In this document: positions 1-64,000 of the stretch, in pieces
How the letters are laid out: each line of letters begins with the position of its first letter
Numbering within the stretch: position 1 is the first letter of the stretch
The notes under the pieces: model-generated
The model's input: the letters and a program-made list of their open reading frames with translations, nothing else
Told to the model about the DNA's origin: nothing
Database searches by the model: none
Made by a program: the position numbers and the translations under genes
Origin: Fuscovulum ytuae
GTDB lineage: Bacteria; Pseudomonadota; Alphaproteobacteria; Rhodobacterales; Rhodobacteraceae
Assembly (NCBI RefSeq): GCF_029953595.1
Contig: NZ_CP124535.1
Span: forward strand, 1,582,001-1,646,000
DNA: 64,000 nucleotides
Direction: 5' to 3'

Positions 1-1
1 A

Positions 2-301
2 CTCTCGCGGCAGGATTTCGCCGGGGCGGAACGGCTGTTCGTGCAAGCGCTCACCTATGATGACAGCCTTTTCACCGCCAAGAACAACCTCGTCATGGCG
101 CGCGGCGCCCAACGAAAATACGACCTGCCCGTCGTCGCCATGACCCAGACGGAAAAGGCCGAACTCCTTTACACCCTTGCCCTGACCGCCATCAAGAAAG
201 GCGATGTCGCTGTGGGCAAGGCCCTGCTTGAAGACGCCATCTCCACCCATCCCCAACATTTCGAGGCCGCCGTGCGCAGCCTGTCCGCCCTGAAGGCCTG
301 A
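2..301 (+). CDS. TPR protein of Tad pilus locus (TadD-like), 5' end outside window
   Basis: The reading frame is open from the window edge and ends at TGA 299-301, so only the C-terminal ~99 residues are seen. They read as tetratricopeptide helices (AGAERLFVQAL, then a second unit with LLYTLALTAIKKGDVAVGKALLEDAI). The gene sits 6 bp before a prepilin peptidase and in the same direction, the arrangement seen in Tad/Flp pilus loci, where TadD is a TPR pilotin-like protein. TPR and position are seen; the TadD name is inferred from the neighbour. A GTG at 41 is internal and unlikely to be the true start. Confidence 0.75.
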   Translation, partial: LSRQDFAGAERLFVQALTYDDSLFTAKNNLVMARGAQRKYDLPVVAMTQTEKAELLYTLALTAIKKGDVAVGKALLEDAISTHPQHFEAAVRSLSALKA

Positions 302-307
302 TCCGCC

Positions 308-814
308 ATGCTGGTTTCCGATTTGCCGCCCCTCTGGACGGCGCTGTTGTTCCTCGTTCCGGTCCTGCCGATCAGCATCTGGGTCGCATGGTCCGACATG
401 AAATTCATGAAGATCCCGAATACCGCCGTGCTGACCATGGCGGCCGCCTATGCGCTGGTCGGGCTGATTGCCCTGCCCTTTGACCTTTACCTATGGGGCT
501 ATGCGCTTGGGGCAATCACGCTGGTGGTGGGCTTCCTTCTGTCCACCGCCCGGATGGTGGGGGCGGGGGATGCGAAATTCGCCGCCGCCATGGCCCCCTT
601 CTTCACAGGCAGCAGCCCGGCCTTTGTCTTTACCCTTTTCGGTGGCTGCCTCCTCGCCGCCTTCGCCGCGCATCGCATTTTGCGCGCCATCCCCGCCATG
701 CGCCGCGCCACCCCCGATTGGGTCAGCTGGACGCATCGCAAATTCCCCATGGGCCTCGCCCTTGGCGGCACCGTCACGTTCTACTTTCTCCTCTCCCTCC
801 TCAACTCTGCCTGA
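308..814 (+). CDS. Prepilin peptidase, A24 family (TadV/CpaA-like)
   Basis: An integral membrane aspartic protease of 168 residues that would cleave the leader of Flp-type prepilins. The two catalytic aspartates of the A24 family are visible: D30 in WSDMKFMKIPN and D88 in the GAGDAK motif. About five hydrophobic segments follow the short, methylase-less layout typical of TadV/CpaA. It starts 6 bp after the TPR gene, so the two are probably cotranscribed. The pilin itself and the Tad secretion ATPases are not in this window. Confidence 0.88.
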   Translation: MLVSDLPPLWTALLFLVPVLPISIWVAWSDMKFMKIPNTAVLTMAAAYALVGLIALPFDLYLWGYALGAITLVVGFLLSTARMVGAGDAKFAAAMAPFFTGSSPAFVFTLFGGCLLAAFAAHRILRAIPAMRRATPDWVSWTHRKFPMGLALGGTVTFYFLLSLLNSA

Positions 815-876
815 ATTTCTCCATGAATGGCGGATAATCGACTGGGGAGAACGCCCTTGACCGGAGTCCCGCAGGC

Positions 877-2256
877 ATGACCGCGCAACCCGCCTCCCTC
901 TCGCCCGCCCCGCAATCTCAGGCAGCCCCGTCCGAGGCCCCCGTCCTGCACGCCCCTGCCCCTTCGGTCACGCCTCCGCCGCAACCCAAGACCCTTGCCG
1001 ATACCGGGCTGTCGCCCGTCCTGTTGCGCGACCTCTTGCTCAAGACCATCTTCCGCACGAACAAGGAACATGTCTCCGACCTCGCGCGGGTGATCTGCCT
1101 GCCGGTCACGCTGATCCAAGAACTCATCGACCTCGCCCGCACCCAGCGTTTCATCGAAGCGACGGGCACGCTGCACGCCACATCGGGCAGCGAAATGGGC
1201 TATCAACTCACCGATGCAGGCAAGGCCCGCGCGCTGGATGCCCTGTCGCAATCGGAATATTACGGCGCGGCCCCCGTGCCGCTGGAAGCCTATAAGGAAC
1301 AGGTCAAACGCCAATCGATCCGCAACATCACCCTGACCCGTCAGGAATTAATGAAGGGGATGGGCCATCTGATCCTGCCGCCCGACCTAATCGACAATCT
1401 GGGTCCCGCCGTTACCTCGGGTCGGTCGATCCTGATGTATGGCCCCCCCGGCAACGGGAAGTCCTCCATCTCGAACGGCATCCGCGACGCGCTTGGCGAC
1501 AAGATCTTCGTCCCCCGCGCCATCGAATATGCGGGCCAGATCATCACGGTCTATGACCCCATCGTCCATTCCGCCGCGGAAGAGCAGCAGGACGATCCGA
1601 ATTCCATCCGCCGCTCTGCCAACCGCTTCGATGCCCGCTATGTGCGCTGCGAACGCCCCACCGTCATCACCGGCGGCGAACTGACGCTCGACATGCTCGA
1701 CCTCAAATACAACCCCACCGCGCGGACCTATACGGCCTCCCTGCAACTCAAGGCCACGGGGGGCATCTTCATCATCGACGACTTGGGTCGCCAGCAGGAA
1801 CCGCCGCAAAAGATCGTCAACCGCTGGATCGTGCCGCTGGAAGAAAGCCGCGACATCCTTGCCCTGCAATCGGGCGAGAAATTCACCGTCCCCTTCGATA
1901 CGCTGGTGATCTTTTCCACCAACTTCCACCCGAACGAGATTTTCGACGGCGCGGCCCTGCGGCGGATCTTCTTCAAGATCAAGATCGACGGCCCCAATCA
2001 GGAAAACTTCCTGAAAATCTTCGCGCTTGTGGCCCGCAAGAAGAAGATGCCGCTGGATGAGGCCGCGCTCGTGCATCTGCTGAAGGTCAAGTATCCGACC
2101 ATCAACAACAATTATGCGAATTATCAGCCTGTCTTCCTGATCGACCAGATGATCTCGATCTGCGAATTCGAAGGCATCCCCTATCAGATGAGCCCCGCCC
2201 TGATCGACCGCGCCTGGGCCAATATGTTCGTCCGCGACGAAAAGATCGCCAAGTGA
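877..2256 (+). CDS. AAA family ATPase linked to the Tad pilus locus
   Basis: A 459-residue ATPase with a Pro/Ala-rich N-terminus (1-45), a winged-helix-like segment (~50-120), then an AAA core. Walker A is GPPGNGKSS near residue 189 and Walker B is IFIIDDLG near 297, followed by a conserved STNFHP sensor-like segment. This type of ATPase follows the prepilin peptidase in many Rhodobacterales Tad loci, but its role there is not established to my knowledge. It is distinct from the VirB11-like TadA ATPase. The start ATG follows the peptidase stop by 62 bp. Confidence 0.82.
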   Translation: MTAQPASLSPAPQSQAAPSEAPVLHAPAPSVTPPPQPKTLADTGLSPVLLRDLLLKTIFRTNKEHVSDLARVICLPVTLIQELIDLARTQRFIEATGTLHATSGSEMGYQLTDAGKARALDALSQSEYYGAAPVPLEAYKEQVKRQSIRNITLTRQELMKGMGHLILPPDLIDNLGPAVTSGRSILMYGPPGNGKSSISNGIRDALGDKIFVPRAIEYAGQIITVYDPIVHSAAEEQQDDPNSIRRSANRFDARYVRCERPTVITGGELTLDMLDLKYNPTARTYTASLQLKATGGIFIIDDLGRQQEPPQKIVNRWIVPLEESRDILALQSGEKFTVPFDTLVIFSTNFHPNEIFDGAALRRIFFKIKIDGPNQENFLKIFALVARKKKMPLDEAALVHLLKVKYPTINNNYANYQPVFLIDQMISICEFEGIPYQMSPALIDRAWANMFVRDEKIAK

Positions 2257-2288
2257 TCCTTGGCGTCGCATGGGGGGATCCTGCGGGA

Positions 2289-2335
2289 CCGGGGGCCAGC
2301 CCCCGGACCCCCGGAGTATTTTCGCCAAGATGAAG
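2289..2335 (-). repeat. Dispersed CTTCATCTTGG / AAATACTC motif with GC hairpin
   Basis: Read on the minus strand just after the stop of the cyclo-ligase gene, the element gives CTTCATCTTGGCG, then AAAATACTC (2314-2335), then a perfect 7-bp hairpin CCGGGGG / CCCCCGG with a 4-nt loop (2289-2306). The same motif recurs at seven other places in this window. It may act as an mRNA 3' end or a processing signal; no U-tract follows the hairpin. Confidence 0.6.
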
Positions 2336-2340
2336 CCAGC

Positions 2341-2892
2341 TCAGGAAAAGGTCCTGATCCCCGCTTCGGTCACGATCACATCAAGCCGCTGGTCATATTC
2401 GTCGATGGGAACCTCGGGCAGTTCCTGCGCGGCAAAGGCAAAGCCCACGGCCAGCACAGGATGCCGCGCCCGCAGACCCGCCAGCGTCCGGTCATAGAAC
2501 CCCCCGCCATAGCCCAGCCGATAGCCGCGCGCGTCAAAGCCCACAAGCGGCACGATCACCACTTCAGGCTCTACCCATGCCCCCTCGGCGGGGATGAAGG
2601 CTCCGAACGCGCCCGCCACCATGGCGCAGCCGGGCGACCATTCGCGGAACTTCAACGCCTGCCCCGCCCCAAGGATCACAGGCACCCCCACTGGCCCCTG
2701 ATGCGCCGCCATCGCCGCTGTCGGGTCGATCTCGGTCCGCATCGCCATATACCCTGCCAGCGCGCGCCCCCCATAAGGTGCCAGCACATCCGCCAACAGT
2801 TCCGCCGCCTGCCCCTGCCCCTTGGCAAAGGCCTCTTTCCGCGCGGCAAAGGCCGTCTTGCGGGCCGCCGCCTTGGCGTCGTCAATGGTCAT
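2341..2892 (-). CDS. 5-formyltetrahydrofolate cyclo-ligase
   Basis: ATP-dependent conversion of 5-formyl-THF to 5,10-methenyl-THF in the cytoplasm (one-carbon metabolism). The 183-residue protein begins MTIDDAKAAARK, the usual basic N-terminal helix, and contains the family signature LGYGGGFYDRTLA near residue 130 (GxGxGxYD type). The start at 2892 was chosen because its ATG overlaps the mgtE stop as ATGA, implying translational coupling to mgtE; an upstream extension would read inside mgtE. Confidence 0.93.
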   Translation of the reverse strand: MTIDDAKAAARKTAFAARKEAFAKGQGQAAELLADVLAPYGGRALAGYMAMRTEIDPTAAMAAHQGPVGVPVILGAGQALKFREWSPGCAMVAGAFGAFIPAEGAWVEPEVVIVPLVGFDARGYRLGYGGGFYDRTLAGLRARHPVLAVGFAFAAQELPEVPIDEYDQRLDVIVTEAGIRTFS

Positions 2893-4259
2893 AGCAGCAC
2901 CAGCGTCGCAAGGCCGAGAAAGGCCAGAAATCCAATCACATCGGTCAGCGTGGTGACAAAGGTCCCCGACGCCAGCGCCGGGTCCAGCCCGAACCGCTCC
3001 AGCGTCAGGGGCACCAGCACGCCGCCCAGTGCCGCCACGATCTGATTGACCACCATCGCCAGCGCCAGCACCGCCCCGATCCACGGATCGCCAAAAATGG
3101 ACCAGCCCGCCACCCCAAGGATCGCCGCCAGCGCCAGACCGTTGATCGCCCCCGCCGCCAATTCCCGCAGCACCACCCGCCGCGCATTGGCCGCCGTCAG
3201 ATCGCGCGTGGCCAGGGCCCGCACCGCCACGGCCAGCGATTGCGTCCCCGCAATCCCCCCGGTCGAGGCGACAATGGGCATAAGCGCCGCCAGCGCCACG
3301 ATGGCCGTGATCGTGGCCTCAAAGCGCGAAATGACAAAGGCCGAGAGTGACGCCGTGAACAGGTTCACCACCAGCCAAGGCAGGCGCTGCCGCACCGTGG
3401 CAAAGGGGCCATCCAAGACGCTCGCCTCCTCACCCACACCAGCAAGGCGCAGCATGTCTTCCTCATGCTCTTCATCCAGCACATTCATCGCATCGTCGAT
3501 GGTGATGACGCCCACCAACCGCCCCCCCGCATCCACCACGGGGCAGGAAATCAGGTGATACTGGTTGAACATATAGGCGACCTCGGCCTCTTCCTCCGTC
3601 GCCTCCACCGTGCGGAAACTGTCTTCGGCCAGATCCTTCAGCGCCACCTCCCGCCGCGCCGACAGGATGCGCCCCAGCGTGACATAGGCCAAGGGCCGCA
3701 TCCGCGGATCGACAAGGATCACATGATAGAACTGATCGGGCAGATCCTCGGCCCCGCGCAAGAAATCGATCGCCTCGCCCACCGTCCAATGTTCCGGCGC
3801 GACCACCACCTCGCGCTGCATCAGGCGGCCCGCCGATCCCTCCGGATAGGCCATCGCCTGTTCCACCGCCACGCGGTCGGCCTTGTCTAACGCATCAAGG
3901 ATGCGCCCCTGCGCAGGGGCCTCCAGATCCTCAAGGATATCGACCACATCATCGGTATCCAGATCGCGTACCGCTTCGGCTACCACCTCAGCGGGCAGGC
4001 TCTCGATCACCTCCTCGCGGATCGTCTCGTCGATCTCGGACAGCAGATCCCCGTCGATCTCGCCGGAATAAAGCGCAAGGAACCCCCGCCGCTCCTCCGT
4101 CTCGACCTGTTCCAGAAAGTCGGCGATGTCGGCCGCGTGCAAAGGCTCCACCAGACCAAGCACCAGCGCCCGGTCCCCCGCCGCCACCGCCGCGCGGATC
4201 GCCTCGACGCGGGCATCGTCCAGTTCGATCTCTTCGATCGCTGTGTCCTGTTCCGCCAT
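2889..4259 (-). CDS. mgtE: Magnesium transporter MgtE
   Basis: A homodimeric Mg2+ channel of 456 residues. The N-terminal superhelical domain (~1-130) is followed by two CBS domains (~135-265, including LISCPVVDAGGRLVGVIT) and five hydrophobic segments (~285-456). The C-terminal TLTDVIGFL holds the conserved pore aspartate of the family. The stop overlaps the start of the downstream cyclo-ligase (ATGA). The link between Mg2+ transport and folate metabolism may reflect Mg-ATP need of the ligase; that is inference. Confidence 0.95.
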   Translation of the reverse strand: MAEQDTAIEEIELDDARVEAIRAAVAAGDRALVLGLVEPLHAADIADFLEQVETEERRGFLALYSGEIDGDLLSEIDETIREEVIESLPAEVVAEAVRDLDTDDVVDILEDLEAPAQGRILDALDKADRVAVEQAMAYPEGSAGRLMQREVVVAPEHWTVGEAIDFLRGAEDLPDQFYHVILVDPRMRPLAYVTLGRILSARREVALKDLAEDSFRTVEATEEEAEVAYMFNQYHLISCPVVDAGGRLVGVITIDDAMNVLDEEHEEDMLRLAGVGEEASVLDGPFATVRQRLPWLVVNLFTASLSAFVISRFEATITAIVALAALMPIVASTGGIAGTQSLAVAVRALATRDLTAANARRVVLRELAAGAINGLALAAILGVAGWSIFGDPWIGAVLALAMVVNQIVAALGGVLVPLTLERFGLDPALASGTFVTTLTDVIGFLAFLGLATLVLL

Positions 4260-4296
4260 GCCCCACCCGGTCCGATTACCCCCAGCCTAACGAAAG

Positions 4297-4313
4297 CTGT
4301 TTCTGCGAAACAG
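4297..4313. other. Short hairpin upstream of mgtE
   Basis: A perfect 7-bp stem CTGTTTC / GAAACAG around a 3-nt loop TGC lies 38-54 bp before the mgtE start. Its apex resembles the CTG-NNN-CAG hairpins found in clusters at 28.5 and 45.2 kb. It would lie in the mgtE leader. It does not look like an M-box or any other Mg riboswitch. Confidence 0.4.
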
Positions 4314-4406
4314 GGGGCATGGGGAAATTTACCCATGCGGCAAAAGACCATAGGCTTGCAAGCGACGTATGACATGCCAAAAGCCACAGGCAAACAGGGA
4401 CAAGCG

Positions 4407-5684
4407 ATGGCCGATCTTCTTCTGGGGCAGGTGCTCCACTTCACCGCCGACCCTTTCGTGGCAGGCGAGGCCGCCGCCCATCACGAAAGCCACGGCGCGA
4501 TCCTTGTCGAAAATGGCCGTATCTCCGCCACGGGCCCTGCCGATGACCTGCGTCGTCGCCACCCGCAAGCCCGCATCCATGACTATGGCCGCGCCCTCAT
4601 CACCGCAGGCTTCATCGACGCCCATGTCCACTACCCGCAGACCGCCATCATCGCCTCATGGGGCAAGCGGCTGATCGACTGGCTCAACAGCTACACCTTC
4701 CCCGAAGAGATGCGCTTTGCCGACCCCGCCTATGCCGCGACCATCGCCAACCGCTATCTTGACCTTGCCACCGCCCATGGCACCACCACCGTCTGCACCT
4801 ATGCCACGATCCACCCCGCCAGCGTGGACGCCATCTTCACCGCCGCCCAATCCCGCGGCCTGCGCCTTTACGCAGGCAAGACCTGCATGGACCGCAACGC
4901 GCCGCCCGGCCTTTGCGACACGGCCCAATCCGCCTATGACGACAGCAAGGCCCTCCTCCAGAAATGGCACGGGGTGGACCGCCTCTCCTATGTCATCACC
5001 CCCCGCTTCTCGCCCACCTCCACCCCCGAACAACTCGCCGCCCTCGGCGCGCTCTGGCGCGAATATCCCGATTGCCTGATGCAGACCCATCTCTCGGAAC
5101 AGACGGATGAAATCGCATGGGTCCGCGACCTCTTCCCCCAGTCGCGCGATTATCTGGATACCTACGAAGCTCAGGGCCTGTTGCGCGAAGGCGCCGTCTA
5201 TGGCCACGCCATCCACCTGACCGAACGCGAACGTGCCCGCCTGATCGACGCCGGGGCCAGCCTCGTCCACTGCCCCACCTCGAACACCTTCATCGGCTCC
5301 GGCCTCTTTGACATGTCCCTCGCCCGCAGCCTGCGCGTGGGCCTTGCCACCGATACCGGGGGCGGCTCCTCCTTCTCGATGCTGCACACCATGGCCGCCG
5401 CCTATGAAGTGGCGCAACTCCGCGGTCAGGCCCTGCACCCCTCGCAACTCCTCTGGCTTGCTACAATAGGCTCCGCCCGCGCGCTGCGGGCCGAGGATCG
5501 CATCGGCAATATCGCACCGGGAATGGAGGCCGACCTCACCATCCTCGACCTCGCCTCGACCCCCGCCATCGCACAGGCAACAGCCCGCGCCGAAACCCTG
5601 TGGGAGGCACTCTTCCCGACGATCATGATGGGCGATGACCGCGCGATCCGCACCGTCTGGGTTGGTGGCAAACCCCTGCGCTGA
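4407..5684 (+). CDS. guaD: Guanine deaminase
   Basis: Zn-dependent hydrolysis of guanine to xanthine in purine catabolism. The 425-residue amidohydrolase has the HxH metal motif in FIDAHVHYPQT (H73, H75), MQTHLSEQ and YGHAIHLT metal/substrate histidines, and the late aspartate in GLATDTGGG. The segment IIASWGKRLIDWLN is characteristic of guanine deaminases. I chose ATG 4407 because an AGGGAC-like ribosome site precedes it; the frame is open further upstream across the mgtE promoter. An 8-oxoguanine deaminase lies 1.4 kb away. Confidence 0.92.
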   Translation: MADLLLGQVLHFTADPFVAGEAAAHHESHGAILVENGRISATGPADDLRRRHPQARIHDYGRALITAGFIDAHVHYPQTAIIASWGKRLIDWLNSYTFPEEMRFADPAYAATIANRYLDLATAHGTTTVCTYATIHPASVDAIFTAAQSRGLRLYAGKTCMDRNAPPGLCDTAQSAYDDSKALLQKWHGVDRLSYVITPRFSPTSTPEQLAALGALWREYPDCLMQTHLSEQTDEIAWVRDLFPQSRDYLDTYEAQGLLREGAVYGHAIHLTERERARLIDAGASLVHCPTSNTFIGSGLFDMSLARSLRVGLATDTGGGSSFSMLHTMAAAYEVAQLRGQALHPSQLLWLATIGSARALRAEDRIGNIAPGMEADLTILDLASTPAIAQATARAETLWEALFPTIMMGDDRAIRTVWVGGKPLR

Positions 5685-5735
5685 CCCTGTCGCAGCACGC
5701 GATGCAGGCCCCAGGCCGAACCGATCAGGACAAAT

Positions 5736-5752
5736 TTACGTAATTTACGTAA
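5736..5752. repeat. Two adjacent TTACGTAA palindromes
   Basis: Two copies of the 8-bp palindrome TTACGTAA, start-to-start distance 9 bp, lie 51 bp after the guaD stop in an AT-richer patch between convergent gene ends. The shape is that of a tandem operator, but neither flanking gene starts here. No regulator can be named. Confidence 0.45.
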
Positions 5753-5818
5753 ACCTGAAGCAGCCCTCAAAACCTGCCTTCGAATAAGGCCCTATCAAAT
5801 CCAATAAATTCCAATCCA

Positions 5819-5893
5819 TTAACCTTAACGCCCCGCCGCCCCTTCATCTTGGCAGAAAATACTCTCAGGGGGTGAATTGGCGCACAGCGCCAA
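5819..5893 (+). repeat. TTAACCTTAACG block plus CTTCATCTTGG motif and hairpin
   Basis: TTAACCTTAACGCC (5819-5832) is followed by CTTCATCTTGGC and AAATACTC (5842-5865), then a perfect 7-bp hairpin TTGGCGC / GCGCCAA with loop ACA (5877-5893). The order TTAA-block, motif is also seen in the tandem copies at 50.2 and 50.3 kb, so the unit is longer than the motif alone. It lies between the convergent guaD and FNT-family genes. Confidence 0.6.
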
Positions 5894-5920
5894 GAGGGGG
5901 CGGAACGCCCCCCTTCCCCC

Positions 5921-6700
5921 TCACTTCCCCGCCATCGCCGGATAGGCCAGCCGATAGGCCAGCGCCACGCCTCCCGCCCCACCGATCACATTGCCAAGGC
6001 TCACCCAGAGCAAGTTCCCCACCGCCCCGGCAAAGGCCACCTCCCCCCCGGCGATCCAGCCCAAAGGCAGCAGGAACATATTGGCCACCGAATGCTCCAA
6101 GCCCAGCGCGACAAACCCCGTCACTGGCCAGAGCACCGCCAGCACCCGGTCTGTCACCGACCGCGCCGCGAAACTCAGCCAGATCGCCAAACAGACCAAC
6201 GCATTGCACAGCGCCCCGCGCAGGAGCGCCTCCAGTGGCGCCAGCCCCGCCTTGGCCTCCGCCGCACGCGCGGCCACCGCCCCCATCGGCCCGTCAACCA
6301 GCCCCGACATCCCGAAGGCCAGCGCCAATGCCACCGCCCCAATCAGATTGCCAATCCAGACGATCCCCCAGTTTCTCAGCAAGGCCGCAATGGTGATCCG
6401 CCGATCCACCGCCGCCATCACCATCAGCGCATTCCCGGTGAAGAGTTCCGCGCCACCCACGACCACAAGGATCAGGCCCAGCGCAAAGACCGCGCCCCCC
6501 AGAATCCGCGCCGGACCAAAGCCGGGGTCCACCCCGGCCATTGCCACGCACCAGACCGCCGCGCCAAACCCGATGAAGCACCCCGCCAGCACCGCCAGAA
6601 CCAGCATCCGGCCCGCAGGCAAAGCCGCCTTGGCCACGCCCGCCGTCTCGATCAAGGCGCCGATCTCGGCGGGTCTATAGGCTTCCATCGGCTCTGGCAT
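5921..6700 (-). CDS. Formate/nitrite transporter (FNT) family protein
   Basis: A 259-residue membrane protein with six hydrophobic segments in the FNT order. The family features GAELFTGN (near residue 90), the internal repeat element around NWGIVWIGNLIGA, and SVANMF-type segment late in the protein are visible. FNT channels pass formate, nitrite or related monovalent anions; the substrate here cannot be read. ATG 6700 is preceded by a G-rich ribosome site, whereas the frame extends upstream into the 12-bp repeat array, which argues against the longer start. Confidence 0.85.
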   Translation of the reverse strand: MPEPMEAYRPAEIGALIETAGVAKAALPAGRMLVLAVLAGCFIGFGAAVWCVAMAGVDPGFGPARILGGAVFALGLILVVVGGAELFTGNALMVMAAVDRRITIAALLRNWGIVWIGNLIGAVALALAFGMSGLVDGPMGAVAARAAEAKAGLAPLEALLRGALCNALVCLAIWLSFAARSVTDRVLAVLWPVTGFVALGLEHSVANMFLLPLGWIAGGEVAFAGAVGNLLWVSLGNVIGGAGGVALAYRLAYPAMAGK

Positions 6701-6746
6701 CCCATCCCCCCGTTGCGCGGAGCCCCAAAACAGCGGGCGGTGCGTG

Positions 6747-6788
6747 ACCACAATATGCGGCACAGAATACGGCACAAAACAGGGCACA
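6747..6788 (-). repeat. 12-bp-period hexamer array, locus 1
   Basis: Hexamers on the plus strand at 6747 (ACCACA), 6759, 6771 and 6783 (all GGCACA) repeat on an exact 12-bp period; on the minus strand they read TGTGCC. The array begins 18 bp after the rraB stop and is in the same orientation as that gene. Homologous arrays lie at 25155 and 50533. Confidence 0.75.
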
Positions 6789-6805
6789 AAAAATGCGGGC
6801 AGCGC

Positions 6806-7117
6806 CTATTCAGCCAATTCCCAGCCATCGGGATAGAAATCATGCGCCAGCGCGATCTCTGTGGCCAGCCGCTCCTTGTCCCAGATCGCCTCGGGCGTCA
6901 CCGGAATCGGGCCGAAACTGGCAATGACCGTCTCGCCATCCCCGACCCGCCGCGTCTTGAAACCCCTTGATTTCAAGGCCTTTTCAAAGGCACCCCAATT
7001 TGCATCCGTCTCTTCGACGAAGAAGATGAAGTCGATCACCGATTGCGCGGGCAGGCCCTTCACCCCCTTGAAGGTGGCAAAGGTCTCGCGGCGCTGGGCT
7101 TCGAAATTATGCGACAT
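6806..7117 (-). CDS. rraB: Ribonuclease E inhibitor RraB family protein
   Basis: A 103-residue soluble acidic protein whose pattern (DFIFFVEETDANWGAFEKALKSRGF in the middle, GWELAE end) fits the RraB domain, which in E. coli binds and restrains RNase E. ATG 7117 has GGAGAAC directly upstream. It ends 106 bp before the FNT gene and starts 12 bp after the 8-oxoguanine deaminase, so it may share that transcript. In Rhodobacter RNase E processes both UpsM and CcsR RNAs, loci also present here; a functional link is inference. Confidence 0.8.
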   Translation of the reverse strand: MSHNFEAQRRETFATFKGVKGLPAQSVIDFIFFVEETDANWGAFEKALKSRGFKTRRVGDGETVIASFGPIPVTPEAIWDKERLATEIALAHDFYPDGWELAE

Positions 7118-7129
7118 GTTCTCCGCCTA

Positions 7130-8473
7130 TCACCCCATCAACCGCGCCGCCAGTCGCTTCTGCCGCTCCACCACATGGGGCAGGTCAATCGTCACCATCT
7201 GACCATCCCTAACCACCTGTTTTCCCTCGACAAACAGATGTTTCACCCGCCCCGGCCCGCACAAAAGCAAGGCCCCTACAGGATCCCAACTCCCCGCACT
7301 TTCCACGCCCGAGATATCCCAGATCGCCACATCCCCCCGCTTCCCCACCTCCAACGATCCGCAATCCTCGCGCCCCAAAACCCGCGCCCCGCCCAGCGTC
7401 GCGATCTCCAGCGCCTCACGCACCCCCATCGCATCCGCCCCCCGCGCCACCCGCTGCAACAGCATCGCCATCCGCGCCTCACCCAGCAGATTGCCCGCGT
7501 CGTTCGACGCCGACCCGTCCACGCCAAGCCCCACCTTCACCCCCCGGTCCCGCATGGTCCGCACAGGCGCGATCCCCGACCCAAGGCGACAATTCGAACA
7601 GGGGCAATGGGCCACCCCCGTCTTTGTCCGCCCGAAAAGTTCAATTTCCGAACCATCCAGCTTCACGCAATGCGCATGCCAGACATCCGCGCCGGTCCAG
7701 CCCAATTCTTCGGCATATTGCCCCGGACGGCAGCCAAATTGCGCAAGGGAATAGGCGATATCCTCGTCATTCTCGGCGAGATGGGTATGCAGCATCACCC
7801 CTTTGTCCCGCGCCAATACCGCCGCCTCCCGCATCAGATCCCGGCTGACGGAAAAGGGCGAACAGGGCGCGATGCCAACCCGCACCATCGCCCCCTCCGA
7901 CGGGTCGTGAAAGGCATCCACCACCCGGATGCAATCCTCAAGGATTGCCGTCTCCCGCTCCACCAAAGCATCCGGCGGCAGCCCCCCGTCGCTTTCCCCG
8001 ATGCTCATCGCCCCTCGCGTCGGATGAAAGCGCAAGCCCACCTCCACCGCCGCCGCGATCGTGTCATCCAGCCGCGCCCCGTTGGGATAAAGATAAAGAT
8101 GATCCGATGTCAGCGTGCAGCCCGTCAGCGCAAGTTCCGCAAGCCCCACCTGCGCCGACACGAACATCTCTTCCGGCCCGAACCGCGCCCAGATCGGATA
8201 AAGCGTCTTCAGCCAGCCAAACAGCAGCGCATCCTGCCCCCCCGGCACGGCCCGCGTCAGGGTCTGATACAGATGGTGGTGCGTATTCACCAATCCGGGT
8301 GTCACCACGCAGCCCGCCGCCTCCACGACCTCGCCCGCGCTGGCCAACCCGTGACCCACCGCCGCCACCACACCGCCGCGCAGCAGCACATCGCCCCCCG
8401 CAATCTCGCGCCGCGCACCATCCATGGTCACAACAGCCGCCGCGCCCCGGATCAGGATCTCTCTCTCAGGCAT
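7130..8473 (-). CDS. 8-oxoguanine deaminase
   Basis: A 447-residue amidohydrolase that would convert 8-oxoguanine to urate, clearing oxidised purine. Seen are the VNTHHHLYQTLTRA metal motif near residue 64, LHTHLAEND, HCPCSN with paired cysteines, and the catalytic aspartate in GLGVDGSASND. These match the 8-oxoguanine deaminase group rather than atrazine or cytosine deaminases. The start at 8473 (MPEREIL) excludes a ~38-residue low-complexity extension. It may be cotranscribed with rraB. Confidence 0.86.
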   Translation of the reverse strand: MPEREILIRGAAAVVTMDGARREIAGGDVLLRGGVVAAVGHGLASAGEVVEAAGCVVTPGLVNTHHHLYQTLTRAVPGGQDALLFGWLKTLYPIWARFGPEEMFVSAQVGLAELALTGCTLTSDHLYLYPNGARLDDTIAAAVEVGLRFHPTRGAMSIGESDGGLPPDALVERETAILEDCIRVVDAFHDPSEGAMVRVGIAPCSPFSVSRDLMREAAVLARDKGVMLHTHLAENDEDIAYSLAQFGCRPGQYAEELGWTGADVWHAHCVKLDGSEIELFGRTKTGVAHCPCSNCRLGSGIAPVRTMRDRGVKVGLGVDGSASNDAGNLLGEARMAMLLQRVARGADAMGVREALEIATLGGARVLGREDCGSLEVGKRGDVAIWDISGVESAGSWDPVGALLLCGPGRVKHLFVEGKQVVRDGQMVTIDLPHVVERQKRLAARLMG

Positions 8474-8621
8474 GGAATGCTCCCCTCTCGCCCACCCCCT
8501 TCGGTGGATCGGGAACGCCGGGCGACAGAAGGGGGAAGGACTCGGCCCGCGCCCGCCAACCCTAGCCAGAAGCCCGCCGCAGGCCAAGCCCTGCCCGCAG
8601 GCAAACCCCTCTCCAAGCCAG

Positions 8622-8643
8622 CTTCATCTTGGCCCAAATACTC
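8622..8643 (+). repeat. Dispersed CTTCATCTTGG / AAATACTC motif
   Basis: CTTCATCTTGGCCC followed by AAATACTC lies between the starts and ends of two minus-strand genes, in the orientation opposite to them. It is one of eight copies in the window. Confidence 0.6.
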
Positions 8644-8681
8644 AAAAAACCAACGCCGCCTACCCGTACCACGCCACAGGT

Positions 8682-9479
8682 CTATCCCCGCAGCAGGGCC
8701 AGCGCCGCCGCATGCACCTCGCGGTTCGCAGCGGCCAAGACGCGCCCCCCGTCAAGGCAAGGGTTGCCCTCCCAATCGGTGACCACGCCGCCCGCGGCCT
8801 CGATCACCGCGATCGGGGCCTGCACATCATAGGCCTGCAAACCCGCCTCGATCACCAGATCGATCATCCCGGCCGCGATCAGCGCATAGCCATAGCAATC
8901 GGTGCCATAGCGCGTCAGCCGCACCTCTGGCACCACGCGCCGAAAGGCCGCGCCCTCCTCCGCTGTGCCAACCTCGGGAAAGGTGGAAAAGAGGATGGCC
9001 TCAGACAGGGGCCTCGCCCCCCGGCAGCGCAACGCGGACCGCCCGGAGGGCCCGTTCACCTCGGCCCGCCCCAACCCGCCTTCGAACCGCTCGCGGATAT
9101 AGGGCTGGTCGATGATCCCATAGATCGGCCCTTCCGCATCGCGCACCGAAATCAGCACCCCCCACGTGGGCGTGCCCGACAGATAGCCGCGCGTGCCGTC
9201 GATCGGGTCCAGCACCCATGTCAGGCCGCTCGTCCCCACCTCGGACCCGAATTCCTCGCCCAAGATGCCATCCTGCGGACGGCGACGCTTCAGGATCGCC
9301 CGCATCCGCTCTTCCGAAAGCCGATCCGCCACCGTCACGGGGTCAAAACGCGCGACCTCCTTGGTATCCGCCGTCAGATCCGCGCGGCGAAAATGCAAAA
9401 GCGTCGCCTCGCGCGCCGCGTCAGCCAGTTCCGCCGCCGTGGCGATAAGTTCCGCCGCTTCCCGTTCCGACACCCGCAT
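8682..9479 (-). CDS. hisN: Histidinol-phosphatase, inositol monophosphatase family
   Basis: A Mg2+-dependent phosphatase of 265 residues with the IMPase motifs GEEFG (near 77) and WVLDPIDGTRGYLSG (near 90) and the later YDVQAPIAVIEAAGG segment. The combination, including GTRGYLSG and the short loop, is that of HisN, which dephosphorylates histidinol phosphate; other IMPase substrates cannot be excluded. The his genes at 40-45 kb lack another phosphatase, which supports the call. Confidence 0.85.
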   Translation of the reverse strand: MRVSEREAAELIATAAELADAAREATLLHFRRADLTADTKEVARFDPVTVADRLSEERMRAILKRRRPQDGILGEEFGSEVGTSGLTWVLDPIDGTRGYLSGTPTWGVLISVRDAEGPIYGIIDQPYIRERFEGGLGRAEVNGPSGRSALRCRGARPLSEAILFSTFPEVGTAEEGAAFRRVVPEVRLTRYGTDCYGYALIAAGMIDLVIEAGLQAYDVQAPIAVIEAAGGVVTDWEGNPCLDGGRVLAAANREVHAAALALLRG

Positions 9480-9592
9480 TCCGCATCCCCTGAAAAAGCA
9501 TATCCCCCCGCGCTATCCGCACGAGGGGACTTTGGTCAAGCATCTGCGGGTCAGGCTTCCGCCACCGGGCGGCCAGCGCCCGGCGTGATGGA

Positions 9593-9955
9593 TCAGGCGG
9601 CGTCGCTCAGAACGCGGGCCAGATCGAACAGACGGCGGCGCTGCGCTTCTGGGATGGCATAATAGGACCGCACCAGTTCCAGCGCTTCCTTATCGGCCAT
9701 GAAGTCGCCCTCGGCGGCCTGCGCGCTTTCCCGGCTGTCATCCAGCCCCTCGAAGAAAAATCCGATCGTCACGCCCAGCGCATCGGCGATGTCCCAAAGC
9801 CGCGAGGCAGAAACGCGGTTCATCCCCGTTTCATATTTCTGGATCTGCTGGAACTTGATGCCGACCTTGTCAGCAAGTTGCTGCTGGGTCATGCCAACCA
9901 TCCAGCGCCGATGGCGGATTCTCTTGCCGACATGGGCGTCCACGGGGTGCTTCAT
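9593..9955 (-). CDS. XRE family helix-turn-helix regulator
   Basis: A 120-residue cytoplasmic regulator. Residues ~10-66 form a Cro/C1 HTH (MTQQQLADKVGIKFQQIQKYE recognition region), followed by an acidic linker and a C-terminal helical segment ending ARVLSDAA. Proteins of this size and end are common in alphaproteobacteria. It is divergent from the quinone oxidoreductase gene, across a 344-bp intergenic region that holds a GTTTTGCAA direct repeat; regulation of itself or that gene is possible. Confidence 0.85.
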   Translation of the reverse strand: MKHPVDAHVGKRIRHRRWMVGMTQQQLADKVGIKFQQIQKYETGMNRVSASRLWDIADALGVTIGFFFEGLDDSRESAQAAEGDFMADKEALELVRSYYAIPEAQRRRLFDLARVLSDAA

Positions 9956-10299
9956 TTGTTACTCCTGACCATCGTCTCATGCACTCTTACAAGCAAATGT
10001 CGTGCCGAAAACTGCCATCACGAAGTTTTCCACAAGATTTCGGCCAGCCAAACGCAAAAACCTGTCGTTTAGGATAGTGTTAGTTATACGAATGGAGAAC
10101 AAGAGCAGGCCCAACCCCGCCACTGAACCGCAGGCTTAACCAAAGATCGCAGACTCGCCTTCAAGAGGTTTTGCAATTTGCGTTTCGTTTTGCAACATTT
10201 TCCTGATCAGATTCGCGTTTCGCGATGAATTTCCCTTTGGATGCTGCTTCACCTTGCGCTATCTCGCCAGCGGACACGTCTAGGCAGAAAGGAAATCGC
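9956..10299. other. 344-bp intergenic region with direct repeat GTTTTGCAA
   Basis: No supported gene. The region is AT-richer than its neighbours and holds the divergent promoters of the XRE regulator and the oxidoreductase. Two copies of GTTTTGCAA start at 10168 and 10187, 19 bp apart (about two helical turns), a spacing suited to a dimeric regulator. AAGGAA upstream of 10300 is the ribosome site for the oxidoreductase. Confidence 0.5.
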
Positions 10300-11271
10300 A
10301 TGCGCGGCTGGCTGATCGAAACTTTGGGCCAACCTGCACGCCTTGCAGACCTGCCAGACCCCATTCCCGGCAAGGGTGAGGCGCTGGTGGATATCCGCGC
10401 CTGCGGGTTGAATTTCGCCGATCTCTTGATGGCCGAAGGGAAGTATCAGGAAAAACCCGCCCTCCCCTTCATTCCGGGCCTGGAACTCGCAGGGACAGTC
10501 CGCGCACTTGGCCCCGGGACCGAAGGCCCGCCTCCCGGCACCCGTGTGGCCGTCTATGCCGGGCAGGGCGGCCTTGCGCAGCGCGGCTGTTTTCCCGTGA
10601 CCAGCCTCTTGCCCCTACCCGACAGCCTTTCCTTCGCCGAGGCGGCAGGGTTCCAGATCGCCTATGGCACCTCGCATCTCGCCCTTGCGCATAAGGCACG
10701 GCTGCAACCGGGGGAAACGCTCCTCGTCCTTGGCGCGGCCGGGGGCGTGGGTCTCACGGCGGTCGAGATCGGGCATCAGATGGGCGCCCGTGTCATCGCC
10801 TGCGCGCGGGGGCCAGAAAAGCTCGCCCTCGCCCGCGCCGCCGGCGCGGATGAGGTGATCGACAGCGACACGCCCGACCTCAAATCCGCCTTGCGCGCTC
10901 TTGGCGGGGTGGATGTCGTCTATGACCCCGTCGGCGGCCCGGCTTTCGACGCCGCCCTCCGCGCCACGAAGCCCGATGGCCGCCTTCTCGCCATCGGCTT
11001 TGCCTCCGGCACCGTGCCGCAGGTGCCCGCCAACCTGCTTCTCGTGAAGAACCTCACCGTCATCGGCTTCTGGTGGGGCGGCTATCTCGCTTTCGCGCCG
11101 CATCTCTTGCGCGACAGCCTTGTCAGCCTGCTCGATTGGCAGGCGGCAGGGCGGATAAAGCCCCATATTTCCAACCTCCTGCCCTTCGAAGACCTGCCCA
11201 AGGGCCTCGACCTTCTGCGCAGCCGTGCCGCCACGGGAAAGGTCGTGATCGACATCCCCGCAACGCCCTAG
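10300..11271 (+). CDS. NADPH:quinone oxidoreductase family protein
   Basis: A zinc-free medium-chain dehydrogenase of 323 residues. It has the GroES-like N-terminal domain (LNFADLLMAEGKY, PGLELAGTV) and a Rossmann domain with LVLGAAGGVGLTAVEIG near residue 145. The family reduces quinones or alpha,beta-unsaturated carbonyls with NADPH. ATG 10300 follows AAAGGAA. Its stop codon overlaps the stop of the convergent LysR gene within the palindrome CTAG (11268-11271). Confidence 0.88.
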   Translation: MRGWLIETLGQPARLADLPDPIPGKGEALVDIRACGLNFADLLMAEGKYQEKPALPFIPGLELAGTVRALGPGTEGPPPGTRVAVYAGQGGLAQRGCFPVTSLLPLPDSLSFAEAAGFQIAYGTSHLALAHKARLQPGETLLVLGAAGGVGLTAVEIGHQMGARVIACARGPEKLALARAAGADEVIDSDTPDLKSALRALGGVDVVYDPVGGPAFDAALRATKPDGRLLAIGFASGTVPQVPANLLLVKNLTVIGFWWGGYLAFAPHLLRDSLVSLLDWQAAGRIKPHISNLLPFEDLPKGLDLLRSRAATGKVVIDIPATP

Positions 11272-12122
11272 CAACAATAGGCGTTGCGTATCTCCTGCCG
11301 CAAAAGTTCCGCCGCCTCCCCGGTCAGGGTGGGCGCCGCATAAAGGCAGATCGTCTGCGCCCCCAGATCAGGCAGCGCGCCCCGCGTCTCGATCGGATAC
11401 AGCCCCTGCGGCATCGCATTGGTCAGGCGCGCCGAAACCGCCAGATCGGCGGCCACTGTCGCTTCGATGGCCTGCTCACTTTCGCCATCGACCGCCATCT
11501 CCCACGGGATGCCCGCAGCATCCAGCGCCGCCACCGCCTTGCGCCGGAAGATGCATGTATCCTTGAACCCGATGCGCAGGGGCCGCTTGTGCCAGACCTG
11601 CCCCTCTTCCGCCCCGACCCAGACCAAGGGGCGCAGGGCCAATTCTTCGCCACCCGGCCCCGCCGCATCCTCGGTCGTCAGGATCAGGTCCAACTCGCCG
11701 CGCTGGAACGCATCTTTCAGAAGCACCGTGAAAGAGGACACCAGATTGACCCGCACGCGCGGAAACTGCGCCGACAGCCGCTTCAGGATACCGGGGATCG
11801 CCGGATAGACGATGTCATGCGGCACCCCCAGCCGGATTTCGCCCTCGAAACTAGAGGATGTCAGCCGCGCCAGCGCCTCATCGTTCAAAGACAGCATCTT
11901 GCGCGCAAAGCCCAATAACTGCTCCCCCTCCGGTGTCAGGGTCAACTTGCGCGCCGCCCGCGCGAACAGCCCAAGGTTCAGCGAATCCTCCAGCCGCTTC
12001 AGCTGCATCGACACCGCCGATTGCGTCAGGTTCAACAACCCCGCCGCCCGCGTCACCCCACCCGCATCCACCACCGCCACAAAAGACCGAAGCGCCACCA
12101 GATCAAGCGTCCGCGCCATCAT
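11268..12122 (-). CDS. LysR family transcriptional regulator
   Basis: A 284-residue regulator with an N-terminal winged HTH (LRSFVAVVDAGGVTRAAGLL, TQSAVSMQLKRLE) and a LysR effector domain. ATG 12122 is followed by a second ATG at 12119; AGGAG lies 5 bp upstream of the first. It is divergent from a DUF1127 gene, a frequent pairing in Rhodobacterales, so that gene is its probable target. Effector unknown. Confidence 0.9.
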   Translation of the reverse strand: MMARTLDLVALRSFVAVVDAGGVTRAAGLLNLTQSAVSMQLKRLEDSLNLGLFARAARKLTLTPEGEQLLGFARKMLSLNDEALARLTSSSFEGEIRLGVPHDIVYPAIPGILKRLSAQFPRVRVNLVSSFTVLLKDAFQRGELDLILTTEDAAGPGGEELALRPLVWVGAEEGQVWHKRPLRIGFKDTCIFRRKAVAALDAAGIPWEMAVDGESEQAIEATVAADLAVSARLTNAMPQGLYPIETRGALPDLGAQTICLYAAPTLTGEAAELLRQEIRNAYCC

Positions 12123-12154
12123 CACATCTCCTGATGCCAACCCCAACAATCATT

Positions 12155-12167
12155 CATTTTTCAAATG
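12155..12167. promoter_or_regulatory. Candidate LysR operator
   Basis: The inverted repeat CATTT-TTC-AAATG, which contains a T-N11-A core typical of LysR sites, lies 33 bp upstream of the lysR start and 75 bp upstream of the divergent DUF1127 gene. Confidence 0.4.
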
Positions 12168-12241
12168 CCACATTCTGCGTCATGTTTCAACCATCCTGAT
12201 TTGAACGGCAAATATCATCATCATTCAGAATGGAACCCGCC

Positions 12242-12451
12242 ATGCTCCGCACCTTGTCGGCCACCCGCCCCCTCCGCCGCCAGCTGCCCTTTTGGAAGCA
12301 GCTGCGCCGCCTCTTTGCCCTGCGCCATCAACGCCGCAGGCTGGCGCGGCTGGACGACCACCTTCTCGCCGACATCGGCCTCACCCCCGATGCCGCGCGG
12401 CGCGAGGCCGAGCGTCCTTTATGGGACGTGCCCGCCCATTGGCGCCACTGA
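12242..12451 (+). CDS. DUF1127 small basic protein
   Basis: A 69-residue Arg-rich protein ending in the DUF1127 core (RRRLARLDDHLLADIGLTPDAARREAE). Some DUF1127 proteins bind RNA; the CcaF1-type paralogue at 26.6 kb is the example known from R. sphaeroides. ATG 12242 is preferred because GGAA lies 6 bp upstream; an in-frame ATG at 12230 lacks a ribosome site. Divergent from a LysR gene. Confidence 0.8.
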   Translation: MLRTLSATRPLRRQLPFWKQLRRLFALRHQRRRLARLDDHLLADIGLTPDAARREAERPLWDVPAHWRH

Positions 12452-12518
12452 TACGGCAAGCCTGCGGAATGCCGTGCAAAAAGCGATACGCGGAATGCAC
12501 CGTTTCCAGCTTTGATGT

Positions 12519-12548
12519 CTTGAAAACGACGGAACGGCTTCCGATATT
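12519..12548 (+). promoter_or_regulatory. Candidate heat-shock sigma (RpoH) promoter of the BI-1 gene
   Basis: CTTGAAA (12519) and CCGATATT (12541) are separated by 15 bp, close to the sigma-32 pattern CTTGAAA-N13-16-CCCCATNT. It lies about 60 bp before the Bax inhibitor-1 gene. Confidence 0.4.
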
Positions 12549-12609
12549 GGCAACATCCGGCCTGTGGGATGCCAACCCGCAGCCGAAGGCTCAACATCGG
12601 AGGCTTCAC

Positions 12610-13344
12610 ATGGCTGAATACCAAACGATCCGTTCGGTCGGCGCAGGCGCCCGGGCCGCGCAGATCGACGCAGGGCTTCGCGCCCACATGAACAAGGTTT
12701 ACGGGCTGATGTCCGTGGGCATGCTGCTGACTGGCGGCGTGTCTTGGGCGGTCGGCACGACGGACCTGCTGAATTTCCTGCGCACGCCGGAAGGCGGCAT
12801 GACGATCCTTGGCTGGGTGGTGATGTTCGCACCGCTCGCGATGGTCTTTGCCTTCGGCGCGGCGATCAACCGCCTGTCGCAGGCAGCGGCGCAGCTGTTC
12901 TTCTACACCTTCGCGGCGGTCATGGGCCTTTCCATCGCCTGGATCTTCAAGGCTTTCACCGGCGTCTCCATCGCGCAGACCTTCCTTGTGACGGCAATCG
13001 CCTTCGCGGGCCTGTCGCTCTGGGGCTATACCACGAAGAAAGACCTGTCGGGGATGGGCACCTTCCTGATGATGGGCCTCATCGGCCTCATCGTCGCTTC
13101 GATCGTGAACCTCTTCCTCGGCTCCGGCGCGGTTGCTTTCGCGATCTCGGTGATCGGTCTGCTGATCTTCGCGGGTCTGACGGCCTATGACACGCAGAAC
13201 ATCAAGAACACCTATATCCAGCATGCCCAGTATGGGGATGAAGAATGGCTCGGCAAATCCGCCATCATGGGCGCGCTCAGCCTCTACATGAACTTCATCA
13301 ACATCTTCATGTTCCTGCTGCAATTCCTCGGCAACCGCGAATAA
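12610..13344 (+). CDS. Bax inhibitor-1 / YccA family membrane protein
   Basis: A 244-residue protein with seven hydrophobic segments; the BI-1 features near TM7 (LTAYDTQNIKNTY and the aspartate-containing segment) are present. The family includes E. coli YccA, a modulator of FtsH, and pH-sensitive Ca2+ leak channels. The upstream RpoH-like promoter would fit a role in membrane protein quality control; that is inference. A strong terminator follows 25 bp after the stop. Confidence 0.92.
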   Translation: MAEYQTIRSVGAGARAAQIDAGLRAHMNKVYGLMSVGMLLTGGVSWAVGTTDLLNFLRTPEGGMTILGWVVMFAPLAMVFAFGAAINRLSQAAAQLFFYTFAAVMGLSIAWIFKAFTGVSIAQTFLVTAIAFAGLSLWGYTTKKDLSGMGTFLMMGLIGLIVASIVNLFLGSGAVAFAISVIGLLIFAGLTAYDTQNIKNTYIQHAQYGDEEWLGKSAIMGALSLYMNFINIFMFLLQFLGNRE

Positions 13345-13369
13345 CGCGGGGGGCCAGCGAAAAAAGGAA

Positions 13370-13398
13370 AAGGGCCGGTCGAACGACCGGCCCTTTTT
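13370..13398. terminator. Bidirectional intrinsic terminator
   Basis: A 12-bp stem AAGGGCCGGTCG / CGACCGGCCCTT with a very short loop is flanked by TTTTT on the plus strand and a run of A (T on the minus strand) on the other side. It ends both the BI-1 gene and the convergent GNAT gene. Confidence 0.92.
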
Positions 13399-13419
13399 CC
13401 ATTCCCGAACTTCAATCCT

Positions 13420-13932
13420 TCAGGGGCTGATCTGCCGCATCATCCGAACCGCCGGAAACACGATCCCCGGCGCCAGCGGCACATCCACCTCATGCAGCAC
13501 CCGGAACCCCAGTGCATCGTAAAACGGGATCGCCGTCCGCGTCGACATGCAATCCAGCCAGCGGATGCCATGGCGCAGCGTGTCGACGATGACCTCGCTC
13601 ATCACCGCGCTGCCCACCCCCTGCCGCAACCGTGACGGATCAACCGCCACATGCCGGATATGCGCCGTCTGCGGGGCCACCTCGCCCGAACTTTGCACCG
13701 CCGCACTCCACCCACCCGCGCCGATCACCTGCCCATCCTCGGCTTCGGCCAGAAAATAGCGCCCCGAGGCCAAAAGCTCTGGCCGCGCGCGGGAAATGAT
13801 CGGCAATGCCGTGACCAGAACCGAAGGCGGATAATCCCCCTTCAACAACCGTGGATAGCTGCGCGACAGCAAGCGATCCACGGCGGCAAGATCCGCGGGT
13901 CGCGCACGGCGAAGGGTAAGTGTGTGATCCAT
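13420..13932 (-). CDS. GNAT family N-acetyltransferase
   Basis: A 170-residue acetyltransferase. The acetyl-CoA binding motif A is seen as LRQGVGSAVM near residue 107, after the beta-strand HIRHVAVDP, with the later FYDALGF motif. Substrate unknown. It is a single gene between terminators at 13370 and 13974. Confidence 0.88.
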   Translation of the reverse strand: MDHTLTLRRARPADLAAVDRLLSRSYPRLLKGDYPPSVLVTALPIISRARPELLASGRYFLAEAEDGQVIGAGGWSAAVQSSGEVAPQTAHIRHVAVDPSRLRQGVGSAVMSEVIVDTLRHGIRWLDCMSTRTAIPFYDALGFRVLHEVDVPLAPGIVFPAVRMMRQISP

Positions 13933-13973
13933 CGCCGGAAGCTAGCGCAACCTTTGCGCGAGGGAAGGGTCAC

Positions 13974-14006
13974 AGGAAAAAGAAAAGGCCGCCCCAAAGG
14001 GCGGCC
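13974..14006 (-). terminator. Intrinsic terminator of rpmG
   Basis: On the minus strand the stem GGGCGGCC / GGCCGCCC with a 4-nt loop is followed by TTTTCTTTTT. It begins 25 bp after the rpmG stop. Confidence 0.9.
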
Positions 14007-14030
14007 CCATTCCGTCAGATAAGCCAGACC

Positions 14031-14198
14031 TTACTTGATCTTGCCTTCCTTATATTCCACATGCTCGCGCTTCACGGGGTCGTATTTCTTCACGACCATC
14101 TTTTCGGTCATGGTCTTGGCATTCTTCTTGGTCACGTAGAAATGCCCGGTCCCCGCCGTCGAGTTCAGACGGATCTTGATCGTCGCCGGTTTCGCCAT
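14031..14198 (-). CDS. rpmG: 50S ribosomal protein L33
   Basis: The 55-residue protein [20 protein letters not shown]... is a textbook bacterial L33 of the cysteine-free type ([19 protein letters not shown] end; no zinc ribbon). It has its own promoter (14258-14285) and terminator. A longer frame upstream on the same strand runs antisense through the aminotransferase gene and is not real. Confidence 0.97.
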
Positions 14199-14257
14199 AG
14201 TCGTCTCTCCTAGAACGGGGAAACGCACGCGCCCCCGCGAAATCTCATGAAGCCCGC

Positions 14258-14285
14258 CTTTTACTTGGGCAACCGCCAGAGTCAA
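14258..14285 (-). promoter_or_regulatory. Sigma-70-type promoter of rpmG
   Basis: On the minus strand TTGACT and TAAAAG are separated by 16 bp, about 60 bp before the rpmG start. Confidence 0.65.
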
Positions 14286-14390
14286 CAGCCAAACCACCCG
14301 TCTGATCATCAATTTGCAAAGGGCAGGCCGTGCCCATCCCGGCAGCGCCAAGGGCTTGCGCCCTGCGCGGTTCCGGTATCTCCTTCCCCC

Positions 14391-15587
14391 ATGCCGCACA
14401 GCCCTTCCCCCTTCGCCCGGCGGATGGATCAGGTCCGCCCCTCTGCCATCCGCGACCTCCTCGCGCTGGGGGCCGATCCTGCAATCCTGTCCTTCGGCGG
14501 CGGCTATCCCGATGCAGCGCTTTTCCCCAAGGACCTGCTGCAAGGCGTCTTCCGCGACGCCATCGCCGATCCCACGGGCGACCCGCTGCAATACGCCCCG
14601 TCCGATGGCCTGCCCAAGCTCCGCGCCCAAATCGCCGCACTGATGACCGCCGATGGCACGCCCACCCGCCCCGAAGATGTGCTGATCCTGCAAGGCTCGC
14701 AGCAGGGCCTCGACTTTGCGGCCAAGATGCTGGTCAATCCCGGAGAGACGATCCTCGTCGAAGACCCCACCTTCCTTGGCGCCCTCATCGCCTTCGCGCC
14801 CAGCGAACCGCGCTATGCCGCCATTCCCACGGATGCCGATGGGATGGATATGGACGCGCTCGACGCCACGCTGAAGGCCACGCCAGATGCCCGCCTCCTC
14901 TACACTGTGCCGGATTTTCAGAATCCGACCGGGGCAACCCTCTCGCTGCCCCGCCGTCACAGGCTGATCGACCTTGCCAACCGCCATGGCCTGATCGTGC
15001 TGGAAGACACACCCTATCGCCACATCCGCTTTGCCGGTGACAGCCTGCCCACGCTGAAATCCCTCGATACGGAAGGGCGCGTCATCCATCTTGGCAGCTT
15101 TTCCAAGATCCTTGTCCCCGCCCTGCGCCTTGGCTGGGCCATCGCCGCGCCCCCGCTTCTGGAAAAGCTCTCCCTCCTCAAGGTCGCCGCCGATACCCAA
15201 ACCTCCACCCTCAACATGGCCGCCACCTCGCTTTTTCTGGAACGCCACGACCTCTGGTCGCATGTCGCAACGCTGCGCACCGCCTATGCAAGGAAGAAAG
15301 AGGTGATGCTCTCCGCCATCCGCCAGCATTTCCCGCAAGAGGTGACCGTGACCGATCCGCAAGGCGGCCTTTTCACATGGGCCCGCTTCCCCGATGGCTT
15401 CGACGCCACCGCCTTCCTGCGCGACCACGCCCTGCCCAAGGCGCGGGTGGCCTATGTGCCGGGCGGCGGCTTCTTCGCCACCAAGGCGCGCGAAAACCAC
15501 GCCCGCATCAACTTCTCCGCCCAATCCGAAGACCGCATCCGTCAGGGCATCAAGGCCCTCGGCGACTGCCTGAAGGAAAACATGTGA
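14391..15587 (+). CDS. PLP-dependent aminotransferase, 2-aminoadipate (MocR-less fold type I) family
   Basis: A 398-residue class I/II aminotransferase. Seen are LSFGGGYPD near residue 30, the substrate-cofactor loop [12 protein letters not shown] near 168, and the PLP lysine in [15 protein letters not shown] near 240. This pattern fits LysN/2-aminoadipate-type transaminases, which also act on aromatic or branched-chain substrates. The stop overlaps the next start as TGATG, so it is coupled to the RraA-like gene. Confidence 0.86.
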
Positions 15588-16261
15588 TGCCCGTCACGAT
15601 CCACCGCGATAACCTTCCCCCCGCACCCGATCTTTCCGCTTGGGCCAAGATCCCCGTCGCCATCGCGGTGGACACGGTCCCCGCTGCGCGCCAGATCGAC
15701 CCCGACATCCGCCCCCTGCGGCCTGCGGGACTGCAGCCCCGCCTCATGGGCCGTGCCGTCACAGTGGATTGCCACGCCCCCGATTTCGGCGCGGTCCTCC
15801 ATGCGCTCGATCTTGTGCAGGCAGGAGAGGTGCTGGTCATCGCCGCGCGCGGCCACCGCGATCATGCGATGATCGGCGATATCCTGTCGGGCCATCTGCG
15901 CGCCAAGAGGGCGGCGGGGGTCATCGTCGATGGCGCGATCCGCGATACGGGAACCATCGGCCAATGGGAGGATTTTGCAGCCTTCGCCCGACACATCACC
16001 CCACGTGGGCCGACCGGGGCCGAAGCTGGGGCCGTAAACGGCCCTGTCCCGTTCGGCGGCATCACGATCCATCCGGGCGACCTGATCCTTGGCGATGACG
16101 ATGGCCTCGTCTGCCTGCCGCCTGAGACATGGGAGGCGGGGCTCGCCCCCGCCCTTGCCAAGCTTGCGCTGGAAGATCGCTGGATCGACGCCCTGCGCCA
16201 CGGCACCGCCGCACAGGCCTTCGGCCTGCCCGCCCCCTTCCGCGGCCGCATCACCCCGTAG
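15587..16261 (+). CDS. RraA / HMG aldolase-like family protein
   Basis: A 224-residue protein with the RraA-fold core: GRAVTVDC, the [27 protein letters not shown] block near residue 95-120, and LGDDDGLVC near 170. Members include RNase E inhibitor RraA, 4-hydroxy-4-methyl-2-oxoglutarate aldolases and oxaloacetate decarboxylases. The D-X20-R-D metal/substrate pattern typical of the aldolases is present in the central block, so an enzyme is more likely than an RNase regulator. It is translationally coupled to the aminotransferase, suggesting a shared 2-oxo-acid pathway. Confidence 0.78.
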
Positions 16262-16281
16262 GATGGGCCATCCGGCCCATC
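16262..16281. terminator. Palindromic hairpin between convergent genes
   Basis: GATGGGCC / GGCCCATC with loop ATCC, directly after the RraA-like stop and ending 2 bp before the mraY stop. An identical 20-bp copy follows pyc at 34645. No U-tract; it may stop transcription in both directions or protect 3' ends. Confidence 0.6.
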
Positions 16282-16282
16282 G

Positions 16283-17365
16283 TCACCGGACCTTCAACGT
16301 CGCAAGCCCGATCAGCGCAAGGATCAGCGAGATGATCCAGAACCGGATCACGATCTGCGGCTCGGCCCAGCCCTTCTTTTCGAAATGGTGGTGGATCGGC
16401 GCCATCAGGAAGACGCGTTTTCCCGTCCGCTTGAAATAGGCAACCTGGATGATGACGCTCAGCGCCTCCACCACGAACAGCCCGCCCACGATGGCCAGCA
16501 CGATCTCGTGCTTGGTGCAGACCGCAATCGCCCCCAAGGCCCCGCCCAGGGCCAGCGATCCGGTATCCCCCATGAACACCGCCGCCGGCGGCGCGTTATA
16601 CCACAGGAACCCCATACCGCCGCCAAACAGCGCCGCGCAGAAGATCAAAAGCTCCCCCGTACCGGGCACGAAATGCACGCCCAGATAATCGGTGTAATTG
16701 GCGTTCCCCACCACATAGGCGATCACGCCGAAGGTGCCTGCCGCGATCATCACCGGCATGATGGCCAACCCATCCAGACCATCGGTCAGGTTCACCGCAT
16801 TGGCCGCCCCCACGATGACCACCATCCCGAAGGGAATGAAGAACCACCACAGGTTCAACAGCAGGTCCTTGAAGAAGGGGAAGGCCAGCTGATTGGTCAG
16901 CGGACCGGGATGAAAACTTGACGCCGCATAGGTCGCCAGCGCCGCGATCACCAGCCCCGCGCCGAACCGCACCCGCCCCGGCACGCCCTTGGTGTTCTGC
17001 TTCGTGACCTTGGCATAGTCATCGGCAAAGCCGATCAACCCGAAGGCCAGCGTCACCAGAAGGACGATCCAGACATAGGGGTTATCCAACCGCGCCCAAA
17101 GCAGCGTCGAAACCACCAGCGCCGACAGGATCAAAAGGCCCCCCATCGTCGGCGTCCCCGCCTTGGCGAAATGGCCCGCAGGGCCATCATCGCGAATAGG
17201 CTGGCCTTTCTTCTGTTTCCTGCGCAGCAGGTCGATCAGGGGCCGCCCAAAGACGAAGCCGAAGATCAGCGCCGTCAGGAACGCCCCCCCGGCCCGCACC
17301 GTCTGATAGCGGAACAGGTTGAAGATATCGCCCCCGTCGGAAAAGGCGGTCAGCCAGTAGAACAT
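16283..17365 (-). CDS. mraY: Phospho-N-acetylmuramoyl-pentapeptide-transferase
   Basis: Transfers phospho-MurNAc-pentapeptide to undecaprenyl phosphate, forming lipid I at the inner membrane. The 360-residue protein has about ten hydrophobic segments, the FADDYAK motif near 118, [13 protein letters not shown] near 195, and the C-terminal [12 protein letters not shown]. It is the last dcw gene here; its start overlaps the murF stop (TAATG). A hairpin and convergent genes lie immediately downstream, so murD and ftsW are elsewhere. Confidence 0.97.
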
Positions 17366-18807
17366 TACTCGGTCCCCTCGTTCTTCGGCGCCCCCGCCTG
17401 CCCCAGTTTGCGCAAGCCGTCAACAACCAGACTCACCTTGGACCCTTTCGATCCCTTCACCAGCACGATATCCCCGGCATCGATCAAGGACCGCGCCCTT
17501 GCCGCCAATTCACCTGCCGTTTCGACCCATTCGCCCCGCTGCGCGCGCGGCAACGCCTGCCACAGCGCGCGCATGCGCGGCCCCACGCAATGGATCAGCG
17601 CAACCTTTTCCAACCCTGGATGCCGCGCAATCGCCGCATGCAGCGCCGCCTCTTGCGGCCCCAGTTCCAGCATATCGCCCAGAACCGCGATCCGCCGCCC
17701 CGTCGCCAGCCGCCCGATCCCGTTCTCGGGCTCTGCCGCGATCAGCACATCCAGCGCCGCCGCCATGCTGGCAGGATTGGCGTTGAAGGCATCGTCAAAC
17801 AGATCGAACCCCGTATCCTCCAGCGTATCCATCACGATCCGCTCACGCGTTCCGCGCCCCGCAGGCGGGGACCAGCGCCCGATGTCACAGGCCGCAATCG
17901 CCGGATCGCAGCCCAAAGCCTCGGCCACCGCCAGCGCGCCAAGGGCATTGGCCGCGAAATGCCGCCCCGGCGACAGCACCTTGAAAAGGATCGGCTCCCC
18001 CCGCCGCATGGCGCGCACCACCGTCGCCCCATCCGATAGGCTGACCGAAAGGATGCGCCACTCCGCCCCCTCCACTGCGCCGAACATCACCGCCCGCAGG
18101 CCCAGCGCTTCGGCCTTGGCGCGCAGGATCGGTGCAGTGTCGATATCGGCATTCAGAACCGCCACCCCGCCCGCCCGCAGCCCGTCAAGGATCGACGCCT
18201 TCTCGCGCGCGATGCCTTCCACGCTGTCAAAGGCCTCAAGATGCGCAGGTGCGACCGTTGTGATCATCGCCACATCCAGATCGGCCATCCGCGCCAAGGG
18301 CGCGATCTCACCGGGATGGTTCATCCCGATCTCGATCACCGCGAACTCCGTCTCTTCCGGCATCCGCGCCAGCGTCAGGGGCACGCCCCAATGGTTGTTG
18401 TAGCTCGCCTCTGCCGCATGCACGCGCCCCTGCCCACCCAAAACCGCGCGCAGCATCTCTTTCGTCGATGTCTTGCCGACCGATCCGGTGATCCCCACGA
18501 CTCGCGCCTTGGTCCGCGCCCGCGCCGCCCGCCCCAGATCCTCCAGCGCGCGCAGCACATCCGGCACGATCAGCAGCGGCGCATCCTCGGCCACCCCCTC
18601 AGGGATACGCGACACCAAGGCCGCCGCCGCCCCCTTGGCCAGCGCGGCTGCCACGAAATCATGCCCGTCGCGCAGATCCTTCAAGGCAACGAACAGTTCT
18701 CCCGCCCGCAAGGTCCGCGTGTCGATCGACACGCCCGTTGCGGCAAAGGGCCTCGTCGCCCGCCCCCCGGTTGCCCTTGCCGCATCCTCGGACCGCCACA
18801 ACACCAT
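17365..18807 (-). CDS. murF: UDP-N-acetylmuramoyl-tripeptide--D-alanyl-D-alanine ligase
   Basis: Adds D-Ala-D-Ala to the UDP-MurNAc-tripeptide. The 480-residue Mur ligase shows the ATP loop [17 protein letters not shown] near residue 108, [10 protein letters not shown] near 165, and [10 protein letters not shown] near 335, in the usual three-domain order. It overlaps murE (TGATG at 18805-18809) and mraY. Confidence 0.96.
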
Positions 18808-20288
18808 CAGATCACCCCGTCCAGCGCCGCCACAGCGATGCTTGCCTGTTCCACATCATCAAAGGGATAGACATCGCCCTTGATGATCTGCCCTGTCTCA
18901 TGCCCCTTGCCCGCGATCAGCAGCGCGTCGCCCGGACCCAAAGCATCCACCGCGCGCAAGATGGCCTCGGCCCGGTCGCCCACCTCATTGGCATCGGGAC
19001 AGGCGGCCATGATCTCGGCCCGGATGGCAGCCGGTTCCTCGCTGCGCGGATTGTCATCCGTCACGTAAAGCACATCGGCGAAGTCTTTCGCCGCCGCCCC
19101 CATCAGGGGTCGCTTGCCCCGGTCCCGGTCGCCGCCTGCGCCAAACACGATCACGATCCGCCCCATCACATGCGGGCGCAGCGCCCTGAGCGCCGTCGCA
19201 ATCGCATCCGGCGTATGGGCGTAATCCACGAAAACCGCCGCGCCATTGGCCCGCGTCGCGGCCAATTGCATCCGCCCCCGCACCCCCGTCAGGCGGCCCA
19301 GCACCCCGAAAACCGCCGCAGGCTCTTCCCCCGCCGCAATGGCAAGCCCTGCGGCCAGCGCCACATTCTCTGCCTGAAACCCGCCGATCAGCGCCAGCTT
19401 CACCTGATGCGCCTGCAGGCCCTGCCAGACAAACCGCACCTCTTGCCCCACAGCCTCGGCCCGTTGCCCCGTAATGCGCAGATCGCAGCCCGCGCCATGA
19501 CCCACGGTCAGCACCCTCTGCCCCCGCGCCCGCGCCACCTCGGCCATTCGCGCGCCACTGGGGTCGTTCATATTGACGACCGCCACCGCATCATCCGGCA
19601 GCACGCGGCCGAACAGCTCTGCCTTGGCCGCGAAATAGGCCTCCATCGTGCCGTGGTAATCCAGATGATCCTGCGTGAAATTGGTGAACCCCGCCGCCAC
19701 CAGCCGCACGCCATCCATCCGGCGCTGGTCCAGCCCGTGCGACGATGCCTCCATCGCCGCATGGGTCACCCCCGCTGCCGCCGCCTGCGCCAGCATCGCA
19801 TGCAGCGTGATGGCATCCGGCGTGGTGTGCGATGACGGCGCAGACCACGCCCCCTCGACCCCCGTCGTCCCGATATTGATCGCCTCATGGCCCAGCGCCG
19901 CCCAGATCTGCCGGGTAAAGGTCGCGACCGATGTCTTGCCATTGGTCCCCGTGACGGCAACCATCACCCCCGGCTGCGCCCCAAACCACAGCGCCGCCGC
20001 CCCCGAAAGGGCCGCCCGCGCATCTTCGGCCACCACCAGCGCCACGTCCGATCCGGCCAACACATCGCCCGCCAGCCGCGCGCCTTCCGCATCCGTCAGG
20101 ATCGCCACCGCCCCGGACCTCAAGGCCACCTCGACAAAGGCCGCGCCATGCACCCGCGCGCCGGGCAACGCCGCAAAGAGAAAGCCGGGCTTCACCGCCC
20201 GGCTATCCACCGTCACGCCCGCGATCATCGGGTCCGCCCCGGCCCGCGCCGTAAGGCCGAGTTCCGACAATTTCCGCACCCCGGCCAT
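18807..20288 (-). CDS. murE: UDP-MurNAc-L-alanyl-D-glutamate--2,6-diaminopimelate ligase
   Basis: Adds meso-diaminopimelate in peptidoglycan precursor synthesis. The 493-residue protein has the ATP loop AVTGTNGKTSVATF near 115, the carbamylated-lysine region, the DNPR motif (DDNPRSEEP near 410) that marks the meso-DAP-specific enzymes, and KGHETGQ near the end. It starts 15 bp after the ftsI stop and overlaps murF. Confidence 0.97.
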   Translation of the reverse strand: MAGVRKLSELGLTARAGADPMIAGVTVDSRAVKPGFLFAALPGARVHGAAFVEVALRSGAVAILTDAEGARLAGDVLAGSDVALVVAEDARAALSGAAALWFGAQPGVMVAVTGTNGKTSVATFTRQIWAALGHEAINIGTTGVEGAWSAPSSHTTPDAITLHAMLAQAAAAGVTHAAMEASSHGLDQRRMDGVRLVAAGFTNFTQDHLDYHGTMEAYFAAKAELFGRVLPDDAVAVVNMNDPSGARMAEVARARGQRVLTVGHGAGCDLRITGQRAEAVGQEVRFVWQGLQAHQVKLALIGGFQAENVALAAGLAIAAGEEPAAVFGVLGRLTGVRGRMQLAATRANGAAVFVDYAHTPDAIATALRALRPHVMGRIVIVFGAGGDRDRGKRPLMGAAAKDFADVLYVTDDNPRSEEPAAIRAEIMAACPDANEVGDRAEAILRAVDALGPGDALLIAGKGHETGQIIKGDVYPFDDVEQASIAVAALDGVI

Positions 20289-20303
20289 CTCCGCGCCCCC
20301 GCC

Positions 20304-22091
20304 TCAGTTCGAGACGGCTGTTAGCTCATCCACCGGAGGGGGTTCAACCACCGGTCGAAGGCCCATAAGCGGCGCGACGCGACGGATGATCTCGCCCGCC
20401 ACCGGCACCGCCGTCCAGCCCGCCGTGCGGCGCGGCTCGCTCCCCGATGTCTCCACCGGCTCATCCAGCGTGACGACCAGCACATATTTCGGATCATTCG
20501 CGGGAAAGAGGCTTGCGAAAGTGTTCACCACCTTGTCGGTGTCATAGCCGCCCTGCGCATTGGGCTTTTCCGCCGTCCCGGTCTTGCCCGCCACCTGATA
20601 GCCCGGCACATCGCCCAGCGTGGCCGTCCCATGTTCCACCACGCTGCGCAGCATGCCGATGGAATCCCGCGCCGTCTCTTCGGTCATCACGCGCGGCCCG
20701 TTCTGCGGCACGCCCCCATGCAACAGCGTCGGCGTCACCTTCACCCCGCCATTGGCAATCGCCGCATAGGCCACCGCCAGATGCATCGGGCTGGCCGAAA
20801 TCCCATGGCCATAGCTTGTCGTGATCGTCGTGATATCCGGCCAGCGCTTCGGAACGATGGGCCGCGCACCGGGCGCCTCGACCAATTCGATGGTCGTCGG
20901 TTCGAAAAAGCCCAGCGATTGGAAGAATGCCGCCTGCCGTTCCGCCCCGATCATCAGCGCAAGGTTCGCTGTCCCCACATTCGATGATTTCGCGATCACA
21001 TCCTCAACCGACAGAAGGGGGCCGTAATTCTTGTTCTGAAATTCCTTGATGGTGAACCGGCCCCAGCGTTTGGGGGCATTGGCATCCACCATCGTGTCCT
21101 TCTCCACCAGCCCAAGGTCCAAGGCATTGGCCACGGTGAATATCTTGAAGGTCGATCCCAGCTCATACACCCCCTGCACCGCACGGTTGAACAAGGGGCT
21201 ATCCCCCGGATCGCCCTTCACAAGCGGATTGGGCCGATCATTCGGATCAAAGGCCGGAAGCGAGGCCAAGGACAAAATCTCCCCCGTCCGCACATCCATC
21301 AGGATCGCCGCCGCGCCCTTGGCGTTCAGCATGGTCTTGCCCGTGCCCAGCACCTCTTCGATCGTCGCCTGAAGCGTCAGGTCGATCGACAATTCCAAAG
21401 GCGTGCCCGATTGCCCCGGATCGCGCAGCCGCGCATCCAGCGCCTTTTCGATCCCCGCCGTCCCGATCACCTCGGCACTGGAAACCCCCTCGGCCCCGAA
21501 ACTCGCCCCGCCCAACACATGCGCCGCCAATTGCCCATTGGGATAAAGCCGCATCTCGCGCGGCCCGAACAAAAGGCCCGGATCGCCGATCTCATGCACC
21601 CGCTGCATCTGTTCCGGGCTCATCACGCGCCGGATCCACAGGAAGGACCGCCCATCCGTCAGCCGCCGCTCCAGCGCGACAGGGTCGATCTCGGGGAAAA
21701 TCCGCGCCAATTCCCGCGCCACGCGGGCGGGATCGACCATGTCCTTCGGCTGCGCATAAAGCGCATAGGTCTGCATATTGGTCGCAAGAATCCGCCCGTT
21801 GCGATCCGTGATATCGGCCCGCGTCGCCACGATCTCGGCCCCTGCCGCTGCCGTGCGCGGCTCCATCGGCTCGGTCGCAGCCAAAAGGCCCATCCGCGCC
21901 CCGATGGTGGAAAAGGCCGCCAGAAACCCAAGGCTCAGGAACAAAAGCCGCACTTCTGCCCGCGCGCGGGATTTGTCGCGGATCTCCTCGTGGCGCAGGC
22001 GCAGGTTCTCGCGCTCGATCGTGTCGGGATTTTCGCCCTTCTGACGGGCGGAAAGGATACGGGCCAGCGGGCGAAGGGGCGTGCGGATCAT
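20304..22091 (-). CDS. ftsI: Peptidoglycan D,D-transpeptidase FtsI (PBP3)
   Basis: The division transpeptidase, 595 residues. A ~45-residue charged cytoplasmic tail precedes a single membrane segment (~48-70), then a dimerisation domain and the penicillin-binding domain with S313-T-F-K, S369-S-N and K503-T-G-T. All catalytic motifs are intact. Its start overlaps ftsL as ATGA. Confidence 0.96.
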   Translation of the reverse strand: MIRTPLRPLARILSARQKGENPDTIERENLRLRHEEIRDKSRARAEVRLLFLSLGFLAAFSTIGARMGLLAATEPMEPRTAAAGAEIVATRADITDRNGRILATNMQTYALYAQPKDMVDPARVARELARIFPEIDPVALERRLTDGRSFLWIRRVMSPEQMQRVHEIGDPGLLFGPREMRLYPNGQLAAHVLGGASFGAEGVSSAEVIGTAGIEKALDARLRDPGQSGTPLELSIDLTLQATIEEVLGTGKTMLNAKGAAAILMDVRTGEILSLASLPAFDPNDRPNPLVKGDPGDSPLFNRAVQGVYELGSTFKIFTVANALDLGLVEKDTMVDANAPKRWGRFTIKEFQNKNYGPLLSVEDVIAKSSNVGTANLALMIGAERQAAFFQSLGFFEPTTIELVEAPGARPIVPKRWPDITTITTSYGHGISASPMHLAVAYAAIANGGVKVTPTLLHGGVPQNGPRVMTEETARDSIGMLRSVVEHGTATLGDVPGYQVAGKTGTAEKPNAQGGYDTDKVVNTFASLFPANDPKYVLVVTLDEPVETSGSEPRRTAGWTAVPVAGEIIRRVAPLMGLRPVVEPPPVDELTAVSN

Positions 22092-22495
22092 GGGAATTGT
22101 CCGTCAACAGGGGAAGGGGCAATCTCGGCCCCGCTCAGGGGGTCTGTCTGACCGGTCACAGAAATCGGCGCATTGATATCGGGGAAACCCATCCCCGGCA
22201 GAACGGTCGGCGCCGGATAGGACACCCGCGCCGCAGCCCCAAATTGCCCAGGCTCCAAGGGCAACAGCCCCAGCCGGTCGAAATTCAGCGTGGCCAACTC
22301 GCGCAGCCGTTCGGGCCGGTTCAAATAGGCCCATTCCGCCCGCTGCAAGGTCAACGCCTCGCGCAGGGTGGCAATCTCGTTTTGCAACTGCGTCATCTCG
22401 CGCAGCGCCGCCTGCGTGGCGTAATTCTCGCGATAGGCCCAGAAAGCCAAGGCCATCACGCCAAGGAAGGACAGGACGAAAAACACCGGGCGCAT
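22088..22495 (-). CDS. ftsL: Cell division protein FtsL
   Basis: A 135-residue bitopic protein: an N-terminal membrane segment (~3-20), then a coiled-coil-like stretch (~30-60, ALREMTQLQNEIATLREAL) in the periplasm. Sequence conservation in FtsL is low, so the call rests on topology and position between rsmH and ftsI, with overlaps on both sides. Confidence 0.88.
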   Translation of the reverse strand: MRPVFFVLSFLGVMALAFWAYRENYATQAALREMTQLQNEIATLREALTLQRAEWAYLNRPERLRELATLNFDRLGLLPLEPGQFGAAARVSYPAPTVLPGMGFPDINAPISVTGQTDPLSGAEIAPSPVDGQFP

Positions 22496-23499
22496 CAGCG
22501 GCGTCCTTTCTTCGGTTGAAACTCGGGCAGGCCCAGCGCGGCAGGCGTGATCCGCGCCGCAGGCACCGCCGTCCGCCGCGCTACGCGCAGCTTGGCACTG
22601 CGGGCGCGCGGATTGGCGGCAAGCTCCGCCTCATCGGGGCCGACCGCCTTCTTGGTGATCATCTCGAACCGCGCCACCTGATCGGCCCGCGCCGGGGCAT
22701 AGCGGTTGGCATTGGCCTCCGCGCCGCTTGCGATCTGGAAGAACCGCTTCACGATGCGATCCTCTAGGCTGTGAAACGTCACCACCGCCAGCCGCCCGCC
22801 GGGCTTCAAGGCCCGTTCGGCGGCCTGCAACCCCTCGGCCAGGCTGTCAAATTCCGTATTCACGGCAATGCGGATCGCTTGAAAGCTCCGCGTCGCCGGA
22901 TGGCTCTGCCCGGGCTTCGGGCGCGGCAGGCACTTGGCCACGATCTCGGCCAGCCGCAGCGTCGTGGTGATCGGCTCCACCGCCCGCGCCTCGACAATCG
23001 CCCGCGCGATCCGGCGCGAGGCCCGCTCCTCACCGTAATGATACAGGATATCGGCCAGCAGCCCCTCCGCCGCCCCATTCACCAGATCGGCGGCACTCTC
23101 ACCGGCCTGGCTCATCCGCATGTCCAAGGGCCCGTCCTTCTGAAAGGAAAACCCCCGCTCCGCCCGATCCAGCTGCATCGACGACACGCCAAGGTCCAGC
23201 ACAACCCCATCCAGCGGCCCGCCCGCATGCTGATCCAGCTCTGCGAAATTCCCCGCCACCAGCCGCAGCCGGTCACCATACTCCCCCGCCCAAGACCCCG
23301 CCATCTGCAAGGCCAAGGGATCGCGGTCCACCCCTGTCACCCGCGAAGCACCTGCCTCCAGCAAGCCCCGCGCATAGCCGCCCGCGCCAAAGGTGCCGTC
23401 CAGCCAGTCGCCCTCCACCGGGGCCACCGCCGCCAGCAAGGGGCCCAGCAGAACCGGGATATGGGGGATGCGACCGATCTCCTGATCGCGGGCTTCCAA
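22495..23499 (-). CDS. rsmH: 16S rRNA (cytosine(1402)-N(4))-methyltransferase
   Basis: SAM-dependent methylation of C1402 in 16S rRNA. The 334-residue protein has HIPVLL near its N-terminus, the SAM motif [13 protein letters not shown] near 35, GVDRDPLAL, and the family segments [10 protein letters not shown] and [11 protein letters not shown]. The stop overlaps ftsL (TGATG). It starts 3 bp after the mraZ stop. Confidence 0.96.
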
Positions 23500-23502
23500 A
23501 GC

Positions 23503-24012
23503 TCAGACCTCCGGCGCGTCGCCGCCCAAAAGCGACAGGATGTCCATATCCGCAGGCAGCGCCGCCAGATCTTCTTCCGCCGCGCGCAGAATCTCTGCCT
23601 CATATGTCTCGGGTTTCCATATCTGGAACGTATCCAGCGCCCCGGCAAAGACCGCCTCGCCCGCATCGCTGGCAGACAGGCCCGTCTTTTCCCGCACTTT
23701 CGGCGGCAGGACGATACGCCCGTCATCATCGATTTCCACCGTGACGGACAGGGTGATGACGTTGCGCTCCAGCAGGCGGCGCTTCGGTGACCCCAAGGGA
23801 AGATTGCGGATCATCGCCTCGACGCGCTGCGCGCCCGCGACGGTATAGCATTCGGCGAATTTGCGGCGCTCGTCGCCATAGACGATCACGATGCGCTTGC
23901 GGGTGCTGTCCGGGTCTCCGGCCTCCAGAACACGGCGAAAGGCCGCCGGGATCGACACCCGCGCCTTACCGTCCACCTTCTGGGTGAACTCGCCTCTGAA
24001 CGCCTCCGACAT
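23503..24012 (-). CDS. mraZ: Transcriptional regulator MraZ
   Basis: First gene of the dcw operon, 169 residues, two AbrB/MraZ-type DNA-binding repeats (N-terminal FTQKVDGKARVSIPAAFR; second near 85 with DDGRIVLPPKVRE). In E. coli MraZ represses its own operon by binding direct TGGGN repeats separated by 5 nt. Such repeats are present upstream here (24336-24360 and 24488-24523), supporting autoregulation. The leader is ~290 nt or longer and contains an UpsM-like RNA. Confidence 0.95.
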   Translation of the reverse strand: MSEAFRGEFTQKVDGKARVSIPAAFRRVLEAGDPDSTRKRIVIVYGDERRKFAECYTVAGAQRVEAMIRNLPLGSPKRRLLERNVITLSVTVEIDDDGRIVLPPKVREKTGLSASDAGEAVFAGALDTFQIWKPETYEAEILRAAEEDLAALPADMDILSLLGGDAPEV

Positions 24013-24087
24013 GGGCCTTCCGGCCTCCTTCGCGCAGCATCTGCCCTGCTCCGTCAGGCCCCTGCCCGGAAAACCCGGGCCCTGAAA

Positions 24088-24300
24088 CGGAAACGGCGGA
24101 TCGAGCTGCTGCCACTGCTCGATCCGCCGCCTGTCCCATCGCTGGGCGTCCAGCTACGCGCGCCACCTGGGGGAGATGTCTGCTCGCTCGCGCGCCGGAT
24201 CTCTGGTTTCGATGAAGGCGGGTGCCTGTATGAAGCCTGCTTTCGCCTGTTCGGGGTCTTATGCCGCCCCTGCTTTCGTTTTGCCCGCTCTCATCGTCGT
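24088..24300 (-). ncRNA. UpsM-like small RNA from the mraZ 5' leader
   Basis: In R. sphaeroides an abundant sRNA, UpsM, arises from the mraZ 5' UTR by partial termination and RNase E processing. Here the proximal promoter would start RNA near 24300, and a strong hairpin followed by GTTTCCGTTTC ends ~75 bp before mraZ, giving ~210 nt. The minus strand also shows two GCGAAAGCAGG / ACGAAAGCAGG repeats. Ends are estimates; identity with UpsM rests on position and architecture. Confidence 0.65.
24095..24128 (-). terminator. Leader terminator / attenuator of the dcw operon
   Basis: A perfect 12-bp stem GGCGGATCGAGC / GCTCGATCCGCC with a 10-nt loop, followed on the minus strand by GTTTCCGTTTC. The imperfect U-tract fits partial termination, which would release the sRNA while letting some polymerase into mraZ. 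Confidence 0.75.
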
Positions 24301-24306
24301 GAGACT

Positions 24307-24335
24307 TTAATGCCATGGGAATTTGCCCCACGCAA
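24307..24335 (-). promoter_or_regulatory. Proximal candidate promoter of mraZ / UpsM
   Basis: On the minus strand TTGCGT (24335-24330) and CATTAA (24312-24307) are 17 bp apart; transcription would begin near 24300. The MraZ-like repeat block abuts the -35 element. Confidence 0.5.
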
Positions 24336-24360
24336 CGGGAAAATGAGGGAGCGCTTGGGC
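24336..24360 (+). promoter_or_regulatory. Three GGG repeats on a 10-bp period (candidate MraZ operator)
   Basis: CGGGA (24336), AGGGA (24346) and TGGGC (24356) each have a 5-nt spacer, the exact geometry known for E. coli MraZ boxes (TGGGN-N5). The first T is conserved only in the third box. They lie on the strand opposite to the operon. Confidence 0.5.
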
Positions 24361-24403
24361 ATATCTTGTTCAAACCCCCAGCTCAATACAGCATCTGGTG
24401 CAG

Positions 24404-24412
24404 TTATCCACA
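24404..24412 (+). promoter_or_regulatory. Perfect DnaA box
   Basis: TTATCCACA matches the DnaA consensus exactly and lies between the two candidate mraZ promoters. Weaker matches TTTTCCACA (24507) and TTATCCGAA (24526) lie nearby. Confidence 0.5.
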
Positions 24413-24466
24413 GGGCATTGCCCATAAATTGGCTATAGGCCCTCAACGAGTAACAACATCTAGTGA

Positions 24467-24523
24467 TTATTCGTGACCACGCCTCTTTCCCACAAAATCC
24501 CAGCTTTTTTCCACAACGCCCCA
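24467..24523 (-). promoter_or_regulatory. Distal candidate mraZ promoter with TGGGN repeats
   Basis: On the minus strand TTGTGG (24495-24490) and GAATAA (24472-24467) are 17 bp apart. TGGGN boxes read on the same strand at 24519-24523, (degenerate TGGAA 24509-24513), 24498-24502 and 24488-24492; the last overlaps the -35 element. This is the layout expected for an autorepressed promoter. Confidence 0.5.
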
Positions 24524-24797
24524 GATTATCCGAAGAATGGGCCAAGATCGGCATTGGAACGGGGGTTTTTCCGCAAAGAATGCCCCAGATTCGCCCCAGA
24601 CTGGCGCAGTATGACCAGCCGATCCCACATTTTCCCATGAGGTGATTCGTCTGGAACGGCGCATCCCATGCCGTCCCATGCAGGCATTCCGCCACGCCCC
24701 GGCATCCGCCAAAGCTGCGCCCTTGCCCCTTCATCTTGGCCCAAATACGCCTCTTGCCCCGCTGGTCACGGGCGCAAGGCCGCAGAAAGGGAACGCC
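24524..24797. other. Upstream intergenic DNA with further TGGG boxes and one CTTCATCTTGG motif
   Basis: No gene is supported. Minus-strand TGGGN boxes occur at 24633-24637 and 24623-24627 (10-bp period), and at 24594-24598 and 24583-24587 (11-bp). CTTCATCTTGGCCCAAATAC lies at 24729-24748. The long frames on both strands here have no homologous character or ribosome sites. Confidence 0.5.
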
Positions 24798-25001
24798 TTA
24801 CTGCGTCACAGGATGGCAGATCGGCCGCCCCAGGGCGTCAAAGCCCGCGACCACACATTCCGACCCATCCGACAGGATCATCACGGTCCCCACGGCGATG
24901 GCCGCCGCGCGCCCCGCACCGCCCCGGCGCTTTTTCTTCTCAATCTCCTGCGGCGCGATGATCGCGGATAGGTCAGGGATCGGCGGAAGATCGATACTCA
25001 T
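24798..25001 (-). CDS. Conserved-looking small hypothetical protein
   Basis: A 67-residue protein starting MSIDLPPIPDLSAII, with a KKKRRGG basic patch (~24-30) and a hydrophobic, beta-rich C-terminal half (AAAIAVGTVMILSDGSECVVAGFDALGRPIC). Its codon use is like that of its neighbours. Function unknown; no membrane anchor is convincing. The C-terminal half looks like a small beta-barrel. Confidence 0.6.
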   Translation of the reverse strand: MSIDLPPIPDLSAIIAPQEIEKKKRRGGAGRAAAIAVGTVMILSDGSECVVAGFDALGRPICHPVTQ

Positions 25002-25097
25002 GCGGCACCCTCTGGACCGGCCCCTTCGGCAAAGGGGCTGTTTCACATCGTCAAGATGTGGGCACCACCCCGCCCGCCGTCCAGACCCCGGCGCATA

Positions 25098-25205
25098 TTG
25101 TGCAGCCCTGCACGGTTAACCAATTTCTGGCCCCGCTCTCTGCCCGAATTTGTATGCACAGTTTGCGGCACAAAAGGCGGCACAGAACAGGGCACAGCCA
25201 TTTTC
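25098..25205 (-). repeat. Repeat element with 12-bp-period hexamer array, locus 2
   Basis: Hexamers TGCACA (25155) and GGCACA (25167, 25179, 25191) repeat every 12 bp. The flanking ~60 bp (including a TTAACC block and CTGCCCGAATTTGTA) also match locus 3 at 50475-50585, so loci 2 and 3 are copies of one element of about 110 bp. It lies 38 bp after the mrp stop, reading in the mrp direction. Confidence 0.75.
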
Positions 25206-25233
25206 GGCCAACCCCCTGCGCCGCCTCGCAAAT

Positions 25234-26310
25234 TTACGCCATCCCGCCCGCGATCAACCCCTTGGCCAGCCGCGCATAGGCCTCTGCTTCCGGCGCATCG
25301 GTCGCGGCGATCGGCACCCCCGCATCCCCCGCCTGCCGCACCGAAAGGGCCAAGGGCAATTCGCCAAGGAAAGGCAGGCCCAGCTTCGCCGCCTCGGCCT
25401 TCACCCCGCCATGGCCAAAGATCTGCGTCTCATGCCCGCAATTGGGGCAGCAGAAGGTCGACATATTCTCGATCAGCCCCAGCACCGGCACCTTCAATTT
25501 GCTGAACATATCCAGCGCCTTGCGAGCATCCAGCAGCGCTACATCCTGCGGCGTCGACACGACCAAGGCCCCCGTCAGCTGCGTCCGCTGCGCCAGCGAC
25601 AGCTGGATATCCCCCGTCCCCGGCGGCAGGTCGATGATCAGCACATCCAGCTTGCCCCAAGCCACCTGCCCCAGCAATTGCTGCAAGGCCCCCATGATCA
25701 TCGGCCCGCGCCAGATGACCGCCTCATCTTCCTTCAGCATCAGCCCGATCGACATCATGGTCACGCCATGTGCTTGCAAAGGCTCGATAATCTTGCCATC
25801 GGGGCTGGCGGGGCGCTTCGACACCCCCATCATCCTTGGCTGGCTCGGCCCATAGATATCGGCATCCAAAAGACCAACCCGCCGCCCCTGCCGCGCCAGC
25901 GCCACCGCAAGGTTCGACGACACGGTGGACTTCCCAACGCCTCCCTTGCCGCTGGCCACCGCGATGATCCGGTCCACGCCCGATACCTTCTGCGGCCCGC
26001 CCTGCTGCGGTGTCGGATGCTGCCCGATCTTCAAGCTTGGCGGCGCTGCGGGTTTGGCCGCCGGCCCATGGGCTGTCATCACCACTTGCACCGCATCGAC
26101 CCCCGCAAGACGCTTCACCGCCGCCTCCGCCGCCCCTGAAACAGGGCCCAGCGCCCGCGCCGCCTCCGGGCTTTCCGCTTCGATCACGAAGCGGACCACA
26201 CCCCCCTCCACGGTCAAGGCGCGAATCAGATCGCGCGACACCAGATCGCCGCCACCGGGTAGGCCTACCCCGGAAAGCGCCCGCAGGATTTCCTCTTTCG
26301 TAACCGTCAT
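25234..26310 (-). CDS. mrp: Iron-sulfur cluster carrier ATPase Mrp/ApbC
   Basis: A cytosolic P-loop protein that carries Fe-S clusters to apo-proteins; 358 residues. An N-terminal MIP18-like domain (~1-80) precedes the ATPase with the deviant Walker [10 protein letters not shown] near 118 and the Mrp signature. The C-terminal FCCPNCGHE supplies the CxxC cluster ligand pair. The start at 26310 follows AGGAGAAGAACGC; a slightly longer frame lacks this. A 12-bp-period array follows its stop. Confidence 0.95.
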
Positions 26311-26478
26311 GCGTTCTTCTCCTGCCCAAGGTTTCGGCAAACCTCGTCATCTTTTCGGCACACGACAAGGGCGTGTTGACCATTTGCTCAGGATTTCATC
26401 GAAACCTATGAAATTAATGACATTTCTGTGAATGCCAGCCATGCGAATGCTGCATGGCAGCATTGCAGACCGGGCCTA

Positions 26479-26504
26479 TTGTGCAGTTGCAGCATATGCC
26501 CCAT
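26479..26504 (+). promoter_or_regulatory. RpoH-type promoter of ccaF1-ccsR
   Basis: TTGTGC (26479) and CCCCATGTT (from 26499) are 14 bp apart, matching the heat-shock sigma -10 element CCCCATNT well. In R. sphaeroides this operon is controlled by RpoHI and RpoHII. RNA would start near 26512. Confidence 0.65.
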
Positions 26505-26570
26505 GTTTCCGTTAACAGCGCGACAGAACGTTGTCCTGAGAACAGATGTAACAAACTGAGGCTGATCGAA

Positions 26571-26786
26571 ATGGCTTATGTCAACTCCTCCCGCGCCGCG
26601 TCCTTCTCGCTGGCTGACCGTATCTCGGGCGTCCTTGCCCTGATCAAGATGCAGATCGCCCGCCGCAGCGTTTACAACCAGACCGTCCGCGAACTGGTGC
26701 AACTTTCCGATCGCGAACTGTCCGATCTGGGCATTGCCCGGGCCGATATCCACGCCGTCGCCCATGAAGCGGCTTACGGCAAATAA
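26571..26786 (+). CDS. ccaF1: DUF1127 RNA-binding protein CcaF1
   Basis: A 71-residue basic protein with the DUF1127 core TVRELVQLSDRELSDLGIARADI near its C-terminus. In R. sphaeroides the same-sized gene lies directly before the CcsR sRNAs, is cotranscribed with them, binds RNA and influences their maturation. Here the first CcsR-type hairpin begins 12 bp after the stop. ATG 26571 is used; the longer frame upstream crosses the promoter. Confidence 0.9.
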   Translation: MAYVNSSRAASFSLADRISGVLALIKMQIARRSVYNQTVRELVQLSDRELSDLGIARADIHAVAHEAAYGK

Positions 26787-26792
26787 GGTTTC

Positions 26793-26880
26793 TTGCTGAA
26801 CCCCACCTCCTCCCGGGGTTCGTGGCAAAAGCGGCGGCGCTTCTCCTCCTCCCTGGCGCCGCCGCACTTTGATCCAGAAG
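26793..26880 (+). ncRNA. ccsR1: CcsR1-like (cuckoo) small RNA
   Basis: Two hairpins each expose CCTCCTCCC in the loop: 26799-26820 (stem AACCCC / GGGGTT) and 26831-26865 (10-bp stem GCGGCGGCGC / GCGCCGCCGC). The loop motif is complementary to Shine-Dalgarno sequences. Two such hairpins per RNA define the cuckoo family in Rhodobacterales and Rhizobiales. RNA ends are estimates set by processing. Confidence 0.85.
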
Positions 26881-26904
26881 CGATGCTCCTGCGTATGCTT
26901 CTCT

Positions 26905-26992
26905 GACAGATCCGAGGTCCCCCTCCTCCTCCCTGGGGACATGCGGAAAAGCGGCGATCCCCTCCTCCTCCCTGGGATCGCCGCACCCTTCT
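26905..26992 (+). ncRNA. ccsR2: CcsR2-like (cuckoo) small RNA
   Basis: Hairpins 26917-26940 (GTCCCC / GGGGAC) and 26951-26984 (11-bp GCGGCGATCCC / GGGATCGCCGC), both with a CTCCTCCTCCCT loop that contains the anti-Shine-Dalgarno motif. Spacing to CcsR1 is ~50 bp. Confidence 0.85.
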
Positions 26993-27017
26993 TCCGGGGC
27001 CGAATGGTCCCAACGGC

Positions 27018-27100
27018 GTGCGACGGGCCCTCCTCCTCCTCCCTGAGGGCCATCGGACCAGCGGCGATCCCCACCTCCTCCCGGGGATCGCCGCGACCCG
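27018..27100 (+). ncRNA. ccsR3: CcsR3-like (cuckoo) small RNA
   Basis: Hairpins 27026-27051 (GGCCCTC / GAGGGCC) and 27061-27094 (12-bp GCGGCGATCCCC / GGGGATCGCCGC), each with CCTCCTCCC in the loop. The second stem is nearly identical to that of CcsR2, showing descent by duplication. Confidence 0.85.
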
Positions 27101-27114
27101 CACCCCGTGCAACG

Positions 27115-27236
27115 GTTTCGGACCCGGCCTCTCCTCCTCCCTTGGCCGGGCCGGGAAAGCGACCGGCCTCTCCTCCTCCCTTGGCCGGGGCGCAAGAATG
27201 CGGCGGCGCCCTTCTCCCTCGGGCGTCGCCGTTTTT
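27115..27236 (+). ncRNA. ccsR4: CcsR4-like (cuckoo) small RNA
   Basis: Hairpins 27123-27150 (CCCGGCC / GGCCGGG) and 27163-27188 (CCGGCC / GGCCGG) with nearly identical TCTCCTCCTCCCTT loops, followed by the array terminator. The two hairpins differ by only a few bases, so they look like a recent duplication. Confidence 0.85.
27201..27236 (+). terminator. Intrinsic terminator of the ccaF1-ccsR operon
   Basis: An 11-bp stem (one G-U pair) between CGGCGGCGCCC and GGGCGTCGCCG, with a 9-nt loop containing TTCTCCCTC, then TTTTT. The loop resembles a decayed CcsR loop. Confidence 0.9.
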
Positions 27237-27311
27237 CATTGCAGCCCCCGCTTGCATCCCCGGCGCCCCCCGCCGATAGTCCGCGCCAATCGCTTCCTTC
27301 CGGCAGGCCCG

Positions 27312-28454
27312 ATGCGCCCCTCCCTGATTTCCGCCGCGCTTGTCGCCGCACTTGTGGGCTACGGCTCCACCATCGCCCTCGTCCTTGCTGCCGCGCAGGC
27401 CTTGGGGGCAACGCCCGATCAGACAGCCAGCTGGGTGATGGGCGTCTGCTTTGCCAAGGCATTGGGCAGCGCGCTGCTTTCCACGTGGCACCGTGTCCCC
27501 GTCGTGCTGGCCTGGTCCACCCCCGGCGCCGCGCTTATTGCGGCCTCCTCCGGCTACGGCATGGCCGAAGGGGTCGCGGCCTTCCTGCTTGCGGGCCTTC
27601 TGATCGCGGCGACCGGCCTGATCCGCCCCCTTGGCACGTTGGTGAGCAAGATCCCCGATGGCATCGCCGCCGCCATGCTGGCAGGCGTGCTGCTACCCTT
27701 CGTCCTGAAAGGCGCAGGCGCGGCGCAGGCCGCGCCGCTGCTCGTGGCCCCGATGGTGGCGCTCTTCGTGCTTGTCCGGCTGAAAAACCCCGCCATGGCC
27801 GTGCTTGCCGCGCTGGCCGCGGGCCTTGTCACTGCCTTTGCGACAGGCGCGGCGGGTCTGCCGCCCCTGCCAAATATCCCGCCCACCCCTACCTTCATTG
27901 CGCCCGAATTCCACTGGCCCGCGCTGATCGGCCTTGGCCTGCCGCTCTACCTTGTCACCATGGCCTCGCAGAACCTGCCGGGCTTCGCCACCATGCGCGC
28001 GGCAGGGTATGAGCCGCCCGTCGCCCCCGCCCTGACCGTCACAGGCCTGATCTCGGCCGCCACCGCCCTGATCGGCGCGCATACCGTCAACATGGCCGCG
28101 ATCACCGCCGCCATCTGCATGGGTGACGATGTGCATCCCGACCGGACGCAACGCTGGAAGGTGGGCCTCGCCTATGCCGGGGTCTGGATCATCCTTGGCC
28201 TGACCGGGCCCGTGGTCATCGCGATCCTAGCGGCCCTGCCGCCCGCGCTGATGACGGCGCTGGTGGCGCTGGCCCTACTCGGCCCGCTCACCGGGGCGCT
28301 GACCGGGGCCTTCGCCGCGCCGGACCAACGCTTTGCCGCCACGCTGACCTTGGCTGTCACAGGGGCGGGCGTGGCCTTTGCCGGAATCGGCGCGGCCTTC
28401 TGGGGCCTTCTGGCGGGCCTTGCCATCTGGCTGATCGAAGCCCGCAGGAAATAA
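27312..28454 (+). CDS. benE: Benzoate/H+ symporter BenE family transporter
   Basis: A 380-residue inner-membrane protein of about twelve hydrophobic segments. The BenE features MASQNLPGFATMRAAGYEPP near 215 and the GAHTVNMAAITAAICMG segment near 255 are clear. The family imports benzoate or related aromatics with protons; no benzoate catabolic gene is nearby, so the substrate is uncertain. It begins 75 bp after the CcsR terminator. Confidence 0.88.
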   Translation: MRPSLISAALVAALVGYGSTIALVLAAAQALGATPDQTASWVMGVCFAKALGSALLSTWHRVPVVLAWSTPGAALIAASSGYGMAEGVAAFLLAGLLIAATGLIRPLGTLVSKIPDGIAAAMLAGVLLPFVLKGAGAAQAAPLLVAPMVALFVLVRLKNPAMAVLAALAAGLVTAFATGAAGLPPLPNIPPTPTFIAPEFHWPALIGLGLPLYLVTMASQNLPGFATMRAAGYEPPVAPALTVTGLISAATALIGAHTVNMAAITAAICMGDDVHPDRTQRWKVGLAYAGVWIILGLTGPVVIAILAALPPALMTALVALALLGPLTGALTGAFAAPDQRFAATLTLAVTGAGVAFAGIGAAFWGLLAGLAIWLIEARRK

Positions 28455-28570
28455 CGATTTCTGACACAGAAATCGCCCCGTTTTCTGCAGGCAGAAAACA
28501 CCCCCCCGCGCCGCGCCTCAAACCGATTTCTGCGTGCAGAAATCGTCGCGTTTCCTGCGTCAGGAAACGC
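28455..28570. repeat. Cluster of four perfect hairpins between benE and uvrD
   Basis: Stems: CGATTTCTG with loop ACA (28455-28475), GTTTTCTGC with loop AG (28480-28499), CGATTTCTGC with loop GT (28524-28545), GCGTTTCCTG with loop CGT (28548-28570). All are perfect and share a CTG-loop-CAG apex. The cluster fills the space between the benE stop and the convergent uvrD stop and may work as a two-way terminator or RNA-protecting element. Confidence 0.75.
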
Positions 28571-28575
28571 CTCCC

Positions 28576-30945
28576 TCAGAACGGCACCTCATCGGCATCA
28601 TCCGCATCGACGACAAAGCCCGCCACGACCTTCTTGATCCCGGCCTTAGAGAAATCAATCTCCAGCTTGTCGCCCTCCAGCCCGATCACGATCCCATAGC
28701 CGAACTTGCGGTGAAACACCCGGTCACCTTCCGAAAAGGCCGATACCGCCGTCGCGTCGATCACCACCCCCCGCGCCTCGCGCGGCGTTGATACGCCCCG
28801 CGTCTGCACCCGGTCCTGCATCCGCTTCCAGCCAGGCGAGTTATAGACATCCGCCTTCGACACCCGCTCATCCATGCTGGACGACACGGCATAGGGCGCC
28901 GCCGCGCCAAAACCCCCGCCATACAGCCCCGGCGGGGTCAGCACCTCCACATGCGCTGTTGGCAATTCGTCGATGAAACGGCTAGGCAATTGGCTTTGCC
29001 ACTGGCCATAGACCCGGCGGTTCGAGGCGAAGGAAATCGTGCACAATTCTTCCGCCCGTGTGATCCCCACATAGGCCAGCCGCCGCTCCTCTTCCAACCC
29101 CTTCAGCCCGCTCTCATCCATGGACCGCTGGCTGGGGAACAGCCCATCCTCCCAGCCCGGCAGAAAGACGACCGGAAACTCCAACCCCTTGGCGGCGTGC
29201 AGGGTCATGATCGATACTTTCTCGCCCGCCTCTTCCGTCTCGTTGTCCATGATCAGCGCGACGTGTTCAAGGAAGCCTTGAAGATTGTCGAACTGCTCCA
29301 ACGCCTTGACCAATTCCTTCAGGTTCTCCAGACGCCCCGGCGCCTCGGGTGTCTTGTCGTTCTGCCACATCTCGGTATAGCCGGATTCCTCAAGGATCAT
29401 CTCGGCCAGTTCGATATGGCTCGCCCCTTCATGCCGCGTCAGCGCATGCCAACGGTCAATCCCTTCGACAAAGGCGCGCAACTGCCCCGCGCCCTTGCCG
29501 CCAATCCCGCCCGTTGCCACCAATTCCCGCGCGCCTTCAAGCAGGGAAACCCCCGCCATTCGCGCCGTGCGCTGAATATCCGCCTGGGCCTTGTCTCCCA
29601 GCCCGCGCTTGGGAACATTTACCACCCGTTCAAAGGCCAGATCGTCCTCGGGACTCACCGCCAGCCGGAAATAGGCCATCGCATCGCGAATTTCCTGCCG
29701 CTCATAGAACCGTGGCCCCCCGATCACCCGGTAGGGCAGCCCGATCGTCAGGAAGCGGTCCTCGAAGGCCCGCATCTGGTGGCTCGCCCGCACCAGAATC
29801 GCCTGCCCGTCCAGCCCCACAGGGTCCAACCCCCGCCCGCCCCGCATCAGCGCCTCGATCTCTTCACCGATCCAGCGCGCCTCTTCCTCACCATCCCAAT
29901 GGCCGATCAGGCGGACCTTCTCGCCCTCTTTCACATCGGTCCACAGCGTCTTGCCCAAACGCCCAGCATTCCCCGCGATCACGCCCGACGCAGCGGCAAG
30001 GATATGCGGCGTGGACCGATAATTCTGCTCCAGCCGCACCACATGCGCGCCGGGAAAATCCTTTTCGAACCGCAGGATGTTGCCAACCTCGGCACCGCGC
30101 CAGCCATAGATCGACTGGTCGTCATCCCCCACGCAGCAGATATTCCGATGCGCCTGCGCCAACAGCCGCAGCCAGAGGTACTGGCACACATTGGTGTCCT
30201 GATACTCATCCACCAGAATATAGCGAAACCACCGCTGATACTGCGCCAGCACGTCCGGGTGACCTTGGAAGATCACCACGCAATGCAACAAGAGGTCGCC
30301 GAAATCGCAGGCATTCAGCGTCCGCAGCCGTTCCTGATACTGGGCATAAAGCTCCGTGCCGCGATTGGCATAGCCCGATGCCTCGGACGACGGCACCCGT
30401 TCCGGCGTCAGGGCGCGGTTCTTCCAGCCGTCGATCATCCCCGCCAGCATCCGCGCGGGCCAGCGCTTCTCGTCGATATTCGCCGCCACGATCAACTGCT
30501 TCAGCAGCCGGATCTGGTCATCCGTATCCAGAATGGTGAAGTTCGACTTCAGCCCCACCAGTTCCGCATGCCGCCGCAGAATCTTGACCGACAGCGAATG
30601 GAAGGTGCCCATCCAAGGCATCCCCTCCGCCACCTCGCCCAGCATCCGCCCCACGCGCAACTTCATCTCGCGCGCGGCCTTGTTGGTAAAGGTCACGGCA
30701 AGGATTTCATTCGGCCGCGCCTTGCCCATGCGCAACAGATGCACGATCCGCGCCGTCAGCGCCTTGGTCTTGCCCGTCCCCGCCCCGGCCAGCATCAGGA
30801 CAGGGCCATCCAGCGCCTCAACCGCCTCGCGCTGGGCGGGGTTCAACTCATCCAAATAGGGCGCAGGCCGCGCCGCCATCATGGCCCGCTGCGACAACGG
30901 CACCACCGCCGCCTCCAACGCCTCGTCATCATCCCATCGGTTCAT
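28576..30945 (-). CDS. uvrD: UvrD/PcrA family ATP-dependent DNA helicase
   Basis: An SF1A 3'-5' helicase of 789 residues for nucleotide excision and mismatch repair. Motif I is AGAGTGKTKALT (53-64), motif II VDEYQDTN, motif III DDQSIYGWRGA, later motifs TLHAAKGLEFP and VGITRAEEL. The C-terminus has the small Tudor-like domain (DRVFHRKFGYGIV...) that in PcrA/UvrD contacts RNA polymerase. I chose ATG 30945; the frame extends antisense into pyc upstream but has no helicase sequence there. Confidence 0.95.
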   Translation of the reverse strand: MNRWDDDEALEAAVVPLSQRAMMAARPAPYLDELNPAQREAVEALDGPVLMLAGAGTGKTKALTARIVHLLRMGKARPNEILAVTFTNKAAREMKLRVGRMLGEVAEGMPWMGTFHSLSVKILRRHAELVGLKSNFTILDTDDQIRLLKQLIVAANIDEKRWPARMLAGMIDGWKNRALTPERVPSSEASGYANRGTELYAQYQERLRTLNACDFGDLLLHCVVIFQGHPDVLAQYQRWFRYILVDEYQDTNVCQYLWLRLLAQAHRNICCVGDDDQSIYGWRGAEVGNILRFEKDFPGAHVVRLEQNYRSTPHILAAASGVIAGNAGRLGKTLWTDVKEGEKVRLIGHWDGEEEARWIGEEIEALMRGGRGLDPVGLDGQAILVRASHQMRAFEDRFLTIGLPYRVIGGPRFYERQEIRDAMAYFRLAVSPEDDLAFERVVNVPKRGLGDKAQADIQRTARMAGVSLLEGARELVATGGIGGKGAGQLRAFVEGIDRWHALTRHEGASHIELAEMILEESGYTEMWQNDKTPEAPGRLENLKELVKALEQFDNLQGFLEHVALIMDNETEEAGEKVSIMTLHAAKGLEFPVVFLPGWEDGLFPSQRSMDESGLKGLEEERRLAYVGITRAEELCTISFASNRRVYGQWQSQLPSRFIDELPTAHVEVLTPPGLYGGGFGAAAPYAVSSSMDERVSKADVYNSPGWKRMQDRVQTRGVSTPREARGVVIDATAVSAFSEGDRVFHRKFGYGIVIGLEGDKLEIDFSKAGIKKVVAGFVVDADDADEVPF

Positions 30946-31197
30946 GGCTGAAACCCTAGCGCCATCGGCGGCAAAGGAAAAGGTTCCGCAAATGTTCCGT
31001 CGCAACTTTTCCCATGCACCCCCGCCCACTTCGCAATAGCAAACCCACCCCTGCATATTTCGCAAAATTTGCATGTTACGCCGGTTGCCGCCCTTGCGCT
31101 GCATTGCAGCAGGCCTAGGATGGTGCCGTCTACCCCGGTTCCCGCACCCGGAGATGACGGAAAAGCCCGCCTGACCTTCCGACTGCCGGAGATACCG
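30946..31197. promoter_or_regulatory. Divergent uvrD / pyc promoter region
   Basis: 252 bp without a gene. It holds an inverted repeat GCAAA-A-TTTGC (31063-31073) and a related TTCGCAATAGCAAA ~30 bp away. TTTGCAAA-type sites are bound by ScfR/PccR/RamB-family acyl-CoA regulators in related bacteria; whether these are such sites is uncertain. Confidence 0.35.
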
Positions 31198-34100
31198 ATG
31201 CCTGAGTTCCGCAAGATCCTCGTCGCCAACCGGGGCGAGATCGCCATCCGCGTCATGCGCGCCGCCAATGAAATGGGCAAGAAGACCGTCGCCGTCTTCG
31301 CCGAAGAGGACAAACTGTCCCTTCACCGCTTCAAGGCAGACGAAGCCTATCGCATCGGCGAAGGCCTGTCGCCGGTGGGCGCCTACCTCTCCATCCCGGA
31401 AATCATCCGGGTGGCCAAGATGGCTGGGGCGGATGCCGTCCATCCCGGCTACGGCCTTCTGTCCGAAAACCCCGATTTCGTCGAAGCCTGCGATCAGGCG
31501 GGCATCACCTTCATCGGCCCCCGCGCCGAAACCATGCGCGCCTTGGGCGACAAGGCTTCGGCCCGCCGCGTGGCAATCGAGGCGGGCGTCCCCGTCATCC
31601 CCGCGACAGAAGTTCTGGGCGATGACATGGCGCTCATCAAGAAACAGGCCGCCGAAGTCGGCTATCCCCTGATGCTCAAGGCGTCATGGGGCGGTGGCGG
31701 GCGCGGCATGCGCCCGATCCTGTCGGAAGACGAGCTTGAGACGAAGGTCCGCGAAGGCCGGCGCGAGGCCGAGGCCGCCTTCGGCAATGGCGAAGGCTAT
31801 CTGGAAAAGATGATCCAGCGCGCCCGCCATGTCGAGGTGCAGATCCTCGGCGACAAGCAGGGCAATGTCTGGCACCTCTGGGAACGCGATTGCACAGTGC
31901 AGCGCCGCAACCAAAAGGTCGTCGAACGCGCCCCTGCCCCCTACCTGACGCAGGCCCAGCGCGAAGACGTCTGCGATATGGCCAAGCGCATCACCCAGCA
32001 TGTCGATTACGAATGCGCGGGCACTGTCGAATTCCTGATGGATATGGATACGGGCAAGTTCTACTTCATCGAAGTGAACCCCCGCGTGCAGGTCGAACAT
32101 ACCGTGACCGAAGAGGTGACGGGGATCGACATCGTCCAAGCCCAGATCCTGATCGAGGAAGGCAAGTCACTGTCCGAAGCGACCGGCGTCGCCTCTCAGG
32201 CCGATGTGAAACTGAACGGCCACGCCCTGCAATGCCGGGTGACGACCGAAGACCCGCTGAACAACTTCATCCCCGATTACGGGCGACTGACGGCCTATCG
32301 CTCGGCCACTGGAAACGGCATCCGTCTGGATGGCGGCACGGCTTACGCGGGCGGCGTCATCACCCGCTATTACGATTCGCTTCTGGTGAAGGTCACGGCC
32401 CATGCCCAGACCCCGGAAAAGGCCATCGCCCGGATGGACCGCGCACTGCGCGAATTCCGCATCCGGGGGGTGGCAACGAATATCGAATTCGTCATCAACC
32501 TGTTGAAGCACCCTACCTTCCTTGATGACAGCTACACGACCAAGTTCATCGACACGACGCCCGAACTTTTCGCCTTCAAGAAACGCCGCGACCGGGCGAC
32601 CAAGATCCTCACCTATATCGCCGACATCACGGTGAACGGGCATCCCGAAACCGCAGGCCGCCCCAAACCGCCGGCCGAGGCGAAGATGCCCAAACCCCCG
32701 CGCCTTCTGACGGAAACCCCCGCGACGGGCACCCGTAACCTGTTGGAACAGCAAGGCCCGCAAGCCGTGGCCGATTGGATGAAGGCCCAGAAAAAGGTCC
32801 TCATCACCGACACGACCATGCGCGACGGCCACCAGTCGCTTCTGGCCACCCGCATGCGGTCCATCGACATGGTCCGCGTGGCCCCGGCCTATGCCGCCAA
32901 CCTGCCGCAACTGTTTTCCGTGGAATGCTGGGGCGGCGCCACCTTCGACGTGGCCTATCGCTTCTTGCAGGAATGCCCGTGGCAACGCCTGCGCGACCTG
33001 CGCGCCACCATGCCCAACCTGATGACGCAGATGCTGCTGCGCGCGTCGAACGGCGTGGGCTATACCAACTACCCCGACAACGTCGTCCGCGCCTTCGTCC
33101 TTCAGGCCGCCAAGACCGGCGTCGATGTCTTCCGCGTCTTCGACAGCCTCAACTGGGTCGAAAACATGCGCGTCGCCATGGATGCGGTGATCGAGGCAAA
33201 CAAGGTCTGCGAAGGCACGATCTGCTATACGGGCGACATGCTCGACCCGAACAGGTCGAAATATGACCTGAAATACTATGTGGACCGCGCCAAAGAGTTG
33301 AAGGCCGCAGGCGCCCATGTTCTGGGGCTGAAGGATATGGCGGGCCTTCTGAAACCCGCCTCGGCCCGCATTCTCGTGAAAACGCTGAAACAGGAGGTGG
33401 GCCTTCCCGTCCACTTCCACACGCATGACACATCCGGTGCCGCCGCCGCCACGATCCTCGCCGCCTGCGATGCGGGCGTCGATGCCGTGGATGCCGCGAT
33501 GGATGCCTTCTCGGGCGGCACCTCGCAGCCCTGCCTTGGGTCTATCGTCGAGGCGCTGCGCCACACCGACCGCGACACGGGCCTCGATATCAAGGCGATC
33601 CGCGACATTTCCAACTATTGGGAACATGTCCGCGTGCAATATGCCGCCTTCGAATCCGGCCTGCCCGCCCCGGCCTCCGAGGTCTATCTGCACGAAATGC
33701 CCGGCGGCCAGTTCACCAACCTCAAGGCGCAGGCGCGGTCCCTCGGTCTCGAAGAACGCTGGCCCGAGGTCGCGCAGGCCTATGCCGACGCGAACCAGAT
33801 GTTCGGCGATATCGTGAAGGTCACCCCCTCGTCGAAAGTGGTGGGCGACATGGCGCTGATGATGGTGGCCCAAGGCCTGACCCGTGCGCAGGTCGAAGAC
33901 GCGAATACCGACGTGGCCTTCCCCGACTCGGTGGTCGACATGCTCAAGGGCAATCTCGGTCAACCTCATGGCGGCTGGCCCGAAGGCATCCTGAAAAAGG
34001 TGCTGAAGGGCGAGGCCCCCCTGACCGAACGCCCCGGCAAGACCCTGCCCCCCGTCGATCTGGAAGACACCCGCGCCAAGCTGTCCGCCGAACTGGGCGG

Positions 34101-34641
34101 CAAGTCGGTGGATGATGAGGATCTCAACGGCTACCTCATGTATCCCAAGGTCTTCCTCGATTACATGGGCCGCCACCGCCTTTACGGCCCCGTCCGCGCC
34201 CTGCCCACGAAGATCTTCTTCTACGGCATGGAACCGGGCGAAGAGATCACCGCCGAGATCGACCCCGGCAAGCAGCTGGAGATTCGCCTGCAAGCCGTGG
34301 GCGAAACGACCGAGGATGGCGAGGTCCGCGTCTTTTTCGAACTGAACGGCCAACCCCGCGTGATCCGCGTGCCGAACCGCGCCGTGAAGGCCAAGACGGC
34401 GGCGCGGCCAAAGGCGCAAGAGGGCAATCCCGGCCATATCGGCGCGCCAATGCCCGGCTCCATCGCCTCCGTCACGGTGACGGTGGGCCAAAAGGTCCGC
34501 GCGGGCGATCTTCTCCTGACGATCGAGGCGATGAAGATGGAAACCGGCCTCCATGCCGACCGCGAAGCCACGGTGAAAGCGCTGCATGTTCAGGCTGGCA
34601 GCCAGATCGAGGCAAAGGACCTGCTGGTCGAACTCGAATGA
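31198..34641 (+). CDS. pyc: Pyruvate carboxylase
   Basis: ATP- and biotin-dependent carboxylation of pyruvate to oxaloacetate, the main anaplerotic reaction. The 1147-residue single-chain enzyme has the biotin carboxylase domain (1-~450, with EVNPRVQVEHTVTEE), the carboxyltransferase domain (TMRDGHQSLLATRMR near 539; metal site HFHTHDTSG near 740), the allosteric/tetramerisation region, and the biotinyl domain with EAMKM (biotinylated K1113). Start ATG 31198 gives MPEFRKILVANRGE, the normal N-terminus. Confidence 0.97.
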   Translation: MPEFRKILVANRGEIAIRVMRAANEMGKKTVAVFAEEDKLSLHRFKADEAYRIGEGLSPVGAYLSIPEIIRVAKMAGADAVHPGYGLLSENPDFVEACDQAGITFIGPRAETMRALGDKASARRVAIEAGVPVIPATEVLGDDMALIKKQAAEVGYPLMLKASWGGGGRGMRPILSEDELETKVREGRREAEAAFGNGEGYLEKMIQRARHVEVQILGDKQGNVWHLWERDCTVQRRNQKVVERAPAPYLTQAQREDVCDMAKRITQHVDYECAGTVEFLMDMDTGKFYFIEVNPRVQVEHTVTEEVTGIDIVQAQILIEEGKSLSEATGVASQADVKLNGHALQCRVTTEDPLNNFIPDYGRLTAYRSATGNGIRLDGGTAYAGGVITRYYDSLLVKVTAHAQTPEKAIARMDRALREFRIRGVATNIEFVINLLKHPTFLDDSYTTKFIDTTPELFAFKKRRDRATKILTYIADITVNGHPETAGRPKPPAEAKMPKPPRLLTETPATGTRNLLEQQGPQAVADWMKAQKKVLITDTTMRDGHQSLLATRMRSIDMVRVAPAYAANLPQLFSVECWGGATFDVAYRFLQECPWQRLRDLRATMPNLMTQMLLRASNGVGYTNYPDNVVRAFVLQAAKTGVDVFRVFDSLNWVENMRVAMDAVIEANKVCEGTICYTGDMLDPNRSKYDLKYYVDRAKELKAAGAHVLGLKDMAGLLKPASARILVKTLKQEVGLPVHFHTHDTSGAAAATILAACDAGVDAVDAAMDAFSGGTSQPCLGSIVEALRHTDRDTGLDIKAIRDISNYWEHVRVQYAAFESGLPAPASEVYLHEMPGGQFTNLKAQARSLGLEERWPEVAQAYADANQMFGDIVKVTPSSKVVGDMALMMVAQGLTRAQVEDANTDVAFPDSVVDMLKGNLGQPHGGWPEGILKKVLKGEAPLTERPGKTLPPVDLEDTRAKLSAELGGKSVDDEDLNGYLMYPKVFLDYMGRHRLYGPVRALPTKIFFYGMEPGEEITAEIDPGKQLEIRLQAVGETTEDGEVRVFFELNGQPRVIRVPNRAVKAKTAARPKAQEGNPGHIGAPMPGSIASVTVTVGQKVRAGDLLLTIEAMKMETGLHADREATVKALHVQAGSQIEAKDLLVELE

Positions 34642-34644
34642 CAG

Positions 34645-34664
34645 GATGGGCCATCCGGCCCATC
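34645..34664. terminator. Palindromic hairpin after pyc
   Basis: GATGGGCC / GGCCCATC with loop ATCC, 3 bp after the pyc stop; identical to the copy at 16262-16281. Confidence 0.6.
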
Positions 34665-34711
34665 ATCCACCCCGACAAAGAACTTTTCCGCGCGGTACCT
34701 CACTTTCCCCC

Positions 34712-34740
34712 TTGAACCCCCCGCGCGGCTTTTATAGATC
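34712..34740 (+). promoter_or_regulatory. Promoter of first tRNA-Gly
   Basis: TTGAAC (34712) and TAGATC (34735, 17-bp spacing; TATAGA with 15 bp also possible) precede the tRNA by ~20 bp. Confidence 0.55.
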
Positions 34741-34758
34741 ACCCCTCGTCCAATCGGT

Positions 34759-34833
34759 GCGGGCGTAGCTCAGGGGTAGAGCATAACCTTGCCAAGGTTA
34801 GGGTCGTGAGTTCGAATCTCATCGCCCGCTCCA
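34759..34833 (+). tRNA. tRNA-Gly (GCC)
   Basis: 75 nt with encoded CCA. Acceptor GCGGGCG / CGCCCGC, D-arm with AGCTCAGGGGTAGAGC, anticodon loop in AACCTTGCCAAGGTT (anticodon GCC), T-arm with GTTCGAATC. Confidence 0.98.
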
Positions 34834-34844
34834 GTTGGACCAAA

Positions 34845-34876
34845 GCGCAAGGCCGCCCTTCGGGGCGGCCTTGCGC
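34845..34876 (+). terminator. Hairpin between the two tRNA-Gly genes
   Basis: A perfect 14-bp stem (GCGCAAGGCCGCCC and its complement) closed by the very stable TTCG tetraloop, followed by ATTCT rather than a full U-tract. It separates the two tRNA units. Confidence 0.7.
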
Positions 34877-34900
34877 ATTCTGGCCCATCCGTTTTTCTTC

Positions 34901-34929
34901 TTGCGCCCATCCCCGCCGCACTCTATCAC
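34901..34929 (+). promoter_or_regulatory. Promoter of second tRNA-Gly
   Basis: TTGCGC (34901) and TATCAC (34924) with 17-bp spacing, 14 bp before the tRNA. Confidence 0.55.
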
Positions 34930-34943
34930 CCGCGCCACGGAGT

Positions 34944-35018
34944 GCGGGCGTAGCTCAGGGGTAGAGCATAACCTTGCCAAGGTTAGGGTCGTGAGTTCGA
35001 ATCTCATCGCCCGCTCCA
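34944..35018 (+). tRNA. tRNA-Gly (GCC), second copy
   Basis: Identical over all 75 nt to the copy at 34759-34833, with encoded CCA. The flanks differ, so only the tRNA is duplicated or held identical. A small hairpin GAAGGTC / GACCTTC (35042-35060) follows. Confidence 0.98.
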
Positions 35019-35070
35019 GATCACCACCAGATCGCAGGGATGAAGGTCGCTTAGACCTTCGCACCGCGTG

Positions 35071-35093
35071 AAAAAGGGGGCCGTCAGCCCCCT
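35071..35093 (-). terminator. Intrinsic terminator of the exported hypothetical gene
   Basis: On the minus strand AGGGGGC... stem GGGGGC / GCCCCC with a 5-nt loop, then CTTTTT. It lies 26 bp after the stop of the gene at 35119-35457. Confidence 0.8.
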
Positions 35094-35118
35094 CCTCGGC
35101 ACAATCCTCTCAGCCGAC

Positions 35119-35457
35119 CTAATCCAGCCGCAGCTTCGCGCTGCCGCGCGTGCCGTCCGTTCGGTTAAAGGCCATCACCGCAATGCCATCCTCGACCGAC
35201 ATGAGCGCCTTGGTCTCCACCTCATCCGAACAGGTCAAAGGCACACGGACCGCCGCGCCTTCCCGCGCAGGATGGTCATAGACCCCTTCGCAGACCCAGC
35301 CGAACACGCTCTCCAACCGGACCGCCACCCCGGCACCCGATGCGGCCGGTTCCATCGCCACCACGCCCCAGCGCGACTCCAACTCTGCCGCCCCGGCCGC
35401 ACCCGCCGCGACGAAAATCACCGTGCCAAGGCACAGCCCCCGAATCCCGTGACCCAT
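35119..35457 (-). CDS. Exported protein of unknown function
   Basis: A 112-residue protein with a Sec signal peptide (hydrophobic LCLGTVIFVAAGAAG, cleavage after GAA near residue 24). The mature part is beta-rich with two cysteines (WVCEGVYDHP and LTCSDEV) that may form a disulfide. I do not recognise a family. It has its own terminator; the upstream gene on the same strand ends 128 bp away. Confidence 0.75.
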   Translation of the reverse strand: MGHGIRGLCLGTVIFVAAGAAGAAELESRWGVVAMEPAASGAGVAVRLESVFGWVCEGVYDHPAREGAAVRVPLTCSDEVETKALMSVEDGIAVMAFNRTDGTRGSAKLRLD

Positions 35458-35584
35458 CCTGTCATCCTCTGCTCATTCCGCCCCGGGGCATGCCTCACCC
35501 TTGGGCAATCTGGGGCTATTGCCCTCTGTTTGTGACAGCAGGAGGGCATGGCAGAGGCGCGCGCGTCAAGCCATGGCGTGCCGG

Positions 35585-36592
35585 TCAGTGAAGGGTGGCA
35601 GAAATCCGCCCTGCCGCCGTGCCGGGCGTGACCATGCCAGCCGGCATCGCCTCCCAATTCCCAACAGGCATCAGCGGGGCTGTCGCATCCAGCCGCATCC
35701 GCACCGTCCGCAACAGGCGCGACGCCGAGGCCCCGATCAGCGGCGCCTGCACCGCCGGGCCAAGTGCCACTTCCGGCGCGGGCAGCCCCAAGGCGCGATA
35801 GGCAGCCCACATCGGCCCGCGCGCCGCCTGCAAGGCCGATTGCAGCTCTCCCATCTCCACCCGCTGGCCCCGTTCCAGCACCGCGACGAAATCGCCCGCC
35901 CCGGCATAGGCCATACGGAATCGGACGCCCTTCATCTGCTGCACGATCATGGCCGCCGTCTCGGCCAGAAAATCGCAATATTCCATCCGGTCCAGATGGG
36001 CATAGGCCCAAGGCGCGTTCCGCAGCCGGAAGCCCAGCGCCACCGTCCCCGGCAATCCCGCCCAGCCCAGACCCAGAAGGTGGTTCTCAAGCGCCAGATA
36101 ATCCACCAACCCCACATCCGACCCCGGCAGAACCGGGTCTTCAAAGCGGAAGGCGAAATCCGCCTGATCATGCAGGCTGCCCATATCGGCCGCCAGCGAC
36201 GCCGACCGTGCCCGCTCGTCCAGAACCGTCGCCACCATCGAAAGCCGCGCACCAAGTTCCAGCTTGTCCAAGGGCTTGTGCAGGAATTCATTCGCCCCCG
36301 CCGCCAAGGCCCCCTTCACCCGATCCCGCGCCGTGACCGATGAAATCATGATGATCGGCGTCGTCCGGTGCACTTCCGTCGCCCGCAGCGCCGCGCAAAG
36401 CTGCGTGCCATCCATCCCCGGCATCTCCATGTCCAAAAGCAGGACATCCGCCAGCAACTTGCCCTCCGCCGCCAGTTTCGCCACCCGCAAAGGATCGCCA
36501 AAGGTGGTGACCGAGGTGGGATCAAGCTCGCGCAGATATTCGCCAAGGATCGAAAGAAAGATCGGGTCGTCATCGACACAGACAATGCGCAT
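35585..36592 (-). CDS. Response regulator with a degenerate GGDEF-like output domain
   Basis: 335 residues. The receiver domain (1-~118) has the acidic pocket DDD near 7-9, phospho-acceptor D54 in LLLDMEMPG, switch S85 and K106 in LHKPLDK. The C-terminal part ends with RMAYAGAGDFVAVLERG (~227-242), which lines up with the active-site loop of GGDEF domains but reads AGAGDF, so diguanylate cyclase activity is unlikely. The start at 36592 (MRIVCVDDD) removes a 12-residue extension. No kinase is adjacent. Confidence 0.8.
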   Translation of the reverse strand: MRIVCVDDDPIFLSILGEYLRELDPTSVTTFGDPLRVAKLAAEGKLLADVLLLDMEMPGMDGTQLCAALRATEVHRTTPIIMISSVTARDRVKGALAAGANEFLHKPLDKLELGARLSMVATVLDERARSASLAADMGSLHDQADFAFRFEDPVLPGSDVGLVDYLALENHLLGLGWAGLPGTVALGFRLRNAPWAYAHLDRMEYCDFLAETAAMIVQQMKGVRFRMAYAGAGDFVAVLERGQRVEMGELQSALQAARGPMWAAYRALGLPAPEVALGPAVQAPLIGASASRLLRTVRMRLDATAPLMPVGNWEAMPAGMVTPGTAAGRISATLH

Positions 36593-36763
36593 GCGGGGTC
36601 TCCTGTCCCGGTGAAGTTCCGGACTCATCCGAAAGAGGTAGACGGCATACGAAAGTCCCGTTTAAGGCGAGCGTCAAAAAACTTTCCTCCAGCGCGCCAA
36701 AAACGCATGGTCAGCAACCCAAAGCCTAGCCCATCGCCTCGCGTGCGCTTTTCCGCGTATTTA

Positions 36764-36815
36764 TTTGCGAATGCTTCTCATTGCCATTGACTTCTGCGAA
36801 TGGTTCGCACATCTT
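36764..36815 (+). promoter_or_regulatory. Metal-regulated promoter with Mur/Fur-like operators
   Basis: TTGACT (36787) and CATCTT (36810) are 17 bp apart. The spacer holds a perfect inverted repeat TGCGAA-TGG-TTCGCA (36795-36809). A second Fur-like site with GCGAATGC and CTCATTGC (36768-36785) lies just upstream of the -35. Mur, the manganese-sensing Fur homologue, controls sit operons in Rhodobacterales; the repressor bound to metal would occlude this promoter. Confidence 0.65.
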
Positions 36816-36865
36816 TTCCGCATGGCCACCTTGTCACCCTTGCACCGTAACGAAAGCCGATTGCC

Positions 36866-37807
36866 ATGATCGACCGCCGCTCCTTGCTTGGATGTTTTGC
36901 CCTCGCACCTTTTGCGGGCAGCCCTGTCTTTGCGGCCAGCGCCGCCCCCACCATCGTGACCACCACGGGCATGATCGCCGACGCCGCCCGCCGCCTTTCG
37001 GGCGGCGAGGTGCAGGCCCTCATGGGGCCGGGCATGGACCCGCACGGCCATCGCCCCACCCGCACCGATATTCTGGCCCTGTCGCGGGCCGATGTCATCC
37101 TCTGGCACGGCCTGAACCTTGAGGCGCAGTTCGCCGATGTCATGGCCGATCTTGCCCGCAAGACCACGGTCAAAGCCGTGGCCGAAACCCTGTCGCCTGA
37201 CCAACTGATCGCCGATCCGCAATATGCCGACCGCCCTGATCCCCATGTCTGGTTCGACCCGCGCCTCTGGTCCGATGTCGTCCGCGCCGTCGATGCCGCC
37301 CTGACCGGGGCCGGGGTCGATACCGCCGACCGCGCCACCGCCTATCTGGCCGACATCGCCCAGCTTGATGTCTATGCGCGCAAGGCCCTTGCCAGCGTGC
37401 CGGAAGGCCAGCGCATCCTTGTCACCGCCCATGACGCCTTCGCCTATTTCGGCCGCGCCTATGGCTGGCGCGTCGAAGGCATCCAAGGCATCTCGACGGA
37501 ATCCGAGGCAGGTCTTGCCCGGATCGAGGATCTGGTCACGCTGATCGTGGAAAACCGCATCCCGGCGGTCTTTGTCGAAAGCTCCGTCTCTGACCGCACC
37601 ATCCGCGCCCTGATCGAAGGGGCCGCGGCGCAGGGTCACTATGTCACCATCGGGGCCGAACTCTTCTCGGACGCGATGGGGCCGGAAGGCACCTATGAAG
37701 GCACCTATCCCGGCATGATCGATCACAACATCACCGCCATCGCCCGCGCCCTTGGGGGGGATGCCCCCGAACGCGGGATGGCGGGTCGGCTTAACGCAGG
37801 AACGTAA
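36866..37807 (+). CDS. sitA: Metal ABC transporter substrate-binding protein (SitA/TroA-like)
   Basis: A 313-residue periplasmic protein of cluster A-I. An N-terminal signal (RRSLLGCFALAPFAGSPVFAASA) precedes the metal-binding domain with MDPHGHRPT near 60, PDPHVWFDPR near 125, a late TAHDAFAYF histidine and an HNITAIA segment. No His-rich loop of ZnuA type is present, which favours Mn2+ or Fe2+. First of a four-gene operon behind a Mur/Fur-like operator. Confidence 0.88.
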   Translation: MIDRRSLLGCFALAPFAGSPVFAASAAPTIVTTTGMIADAARRLSGGEVQALMGPGMDPHGHRPTRTDILALSRADVILWHGLNLEAQFADVMADLARKTTVKAVAETLSPDQLIADPQYADRPDPHVWFDPRLWSDVVRAVDAALTGAGVDTADRATAYLADIAQLDVYARKALASVPEGQRILVTAHDAFAYFGRAYGWRVEGIQGISTESEAGLARIEDLVTLIVENRIPAVFVESSVSDRTIRALIEGAAAQGHYVTIGAELFSDAMGPEGTYEGTYPGMIDHNITAIARALGGDAPERGMAGRLNAGT

Positions 37808-37816
37808 CGCAGGAAC

Positions 37817-38578
37817 ATGATGGCGGGCGCAACCCCAATCCCCATGCCGGAAACGGCACTCGCCATCTCAGGCCTGACCGTGGCCTATGGTTCAGTCCCC
37901 GTAGTCGCCACGGTCAGTGCCCGGTTTCCGAAGGGGTCGATGACAGCCGTCATCGGCCCCAACGGGGCTGGCAAATCCACGCTTCTGAAAGCCGCGCTCG
38001 GCCTCATTCCCGCTGTGACGGGTGAGGTGCGGGCCTTCGGCGACCCCATCGCCCGCGCCATGCCCCGCATCGCCTATGTGCCGCAGCGCGCGGCGGTGGA
38101 TTGGGAATTCCCCGCCCGCGTCATCGATGTGGTGCAAATGGGCCTTTACCGCCGCACGGGCCTTTTCGGCCGCCTCACACCCGGCCTGCGGGCCGAGGCG
38201 ATGGCACAGCTCGACCGTCTCGGCATGGCCGACTTTGCCACCCGCCAGATCGGCGCGCTTTCGGGCGGGCAGCAGCAGCGCGTCTTCCTCGCCCGCGCCT
38301 TGGCGCAGGGGGCCGATCTTGTCATCCTCGACGAACCCTTCGCCGGGGTCGATGCCGCGACCGAGGCCGCGATCATCGATGTCCTGCACGGCCTGCGCGC
38401 GGAAGGCCGCACCGTCATCGCGGTGCATCATGACCTATCCACCGTCACCGCCTATTTCGACCGCGTGCTGCTTCTGAACCGCCGCGTGATCGCCGAGGGA
38501 CCAACCGCCAGCACCTTCCGCCGCGACATGGTGGCCGAGGCTTATGGTCACCAACTCCTCACCGCCATCCCCGCCTGA
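37817..38578 (+). CDS. sitB: Metal ABC transporter ATP-binding protein (SitB-like)
   Basis: A 253-residue ABC ATPase with Walker A GPNGAGKST near residue 54, signature LSGGQQQRV near 150 and Walker B LVILDEPFAGVD near 170. It starts 9 bp after sitA; two tandem ATG codons (37817, 37820) follow AGGAAC. Confidence 0.93.
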   Translation: MMAGATPIPMPETALAISGLTVAYGSVPVVATVSARFPKGSMTAVIGPNGAGKSTLLKAALGLIPAVTGEVRAFGDPIARAMPRIAYVPQRAAVDWEFPARVIDVVQMGLYRRTGLFGRLTPGLRAEAMAQLDRLGMADFATRQIGALSGGQQQRVFLARALAQGADLVILDEPFAGVDAATEAAIIDVLHGLRAEGRTVIAVHHDLSTVTAYFDRVLLLNRRVIAEGPTASTFRRDMVAEAYGHQLLTAIPA

Positions 38579-38611
38579 CCCATCGCAAAGGAACCGGCCA
38601 GCGCCGCCCCG

Positions 38612-39538
38612 ATGCAAGACGCCTTTCTGAATGCCCTCGTCCTGAACGCCGGATACAACGCCGCCCTCGTGGGCATCGGCGCGGCGCTGCTTGGCCTTGC
38701 GGCGGGCTGCACCGGGGCCTTTGTCACACTGCGCCGCCGCGCGCTGACATCGGACGCCATGGCCCATGCCACCCTGCCCGGCATTGCGCTGGCCTTCCTC
38801 CTGATGGCCGCCACAGGGGCCGATGGGCGCAACCTTGCAGGCCTGATGATCGGCGCGGGCCTCTCTGCCGCGCTCGGCCTTGCTTGGCTGGATCGTCTTG
38901 GCCGCACCCGCCTGCCCGAAGATGCCGCCATCGGGGCCACGCTCTCGGTCTTTTACGGGGCGGGGATCGTCCTGATGACAGTGATCCAGAACCTCGCCAT
39001 AGGCCGCCCGGCGGGCCTTGATTCCGTCCTGCTCGGCTCCACCGCCGGGATGCTGCGCGGCGATGCGATCACGCTGGCCATCGGCGCGGGCCTGACGCTC
39101 GCTGTCCTTTTCCTCTTGCGCCGCCCGCTCATCATGACGGCCTTCGATGCTGGCCATGCGCGGATGATGGGGGTGAACACCGCCCTGATGGACCGGGCAC
39201 TCCTCCTGCTCACGCTCGCCTGCGTGCTTCTGGGCCTGCATGTCGTGGGTCTGATCCTGATTGTCGCGCTGCTGATCATTCCGGCCCTTGCCGCCCGCCT
39301 CTGGTCCGACAGGATGGAGGTGGTGGCCATCCTCGCCGGTGCCATCGGCGCGATGGCGGGCTATCTGGGGGCCGCGCTTTCCGTCGCACTCCCCGATCTG
39401 CCCACCGGCCCCGCCATCGTGCTGATCGCCTTCGCCACCTTCGCCGCCTCGGCGCTGATCGCCCCCGACAAAGGCATCCTCGCCCAAACCGCCGCCCGCG
39501 CCCGCCTGCGCCGCGCGGCCCGGACAGGGGCGGCGTGA
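38612..39538 (+). CDS. sitC: Metal ABC transporter permease (SitC-like)
   Basis: A 308-residue ABC-3 family permease with about eight hydrophobic segments; the family's SDAMAHATLPGIALAF segment near 50 and the LVGLILIVALLIIPA-type segment near 215 are seen. Its stop overlaps the next permease gene (TGATG). Two distinct permeases are typical of Mn/Fe SitABCD/YfeABCD systems. Confidence 0.92.
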   Translation: MQDAFLNALVLNAGYNAALVGIGAALLGLAAGCTGAFVTLRRRALTSDAMAHATLPGIALAFLLMAATGADGRNLAGLMIGAGLSAALGLAWLDRLGRTRLPEDAAIGATLSVFYGAGIVLMTVIQNLAIGRPAGLDSVLLGSTAGMLRGDAITLAIGAGLTLAVLFLLRRPLIMTAFDAGHARMMGVNTALMDRALLLLTLACVLLGLHVVGLILIVALLIIPALAARLWSDRMEVVAILAGAIGAMAGYLGAALSVALPDLPTGPAIVLIAFATFAASALIAPDKGILAQTAARARLRRAARTGAA

Positions 39539-40458
39539 TGGGGGCGGAATTCATAGCCCTCACCCTACCCCCCCTCGTCGTCGCGACGCTGGCCGGGCTT
39601 GCCTGCGCGGCTCCGGGAAACTTCCTCCTGCTGCGCCGTCAGGCCCTTCTGGGGGATGCGATCTCGCATGTCGTTCTGCCGGGTCTGGTCGCGGCCTTCC
39701 TCCTGACAGGCTCCGCGGCCCCCCCCGTGATGCTGGCCGGGGCCTTGGCCGCCGCCGCCCTGTCCGCCCTGATGATAGAGATCATCCAGCGCAGCACAGG
39801 CGCCGATCCGGGGGCCGCGATGGGCGCGACCTTCACCACCATGTTCGCAGGTGGCGTGCTTCTGCTGGAACTCTCCGGCGCGTCCGGCACCCATCTTGAT
39901 GTGGAACATGCCCTCTACGGCTCGCTCGAGGCCCTGATCTGGCTTGACGCCACGGGCTGGTCCTCGCTCCTCGACCCTGCGGCGCTGGCAGGCCTTCCCC
40001 CGGAATTGCCGCAACTCGCGCTGATCGCGGCGATTGTCCTTGGCCTCATCGCGGCGCTCTGGCGGCCGCTTGTCATTGCCACCTTCGACGAAGGCTTCGC
40101 CGCCACCCAAGGCATCCCCGTGCGCGCCTTGTCGCTGGCCCTGACTGGCCTCACAGCCCTTGCCGCCGTCGCGGCCTTTTCCGCTGTGGGGTCAATCCTG
40201 ACCATCGCCATGCTGGTCTGCCCACCCGCAACGGCGCGGCTCCTGACCGACAGCCTGCCCAGACAGATGGGCCTTTCGCTTCTGATCGCCGCGGCCACCG
40301 CCATCCTTGGCACGCTGGCCGCAGGCTACCTGCCACTCCTCATGGGCCTGCCCTTCGCCGTCTCGGCCGCAGGCAGCATTGCCGCCACCTCCGGCCTTTT
40401 CCTTGCCCTTGCCGCCGCCTTCGGCCCGCGCCGCCTGCCGCTGTCCCGCATCACCTGA
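39538..40458 (+). CDS. sitD: Metal ABC transporter permease (SitD-like)
   Basis: A 306-residue ABC-3 permease: GDAISHVVLPGLVAAFL near 40, AALWRPLVIATFDEGFAATQG near 180 and SVGSILTIAMLVCPPATARLL near 220. It is clearly diverged from SitC, so a heterodimeric membrane domain is expected. ATG 39538 overlaps the sitC stop; a GTG three bases earlier is in frame. Confidence 0.92.
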   Translation: MGAEFIALTLPPLVVATLAGLACAAPGNFLLLRRQALLGDAISHVVLPGLVAAFLLTGSAAPPVMLAGALAAAALSALMIEIIQRSTGADPGAAMGATFTTMFAGGVLLLELSGASGTHLDVEHALYGSLEALIWLDATGWSSLLDPAALAGLPPELPQLALIAAIVLGLIAALWRPLVIATFDEGFAATQGIPVRALSLALTGLTALAAVAAFSAVGSILTIAMLVCPPATARLLTDSLPRQMGLSLLIAAATAILGTLAAGYLPLLMGLPFAVSAAGSIAATSGLFLALAAAFGPRRLPLSRIT

Positions 40459-40522
40459 CCACCCCGCTTCCCAAAGCCCGCCCCAGCCCATATAAGGCCC
40501 CGACACGACAGGGAGCCCGCCG

Positions 40523-41110
40523 ATGCGCAAGGCCGAGATCCATCGCCAGACCGCCGAAACCGAAATCGCCGTCACCGTCGCCCTCGACGGCACGGGGACA
40601 TATGACAACCACACCGGCGTCGGCTTTTTCGACCACATGCTTGACCAGCTTGCCCGCCATTCGCTGATCGACATCACGGTCAAGGCCGATGGCGACCTGC
40701 ATATCGACGACCACCACACGGTCGAAGATTGCGGCATCGCACTAGGCCAAGCGCTCACCCGCGCCTTGGGCGACAAGCGCGGCATCCGCCGCTATGGCCA
40801 TTTCACCCTTGCCATGGATGACGCGCAGGTCAATTGCGCGCTTGATCTGTCGGGGCGGCCCTTCCTCGTCTGGAACCTGCCCTTCCCGACGCAAAAGATT
40901 GGAACATTCGACACCGAATTGGTGCGCGAATTCTTTCAGGCCTTCGCCACCCATGGCGGGATCACGCTGCATCTGGACCTGATCCACGGCGTGAACAGCC
41001 ACCATATCGCCGAGGCCGCCTTCAAGGCCGTCGCCCGCGCCCTGCGCATGGCGGTGGAACCCGACCCGCGCCTTGGGGATGCGCTGCCCTCTACCAAGGG
41101 CGCGCTCTGA
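40523..41110 (+). CDS. hisB: Imidazoleglycerol-phosphate dehydratase
   Basis: Sixth step of histidine synthesis. The 195-residue monofunctional enzyme shows the Mn-binding motifs GVGFFDHML near 35, [14 protein letters not shown] near 63, [13 protein letters not shown] near 158. There is no fused phosphatase, in keeping with a separate hisN at 8.7 kb. A three-hairpin cluster separates it from hisH. Confidence 0.97.
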
Positions 41111-41115
41111 CATCC

Positions 41116-41222
41116 GGGGCCAAGAATTTTCACTGAAAATTCTTGGCCCCCCGCCGAACGAAGAATTTTCATCCGAAAATTCTTCTCTCTCCCCCGAAGA
41201 ATTTTCGTCCGAAAATTCTTCG
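41116..41222. repeat. Cluster of three perfect hairpins between hisB and hisH
   Basis: Stem 1, 16 bp, GGGGCCAAGAATTTTC with loop ACT (41116-41150). Stem 2, 11 bp, GAAGAATTTTC with loop ATCC (41160-41185). Stem 3, 12 bp, CGAAGAATTTTC with loop GTCC (41195-41222). All share the core AAGAATTTTC / GAAAATTCTT, so they are copies of one palindrome. They sit inside the his operon, where they could limit read-through or stabilise hisB mRNA. Confidence 0.8.
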
Positions 41223-41241
41223 TCCGCGCCGGAGCCGTACT

Positions 41242-41880
41242 ATGCCCCTGACCGTTCTCGTCGATTATGACAGCGGCAACCTCCATTCCGCCGAAAAGGC
41301 CTTCCAGCGCATGGCGGCCGAGATGGACGCGGGCGACATCCTCGTGACCTCGCGGCCCGAAGATGTCGCCCGCGCCGACCGGATCGTTCTGCCCGGGGAT
41401 GGCGCCTTCCCGGCCTGCCGCCGTGCATTGGGCAGCTATGGCGGCCTCTTCGAGGCGATCTCGGACGGCGTCGCGCAAGGCAAGCCGTTCCTGGGCATCT
41501 GCGTCGGCATGCAGATGCTGGCGACATGGGGCCGGGAATATGAGGACATGCCGGGTTTCGACTGGATCGGGGGCGAGGTGGCGCGCATCACCCCCGCCGA
41601 TCCGGCGCTGAAAGTGCCGCATATGGGCTGGAACGACCTGATCCTTGACCGCCCGCATCCCGTTCTCGACGGCATCGCCACTGGCGATCACGCCTATTTC
41701 GTCCACAGTTACCAATTCCGCGTGACCGATCCCGCCGATCTTCTGGCCCATGTCGATTATGGCGGCCCGATCACCGCCATCGTGGGACGCGGCACGGTCG
41801 TCGGAACCCAATTCCACCCCGAAAAATCGCAAGCCATGGGCCTGCGCCTGATCGGCAATTTCCTACGCTGGGCACCCTGA
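41242..41880 (+). CDS. hisH: Imidazole glycerol phosphate synthase, glutamine amidotransferase subunit
   Basis: Supplies ammonia to HisF. The 212-residue class I amidotransferase has the nucleophile C87 in FLGICVGMQML and the H/E pair in TQFHPEKSQ near 192-194. The oxyanion strand PGDG is near 51. A GTAC-CTATG context without a strong ribosome site precedes the ATG; the hairpin cluster ends 19 bp upstream. Confidence 0.96.
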   Translation: MPLTVLVDYDSGNLHSAEKAFQRMAAEMDAGDILVTSRPEDVARADRIVLPGDGAFPACRRALGSYGGLFEAISDGVAQGKPFLGICVGMQMLATWGREYEDMPGFDWIGGEVARITPADPALKVPHMGWNDLILDRPHPVLDGIATGDHAYFVHSYQFRVTDPADLLAHVDYGGPITAIVGRGTVVGTQFHPEKSQAMGLRLIGNFLRWAP

Positions 41881-41917
41881 TCCTGACGTCGCTCGGGGTG
41901 CAACCGTCAGCAAGATG

Positions 41918-41939
41918 CAAATTTGGGCCAAGATAAAGG
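41918..41939 (-). repeat. Degenerate copy of the CTTCATCTTGG motif
   Basis: On the minus strand CCTTTATCTTGGCCCAAATT, two or three changes from the common form. It lies 38 bp after hisH. Confidence 0.4.
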
Positions 41940-42033
41940 GGCCTTCCCCCCCGCCCAAGACCGCCCGGCGCTTGCACCGTGATGGCGAAGGGCGCATCCT
42001 GTGGTTGTATATTTCCCAGTGAACAGGTGTCCC

Positions 42034-42333
42034 ATGTGCCGTTTGCCTGCCCGCGCCCTTCTGGTGGCACTGCTGCTGTCCGCCTGCGCTTCCCCCTCGC
42101 CGGAATTCTTTGGCGCATCGAAGACCGCCGTCACCATCGACGGGCGTGCCTTCACCGTCTTTCGCCGCGACAACCGCGTGCAGGTGATCCGCCACGGCTA
42201 TGCCGCCCCTGCCGCACAACGCGGTATCCCGGAACAGATGCTGCGCGCGGTGGCCGAGGCGACGGGCTGCCGCCCCCTCGGCGATAGTTTCATCGGCGAC
42301 AGTGGCGAAAGGCGCGGTCGCATAAGCTGCTGA
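42034..42333 (+). CDS. Small lipoprotein of unknown function
   Basis: A 99-residue protein with a lipoprotein signal: basic start MCRLPAR, hydrophobic ALLVALL, lipobox LSAC with C18. The mature part has a DGRAFTVFRRDNRVQVIRHGY segment and two further cysteines (GC near 76 and the terminal C). Family not recognised. It lies between hisH and hisA and may ride on the his transcript. Confidence 0.75.
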   Translation: MCRLPARALLVALLLSACASPSPEFFGASKTAVTIDGRAFTVFRRDNRVQVIRHGYAAPAAQRGIPEQMLRAVAEATGCRPLGDSFIGDSGERRGRISC

Positions 42334-42348
42334 CCCGCGCCCAGCCGA

Positions 42349-42744
42349 TCAATTCACCCGTGTCCAGGTGCCGCCATCCCGGCAGATGCCCAGAACGCAG
42401 CCCTTGACCGACAGGCCATTCCCGTTCAGTTCCATCTTGGAATTGTAGGTCTTGTCCCGATCCGGGGACCAGACCTTGCCATCCTCATAGGCACCATCGC
42501 CTGCGGCCATCATGTCCCAGACGATCCGCTTGCCGACATTGGGGCTTTCCACCTCCGCCCCGGAACTGTCGAAGGCGCGGATCAGCGTGCCGCAAAAGGC
42601 CTCGCCACAGGGCTTGATCTCGATATGTCCGAAATTCCCGTTGTCATCGGGTTTCGTCTTCCAAATGCCTTCCACAGGGTCCGCCGCATGGGCCGCCCCG
42701 GCAAGGCCAAGACCCATCACGACCGCCATCATCATCCGCTTCAT
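42349..42744 (-). CDS. DUF2147 exported protein
   Basis: A 131-residue protein with signal peptide (MKRMMMAVVMGLGLAGAAHA|ADP) and the DUF2147 pattern: GIWKTKPDDNGNFGHIEI, FCGTLI, the WSPDRDKTYNSKMELNG block and C-terminal LGICRDGGTW. Members are small periplasmic beta-barrel-like proteins of unknown role. It is on the strand opposite to the his genes around it. Confidence 0.88.
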   Translation of the reverse strand: MKRMMMAVVMGLGLAGAAHAADPVEGIWKTKPDDNGNFGHIEIKPCGEAFCGTLIRAFDSSGAEVESPNVGKRIVWDMMAAGDGAYEDGKVWSPDRDKTYNSKMELNGNGLSVKGCVLGICRDGGTWTRVN

Positions 42745-42893
42745 CGGGCAACTCCTCCCAGCTACGCCTCGAACCGCTGCCATCTTCGCCAAGCTTTGCC
42801 GCCAATCAAGCCTGACGTTGGGTCGCGCCCCCCTTGCCCTGCCCGCCGCCCCATGCCAAAGCGCAGCCGACCCCAATCGCAGGTGCCCGCGCC

Positions 42894-43613
42894 ATGATCC
42901 TTTACCCGGCCATCGATCTGAAAGACGGCAAATGCGTCCGCCTGCTGCGCGGTGAAATGTCGGCGGCCACCGTCTTTGGCGAAGACCCCGCCGCACAGGC
43001 CGCAGCCTTTCAGGCCGCAGGCTGCGAGTGGCTGCATCTGGTCGACCTCAACGGCGCCTTCGCGGGGGAACCCGTGAATGGCGCGGCGGTCGAGGCGATC
43101 CTTTCCCGCATCACTGTTCCGGCCCAGTTGGGCGGCGGCATCCGCGACATGGCCACCATCGCCCGCTGGCTGGAAAAAGGGCTGGCCCGCGTGATCCTTG
43201 GCACGGTTGCCGTGGAAAACCCCGCGCTGGTGCGCGAAGCGGCGCGCGCCTTCCCCGGACGGGTGGCCGTCGGCATCGATGCCCGCAAGGGCCGCGTGGC
43301 AACCAAGGGCTGGGCGGAAGAGACCGATGTCATCGCCACCGACCTTGCCCGCAGCTTTGAAGATGCCGGGGTCGCCGCGATCATCTACACCGATATCGAC
43401 CGCGACGGCGCCATGGGCGGCCCCAATGTCGACGCGACCGAGGCATTGGCCCGCGCCGTCAGCATCCCCGTCATCGCATCAGGCGGCGTGGCCCGGATGG
43501 AAGACCTCATCGCCCTGCGCGATACAGGCGTGATCGCGGGGGCCATTTCGGGGCGTGCGCTTTATGACGGGGCCATCGACCTTGCGGCGGCGATCAAGGC
43601 GCTCAAGGCCTGA
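42894..43613 (+). CDS. hisA: 1-(5-phosphoribosyl)-5-[(5-phosphoribosylamino)methylideneamino]imidazole-4-carboxamide isomerase
   Basis: The fourth histidine-synthesis enzyme, a 239-residue TIM barrel. Catalytic D8 in [12 protein letters not shown] and the second aspartate in [11 protein letters not shown] near 173 are present; phosphate loops GGGIR and ASGGVA are seen. ATG 42894 gives the usual N-terminus; the upstream frame crosses low-complexity DNA. Confidence 0.96.
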
Positions 43614-43667
43614 CCTGACCGCCAAAGCCGCAAGACAGCCGCGCGCAAAGCCGCTATTCTGCCACCC

Positions 43668-43949
43668 ATGCGCGTTGCCTTTGCCATTCTCGGTGCCCTG
43701 CTTCTGCTGTGCCTCCTGCCCCTGCTGATCGCCGCGGCGGCGATCCTGATTGCCCGTGCGGCCGGCTGCATCCCCGATGGCGGGGCCTTTGCCACCTGCC
43801 GCATCATGGGCACGGATTGGGCGGATGCGCTGACCACGTCGATCACGCTCCATTGGCTGGGCCTTGTCACCCTGCCCTTCGCCGCCGTGCTGGCGGTGCT
43901 TCTCCTTCTCCTCGCGCTCTTCGCGCTGATCCGGCGCGGGCTGCGCTGA
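43668..43949 (+). CDS. Small membrane protein of unknown function
   Basis: A 93-residue protein with two hydrophobic segments (~5-30 and ~62-88) around a short loop containing two cysteines (GCIPDGG and TCRIMG). It lies between hisA and hisF in the same direction, at a place where his operons of Rhodobacterales often carry a small membrane gene. Function unknown. Confidence 0.7.
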
Positions 43950-44017
43950 TCTCTCGCGACCCACTGGCCCTTTCCGCCATCCCCCGCTATGAGGCGGCAA
44001 GCCCAAGGATGACCGCC

Positions 44018-44775
<758 letters not shown>

Positions 44776-44779
<4 letters not shown>

Positions 44780-45087
44780 CCGCCCTCGACCGCCTCGCCG
44801 CCACCATCGCTGCCCGCAAGGGGGCCGATCCCGAAACCTCATGGACGGCCAAGCTCCTGTCCAAAGGCCCCGAAAAATGCGCCGAGAAATTCGGCGAAGA
44901 GGCCGTCGAGGCGATCATCGAAGCCGTGAAGGGCGACCGCGAAAAGCTGACCTATGAGGCGGCGGATGTCCTCTACCACCTCCTCGTGATGCTTGCCGCC
45001 CGCGATGTGGCGCTTGAGGATGTGCTGGCCGAACTCGACCGCCGCCACGGCACATCGGGCCTTGCGGAAAAGGCCGCGCGGGGCTGA
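44776..45087 (+). CDS. hisE: Phosphoribosyl-ATP diphosphatase
   Basis: Second histidine-synthesis step, MazG-like fold, 103 residues. [18 protein letters not shown] holds the metal-binding ExxE and [10 protein letters not shown] the following helix. It overlaps hisF and is the last his gene here; hisI is not fused to it. Confidence 0.95.
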
Positions 45088-45217
45088 TCAGCCCGGCCGA
45101 ATGTCGTCAAGGAAATCCGCAGCTTCGTTCTAACGCGCCTGGCCGCGCAGAACTCCTGTCCACGACACGGAATTGGTCGCAACCTTCGGTCGCCCCACGA
45201 CCCCACCGCGCCCTTCC

Positions 45218-45263
45218 CGGAAACTGCGTCAGTTTCCGACGCGAAATCTGCGCCAGATTTCGC
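45218..45263. repeat. Two adjacent perfect hairpins after hisE
   Basis: CGGAAACTG with loop CGT (45218-45238) and GCGAAATCTG with loop CGC (45241-45263). The CTG-CGT-CAG apex equals that of the fourth hairpin at 28.5 kb. They lie between the convergent hisE and CoA-binding genes. Confidence 0.7.
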
Positions 45264-45267
45264 CCCC

Positions 45268-45681
45268 TCACATCCCCAAACGCGGCATCTCGATTGCCGG
45301 GCAGCGATCCATCACCACCGCCACGCCGCGCGCCTCTGCCCGCTCCGCCGCCGCCTCATCCACCACACCCAATTGCATCCACACCGCCTTCAGCCCCGGC
45401 AGCACCGCCAAGGCCTCATCCACCACCGCGCCCGCCTCTTCGGACCGCCGGAAAATATCCACCATGTCCACCCCACCGCCGATCTCGGCCAAGGAGGCCC
45501 GCACCACCTCGCCCAGCGCGACCTCGCCCGCCTGCCCCGGATTGACCGGGATCACCCGAAACCCCTTGGCCTTCAGGAACGCCGCCACCCGATGGCTTGG
45601 CCGCTCCGGCTTGGGCGACCAGCCCACCACGGCAATCGTGCGCGTTTCGGTCAGCAGACGGCGGATATCCTCATCGGTCAT
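45268..45681 (-). CDS. CoA-binding domain protein (YccU-like)
   Basis: A 137-residue Rossmann-like protein with TIAVVGWSPKPERPSHRVA near residue 15 and FLKAKGFRVIPVNPG, the hallmark of the short CoA-binding family. Role unknown. Its ATG is only 17 nt downstream of an intrinsic terminator that ends a ~113-nt structured leader or separate sRNA (45698-45810). Confidence 0.9.
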   Translation of the reverse strand: MTDEDIRRLLTETRTIAVVGWSPKPERPSHRVAAFLKAKGFRVIPVNPGQAGEVALGEVVRASLAEIGGGVDMVDIFRRSEEAGAVVDEALAVLPGLKAVWMQLGVVDEAAAERAEARGVAVVMDRCPAIEMPRLGM

Positions 45682-45697
45682 GGCTTACCACCAGATG

Positions 45698-45730
45698 AAA
45701 AAGGCGCCCGGGCCTCTGCGGCCGGGCGCC
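45698..45730 (-). terminator. Intrinsic terminator 17 nt before the CoA-binding gene
   Basis: GGCGCCCGG and CCGGGCGCC stem with a 10-nt loop followed by TTTTT on the minus strand. Because an ATG follows 17 nt later, it may be an attenuator rather than a simple end. Confidence 0.8.
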
Positions 45731-45810
45731 AAGTCGCGGAACGAGGGACAGTGAACGAGACGCGGGTGTTCCGTACCCGCTCCCTGCTCTGTGACATAGA
45801 TAGCGCAGTC
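45698..45810 (-). ncRNA. Candidate structured leader or small RNA upstream of the CoA-binding gene
   Basis: On the minus strand a promoter (TTGTTC 45845-45840, TCTTAA 45822-45817, 17-bp spacing) predicts RNA starting near 45810. The RNA starts GGGAC, which can pair with a later GUCCC around an inner hairpin GCGGGU / ACCCGC, and ends with a 9-bp GGCGCCCGG / CCGGGCGCC hairpin plus TTTTT (45730-45698). No known family is recognised. Confidence 0.6.
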
Positions 45811-45816
45811 CCGATT

Positions 45817-45845
45817 TTAAGACCTGTTCCCACATTCGTGAACAA
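45817..45845 (-). promoter_or_regulatory. Promoter of the structured RNA
   Basis: TTGTTC and TCTTAA (extended as TCTTAAAAT), 17-bp spacing, starting 12 bp after the rlmB stop. Confidence 0.55.
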
Positions 45846-45857
45846 AGCCACGCAGGT

Positions 45858-46646
45858 CTACCGCTGCGACGCCGCATAAAGCCCAACCGCCGCTGCGTTC
45901 GACACATTCAGCGACCCAAAGCCCCCGGCATAGGGGATGCGCGCAATCACATCACAGGTTTCGCGTGTCTTGTCGCGCAGCCCCGGCCCCTCGGCCCCAA
46001 GAACCAGTCCCACAGGCCGCGTCCCCACAGAAGCGATGGCCTCGGCCAAGGGCACCGTCCCGTCGCCATCAAGGCCGATCAGAACGAATCCCATCTCCTT
46101 CAACTCCACCATCGCATCGGCCAGATTCGTCACCCGCAGATAGGGCTGCCGCTCCAAGGCCCCGCTCGCCGTCTTGGCCAAGGCCCCCGTTTCGGGTGCC
46201 GAATGATGGCGCGGCGCGATCACCGCCCGTGCGCCGAAGACTTCCGCCGACCGCAGCACCGCCCCCACATTATGCGGGTCCGTCACCCGATCCAGCAGCA
46301 CGACCAAGGGCGCCCCCGCCCCCGATATCGCCACATCCGCAAGCTTGCCCCAATTCAGGGGCCGCGCCTCTAGCGCCGCCCCCTGATGCACCGATCCCTC
46401 GTCGATAGGCACGTCGAACTTGCGCGGATCGACGATCTCTGCCGTCATCCCGCTTTCGGCAATCGCCGCCTCCAGCCGGTCATGGGCGTTCTTCGTCACC
46501 ACCAGCCGCAGCTTTTCCCGCGCGGGATTGACCAGCGCGTCCCGCACCGCATGAATGCCGAACAGCCAGACCGTCTCTTTCGCCTCGGCGCGCTTCGCGC
46601 GTTCCTTGTCGATCACCCATGTGGGTTTCTTGGCCCCGGTCTTCAT
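45858..46646 (-). CDS. rlmB: 23S rRNA 2'-O-methyltransferase, RlmB/TrmH (SpoU) family
   Basis: A 262-residue SPOUT methyltransferase. The N-terminal L30e-like substrate domain (~20-95, VWLFGIHAVRDAL) precedes the knotted catalytic domain with LLDRVTDPHNVGAVLRSAEVFGA near 115 (motif 1), LVLGAEGPGL near 210 and NVSNAAAVGLY near 245. These fit RlmB (Gm2251). Start 46646 gives MKTGAKKPTW; a longer frame runs antisense through tRNA-Tyr. Confidence 0.92.
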   Translation of the reverse strand: MKTGAKKPTWVIDKERAKRAEAKETVWLFGIHAVRDALVNPAREKLRLVVTKNAHDRLEAAIAESGMTAEIVDPRKFDVPIDEGSVHQGAALEARPLNWGKLADVAISGAGAPLVVLLDRVTDPHNVGAVLRSAEVFGARAVIAPRHHSAPETGALAKTASGALERQPYLRVTNLADAMVELKEMGFVLIGLDGDGTVPLAEAIASVGTRPVGLVLGAEGPGLRDKTRETCDVIARIPYAGGFGSLNVSNAAAVGLYAASQR

Positions 46647-46728
46647 GCCCGCATCCCCTTCTCGCTCTCCCCATCCATGTCCCCCGAACCGCCCCGGATG
46701 CAAGCGCGATTTCCCGCCGCTTTCCGTC

Positions 46729-46757
46729 TTGACGCCCCTTCCCCCCTCGGCTATCCC
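46729..46757 (+). promoter_or_regulatory. Promoter of tRNA-Tyr
   Basis: TTGACG (46729) and TATCCC (46752) with exactly 17-bp spacing, 12 bp before the tRNA. Confidence 0.65.
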
Positions 46758-46769
46758 CCGCGTCGCGTC

Positions 46770-46853
46770 GGGCGACGTGCTGCAAGGTGCGGCAGCGGAC
46801 TGTAACTCCGCCGGGGAGACCCATGCCTGGTTCGATTCCAGGGTCGCCCACCA
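46770..46853 (+). tRNA. tRNA-Tyr (GTA)
   Basis: 84 nt with encoded CCA. Acceptor GGGCGAC / GTCGCCC, anticodon arm GCGGA-CTGTAAC-TCCGC (anticodon GTA), long type II variable arm containing GGG-AGA-CCC, T-arm CCTGG-TTCGATT-CCAGG. Confidence 0.96.
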
Positions 46854-47040
46854 CTCTCCCCCAAACACGCCCCCCAAATGTGCCGCCCCCGGATGCCCGT
46901 GCCCCTCTGGCCATGGCCCGCGCGCATGCCCACACATCTTTTCGCGCCCCTAGCTTCCCGCCCGACGACACGCACCCAAGACGCGGCCCCCACAATTCCC
47001 CTGTCGCCCCGCCGCCATTCCTCTGCTACTTCTCCCGCTC

Positions 47041-47835
47041 ATGACAAATGACGCTTCCTTCCGCTTCACCCATGCCATCACCCGCCGCCCGGCGGCCTCC
47101 ATCACCCATGGCCTGCGCGCGGTCGATACCGGCACGCCCGACCTCGCCACGATGGAGGCGCATCACGCGGCCTATATCGCCACCCTCCGCGCCACGGGGG
47201 CCACGGTGATCGAACTCCCCGCCCTCGACGCCTATCCTGACTCGGTCTTCGTCGAGGATACCGCCCTCTGCCTGCCCCAAGGCGCCATCATCATGCGCCC
47301 CGGCGCCCCCACCCGTCTGGGCGAAGCGGCCGAAATGGCCCCTCATCTCCGCGCCCTCTACACCACCATCGCGCGCATCGAAGGCCCCGGCACCATCGAA
47401 GGCGGCGATATCCTCGTCACGGGCCGCGAAATCCTCGTTGGCCAATCCGCCCGCACCGATGCCGCAGGCATCGCGGAATTGCGCGCCATCGTCACCGCTT
47501 GGGGCCATAGCTTGCGCGAGGTGCATACCCCCCCCGGCGTCCTGCATTTCAAGACCGACTGCTCGCTTCTGGATGGCGATACCATCCTCTCTACCGAACG
47601 CCTCTCTGCCTCGGGCTGCTTTGACGGCTACAAACTGATCCACACCGCCCCCGGCGAAGAGGCCGCCGCCAACACGATCCGCTTCAATGACGTGGTCCTG
47701 ATGCCCGCAGGCTTCCCCGGCACGCGCGCGCGGATCGAAGCGGCAGGCTACAACGTGGCCGAGATCGGCAATTCCGAATGCGCCAAACTCGACGGCGGCA
47801 TGTCCTGCCTATCCCTCCGCTTCACCCCGTCCTGA
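47041..47835 (+). CDS. Dimethylarginine dimethylaminohydrolase (DDAH)
   Basis: Hydrolyses N-omega-methylated arginines to citrulline and methylamines. The 264-residue member of the guanidino-modifying superfamily has PDSVFVEDTALCL near 65, IEGGDIL near 122, catalytic H in GVLHFKTDCSLL near 168 and nucleophile C in DGGMSCLSLRF near 257. Arginine deiminases are longer, which favours DDAH. It is followed 19 bp later by a GT-like gene. Confidence 0.9.
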   Translation: MTNDASFRFTHAITRRPAASITHGLRAVDTGTPDLATMEAHHAAYIATLRATGATVIELPALDAYPDSVFVEDTALCLPQGAIIMRPGAPTRLGEAAEMAPHLRALYTTIARIEGPGTIEGGDILVTGREILVGQSARTDAAGIAELRAIVTAWGHSLREVHTPPGVLHFKTDCSLLDGDTILSTERLSASGCFDGYKLIHTAPGEEAAANTIRFNDVVLMPAGFPGTRARIEAAGYNVAEIGNSECAKLDGGMSCLSLRFTPS

Positions 47836-47854
47836 CTGACCAAAGGCGTCAAAG

Positions 47855-48838
47855 GTGACCGTGTTCAACATCCTCTGCATCGGCCAAGCCGGACGGCTGC
47901 AATACGAGGCCATCCTCCTTGCCGCGTCCCTGCGCGCCCATGCGCCGGGCTTCCAAGGCCGCCTTCTGATCGCCACCCCGCGCCCCGGCCTCCTGTGGGG
48001 CAAGGAAAACCCGCAGATCACCGATCCCGCCACCCTCGACCTCCTCGCCGATCTGGGGGCCGAGGTGATCCCCTTCGACAGCCGCGCCTTCGGCGCCCGC
48101 TACCCCCATGGCAACAAGATCGAGGCGCTGGCCCATATCCCCGACGCGCCCTTCCTCTTTCTCGACACAGACACGATCATCACGGGCGACATCTCCACCC
48201 TCGCGCCCGATTTCACCCGCCCCTCCGCCAGCATGAAACGCGAAGGCACCTGGCCACAGATCGAACTCTACGGCCCGGACTACTCCGATATCTGGGGCAG
48301 CCTCTATCGCCGCTTCGGCCTTGATTTCGAAAGCAGCCTCGACCTGTCCCAACCCGACGAATACTGGCAGCGCTATCTCTATTTCAACGCAGGCTGGTTC
48401 TTTCACGAAAGCCCCCACCGATTTGGTGCGCTCTTCCTGAAATACGCCACCGAAATCGCCCGCGACCCGGGTCCGGCGCTGGTCTGCCAAGCGCTTGACC
48501 CATGGCTCGATCAGGTGGCGCTGCCCCTCGTGATCCATGCCTTGGGCGGTGGCCGCCCGGGGCCAGACCTCGCAGGCCTCGACGGCCCCCTCACCTGCCA
48601 CTGGCGCATCCTCCCCCTCTTCTTCGCCCGCGAAAGCGATGCCGCCGTGGCCGCCATGCAGACCGCCGCCGCCGACCCCAAGGTCAAGGCAATCCTGATG
48701 CAATACCCGCCCTTCAAGAAGATGCTCTACAAGGGGCAGGGGCAGGACGTGCGCGCCCTCTTCGACCGCGCCAACCTGCCGCGCAAGGAACAGGCGATCC
48801 GCAACGCCATCAAACGCGCTGGCCTCTGGGTCCGTTGA
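47855..48838 (+). CDS. Glycosyltransferase-like protein of unknown specificity
   Basis: A 327-residue protein that begins with GTG. The FLFLDTDTIITGDI segment near residue 105 contains a DxD motif as in GT8 and related glycosyltransferases, and FNAGWFFH near 175 fits the second half of such folds. No membrane segment. The acceptor is unknown and no cell-surface cluster surrounds it. It may be cotranscribed with the DDAH gene. Confidence 0.6.
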   Translation: MTVFNILCIGQAGRLQYEAILLAASLRAHAPGFQGRLLIATPRPGLLWGKENPQITDPATLDLLADLGAEVIPFDSRAFGARYPHGNKIEALAHIPDAPFLFLDTDTIITGDISTLAPDFTRPSASMKREGTWPQIELYGPDYSDIWGSLYRRFGLDFESSLDLSQPDEYWQRYLYFNAGWFFHESPHRFGALFLKYATEIARDPGPALVCQALDPWLDQVALPLVIHALGGGRPGPDLAGLDGPLTCHWRILPLFFARESDAAVAAMQTAAADPKVKAILMQYPPFKKMLYKGQGQDVRALFDRANLPRKEQAIRNAIKRAGLWVR

Positions 48839-48884
48839 CGCCGAAAGGCGCGGCAGACGCCCCCGCCCTTCCATCCCCGCCGGG

Positions 48885-48906
48885 CTGCATCTTGGCCCAA
48901 AGACGC
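48885..48906 (+). repeat. Variant copy of the CTTCATCTTGG motif
   Basis: CTGCATCTTGGCCC followed by AAAGACGC; two changes from the common form. It lies between the convergent GT-like and LysE genes. Confidence 0.5.
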
Positions 48907-48986
48907 GCTGCCCCGCCCCATCGCAGCGCAGCGCCACACATCGCCCGCAGGACGGGGTTCCTCCCCGCCGCACCCAGCCGCCCCCG

Positions 48987-49586
48987 TCACATCTCCATCC
49001 CCAGCACCGGGATCAACGACGCCACCAACAGCCCCGCCATCCCCCAATTGAACGCCCGCAGCCGCCCCGGCCCCTGCAACCAGCGCCGCACGCCCTGCCC
49101 GGCCGCCGCCCAGACCGCAACGCTCGGCAGGTTCACCGCCGCAAAGACCGCCGCCACCGCCGCATAGGCCCCAACCGACGGCTCCGGCACATAGGCCGCC
49201 ACCGCACCCAGTGCCATGGCCCATGCCTTCGGGTTCACCCATTGAAACGCCGCCGCCTGAAGAAAACTCATCGGCCGCCCGGCGGCCTTGCCCTCCCCCG
49301 GCGCGCCGGACCGGGCGATCTTCCACGCCAGCCACAGCATATAGCCCACCGCCGCCACCTTCAGTGCCATCAGCGCAAAAGGATGGGCCAGAAACACCCC
49401 CGCCACACCCAGCCCCACCAGAAACACCATCACCGAATGCCCGACCGAGATGCCAAGCATATGCGGCACCGTCCGCCGCAGCCCGAAATTCACCCCAGAG
49501 GCCAAAAGCATCATATTGTTCGGCCCCGGCGTGACCGAGGTGACGAAGGCAAAGCCCAGAAGGGCAAGGAAAAGCTCATATGTCAT
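48987..49586 (-). CDS. LysE/RhtB family amino-acid exporter
   Basis: A 199-residue membrane protein with six hydrophobic segments and the family motif TPGPNNMMLLASGVNFG near residue 25. It probably exports an amino acid. It is divergent from an Lrp/AsnC regulator and shares a 73-bp promoter region with an inverted repeat, so export is likely induced by the exported amino acid through that regulator. Start 49586 gives MTYELFLALLG. Confidence 0.92.
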   Translation of the reverse strand: MTYELFLALLGFAFVTSVTPGPNNMMLLASGVNFGLRRTVPHMLGISVGHSVMVFLVGLGVAGVFLAHPFALMALKVAAVGYMLWLAWKIARSGAPGEGKAAGRPMSFLQAAAFQWVNPKAWAMALGAVAAYVPEPSVGAYAAVAAVFAAVNLPSVAVWAAAGQGVRRWLQGPGRLRAFNWGMAGLLVASLIPVLGMEM

Positions 49587-49619
49587 GCCGCAATCCATGC
49601 CATGAAACCCGCGCCGCAG

Positions 49620-49649
49620 GATTGCAAATGCCGCGCTTCGGGTGCAATC
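49620..49649. promoter_or_regulatory. Candidate Lrp operator
   Basis: A perfect 7-bp inverted repeat GATTGCA / TGCAATC with a 16-bp spacer, centred between the divergent LysE and Lrp starts. Confidence 0.6.
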
Positions 49650-49659
49650 TGCACAACAA

Positions 49660-50112
49660 ATGACGAAAATTGACGCCATAAACGCCCGCATCTTGCAGGA
49701 ACTCCGCCGCGATGGCCGGATCGCCAACCTGACCCTTGCCGAACGGGTCGGCCTCTCCCCCTCCGCCTGCCTCCGCCGGGTGCAAGAGATGGAAAGGTCC
49801 GGCCTCATCAAGGGCTACCGCGCTGTGCTTGATCCCGCCCAGCTCGGCATCGGCTTCACGGCCTATGTGACCGTCGGCCTCAACACCCATACCAAGGCCA
49901 GCCAAGAGGCCTTTGAACGCGCCGTCGCCCGCGCCCCGCAGGTCACCGAATGCCACAACATCACCGGAACGGTGGAATATCTGCTGCGCGTCGATTGCGC
50001 CGACCTCGCCGCCTACAAGCACTGGCACACCGATGTGCTGGGCACGCTGCCGCAGGTGCAATCCATCACCACCTTCGTCGTCATGGGCAGCCCCAAAGAC
50101 GACCGCGCCTGA
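49660..50112 (+). CDS. Lrp/AsnC family transcriptional regulator
   Basis: A 150-residue regulator: winged HTH (~4-60, NARILQELRRDGRIANLTLAERV, SPSACLRRVQ) and an RAM ligand-binding domain (~65-145, FTAYVTVGL, GTVEYLLRV). ATG 49660 is used; an upstream in-frame start at 49642 would place the N-terminus inside the operator. It is the likely sensor for the divergent exporter. Confidence 0.92.
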   Translation: MTKIDAINARILQELRRDGRIANLTLAERVGLSPSACLRRVQEMERSGLIKGYRAVLDPAQLGIGFTAYVTVGLNTHTKASQEAFERAVARAPQVTECHNITGTVEYLLRVDCADLAAYKHWHTDVLGTLPQVQSITTFVVMGSPKDDRA

Positions 50113-50598
50113 CGCCCCGCGCCCTGCCCGGGCTTGACCCCCGCCCTACCCAGTTTCCGATGCGCAGGCCCTGAAGGATCAAACCCAACAGAGGCGGCAC
50201 CCCGTCTTGCCCCGTTAAGGTTAACGCCCTGCCCGCGCCCCTTCACCTTGGCCCAAATACTCAAAAGCCCCGCCCGACACTCGCGCTACGCCCAAAGGAC
50301 AAAGTCAAGGCCCGCCACCCTACCGCCCCGTTAAGGTTAACGCCCTGCCCCGCCCCTTCACCTTGGCCCAAATACTCAAAAGCCCCGCCCGACACCCGCG
50401 CCAAGGCCCACAGGCAAAAGACCCCCCGCCCCAACGAAAAAAGAGACATCCTCCTTCAGGCCACCGCGCCAAGATCTGTGCAGCCACGCACCCTTAACCA
50501 TAATTGGCGGCCCCTGCCTGCCCGAAATTGTATGCACAGTTTGCTGCACAAAAGGCGGCACAAATCCCGGCACAAGCCTTGCCAGCCAAACCCCTGAA
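50113..50598. repeat. 486-bp gene-free region: tandem duplication plus 12-bp-period array
   Basis: No gene is supported. Two ~78-bp copies (from 50209 and from 50325; period 116 bp) each carry TTAAGGTTAACGCC, then CTTCACCTTGGCCC and AAATACTC (motif at 50241-50262 and 50356-50377), then AAAGCCCCGCCCGACAC. They differ by one indel and few substitutions, so the duplication is recent. The 12-bp array follows at 50533. Confidence 0.7.
50475..50585 (-). repeat. Repeat element with 12-bp-period hexamer array, locus 3
   Basis: Hexamers TGCACA (50533, 50545) and GGCACA (50557, 50569) repeat every 12 bp. Like locus 2 it includes CTGCCCGAAATTGTA and a TTAACC block to the left. It starts 25 bp after the VOC gene stop, reading in that gene's direction. 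Confidence 0.75.
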
Positions 50599-51012
50599 TC
50601 AGCTTGCGAAAACCGCCTCCAGCGTCGGGACTCCCTTAACCTCGATCGGGTTGCCCGACGGGTCGCGGAAGAACATTGTCCACTGCTCCCCCGGCTCTCC
50701 CTGAAACCGCACCTGCGGCTCCAGCACGAACTCCACCCCCGCCGCCTGCAGCCGCGCCGCCAATTCCTGCCACTTCGGCAAATGCAGCACCAAGCCGAAA
50801 TGCGGCATCGGCACCAGCTTCTCGCCCACCCGTCCCGTGGCGGCATTGGCCATGGGCTCGCCCAGATGCAGGCTCAACTGATGGCCGAAGAAATCGAAAT
50901 CCACCCATGTCGGCGCCGACCGCCCCTCGGCGCAGCCCAGGATCCCGCCATAGAATCCCCGCGCGGCGTCCAGATCCGTCACATGGATCGCCAGATGAAA
51001 CGGCGTCAGCAT
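50599..51012 (-). CDS. VOC family (glyoxalase-like) protein
   Basis: A 137-residue vicinal oxygen chelate protein with two beta-alpha-beta-beta-beta halves. FHLAIHVTDLDAARGFYGGILG opens the first half and FFRDPSGNPIEVKG closes the second, with histidine and glutamate candidate metal ligands. Reaction unknown. GGGAGGAAAG lies 3 bp before ATG 51012. Confidence 0.88.
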   Translation of the reverse strand: MLTPFHLAIHVTDLDAARGFYGGILGCAEGRSAPTWVDFDFFGHQLSLHLGEPMANAATGRVGEKLVPMPHFGLVLHLPKWQELAARLQAAGVEFVLEPQVRFQGEPGEQWTMFFRDPSGNPIEVKGVPTLEAVFAS

Positions 51013-51198
51013 GGTCTTTCCTCCCGTCATTCGCCCAAAGCCGAGACTAGCCTTCCCCCCGCCCCCCGCAAGGCGAAAAACCGGACCCCCAAACCCTTGG
51101 AAATGGAGAGGATTCCCCTTTCTTGCACGGCCCCCTTCACAGCCTGCCCGCCATCCCCTACCCTCGCCCGCGATTGCAATCCTTGGGAGGGGAACCCG

Positions 51199-52491
51199 AT
51201 GTCCGACGACCGCCAGCTAGCCTTCGAGACGCTCCAGATCCATGCGGGCACCGCCCCCGATCCCGCCACCGGCGCGCGTCAGGTGCCGATCTATCAGACC
51301 ACGGCCTATGTCTTTCGCGATGCCGACCACGCCGCGAAACTCTTCAACCTGCAAGAGGTCGGCTATATCTATTCCCGCCTGACGAACCCCACCGTCTCGG
51401 CGCTCGCCAACCGCGTCTGCGCGCTCGAAGGCGGGGCGGGGGCGATCTGCTGCTCGTCGGGCCATGCCGCGCAAATCATGGCGCTTTTCCCGCTGATGGG
51501 ACCGGGCAAGAACATCATCGCCTCCACCCGCCTCTATGGCGGCACGATGACCCAGTTCAGCCAAACCATCAAACGCTTCGGCTGGTCCACCAAATTCGTC
51601 GATTTCGACGACCTCGCCGCAATCGAGGCGGCGGTCGATGATGACACCCGCGCCATCTTCTGCGAATCCATAGCAAATCCGGGGGGTTACATCACCGACC
51701 TCGACGCCGTGGCGGGCGTGGCCGACAAGGTCGGCCTGCCGCTGATCGTCGACAACACCTCCGCCAGCCCCTATCTCTGCCGCCCCATCGAACATGGCGC
51801 GACGCTGGTGGTGCATTCCGCCACCAAATACCTCACCGGCAATGGCACGGTGACGGGCGGGATCGTGGTCGATAGCGGCAAGTTCGACTGGTCCAAGTCG
51901 GGCAAGTTCCCCTCGCTTTCGGAACCCGAACCCGCCTATCACGGGCTGGCCTTCCACCCCGCGCTGGGGCCGATGGCCTTTACCTTCCACTCCATCGCCG
52001 TGGGCCTGCGCGACCTTGGCATGACGATGAACCCGCAGGGCGCACATTACACGCTGATGGGGATCGAAACCCTGTCGCTGCGCATGGACCGCCATGTCGA
52101 AAACGCCCGCAAGGTGGCGGAATGGCTCGAAAAAGACCCGCGCATCGATTACGTCACCTATGCGGGCCTGCCCTCGTCGCCCTATCATCACCGCATGGCG
52201 CGCATCTGCCCGAAGGGGGCGGGGGCTCTTTTCACCTTCGCGGTCAAGGGCGGCTACGACGCCTGCGTCAAGCTGATCGACAATGTGACGCTTTTCTCCC
52301 ATGTGGCGAACTTGGGCGACACCCGCTCTCTCATCATCCATTCGGCCTCGACCACACACCGCCAGTTGACCGAAGAGCAGCAGATCAAGGCCGGGGCCGC
52401 GCCCAATGTGGTGCGCGTCTCGATCGGGATCGAGAATGCCGATGACATCATCGCCGATCTGGATCAGGCCTTGGCCAAAGCCACTGCTTGA
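51199..52491 (+). CDS. metY: O-acetylhomoserine aminocarboxypropyltransferase (MetY)
   Basis: PLP-dependent sulfhydrylation of O-acetylhomoserine, giving homocysteine for methionine. The 430-residue Cys/Met-metabolism enzyme has YSRLTNPTV near 55, VDNTSASPYLCRPIEHGA near 180 and the PLP lysine in SATKYLTGNGTVTGG near 210. The FDWSKSGKFPSLSEPEPAYHG insertion is typical of MetY rather than MetB/MetZ. No SAM riboswitch could be seen in the 186-bp upstream region. GGGAGGGGAA precedes the ATG. Confidence 0.94.
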   Translation: MSDDRQLAFETLQIHAGTAPDPATGARQVPIYQTTAYVFRDADHAAKLFNLQEVGYIYSRLTNPTVSALANRVCALEGGAGAICCSSGHAAQIMALFPLMGPGKNIIASTRLYGGTMTQFSQTIKRFGWSTKFVDFDDLAAIEAAVDDDTRAIFCESIANPGGYITDLDAVAGVADKVGLPLIVDNTSASPYLCRPIEHGATLVVHSATKYLTGNGTVTGGIVVDSGKFDWSKSGKFPSLSEPEPAYHGLAFHPALGPMAFTFHSIAVGLRDLGMTMNPQGAHYTLMGIETLSLRMDRHVENARKVAEWLEKDPRIDYVTYAGLPSSPYHHRMARICPKGAGALFTFAVKGGYDACVKLIDNVTLFSHVANLGDTRSLIIHSASTTHRQLTEEQQIKAGAAPNVVRVSIGIENADDIIADLDQALAKATA

Positions 52492-52506
52492 TCGAAAGTG
52501 AAAAAG

Positions 52507-52528
52507 GGGGCGCGGTTTCCCGCGCCCC
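52507..52528. terminator. Bidirectional terminator between metY and SIMPL gene
   Basis: A 9-bp stem GGGGCGCGG / CCGCGCCCC with loop TTTC; on the minus strand it is followed by CTTTTT, so it mainly ends the SIMPL gene, but it also lies 15 bp after metY. Confidence 0.85.
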
Positions 52529-52560
52529 TTGCTCTGCGAAATGCAGGAAATATCCAACCG

Positions 52561-53256
52561 CTACTGAGCGATTTCCCATGTGATGGTGACATTCGCCGTC
52601 ACCCCGACCTCGCCACCCTCGACCGGAACCGGGGCATCTGCCATCGCGGCCTCCATCCGAAACATCGGCGCAGGTGGCATATATCCGCCGCCCTCGCTGA
52701 TCGAAACGATCCGCCCCAGTCCCACGCCCGCCGCCTGCGTCAACAACTCCGCCCGCGCCCGCGCCGCAGCCACCGCCGCCTTGCGCGCCTCGTCCAGCGC
52801 AGGTTCCGGCTCGGCCATCCCAAAGCTGATCCCGTTCAACGTATTGGCCCCATCCGTGATCGCCGCATCCAGCACGCCCCCAAGGCGGGCCATCTCGCGC
52901 ACCCGGATTTGCACAACATTCGTGGCGACATAGCCCTGTATCATCGGCATCGACGACCCATCGCCATGTGACCAGCTGGGGTTCAGGTTCAAGGTCGATG
53001 TCTGGACATCGCGCCCCTCTACCCCCGCCGCCTTCACGCGGTCCAGCACCGCCGTCAAGGCAGCCGTATTGGCCGCCATCGCATCGGCGGCCGTCACGCC
53101 TTGCGTTGTCACGCCAAGGCTGATCGTGGCCAGATCGGGGGCCGCCGTCACCGTGCCTTCCCCTGTCACCGTGATCGTGGCAGGGGCCACTTCGGCCAGC
53201 GCCAGCCCCGGCAAGGCCAGCGCCACCGAAAAGAAAATTGCCGAAAGAACACGCAT
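52561..53256 (-). CDS. SIMPL domain (DUF541) exported protein
   Basis: A 231-residue periplasmic protein. Signal peptide MRVLSAIFFSVALALPGLALA is followed by the SIMPL pattern ITVTGEGTVTAAPDLATISLGV near 28 and ANVTITWEI at the end. E. coli YggE is a member linked to oxidative stress; the biochemical role is not known. Confidence 0.9.
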   Translation of the reverse strand: MRVLSAIFFSVALALPGLALAEVAPATITVTGEGTVTAAPDLATISLGVTTQGVTAADAMAANTAALTAVLDRVKAAGVEGRDVQTSTLNLNPSWSHGDGSSMPMIQGYVATNVVQIRVREMARLGGVLDAAITDGANTLNGISFGMAEPEPALDEARKAAVAAARARAELLTQAAGVGLGRIVSISEGGGYMPPAPMFRMEAAMADAPVPVEGGEVGVTANVTITWEIAQ

Positions 53257-53424
53257 GTCAAAGCTCCTCGTGATCGGATTTGCACATTTTCCACCTCGGA
53301 AAGGCGGCCAGTCCAGTCAGGATATCGTGTCCTTGCCTTTCCTTCGGCAAAAAGCTGCTGTAGATAATTGCGCAATCTCGGCCTGTCATTCCCGCCGTGC
53401 CGCAAGCTGTGCTAGACCCGCGCC

Positions 53425-56400
53425 ATGAAGCCGAATTTCGCCCTGCACTTCACCGATGACAGCATTGCGCTGCTGCACCGTACGCGGCGCGGCTGGGCTG
53501 AAATCGGGGCCACCCCCTTTGATACCGACGATCTGCCTGCCGCCCTCGCCGCCCTGCGCGCCAAGGCCGAGGCGCTTGAACCCACGGGCATCACGACGAA
53601 ACTCGTCATCCCGAATTCCCAGATCAAATATATCGAGGTGCAGGCCCCCGGCCCCGACGCCGCCAAGCGCCGCGCGCAGATCGTCGCCGCATTGGAAGGC
53701 CAAACCCCCTATGACGTGGCCGATCTGGTCTGGGATCACTGGGGCAAGGGTCCGACGGTGCAGGTCGCCGTCCTTGCCCGCGAAACGCTGGACGAGGCGG
53801 AAGGGTTTGCCCTATCGAACGGCTTCAACCCCGTCTCCTTCGTGGCCATCCCCGATGATCCCGCCTATGGCGGTGAGCCGTGGTTCGGCCCCTCGGCCCA
53901 TTCCGCCAGCCTTCTGAAGGCAGGGGAAAAGGTCGAACGCGATCAAGACCCAATCCGCCTCGCTTCCGCGCCCTTCCCGGCCCCCCCGGAAGCCGCGCCC
54001 GAAGCGCCGACCGACGCTGTTGCTGAAACTGCGGCCCCGGATGTGGCAGCAGAGGCTCCGCCAGAGGCGCAACCCAGCGAACCGCCGCCCGCCAACACCC
54101 CGGTTGACGCCCCCGCAGAGGCACAGGCCGAGCCTGTTGCCCAGCCCGCGCCCAACCCCGAACCCGTCGAACCGGTCGCAGAAACCACCGCACCCGATCC
54201 GGGGCCGGTACTCGCTGACCAGACAGCCCCCGAAACCGCCGAAAGCCTGCAAGACGACCTCGCTGCCGCCCTCCAGCCCGAGCCTTCGCTTTCCGAAGCA
54301 ACGGTGGACCCGGCAGCCATCGCCGCGACCCTTGCCCCGGCAGATGTGCCCTCGCAGCCCTCGGTCCTCGACAGCGCGATCCCCGATGTCGATGAGGCGC
54401 CGATGGCCATCGACGTGGCGGAAGAAACCATCGACGACCGTGCGGCGATCCGCAAACCCGCGGCCTCGGTCCTTGTCGATCCGTCGGTCGAGGATGAACT
54501 GCCGCCAATGCCATCCGGCCCGGCGCTCGCCGCCTATGGCCGCCGTGGTGGTGATCTGGCCGATGACCTGCCGCCCCCGGTGGCCGAACGCACACCCCCC
54601 CGGCCCGCGCCCGCCGCCGCACCCGTGGTGCCGCCCCGCAAAGAGGGCAAGGCCGACCGTCCGGCAGGCGTCCGCCCGCCCCCGAAATTCAGCTATGAGA
54701 CCCCCGGCGAAAAGCCCGCCGCTCCGCCCGCCAAGGCCTTGCGCGGCTTTGGATCCTTGGTGACCGCCCCCTCCATCCCCGGTGGCCGCAAGGCCAAGGT
54801 TGTGGCCCCCATTGCCACCGCCGCCGCGACCGCCGCCGCCGCCGCCGCTGCCGCCGCCGCGACAACCGCCGACGGCGGCGCACCCGCCACGGCCAAACGC
54901 CCCGTCGGCCTTGGAACCAGGCCGATGCCCGTGCGCGGCAAGCCCCGTCATCTGGGCCTGATCCTGACAGGGCTTCTTCTCATCATGCTCGCCCTCGCGG
55001 CAGGCCTTTCCACCTATTACGTCAGCTGGCGCGATCAGCCGACCGAGGCCGAGGTGGAGGTCGCCGCCGCCGATCCGGCCCCGGCCGCCGAAGACAGCAC
55101 GCTTCCCGCCCCGGAAGACGAAATGCTGGCCGATCTCGTCGATCCGGCCGAGATTGAGGCCACCGCCGAAGACGAAGCCGCCGCCGATGGCGTGGTGATG
55201 CAGGCCATCGACCCGAATGCCGCTCCAATCGATAGCGCCGCACCTGCCGCAGACCTTGCCGCTGCACCCGCCACTGACCTTGCCGTCGCACCGGAACCCA
55301 CCCCGGAACCGGCACCGGCCACCACCATCGTTGCCGCCGACCCGGCCCCTGCCAGCCCCGGCACGGAACCGCAGGACGAAATCTTCCTCGCCGCCTCTGA
55401 CGCAGCACCGCGCACGGTCGATCCGGTGGCCCTGCCCCAACCCGCCGCGCTTGGCGACGCGCCACCAGCGGCGCAACAGCCGCCGCCACCCTTCGGCACG
55501 GTCTACCAGTTCGACGAAAACGGTCTGATCCGTGCCACGCCCGAGGGGATCGTCACCCCCGAGGGCGTTCTGCTTACGGCGGGCACGCCGCCGCGCACCC
55601 CGCCCGAACGCCCGGCCTCCATCGCCGAGGCCGCCGCCGCCGCTGCGATTGACGCGGCCTTGGCCGCGCGCAACGCGGCACCGGAAACCGCCGACCCGCA
55701 AACCGCGACCGAAGTCGCGGTTCCCCCTGCGGAAGAACAATTCGTCATCCCCGCCGATCCGACCTTGGCCGACAACCGCCCGCTGCCCCGGCCCGCAAAC
55801 CTCGTGCCGCCCGCCGCACCCACCGAAACCGCGACCGAGGATGATGCCGCCCTCTCGCCGGAACTCGCCACCCGCCTTGCGAGCGTTCGCCCCGCCGCCC
55901 GCCCCGGCACCCTTGCCGCCGAGGCCGTCGCCGCTGGCCTGATCGCCCCCGCCACCGCCTCCAACAACGGCAGCCTCGCCCTCATCGCGCCCGAAGGCAC
56001 CGTCACCCCCATCGGACTTGCCATCTCGCGCCGCCCCGCCGCCCGGCCCGAAGACATGAACCGCGCCGTGGAAGAGGCCGTCGCCGCCGCGATCCGCCAG
56101 CCCGATCCGACCCCGGTTCCCGAAGACGACGCCCCCTATGCCGTCGAGGAAAACGAACCCGAGGTCGCCTCCGCCGCCCCGCGCATCCCCTCCTCGGCAA
56201 ATGTGGCCAAACAAGCCACCGTCCGCAACGCGATCGACCTGCGCGACATCAACCTGATCGGCGTCTACGGCACCTCGTCGCAACGCTATGCCCTCGTCCG
56301 CAACCCCAATGGCCGCTATGTGAAGGTCGAGGTGGGCGACCGTCTCGATGGCGGCCGCGTCGCGGCCATCACCGCCTCGGAACTGCGCTATGAAAAGCGC

Positions 56401-56436
56401 GGTCGTATGGTGGTCCTCGAACTTCCCAACAGCTGA
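53425..56436 (+). CDS. Large GspL/PilM-like and GspC/PilP-like fusion protein
   Basis: 1003 residues. Residues ~1-175 read as an actin-like PilM/GspL N-terminal fold (LHFTDDSIALLHRTRRGW; VIPNSQIKYIEV; REAQIVAALEGQTPYDV-like block). Then a long Pro/Ala/Glu-rich disordered part, a poly-Ala run near 470, a single membrane segment (~509-533, GLILTGLLLIMLALAAGLSTYYVSW), another disordered part, and a C-terminal GspC/PilP-like domain (~925-1003, INLIGVYGT, ALVRNPNGRYVKVEVGDRLDGG). No type II secretion or type IV pilus gene is nearby. Function unknown; a cytoplasm-to-periplasm bridge is inferred. Confidence 0.75.
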   Translation: MKPNFALHFTDDSIALLHRTRRGWAEIGATPFDTDDLPAALAALRAKAEALEPTGITTKLVIPNSQIKYIEVQAPGPDAAKRRAQIVAALEGQTPYDVADLVWDHWGKGPTVQVAVLARETLDEAEGFALSNGFNPVSFVAIPDDPAYGGEPWFGPSAHSASLLKAGEKVERDQDPIRLASAPFPAPPEAAPEAPTDAVAETAAPDVAAEAPPEAQPSEPPPANTPVDAPAEAQAEPVAQPAPNPEPVEPVAETTAPDPGPVLADQTAPETAESLQDDLAAALQPEPSLSEATVDPAAIAATLAPADVPSQPSVLDSAIPDVDEAPMAIDVAEETIDDRAAIRKPAASVLVDPSVEDELPPMPSGPALAAYGRRGGDLADDLPPPVAERTPPRPAPAAAPVVPPRKEGKADRPAGVRPPPKFSYETPGEKPAAPPAKALRGFGSLVTAPSIPGGRKAKVVAPIATAAATAAAAAAAAAATTADGGAPATAKRPVGLGTRPMPVRGKPRHLGLILTGLLLIMLALAAGLSTYYVSWRDQPTEAEVEVAAADPAPAAEDSTLPAPEDEMLADLVDPAEIEATAEDEAAADGVVMQAIDPNAAPIDSAAPAADLAAAPATDLAVAPEPTPEPAPATTIVAADPAPASPGTEPQDEIFLAASDAAPRTVDPVALPQPAALGDAPPAAQQPPPPFGTVYQFDENGLIRATPEGIVTPEGVLLTAGTPPRTPPERPASIAEAAAAAAIDAALAARNAAPETADPQTATEVAVPPAEEQFVIPADPTLADNRPLPRPANLVPPAAPTETATEDDAALSPELATRLASVRPAARPGTLAAEAVAAGLIAPATASNNGSLALIAPEGTVTPIGLAISRRPAARPEDMNRAVEEAVAAAIRQPDPTPVPEDDAPYAVEENEPEVASAAPRIPSSANVAKQATVRNAIDLRDINLIGVYGTSSQRYALVRNPNGRYVKVEVGDRLDGGRVAAITASELRYEKRGRMVVLELPNS

Positions 56437-56540
56437 TCCGTCGCAGTCTGCAACGCTTGCGCTGACGCCCCGCTTCGGCGCATCCTTGGCATGATCGGCC
56501 CGCCAGCAGGCCATCCCATGACAGCACGAAGGACAGCGCG

Positions 56541-58529
56541 ATGGAGGGTCTTCTCCTCGAAGCCAGCATCTACCTCGCCGCCGCCGTCCTGATCGTGCCG
56601 GTCGCGGTGCGCCTCGGCCTTGGCTCGGTGCTGGGCTATCTCGCGGCAGGCATCCTTGTGGGTCCGGTCTTCGGCTTTGCCGGGGCCGATACCGCCGATT
56701 TGCAGCATTTCGCCGAATTCGGCGTCGTCCTGATGCTGTTCCTCATCGGGCTGGAACTGGAACCCCGCACGCTCTGGGACATGCGCCATCGCCTGCTGGG
56801 GCTGGGCGGGCTACAAGTCGTTCTGACCGCAGCGGCCATCGCGGGGGCCTTGGTCTGGCTGGGCCTTGTCTGGCAGGTGGCGCTGACCCTTGGCATGGTG
56901 CTGTCGCTCTCCTCCACCGCCATCGTGCTGCAAACCCTGACGGAAAAGAACCTGATGCGCACCGCCGGGGGGCGCGCCTCCTTCTCGGTGCTGCTGACGC
57001 AGGATATCGCCGTCATCCCCATGCTGGCCTTCCTGCCGCTCCTCGCGCTGCCCGCCATCATTGGGCCGACCGCCGATCAATACGGCATCAGCAATGGGGA
57101 GGCAGCCGACACCGCCCATGGCGCGGAAAGCGCCGCCGAACCCTTGCTCACGCTGGTTGAACAACTGCCCAACTGGGCCGTGACCGGCCTTACCCTCGCC
57201 ATCGTGGCGGGGATCGTTCTGGCAGGGCATTTCCTGTCGCGCCCTGTCTTCCGCTTCGTCCATGCCTCCCGCCTGCCCGAGATGTCGACCTTCATCTCGC
57301 TCCTCATCGTGCTGGGCATCGCCTTCCTGATGATGCTGGTGGGCCTGTCCCCCGCGCTTGGCACCTTCGTCGCGGGCGTCGTTCTGGCCAACTCGGAATT
57401 CCGCCACCAGATCGAAGCCGATATCAAACCCTTCAAGGGCCTCCTCCTCGGCCTGTTCTTCATGACCGTGGGCATCGGCATAGACACCCGCGCGCTCTTC
57501 AGCCAGCCGGGCACCATCCTCGGCCTGACCCTCGCGCTGATCGCGGTGAAGGCCGCCGTCCTCTTCCTCCTCTCTCTTCTCTTCCGCCTCAAGAACCACG
57601 ACCGCTGGCTCTTCACCCTCGGCCTCGCACAGGCGGGGGAGTTCGGCTTCGTCCTCGTCTCCTTCGCGCGCCAGCAAGGGATCCTGTCGGTGGGCCATGG
57701 CCAGACGACGCTTCTTGTCATCTCGCTCTCCATGCTGCTCACGCCGCTTCTCTTCATCGCCTATGAACGCCTCGCCCGCCGCCTGCGCCCCCGTGCGCCC
57801 AGCCAAACCCCGGATGAGATCGATGAAAAGGGCCGCGTCCTCATCGCCGGGATCGGCCGCTTCGGTCAGGTGGTGAACCGCCTCATCCGCATGTCGGGCC
57901 TGACCACCACCGTCCTCGACAGCGACATGGCCACGATCGAAACCATGCGCCGCTTCGGCGTGAAGGGCTTCTTCGGCGATCCCTCAAACCCCGCCCTCCT
58001 GCATTCCGCCGGTCTGATGGATGCCTCCGTCCTCGTCGTCGCCGTGGATGACCGCGAAAACGCCAACCGCATCGTCCATTACGCCCGCTCTGAACGCCCC
58101 GACCTGCATATCGTCGCCCGTGCCCGCGACCGGGTGCATGTCTATGAACTCTTTCAGGCCGGCGCGAATGACATCGTGCGCGAAACCTTCGATAGCTCTA
58201 TTCGCGCAGGCCGCTATGTGCTCGAAAACATGGGCTTCACGGAATATGAGGCGGCCAAACTCTCGCAAACCTATTTCAAGGTCGACCGCGCCGCGATGCG
58301 CGATCTGGCCAGCCTCTGGGTGCCGGGCCAGCCCGTCCATCTGAACGACGCCTATATCGAACGGGCCAAGCAGCTTGACCGCGATCTCGAAACCGCGCTG
58401 ATCGACGAATTGCACGAAACCCAGCCCATGGCGGGCGAAGACATCCCCGCCCCCCTGCCAGACCCCACCCCTGAAGAGGTGGAGGATGACCTCCGCACCG
58501 ATCACCCCAACCGGGCCAAGGCTCCCTGA
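56541..58529 (+). CDS. CPA2 family monovalent cation:proton antiporter with TrkA-N domain (KefB/C-like)
   Basis: 662 residues: about twelve hydrophobic segments (1-~395), then a Rossmann RCK domain (VLIAGIGRFGQVVNRLIR near 430) and a C-terminal tail rich in acidic residues. SSTAIVLQTL near 125 and LLGLFFMTVGIGID near 300 are CPA2 features. KefB/C proteins release K+ in exchange for H+ and are gated by glutathione adducts through RCK; gating here is unproven. Confidence 0.92.
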   Translation: MEGLLLEASIYLAAAVLIVPVAVRLGLGSVLGYLAAGILVGPVFGFAGADTADLQHFAEFGVVLMLFLIGLELEPRTLWDMRHRLLGLGGLQVVLTAAAIAGALVWLGLVWQVALTLGMVLSLSSTAIVLQTLTEKNLMRTAGGRASFSVLLTQDIAVIPMLAFLPLLALPAIIGPTADQYGISNGEAADTAHGAESAAEPLLTLVEQLPNWAVTGLTLAIVAGIVLAGHFLSRPVFRFVHASRLPEMSTFISLLIVLGIAFLMMLVGLSPALGTFVAGVVLANSEFRHQIEADIKPFKGLLLGLFFMTVGIGIDTRALFSQPGTILGLTLALIAVKAAVLFLLSLLFRLKNHDRWLFTLGLAQAGEFGFVLVSFARQQGILSVGHGQTTLLVISLSMLLTPLLFIAYERLARRLRPRAPSQTPDEIDEKGRVLIAGIGRFGQVVNRLIRMSGLTTTVLDSDMATIETMRRFGVKGFFGDPSNPALLHSAGLMDASVLVVAVDDRENANRIVHYARSERPDLHIVARARDRVHVYELFQAGANDIVRETFDSSIRAGRYVLENMGFTEYEAAKLSQTYFKVDRAAMRDLASLWVPGQPVHLNDAYIERAKQLDRDLETALIDELHETQPMAGEDIPAPLPDPTPEEVEDDLRTDHPNRAKAP

Positions 58530-58573
58530 ACCCTTCCCAAAATTCCTGTCGAAACATATCCCACGGGGGGCGG

Positions 58574-58610
58574 CGGTCATCGCCCGCGATGACCGGCGGG
58601 GGGGGGGGGG
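58574..58610. repeat. Hairpin followed by a run of 13 G
   Basis: CGGTCATCG / CGATGACCG (loop CCC-type, 58574-58595) is followed two bases later by 13 consecutive G (58598-58610). It lies between the antiporter and the convergent cobT stop. Such runs are prone to slippage and to sequencing error. Confidence 0.8.
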
Positions 58611-58698
58611 ACGCCCCCTCGCCCTGAGGCAAGCGGCGGCACGCCGCGCAGCCGAGGCAAAAGGAACGCGGGCGCATGCCCGCTCCGCTCAAAAACCG

Positions 58699-59715
58699 TC
58701 AGCCGCCGGAAACCCCGGCCTCGGCAAAGGTCGCCATGCCCGACAGGCAGGCCACCGCCCCCTTCACCACGCCCAGTGCCAAGGCCGCCCCCGACCCTTC
58801 CCCCAGCCGCAGCCCAAGGTTCAAAAGCGGCGTCTTGCCCAAAGCCGCCAGCAGCCGCGCATGGCCGCCCTCCGCGCTGACATGCCCCGCCACGCAATGG
58901 TCCAGCGCGCCGGGCACCGCTTTCTCCAACACCGCCGCCGAGGCCGTGCAAATGAACCCATCAAGCACCACCGGCACCCGCTCGACCCTTGCCCGCGCGA
59001 TGGCCCCGGCCATGGCCGCGAGTTCCCGCCCGCCCAAACAGCGCAGCACCTCCAGAGGGTCACCCAAGACGCCGCCATGCAAGGCCAGCCCCCGCGCCAC
59101 CGCATCGGCCTTCCGCTGCAACCCCGCGTCATCCACCCCCGTGCCGCGCCCGACCCAAGACCCTGCATCGCCGCCAAATAGCGCCGCCGCCAGCGCCGCC
59201 GCCGCCGTCGTGTTGCCGATCCCCATCTCGCCCGTCACCAGCAGATCAGCCGAAGGGTCCACCGCATTCCACCCCACGGCCAAGGCCGCAACCACCTCGT
59301 CCTCGCGCATCGCGGGGCCTGTGGTAAAATCCACCGTCGGGCGATCAAGCTCCAGCGCATGCACCGCCATCTCTGCGCCGAAGGCGCGGGACAGCTGATT
59401 GATCGCCGCCCCGCCATGGGTGAAATTCGCCACCATCTGCACCGTCACCTCGGCCGGAAAGGCCGAAACCCCCTGCGCCACCACCCCATGGTTCCCGGCA
59501 AAGATCACCACTTGCGGGCGGTCGCAGCGCGGCTTTTCCACCCCTTGCCAGCCCGCGACCCAGATCGCCAGATCCTCCAACCGACCCAGCGCCCCCGGCG
59601 GCTTGGTCAGCTGCCCGTTCCGCGCGCCAGCCGCAGCCAAGGCCCCGGCATCGGGCGCAGGCAGGCGCGACAGGATCGAACGGAACTCGGAAAGCGATGC
59701 AAAGGGCATGGTCAT
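58699..59715 (-). CDS. cobT: Nicotinate-nucleotide--dimethylbenzimidazole phosphoribosyltransferase
   Basis: Makes alpha-ribazole phosphate for the cobalamin lower ligand. The 338-residue enzyme has [12 protein letters not shown] near 42, [16 protein letters not shown] near 70, [14 protein letters not shown] near 165 and the catalytic glutamate in [15 protein letters not shown] near 306. Divergent from cobS across an 80-bp spacer with no visible cobalamin riboswitch. Confidence 0.96.
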
Positions 59716-59795
59716 GGAATGTCTCTCATTGAAGGGTCACGCGCTCTTGGCTACCTAAGGCCATCGTCAAAGGCCAGCCGGGAAAGGACGCATCC

Positions 59796-60557
59796 ATGAT
59801 CAGCCGCGACACGGCTTCCCGCGCGCTTGACGATCTGGTCGCAGCCTTCGGCCTGCTCACCCGCCTGCCCCTGCCCGCCCGCAACATCACCCCCAGCCCG
59901 CGCGCCGCTTGGGCCTGGCCCGTGGTAGGCGCAACTCTCGGCGCCATCGCGGCCTTGGCCGCATCGCTCGCGCTCTGGCTCGGCCTTTCACCCGGCATCG
60001 CGGCGGCCATCGCCCTTTTGACGGGCGCGCTCCTGACCGGGGGCCTGCACGAAGACGGCCTCGCCGATACCGCAGACGGCCTGCTGGGCGGGCGCGACAA
60101 GGAGCGGCGGCTTGAAATCATGAAGGACAGCCGCATCGGCAGCTATGGCGCGCTCGCGCTGATCCTCGTCACCCTCATCCGCTGGTCGGCGCTTGCCGCC
60201 CTTCTCGCCCAAGGGCAGCACTGGGCCGCACTGATCGCCGTCGGTGCCCTGTCCCGCGCGCCCATGGCCGTGCTGATCGCCACCCTGCCCAATGCGCGCG
60301 GCACAGGCCTCTCCCATCTCACGGGTCAACCGCCGCGCCGCGCCGCGCTTGCTGCCTGCGCCATCGCGCTGATCCTCACCCTTCTCGCCACAGGCAGCGC
60401 CACGCTAGCCATGGCACTCGCCGCCCTCGCCACCAGCCTCTTCCTCGCCCGCGCCGCCAAGACGCGTATCGGTGGGCAAACAGGCGATATCCTTGGCGCA
60501 AGCCAGCAACTGGCCGAGGCCGCAGCACTGGCCTTCGCCGCCGCCCACCTGACCTAA
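59796..60557 (+). CDS. cobS: Adenosylcobinamide-GDP ribazoletransferase
   Basis: Final nucleotide-loop assembly step of cobalamin synthesis at the inner membrane. The 253-residue protein has about six hydrophobic segments and the aspartate-rich motif GGLHEDGLADTADGLLGG near residue 82. It partners cobT functionally. The cobC/cobU genes are not in this window. Confidence 0.95.
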   Translation: MISRDTASRALDDLVAAFGLLTRLPLPARNITPSPRAAWAWPVVGATLGAIAALAASLALWLGLSPGIAAAIALLTGALLTGGLHEDGLADTADGLLGGRDKERRLEIMKDSRIGSYGALALILVTLIRWSALAALLAQGQHWAALIAVGALSRAPMAVLIATLPNARGTGLSHLTGQPPRRAALAACAIALILTLLATGSATLAMALAALATSLFLARAAKTRIGGQTGDILGASQQLAEAAALAFAAAHLT

Positions 60558-60646
60558 GGCTGCACCTTCCCGACCCACCCCGTCGCGAACGGAACAGACG
60601 CCCGCCCCTTCCCATGCGCCCTTGTGCCCACGGGCAGGAGAATGCG

Positions 60647-61516
60647 ATGCGCTACGGTTTGGGGATGGTTCTGGTGGTCACGGCGGGGGTGCTCTGGTCG
60701 ACCCAAGGCCTGATCTTCCGCCAGATCGATGCCGCCGGAACTTGGGCCACGCTGTTCTGGCGGTCCATGGGGATGATCCCGGTCCTACTGGCCTTCCTTG
60801 TCTGGCGCGCGGGCGGCTCGCCCCTGCCCGCCATCCGGGCCGTGGGCCTGCCGGGGGCCTTGGGGGGGCTTGGCCTTGTGGGCGCCTTCGCAGGCGCCAT
60901 CTATTCGATCCAATCCACCACCATCGCCAATGCCGTCTTCCTCTTTGCCGCCTCGCCCTTCCTCACCGCGCTGATCGGCTGGATGACCTTGGGCGAACGG
61001 GTCCGGGCCGAGACATGGGCCGCCATGGCCGTCGCCCTGACAGGTATCTTTGTCATGGTGCGCGATGATCTGTCAGGCGGGGCGATGGCGGGCAATATCG
61101 CGGCCCTTCTTTCGGCCTTGGGCTTTGCCGTCTTCACCGTCACCCTGCGCTGGGGCAAGGTCAGCGACAGCCTGCCCTCCGTCCTTCTGGGCGGGCTCTT
61201 CTCGCTTCTTGCCGGGGCCGTCATCGCAGGCCAAATGGGCCAAACCCTCGCCGTGCCTGCACCCGACGCGCTTTGGGCCATGGCGATGGGGGCGGTCACA
61301 CTGTCGGGCGGGATGGTGCTTTACGAATTGGGCAGCCGCGTGGTGCCTGCCGCCGAATCCGCCCTTCTGTCGAATATCGAGGTGATGCTCGCCCCCCTCT
61401 GGGTCTGGCTCTTCCTCGGCGAAACCGCCAGCAGCGCCACCTTTCTGGGCGGCGCGATCCTTCTTGTGGCGGTTACGATGAACGGGCTGTCCGGCGCCCG
61501 CCGCGCCGCGGCTTGA
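60647..61516 (+). CDS. EamA (DMT) family transporter
   Basis: A 289-residue inner-membrane protein with ten hydrophobic segments arranged as two EamA repeats (GVLWSTQGLIFRQ in the first; ALGFAVFTVTLRWG in the second). Probably an exporter of a small metabolite; substrate unknown. GGCAGGAG lies 6 bp before ATG 60647, which decides the start. Confidence 0.9.
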   Translation: MRYGLGMVLVVTAGVLWSTQGLIFRQIDAAGTWATLFWRSMGMIPVLLAFLVWRAGGSPLPAIRAVGLPGALGGLGLVGAFAGAIYSIQSTTIANAVFLFAASPFLTALIGWMTLGERVRAETWAAMAVALTGIFVMVRDDLSGGAMAGNIAALLSALGFAVFTVTLRWGKVSDSLPSVLLGGLFSLLAGAVIAGQMGQTLAVPAPDALWAMAMGAVTLSGGMVLYELGSRVVPAAESALLSNIEVMLAPLWVWLFLGETASSATFLGGAILLVAVTMNGLSGARRAAA

Positions 61517-61732
61517 TCCCTCCCGCTCTTCCCCGTGACCGCATCTCACCTGCAATACCCGCGCCCCGCCCCGGCCGCCTGCGAGACATAAAATGGCGCT
61601 CCATCCGAACGATCGCCTGCTCTCTGGCGAAGCGACGGATCAGATCAACATCCCACGCCGTCTTTTGATCGGCCACCGCTGGCCCTGACGGTCCTGCCTT
61701 GCCCCCGGAGGATGGGCAATCCTGCCCCCGTC

Positions 61733-62602
61733 CTAACGATGTCGCCGAAAAAACCGCGACCGGGCGTATAGCTCTTCCAACCGCTTCAGACGCGCTTCCG
61801 TTGCCGCCCAAGTCCGGTCCTGCACCGATGCCAGCAGCGTCTCCACCAGAACCAGCGGCGACACCGTGCTGTCCCACGCGCTCGGCGCCTCGATATGGCA
61901 GGCCAGCACATGCTTGGCATGCGCCGCCGCAGGCGACATCCAGCGGTCCGTGATCAGCACCGCCTCTGCCCCCTGTTCCACCGCCAATTCCGTCAATTGC
62001 AGGACCGAATTCTCGTACCGGCGGATGTCGAAGACCACCAGCACATCCCCCGGCACCATATCCAGCAACGCGGGTGGCCATGTGTTCGACATCCCCGACA
62101 AGAGCGTCACATTGGGGCGCACATTCTTCATCAGCGTGACGAAATATTCCGCCATCGCATGGGTGATCCGCCCCCCCATGGCAAAGACCCGCCGCCCCGG
62201 ATCGGCCAACAGTGCCGCCGCCGCGTCAAACTCCGCATGGTCGATCTGCCCCAGCGTCGCCTGAAGGTTCGCCACCACCGCATCGGCGAAACGGTTCAGG
62301 ATATGGGTATCAGGCACCCCCCCCGCCCATCGGTCATGCTTGGCAAGCGGCGACACCAGCATCGCCTCCACCTCGCTGCGCAGCGCATGCTGGTAATCCG
62401 GATATCCCTTGAAGCCCAGCTTCTGGCACAGCCGCACCACCGTCGGGTTCGACACGCCCGACGCCCGCGCCAGTTCCGCAATCGACCCCAGCGCCGCCAT
62501 CGGATAATGCGTCAGGATATGGCTGGCCAATTGCCGCTCTGCCCGCGTCAGATCGCCCATCGCGGCGCGCATCCGCTCTTCGATCGTTTCGGCGATTGCC
62601 AT
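61733..62602 (-). CDS. MurR/RpiR family transcriptional regulator
   Basis: A 289-residue regulator: RpiR HTH (~1-80, GSIAELARASGVSNPTVVRLCQKLGF) and a SIS sugar-binding domain (~125-260, RVFAMGGRITHAMAEYF; VVFDIRRYEN). It is divergent from the N-formylglutamate amidohydrolase/TRAP genes, with three direct repeats between them, so it probably controls that operon. Effector unknown; SIS domains usually bind phosphosugars. Confidence 0.92.
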   Translation of the reverse strand: MAIAETIEERMRAAMGDLTRAERQLASHILTHYPMAALGSIAELARASGVSNPTVVRLCQKLGFKGYPDYQHALRSEVEAMLVSPLAKHDRWAGGVPDTHILNRFADAVVANLQATLGQIDHAEFDAAAALLADPGRRVFAMGGRITHAMAEYFVTLMKNVRPNVTLLSGMSNTWPPALLDMVPGDVLVVFDIRRYENSVLQLTELAVEQGAEAVLITDRWMSPAAAHAKHVLACHIEAPSAWDSTVSPLVLVETLLASVQDRTWAATEARLKRLEELYARSRFFRRHR

Positions 62603-62683
62603 GCTTTGGCCCTTTCCGCATCGCCCTGCACAAGCTTCGGGCACTCGGCCCCGATCTTGCCGAATCCCCCCGCAGATCGGGCA

Positions 62684-62722
62684 CAGAAAAAATTGTAACA
62701 GAAAAAATCATCCCGAAAAATT
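62684..62722. promoter_or_regulatory. Three direct repeats on a 15-bp period, candidate RpiR operator
   Basis: CAGAAAAAAT at 62684 and 62699 and CGAAAAATT at 62714 repeat every 15 bp. TTGACA (62724-62729) follows directly and is the best -35 element for the amidohydrolase operon. Confidence 0.55.
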
Positions 62723-62784
62723 CTTGACAGACCCCGCGCGGGCAGAGGACGCTTGGCCAAGAACAACAGGGGGATTCCTCGCGC

Positions 62785-63564
62785 ATGACCGCGGGCCGCA
62801 GCGACCAAAGCACGGGCTTTCCGCCCGTGATCGAGAATGCCGCCGCCAAAGGCCGGGCGGTGATCGTCTGCGAACATGCCTCAAACCATATCCCCTCCGC
62901 TTGGGGCGATCTGGGCCTGACGGATGCCCAGCGCCACGCCCATATCGCTTGGGACCCCGGCGCGCTGGGGCTGGCGCGCGGGCTGGCGCGGCATCTCGAT
63001 GCGGTCTTGATCCATGCTCCCGTCTCGCGCCTTGTCTATGATTGCAACCGCGCGCCCGACATGGCCGGCGCCATGCCCGCCCGGTCAGAGATCCACGACA
63101 TCCCCGGCAATGCCGCCCTCTCGCCCGAAGACCGCGCCGCCCGCACCGCCGCCGTCTATCTTCCCTTCCATGACGGCCTCCACGCCGTTTTGATGGGCCG
63201 CATCGCCCTTGGCCTGCACCCGGCGCTCATCACCATCCACAGCTTCACCCCCGTCTATTTCGGCCAACCCCGCGCAGTGGAATTCGGCGTCATCCATGAC
63301 GCGGACGACCGCCTTCCCCGCGCCATTCTGGCCGAAGCCCACGCCCGCACCGCCCTGCGCGCCGAACTCAACGAACCCTATTCGGCCAAGGATGACGTGA
63401 CCCATACCCTGCGCCTGCACGCCACGCCCTATGGCCTGCCGAACGCCATGCTTGAGGTCAGGAACGACCTCATCGCCACGCCGGAAGCCGAGGCGGCGAT
63501 GGCCGCCACCCTTGCCCCCGTCCTCGCCGCCGCCATGGCCACCCTCACCCCCGAACCCGCGTGA
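62785..63564 (+). CDS. N-formylglutamate amidohydrolase family protein
   Basis: A 259-residue hydrolase with the family opening VIVCEHASNHIPSAWG near residue 28, YDCNRAPDM near 88 and TIHSFTPVYFG near 150. HutG-type enzymes release formate from N-formylglutamate in histidine breakdown, but no hut gene is near, and this shorter type is often linked to transporters; its true substrate may differ. It lies 8 bp before a TRAP permease gene. Confidence 0.88.
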   Translation: MTAGRSDQSTGFPPVIENAAAKGRAVIVCEHASNHIPSAWGDLGLTDAQRHAHIAWDPGALGLARGLARHLDAVLIHAPVSRLVYDCNRAPDMAGAMPARSEIHDIPGNAALSPEDRAARTAAVYLPFHDGLHAVLMGRIALGLHPALITIHSFTPVYFGQPRAVEFGVIHDADDRLPRAILAEAHARTALRAELNEPYSAKDDVTHTLRLHATPYGLPNAMLEVRNDLIATPEAEAAMAATLAPVLAAAMATLTPEPA

Positions 63565-63572
63565 CCCGCACC

Positions 63573-64000
63573 ATGCCCCGCTTCGTCATAGGTTTCGTCC
63601 GACTGGTGGATCGCCTGAATTACGGCGTGGGCCGCTTTGCCATGTATCTTCTCTTCGTGCTGATGGCGGTGCTGATGTGGTCCTCGATCTCGAAGGCCTT
63701 CTTCAACCCGTCCCTCTGGACGCTGGAAATGGCGCAATTCGTGATGGTCGCCTATTACGTCCTCGGCGGCCCCTATGCGATGCAGAACGAGGCGCATGTT
63801 CGCATGGACCTCTTCTATGCCAAGCAATCCCCCGTCCGCCGCGCTTGGTGGGACGGCTTCACCGTCTTTGCCCTGATCTTCTATCTCGCCATCCTGATCT
63901 GGGGCGCTGCCGAAAGCTTCGGCTATTCGCTCGGCATCCGCTGGACCGACCCCGACACCTCCGCCCTTGGCCTGTCATGGCCGCAGATCGGCCGCCTTGA
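63573..64000 (+). CDS. TRAP transporter small permease (DctQ), cut by window end
   Basis: The first 142 codons are present. MPRFVIGFVRLVDRLNYGVGRFAMYLLF leads into hydrophobic segment 1, with LEMAQFVMVAYYVLGGPYAMQNEAHVRMD between segments, a strong DctQ hallmark. It would pair with a DctM large permease and DctP binding protein outside the window. Together with the amidohydrolase and RpiR gene it suggests uptake and hydrolysis of one organic acid or amide. Confidence 0.9.
   Translation, partial: MPRFVIGFVRLVDRLNYGVGRFAMYLLFVLMAVLMWSSISKAFFNPSLWTLEMAQFVMVAYYVLGGPYAMQNEAHVRMDLFYAKQSPVRRAWWDGFTVFALIFYLAILIWGAAESFGYSLGIRWTDPDTSALGLSWPQIGRL

Follow-up and report, generated by a model that had tools for sequence, protein, structure and literature searches.

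Three arrays of short boxes on a 12-bp period, found in the 64,000 nt stretch of Fuscovulum ytuae DNA analyzed here (the window), belong to a real family that is larger than first reported. The family resides at the level of DNA, is oriented along replication and largely inherited vertically, and probably consists of cooperative binding sites. The results suggest a chromosomal mark for protein binding of a kind not yet described, and neither an RNA signal nor a mobile repeat; a literature search found no description of such arrays.

The window arrays and their family

Direct reading of the plus strand confirmed the three arrays of the preliminary description, at 6747-6788, 25155-25196, and 50533-50574. 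Every array contains four boxes resembling (C/G/T)GCACA on a period of exactly 12 bp, separated by 6-nt spacers that differ. Array 1 (type A, 6744..6788, plus strand) consists of GTGACCACA followed by three GGCACA boxes; its first box is CCACA, not GCACA, and its subtype is unlike that of the other two. Array 2 (type B, 25146..25196, plus strand) consists of GAATTTGTATGCACA and three GGCACA boxes and is accompanied by a type B left module (25100..25122, plus strand; GTGC-N6-GCAC, then TTAACCA) and a right module (25197..25212, plus strand; GCC-N4-TCGGCCAAC). In array 3 (type B, 50525..50574, plus strand), AAATTGTATGCACA is followed by TGCACA, GGCACA, and GGCACA, and the left module (type B, 50478..50500, plus strand) again reads GTGC-N6-GCAC, then TTAACCA. 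A three-box pattern with up to three mismatches had seven overlapping matches in the window, compared with 0.34 expected, and none of 100 shuffles reached seven.

Minus-strand open reading frames end at 6806, 25234, and 50599 near arrays 1, 2, and 3, respectively, leaving gaps of 18, 38, and 25 bp between the array and the stop codon, in agreement with the range of 18-38 bp given previously. The neighbors had been named rraB, mrp, and VOC. Pfam backs mrp (Mrp, PF10609, 2e-100) and VOC (VOC/glyoxalase, PF00903, 2e-9), whereas the match for rraB is weak (RraB, PF06877, E 0.001, 20.1 bits, cut-off 23.3). Elsewhere in the window, positions 26788-26870 match the CcsR1 RNA family (RF02791, 103.8 bits), two tandem tRNA genes with identical Rfam scores lie at 34759-34830 and 34944-35015, and the stretch 24696-24751, which is matched over short lengths at several further positions in genomes of the genus, appears to be an additional intergenic repeat.

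The search of the full genome and its relatives that had been proposed yielded a large family. In the F. ytuae genome (three contigs, 4.19 Mb in total), 91 places matched a 36-base pattern when three mismatches were allowed and none matched its reversed control, and a profile of 73 columns, built from 70 copies of 10 genomes, gave 100 matches. The script-based set comprised 93 places, one of them a register-shifted double, that is, 92 arrays, 90 on the chromosome and two on contig C3. Three subtypes share the array and differ on its left side: type B (18 copies; GTGC/GCAC, TTAACCA, then AAATTTGTATGNACA), type A with GTGGCCACA (24 copies), and type A with a CCACA start other than GGCCACA (50 copies). 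In the 70 profile copies, which had been picked by their boxes, the invariant columns, with one exception, belong to the boxes or to a GT located four bases ahead of the first AC; thus, the first box is half-palindromic, GT-N4-AC. By eye, the palindrome CGTTAACCTTAACG was seen about 20-30 bp to the left of a number of type A arrays, for example at 1133593 and 603685 of the F. ytuae genome.

Among the 19 genomes of the genus, 11 carry 42-115 profile matches each and 8 have none, so that the function of the arrays is not essential in the genus. Outside the genus, with 12 candidates scored per genome, 15 of 392 genomes matched, with 18 matches altogether and at most two per genome. Eight of these loci (L355-L362) were inspected by reading: the matches in G089, G068, G153, and G177 are coding or low-complexity sequence, those in G254, G022, and G001 look intergenic, and that in G108 (L359) lies inside an open frame and is a near-perfect 12-bp tandem repeat of about eight units of CCCAGACTGTGC. 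Named genomes matched by the pattern scan were the Rhodobacteraceae MAG Clear-D3 and Tabrizicola sp. TH137. Comparison of one type B element with plasmids, and of the type B pattern with viral contigs, gave no match.

Shared places and spacer dialects

The arrays look largely vertically inherited. Of 100 arrays from nine relatives, 95 share their place and orientation with an F. ytuae array, 73 of them by both flanks and the rest by at least one: 60 of 63 in G303, 16 of 16 in G301, 8 of 8 in G104, 3 of 3 in G295, 3 of 5 in G299, 2 of 2 in G305, and the single arrays of G298, G310, and G302, the relatives other than G303 having been sampled mainly by their best matches. The place of array 3 is also occupied in G104, G301, and G310. 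In the parts of G301 and G104 homologous to the window, the scan recovers the arrays at mrp and VOC and nothing else; the blocks of G295 and G303 cover mrp only, and the mrp array passes. In G297, no array passes and the mrp array is decayed, and array 1 is comparable only with this genome. The mrp element is kept in eight other genomes with other spacers, its last boxes being decayed in G297 and G302, and the left module of array 2 is recognizable past mrp in eight other genomes, in some of them decayed.

At these inherited sites each genome has its own spacer dialect: the boxes are mostly kept while the spacers turn over. Among arrays that had been picked by their boxes, spacer identity was 0.35 for 12 orthologues of F. 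ytuae and G104 compared with 0.32 for non-orthologues, and 0.58 and 0.79 among the paralogues of G104 and F. ytuae, respectively; for the close relative G303, the values were 0.85 (orthologues), 0.80 (non-orthologues), and 0.85 (paralogues). The subtype can also switch at an orthologous place, as at 1653076 and 2294105, which are type A in F. ytuae and type B in G104.

In the gap at lpd, five carriers have 85-96 bp with an array, and five non-carriers have 54-58 bp without one. The period is inexact in some of these arrays, with boxes about 11, 12, and 13 bp apart in G298 and the last box off by one base in G301. Four of the five non-carrier gaps (L503-L506) contain GTGCATC-N4-GTGCATC, with an 11-bp period, a varying last base, and the opposite sense. 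Exact copies of this array occur at three further places in 380 kb of the non-carrier G296 (L492:10137, L497:12395, and L500:19153); two of them have TTAA..TTTCGTCTGC on the left, a module resembling that seen in carriers. In G296, the four copies are all on the strand with negative GC skew. When 380 kb of this genome was searched for 12-bp arrays irrespective of dialect, eight matches to GC-rich words were returned and none to GCAC, GTGC, or TGCA; the F. ytuae and G104 stretches in that search had been chosen with the array places known and are not an unbiased control.

Orientation along replication and symmetry to transcription

The main fixed relation of array sense is its orientation along replication. 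The GC skew of the sampled F. ytuae stretches flips near 2.3 Mb, taken as the origin, and near 0.8 Mb. With the terminus at the 0.80 Mb skew change, the TGTGCC strand is the leading strand, judged by arm, for 71 of 90 arrays (Fisher 5.7e-8), and with the terminus at 0.35 Mb for 66 of 90 (Fisher 5.1e-6). For the 0.80 Mb terminus, the bias is 47:13 for arrays with the right-hand gene pointing in and 24:6 for those with this gene pointing away. Judged by the skew within 30 kb, 77 of 90 arrays are polar, including all 18 of type B. The immediate skew, calculated for loci that had been chosen for holding arrays, placed TGTGCC on the G-rich leading strand in 86 of 92 cases in F. ytuae (3-5 kb) and in 58 of 58 in G303 (8-kb loci; 57 of 57 in a second count on the same loci). 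In G303, this polarity is unrelated to the majority gene strand, which agrees with the array in only 25 of the 58 loci. The two flanks of an array have similar skew, and the skew is stronger at array loci (0.143) than in the other stretches sampled (0.098).

A similar picture was obtained for G104, in which type B arrays are on the minus strand in 10 of 10 cases from 0.61 to 2.20 Mb and on the plus strand in 8 of 8 from 2.42 to 4.13 Mb. Of the 83 profile matches in this genome (E < 0.001), 65 are polar with an origin near 4.155 Mb, a position chosen partly from the arrays themselves, and 63 with the origin at 0 (Fisher 2.7e-6). When both breakpoints were left free, the best split was 71 of 90 for F. 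ytuae and 67 of 83 for G104, above all 5000 label shuffles. Along G104, the number of matches does not rise toward the terminus (21, 18, 13, 20, and 11 in five bins from origin to terminus), and the polar share is lower near the terminus (19/21, 17/21, 19/21, and 10/20 by quartile). Several of the by-arm exceptions sit in stretches of reversed skew, as if inverted along with them. Since such stretches keep the old array polarity, polarity may record history rather than present selection; furthermore, the TGTGCC strand is rich in G and T, so that mutation bias could help to hold it on the leading strand.

With respect to transcription the arrays are symmetric: they show no preferred orientation relative to genes. 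With the neighbors written left/right in the frame of the array, the 90 chromosomal arrays comprise 20 ++, 38 +-, 10 -+, and 22 -- cases, based on genes called by a custom codon-based script, with 14 of the 93 places overlapping a predicted, mostly low-scoring open reading frame. By raw count, convergent gaps thus hold the most arrays and divergent gaps the fewest. The right-hand gene points in for 60 of 90 arrays, the commoner kind to which the three window arrays belong, and away for 30. Agreement between array sense and gene sense, as described previously, therefore holds for the window arrays and not as a genome-wide rule. The proposal that the arrays are RNA elements of 3′ UTRs, or terminators, drew on the three window arrays, which follow stop codons in the sense orientation. 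Given the symmetry over 90 arrays, it appears highly improbable: in addition, RNA folding of 47 of the 93 places was close to background (mean z of -0.3 to -0.6 compared with -0.05 to -0.3 for controls), without the stable hairpin typical of REP or MITE repeats, and none of the three Rfam matches in the window at gathering score lies at any of the three arrays.

Cooperative direct-repeat sites would also be compatible with the arrays being operators of a regulator that controls the transcription of a large set of genes, and a few arrays are located directly before a predicted start codon (1653076, 27 bp; 1863356, 33 bp). However, divergent gaps, where operators would be expected, hold the fewest arrays (10 of 90) and convergent gaps the most, and a regulator would not predict replication polarity or even spacing, so that we regard this function as quite improbable.

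Even distribution and helical phasing

In F. ytuae, 83 array loci (copies within 500 bp merged) are spaced more evenly than random (CV 0.66 vs. 0.98, P 0.0002), and the evenness is weaker in G104 (CV 0.78, P 0.014), both measured against uniform random positions. Evenly spaced, genome-specific versions are also known from the DNA uptake sequence (DUS) dialects of Neisseria, the copy numbers of which run to thousands. Biased uptake could yield shared places, genome-specific dialects, and even spacing, and the arrays could accordingly be DNA-uptake or packaging marks, for example of gene-transfer agents, kept by molecular drive. Compared with DUS, however, the arrays are far fewer (about 100), far longer, and polar, and we know of no uptake marks with strong replication polarity or whole-turn phasing; an origin of this kind is very unlikely.

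Tandem pairs of arrays are spaced by near-whole helical turns. The 13 spacings are 105, 115, 115, 116 (four), 117, 126, 127, 137, 147, and 149 bp, the first member of the 127-bp pair being weak, and are close to 10-14 turns of 10.5 bp. The spacing of one orthologous pair is 147 bp in F. ytuae, 126 bp in G301, and 115 bp in G303, that of a second 137 bp in F. ytuae and 127 bp in G303, and that of a third 116 bp in both F. ytuae and G303. With one value per locus, including four spacings from match listings with orthology unchecked, the Rayleigh p was about 2e-5; the seven values that remain without the 116 class gave 0.003. The fit is equally good for periods of 10.5 and 11 bp and poorer for 12 bp. 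At such near-whole-turn spacings, both members of a pair appear to lie on one helical face. Kept boxes, changing spacers, and phased tandems together suggest cooperative protein binding to DNA. Thus, of the two functions for which selection on the hexamers had been proposed, the cooperative DNA-binding site gains support from boxes and a period that are mostly kept while the spacers change at the same loci across species, and additionally from the phasing, and the RNA element does not.

Similar arrays at integrase genes

In three genomes of other genera, similar arrays, also on a 12-bp period and with almost the same boxes (TGTGCAGCA / TGTGCCACA), adjoin genes of DUF6538 tyrosine integrases. 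They lie directly upstream of the integrase gene in G254 and G022, and between a tRNA-Leu and the integrase gene in G140, where one box is inverted. All three integrases match DUF6538, that of G254 below the curated cut-off. Another G140 array, at a distance of about 14.5 kb, lies next to an apparent repeat of the tRNA end, as judged by eye; the two arrays (G140:C1 286391 and 300950; L520, L521) lie at both ends of an apparent 14.5-kb island with the tRNA-Leu and the DUF6538 integrase. A second G254 array, about 25 kb from the first, has no integrase in its 1-kb stretch, and the G001 array has no DUF6538 integrase within its 3-kb locus. The 3-5 kb loci around the 92 F. ytuae arrays contain no DUF6538-like open reading frame, nor were att core repeats found at these arrays. 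No binder was found in the carrier loci that were read: the only DUF6538 protein met there (L068, G303) is an integrase beside a tRNA-like gene, and its upstream stretch has by eye none of the array boxes. None of six integrase relatives from plasmids and phages had a clean 12-bp array according to a script; visual inspection showed two degenerate boxes at a distance of 22 bp for the Roseicitreum relative and, upstream of a distant relative on S. meliloti pSymB (L530), TTGCTACAT repeats at intervals of 11-12 bp. A literature search found no paper naming DUF6538. Because DUF6538 integrase genes adjoin such similar arrays, an integrase-like arm-binding domain is suggested as the best lead for the array binder.

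The similar arrays at integrase genes and apparent island ends are also what would be expected if a small non-autonomous element with integrase arm-type sites had multiplied in an ancient burst, inserting with a replication-strand bias, and had left the arrays as relics that are now fixed. Some elements insert with such a bias, tandem copies about 116 bp apart recur, and convergent gaps hold the most arrays. We consider this origin rather unlikely in view of the 95 of 100 shared places, the tandem spacings, which at two orthologous loci differ between genomes by close to an integral number of helical turns, and flanking repeats that do not exceed chance (means for 92 arrays: direct, 7.05 vs. 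7.18 bp; inverted, 6.61 vs. 6.84 bp). Moreover, the boxes were kept while spacers of orthologues are hardly more alike than those of non-orthologues, which points to present function. The shared places, the kept boxes, and the lack of flanking repeats likewise speak against decayed copies of one transposable element, the alternative named in the preliminary description.

REP/BIME and MITE-type repeats occur in many dispersed intergenic copies, often between convergent genes, and the arrays resemble them in both respects. Unlike these repeats, the arrays have no strong hairpin or mobility signature, and they show shared places and replication polarity. A mobile repeat of the REP or MITE type was rejected because of the shared places and because the 92 arrays have no terminal repeats or target duplications.

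Discussion

We favor the explanation that the arrays are DNA sites for several copies of one protein with a chromosome-scale role, although as a whole we rate it as slightly less than an even chance. According to this model, several copies of the protein would assemble side by side on each array, on the half-palindromic first box, GT-N4-AC, and then on the three direct KGCACA boxes that follow at 12-bp intervals. The chromosome carries about 100 such arrays along its length, mostly intergenic and with TGTGCC on the leading strand, so that a machine traveling from origin to terminus would mostly meet them in the same sense. The resulting oriented nucleoprotein complexes might act in replication, segregation, or nucleoid folding, independently of the neighboring genes. 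Protein binding, a binder domain like the arm-binding part of the DUF6538 tyrosine integrases, and a use of the polarity are what we infer from the computed patterns. A more specific version, in which a domesticated integrase-type protein would read the evenly spaced, oriented arrays as a polar coordinate system in replication or segregation, its dialect drifting and the sites following, is speculative and on balance unlikely.

Several known systems share part of these features. KOPS and Chi are chromosomal sequences found preferentially on the leading strand. PMC5993296 describes AIMS as a polar sequence, also preferentially on the leading strand. Like AIMS and KOPS, the arrays are biased to the leading strand; in contrast to both, neither their number nor their strand bias rises toward the terminus in G104. 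Furthermore, whereas KOPS, AIMS, and Chi are 8-mers, the arrays span 41-45 bp with four boxes, at about 100 shared places and in genome-specific dialects.

The general anatomy of tyrosine-integrase arm-type site arrays is treated in PMC11963761. Like arm-type sites, the arrays are clusters of direct boxes, with the 12-bp period and near-identical boxes found beside the DUF6538 integrases; unlike them, they are about 100 solitary core-genome sites with no DUF6538-like open reading frame in 3-5 kb. The same paper describes head-to-tail cooperative binding by winged helix-turn-helix proteins of the BldC and RdfS type, with about one DNA turn per BldC molecule (PMC11963761). Head-to-tail cooperative binding is what we propose for the arrays as well, but the BldC and RdfS systems, as described there, have 9-bp repeats or no clear consensus and act in a promoter or att context (PMC11963761).

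The arrays thus combine dialects with shared places, and may offer a view on the joint change of a DNA-binding protein and its sites. To our knowledge, few sequences mark the direction from origin to terminus on bacterial chromosomes, and those we are aware of are short octamers. With about 100 large polar sites in 11 species of the genus and none in 8, the arrays would provide a clade-limited natural experiment on chromosome organization.
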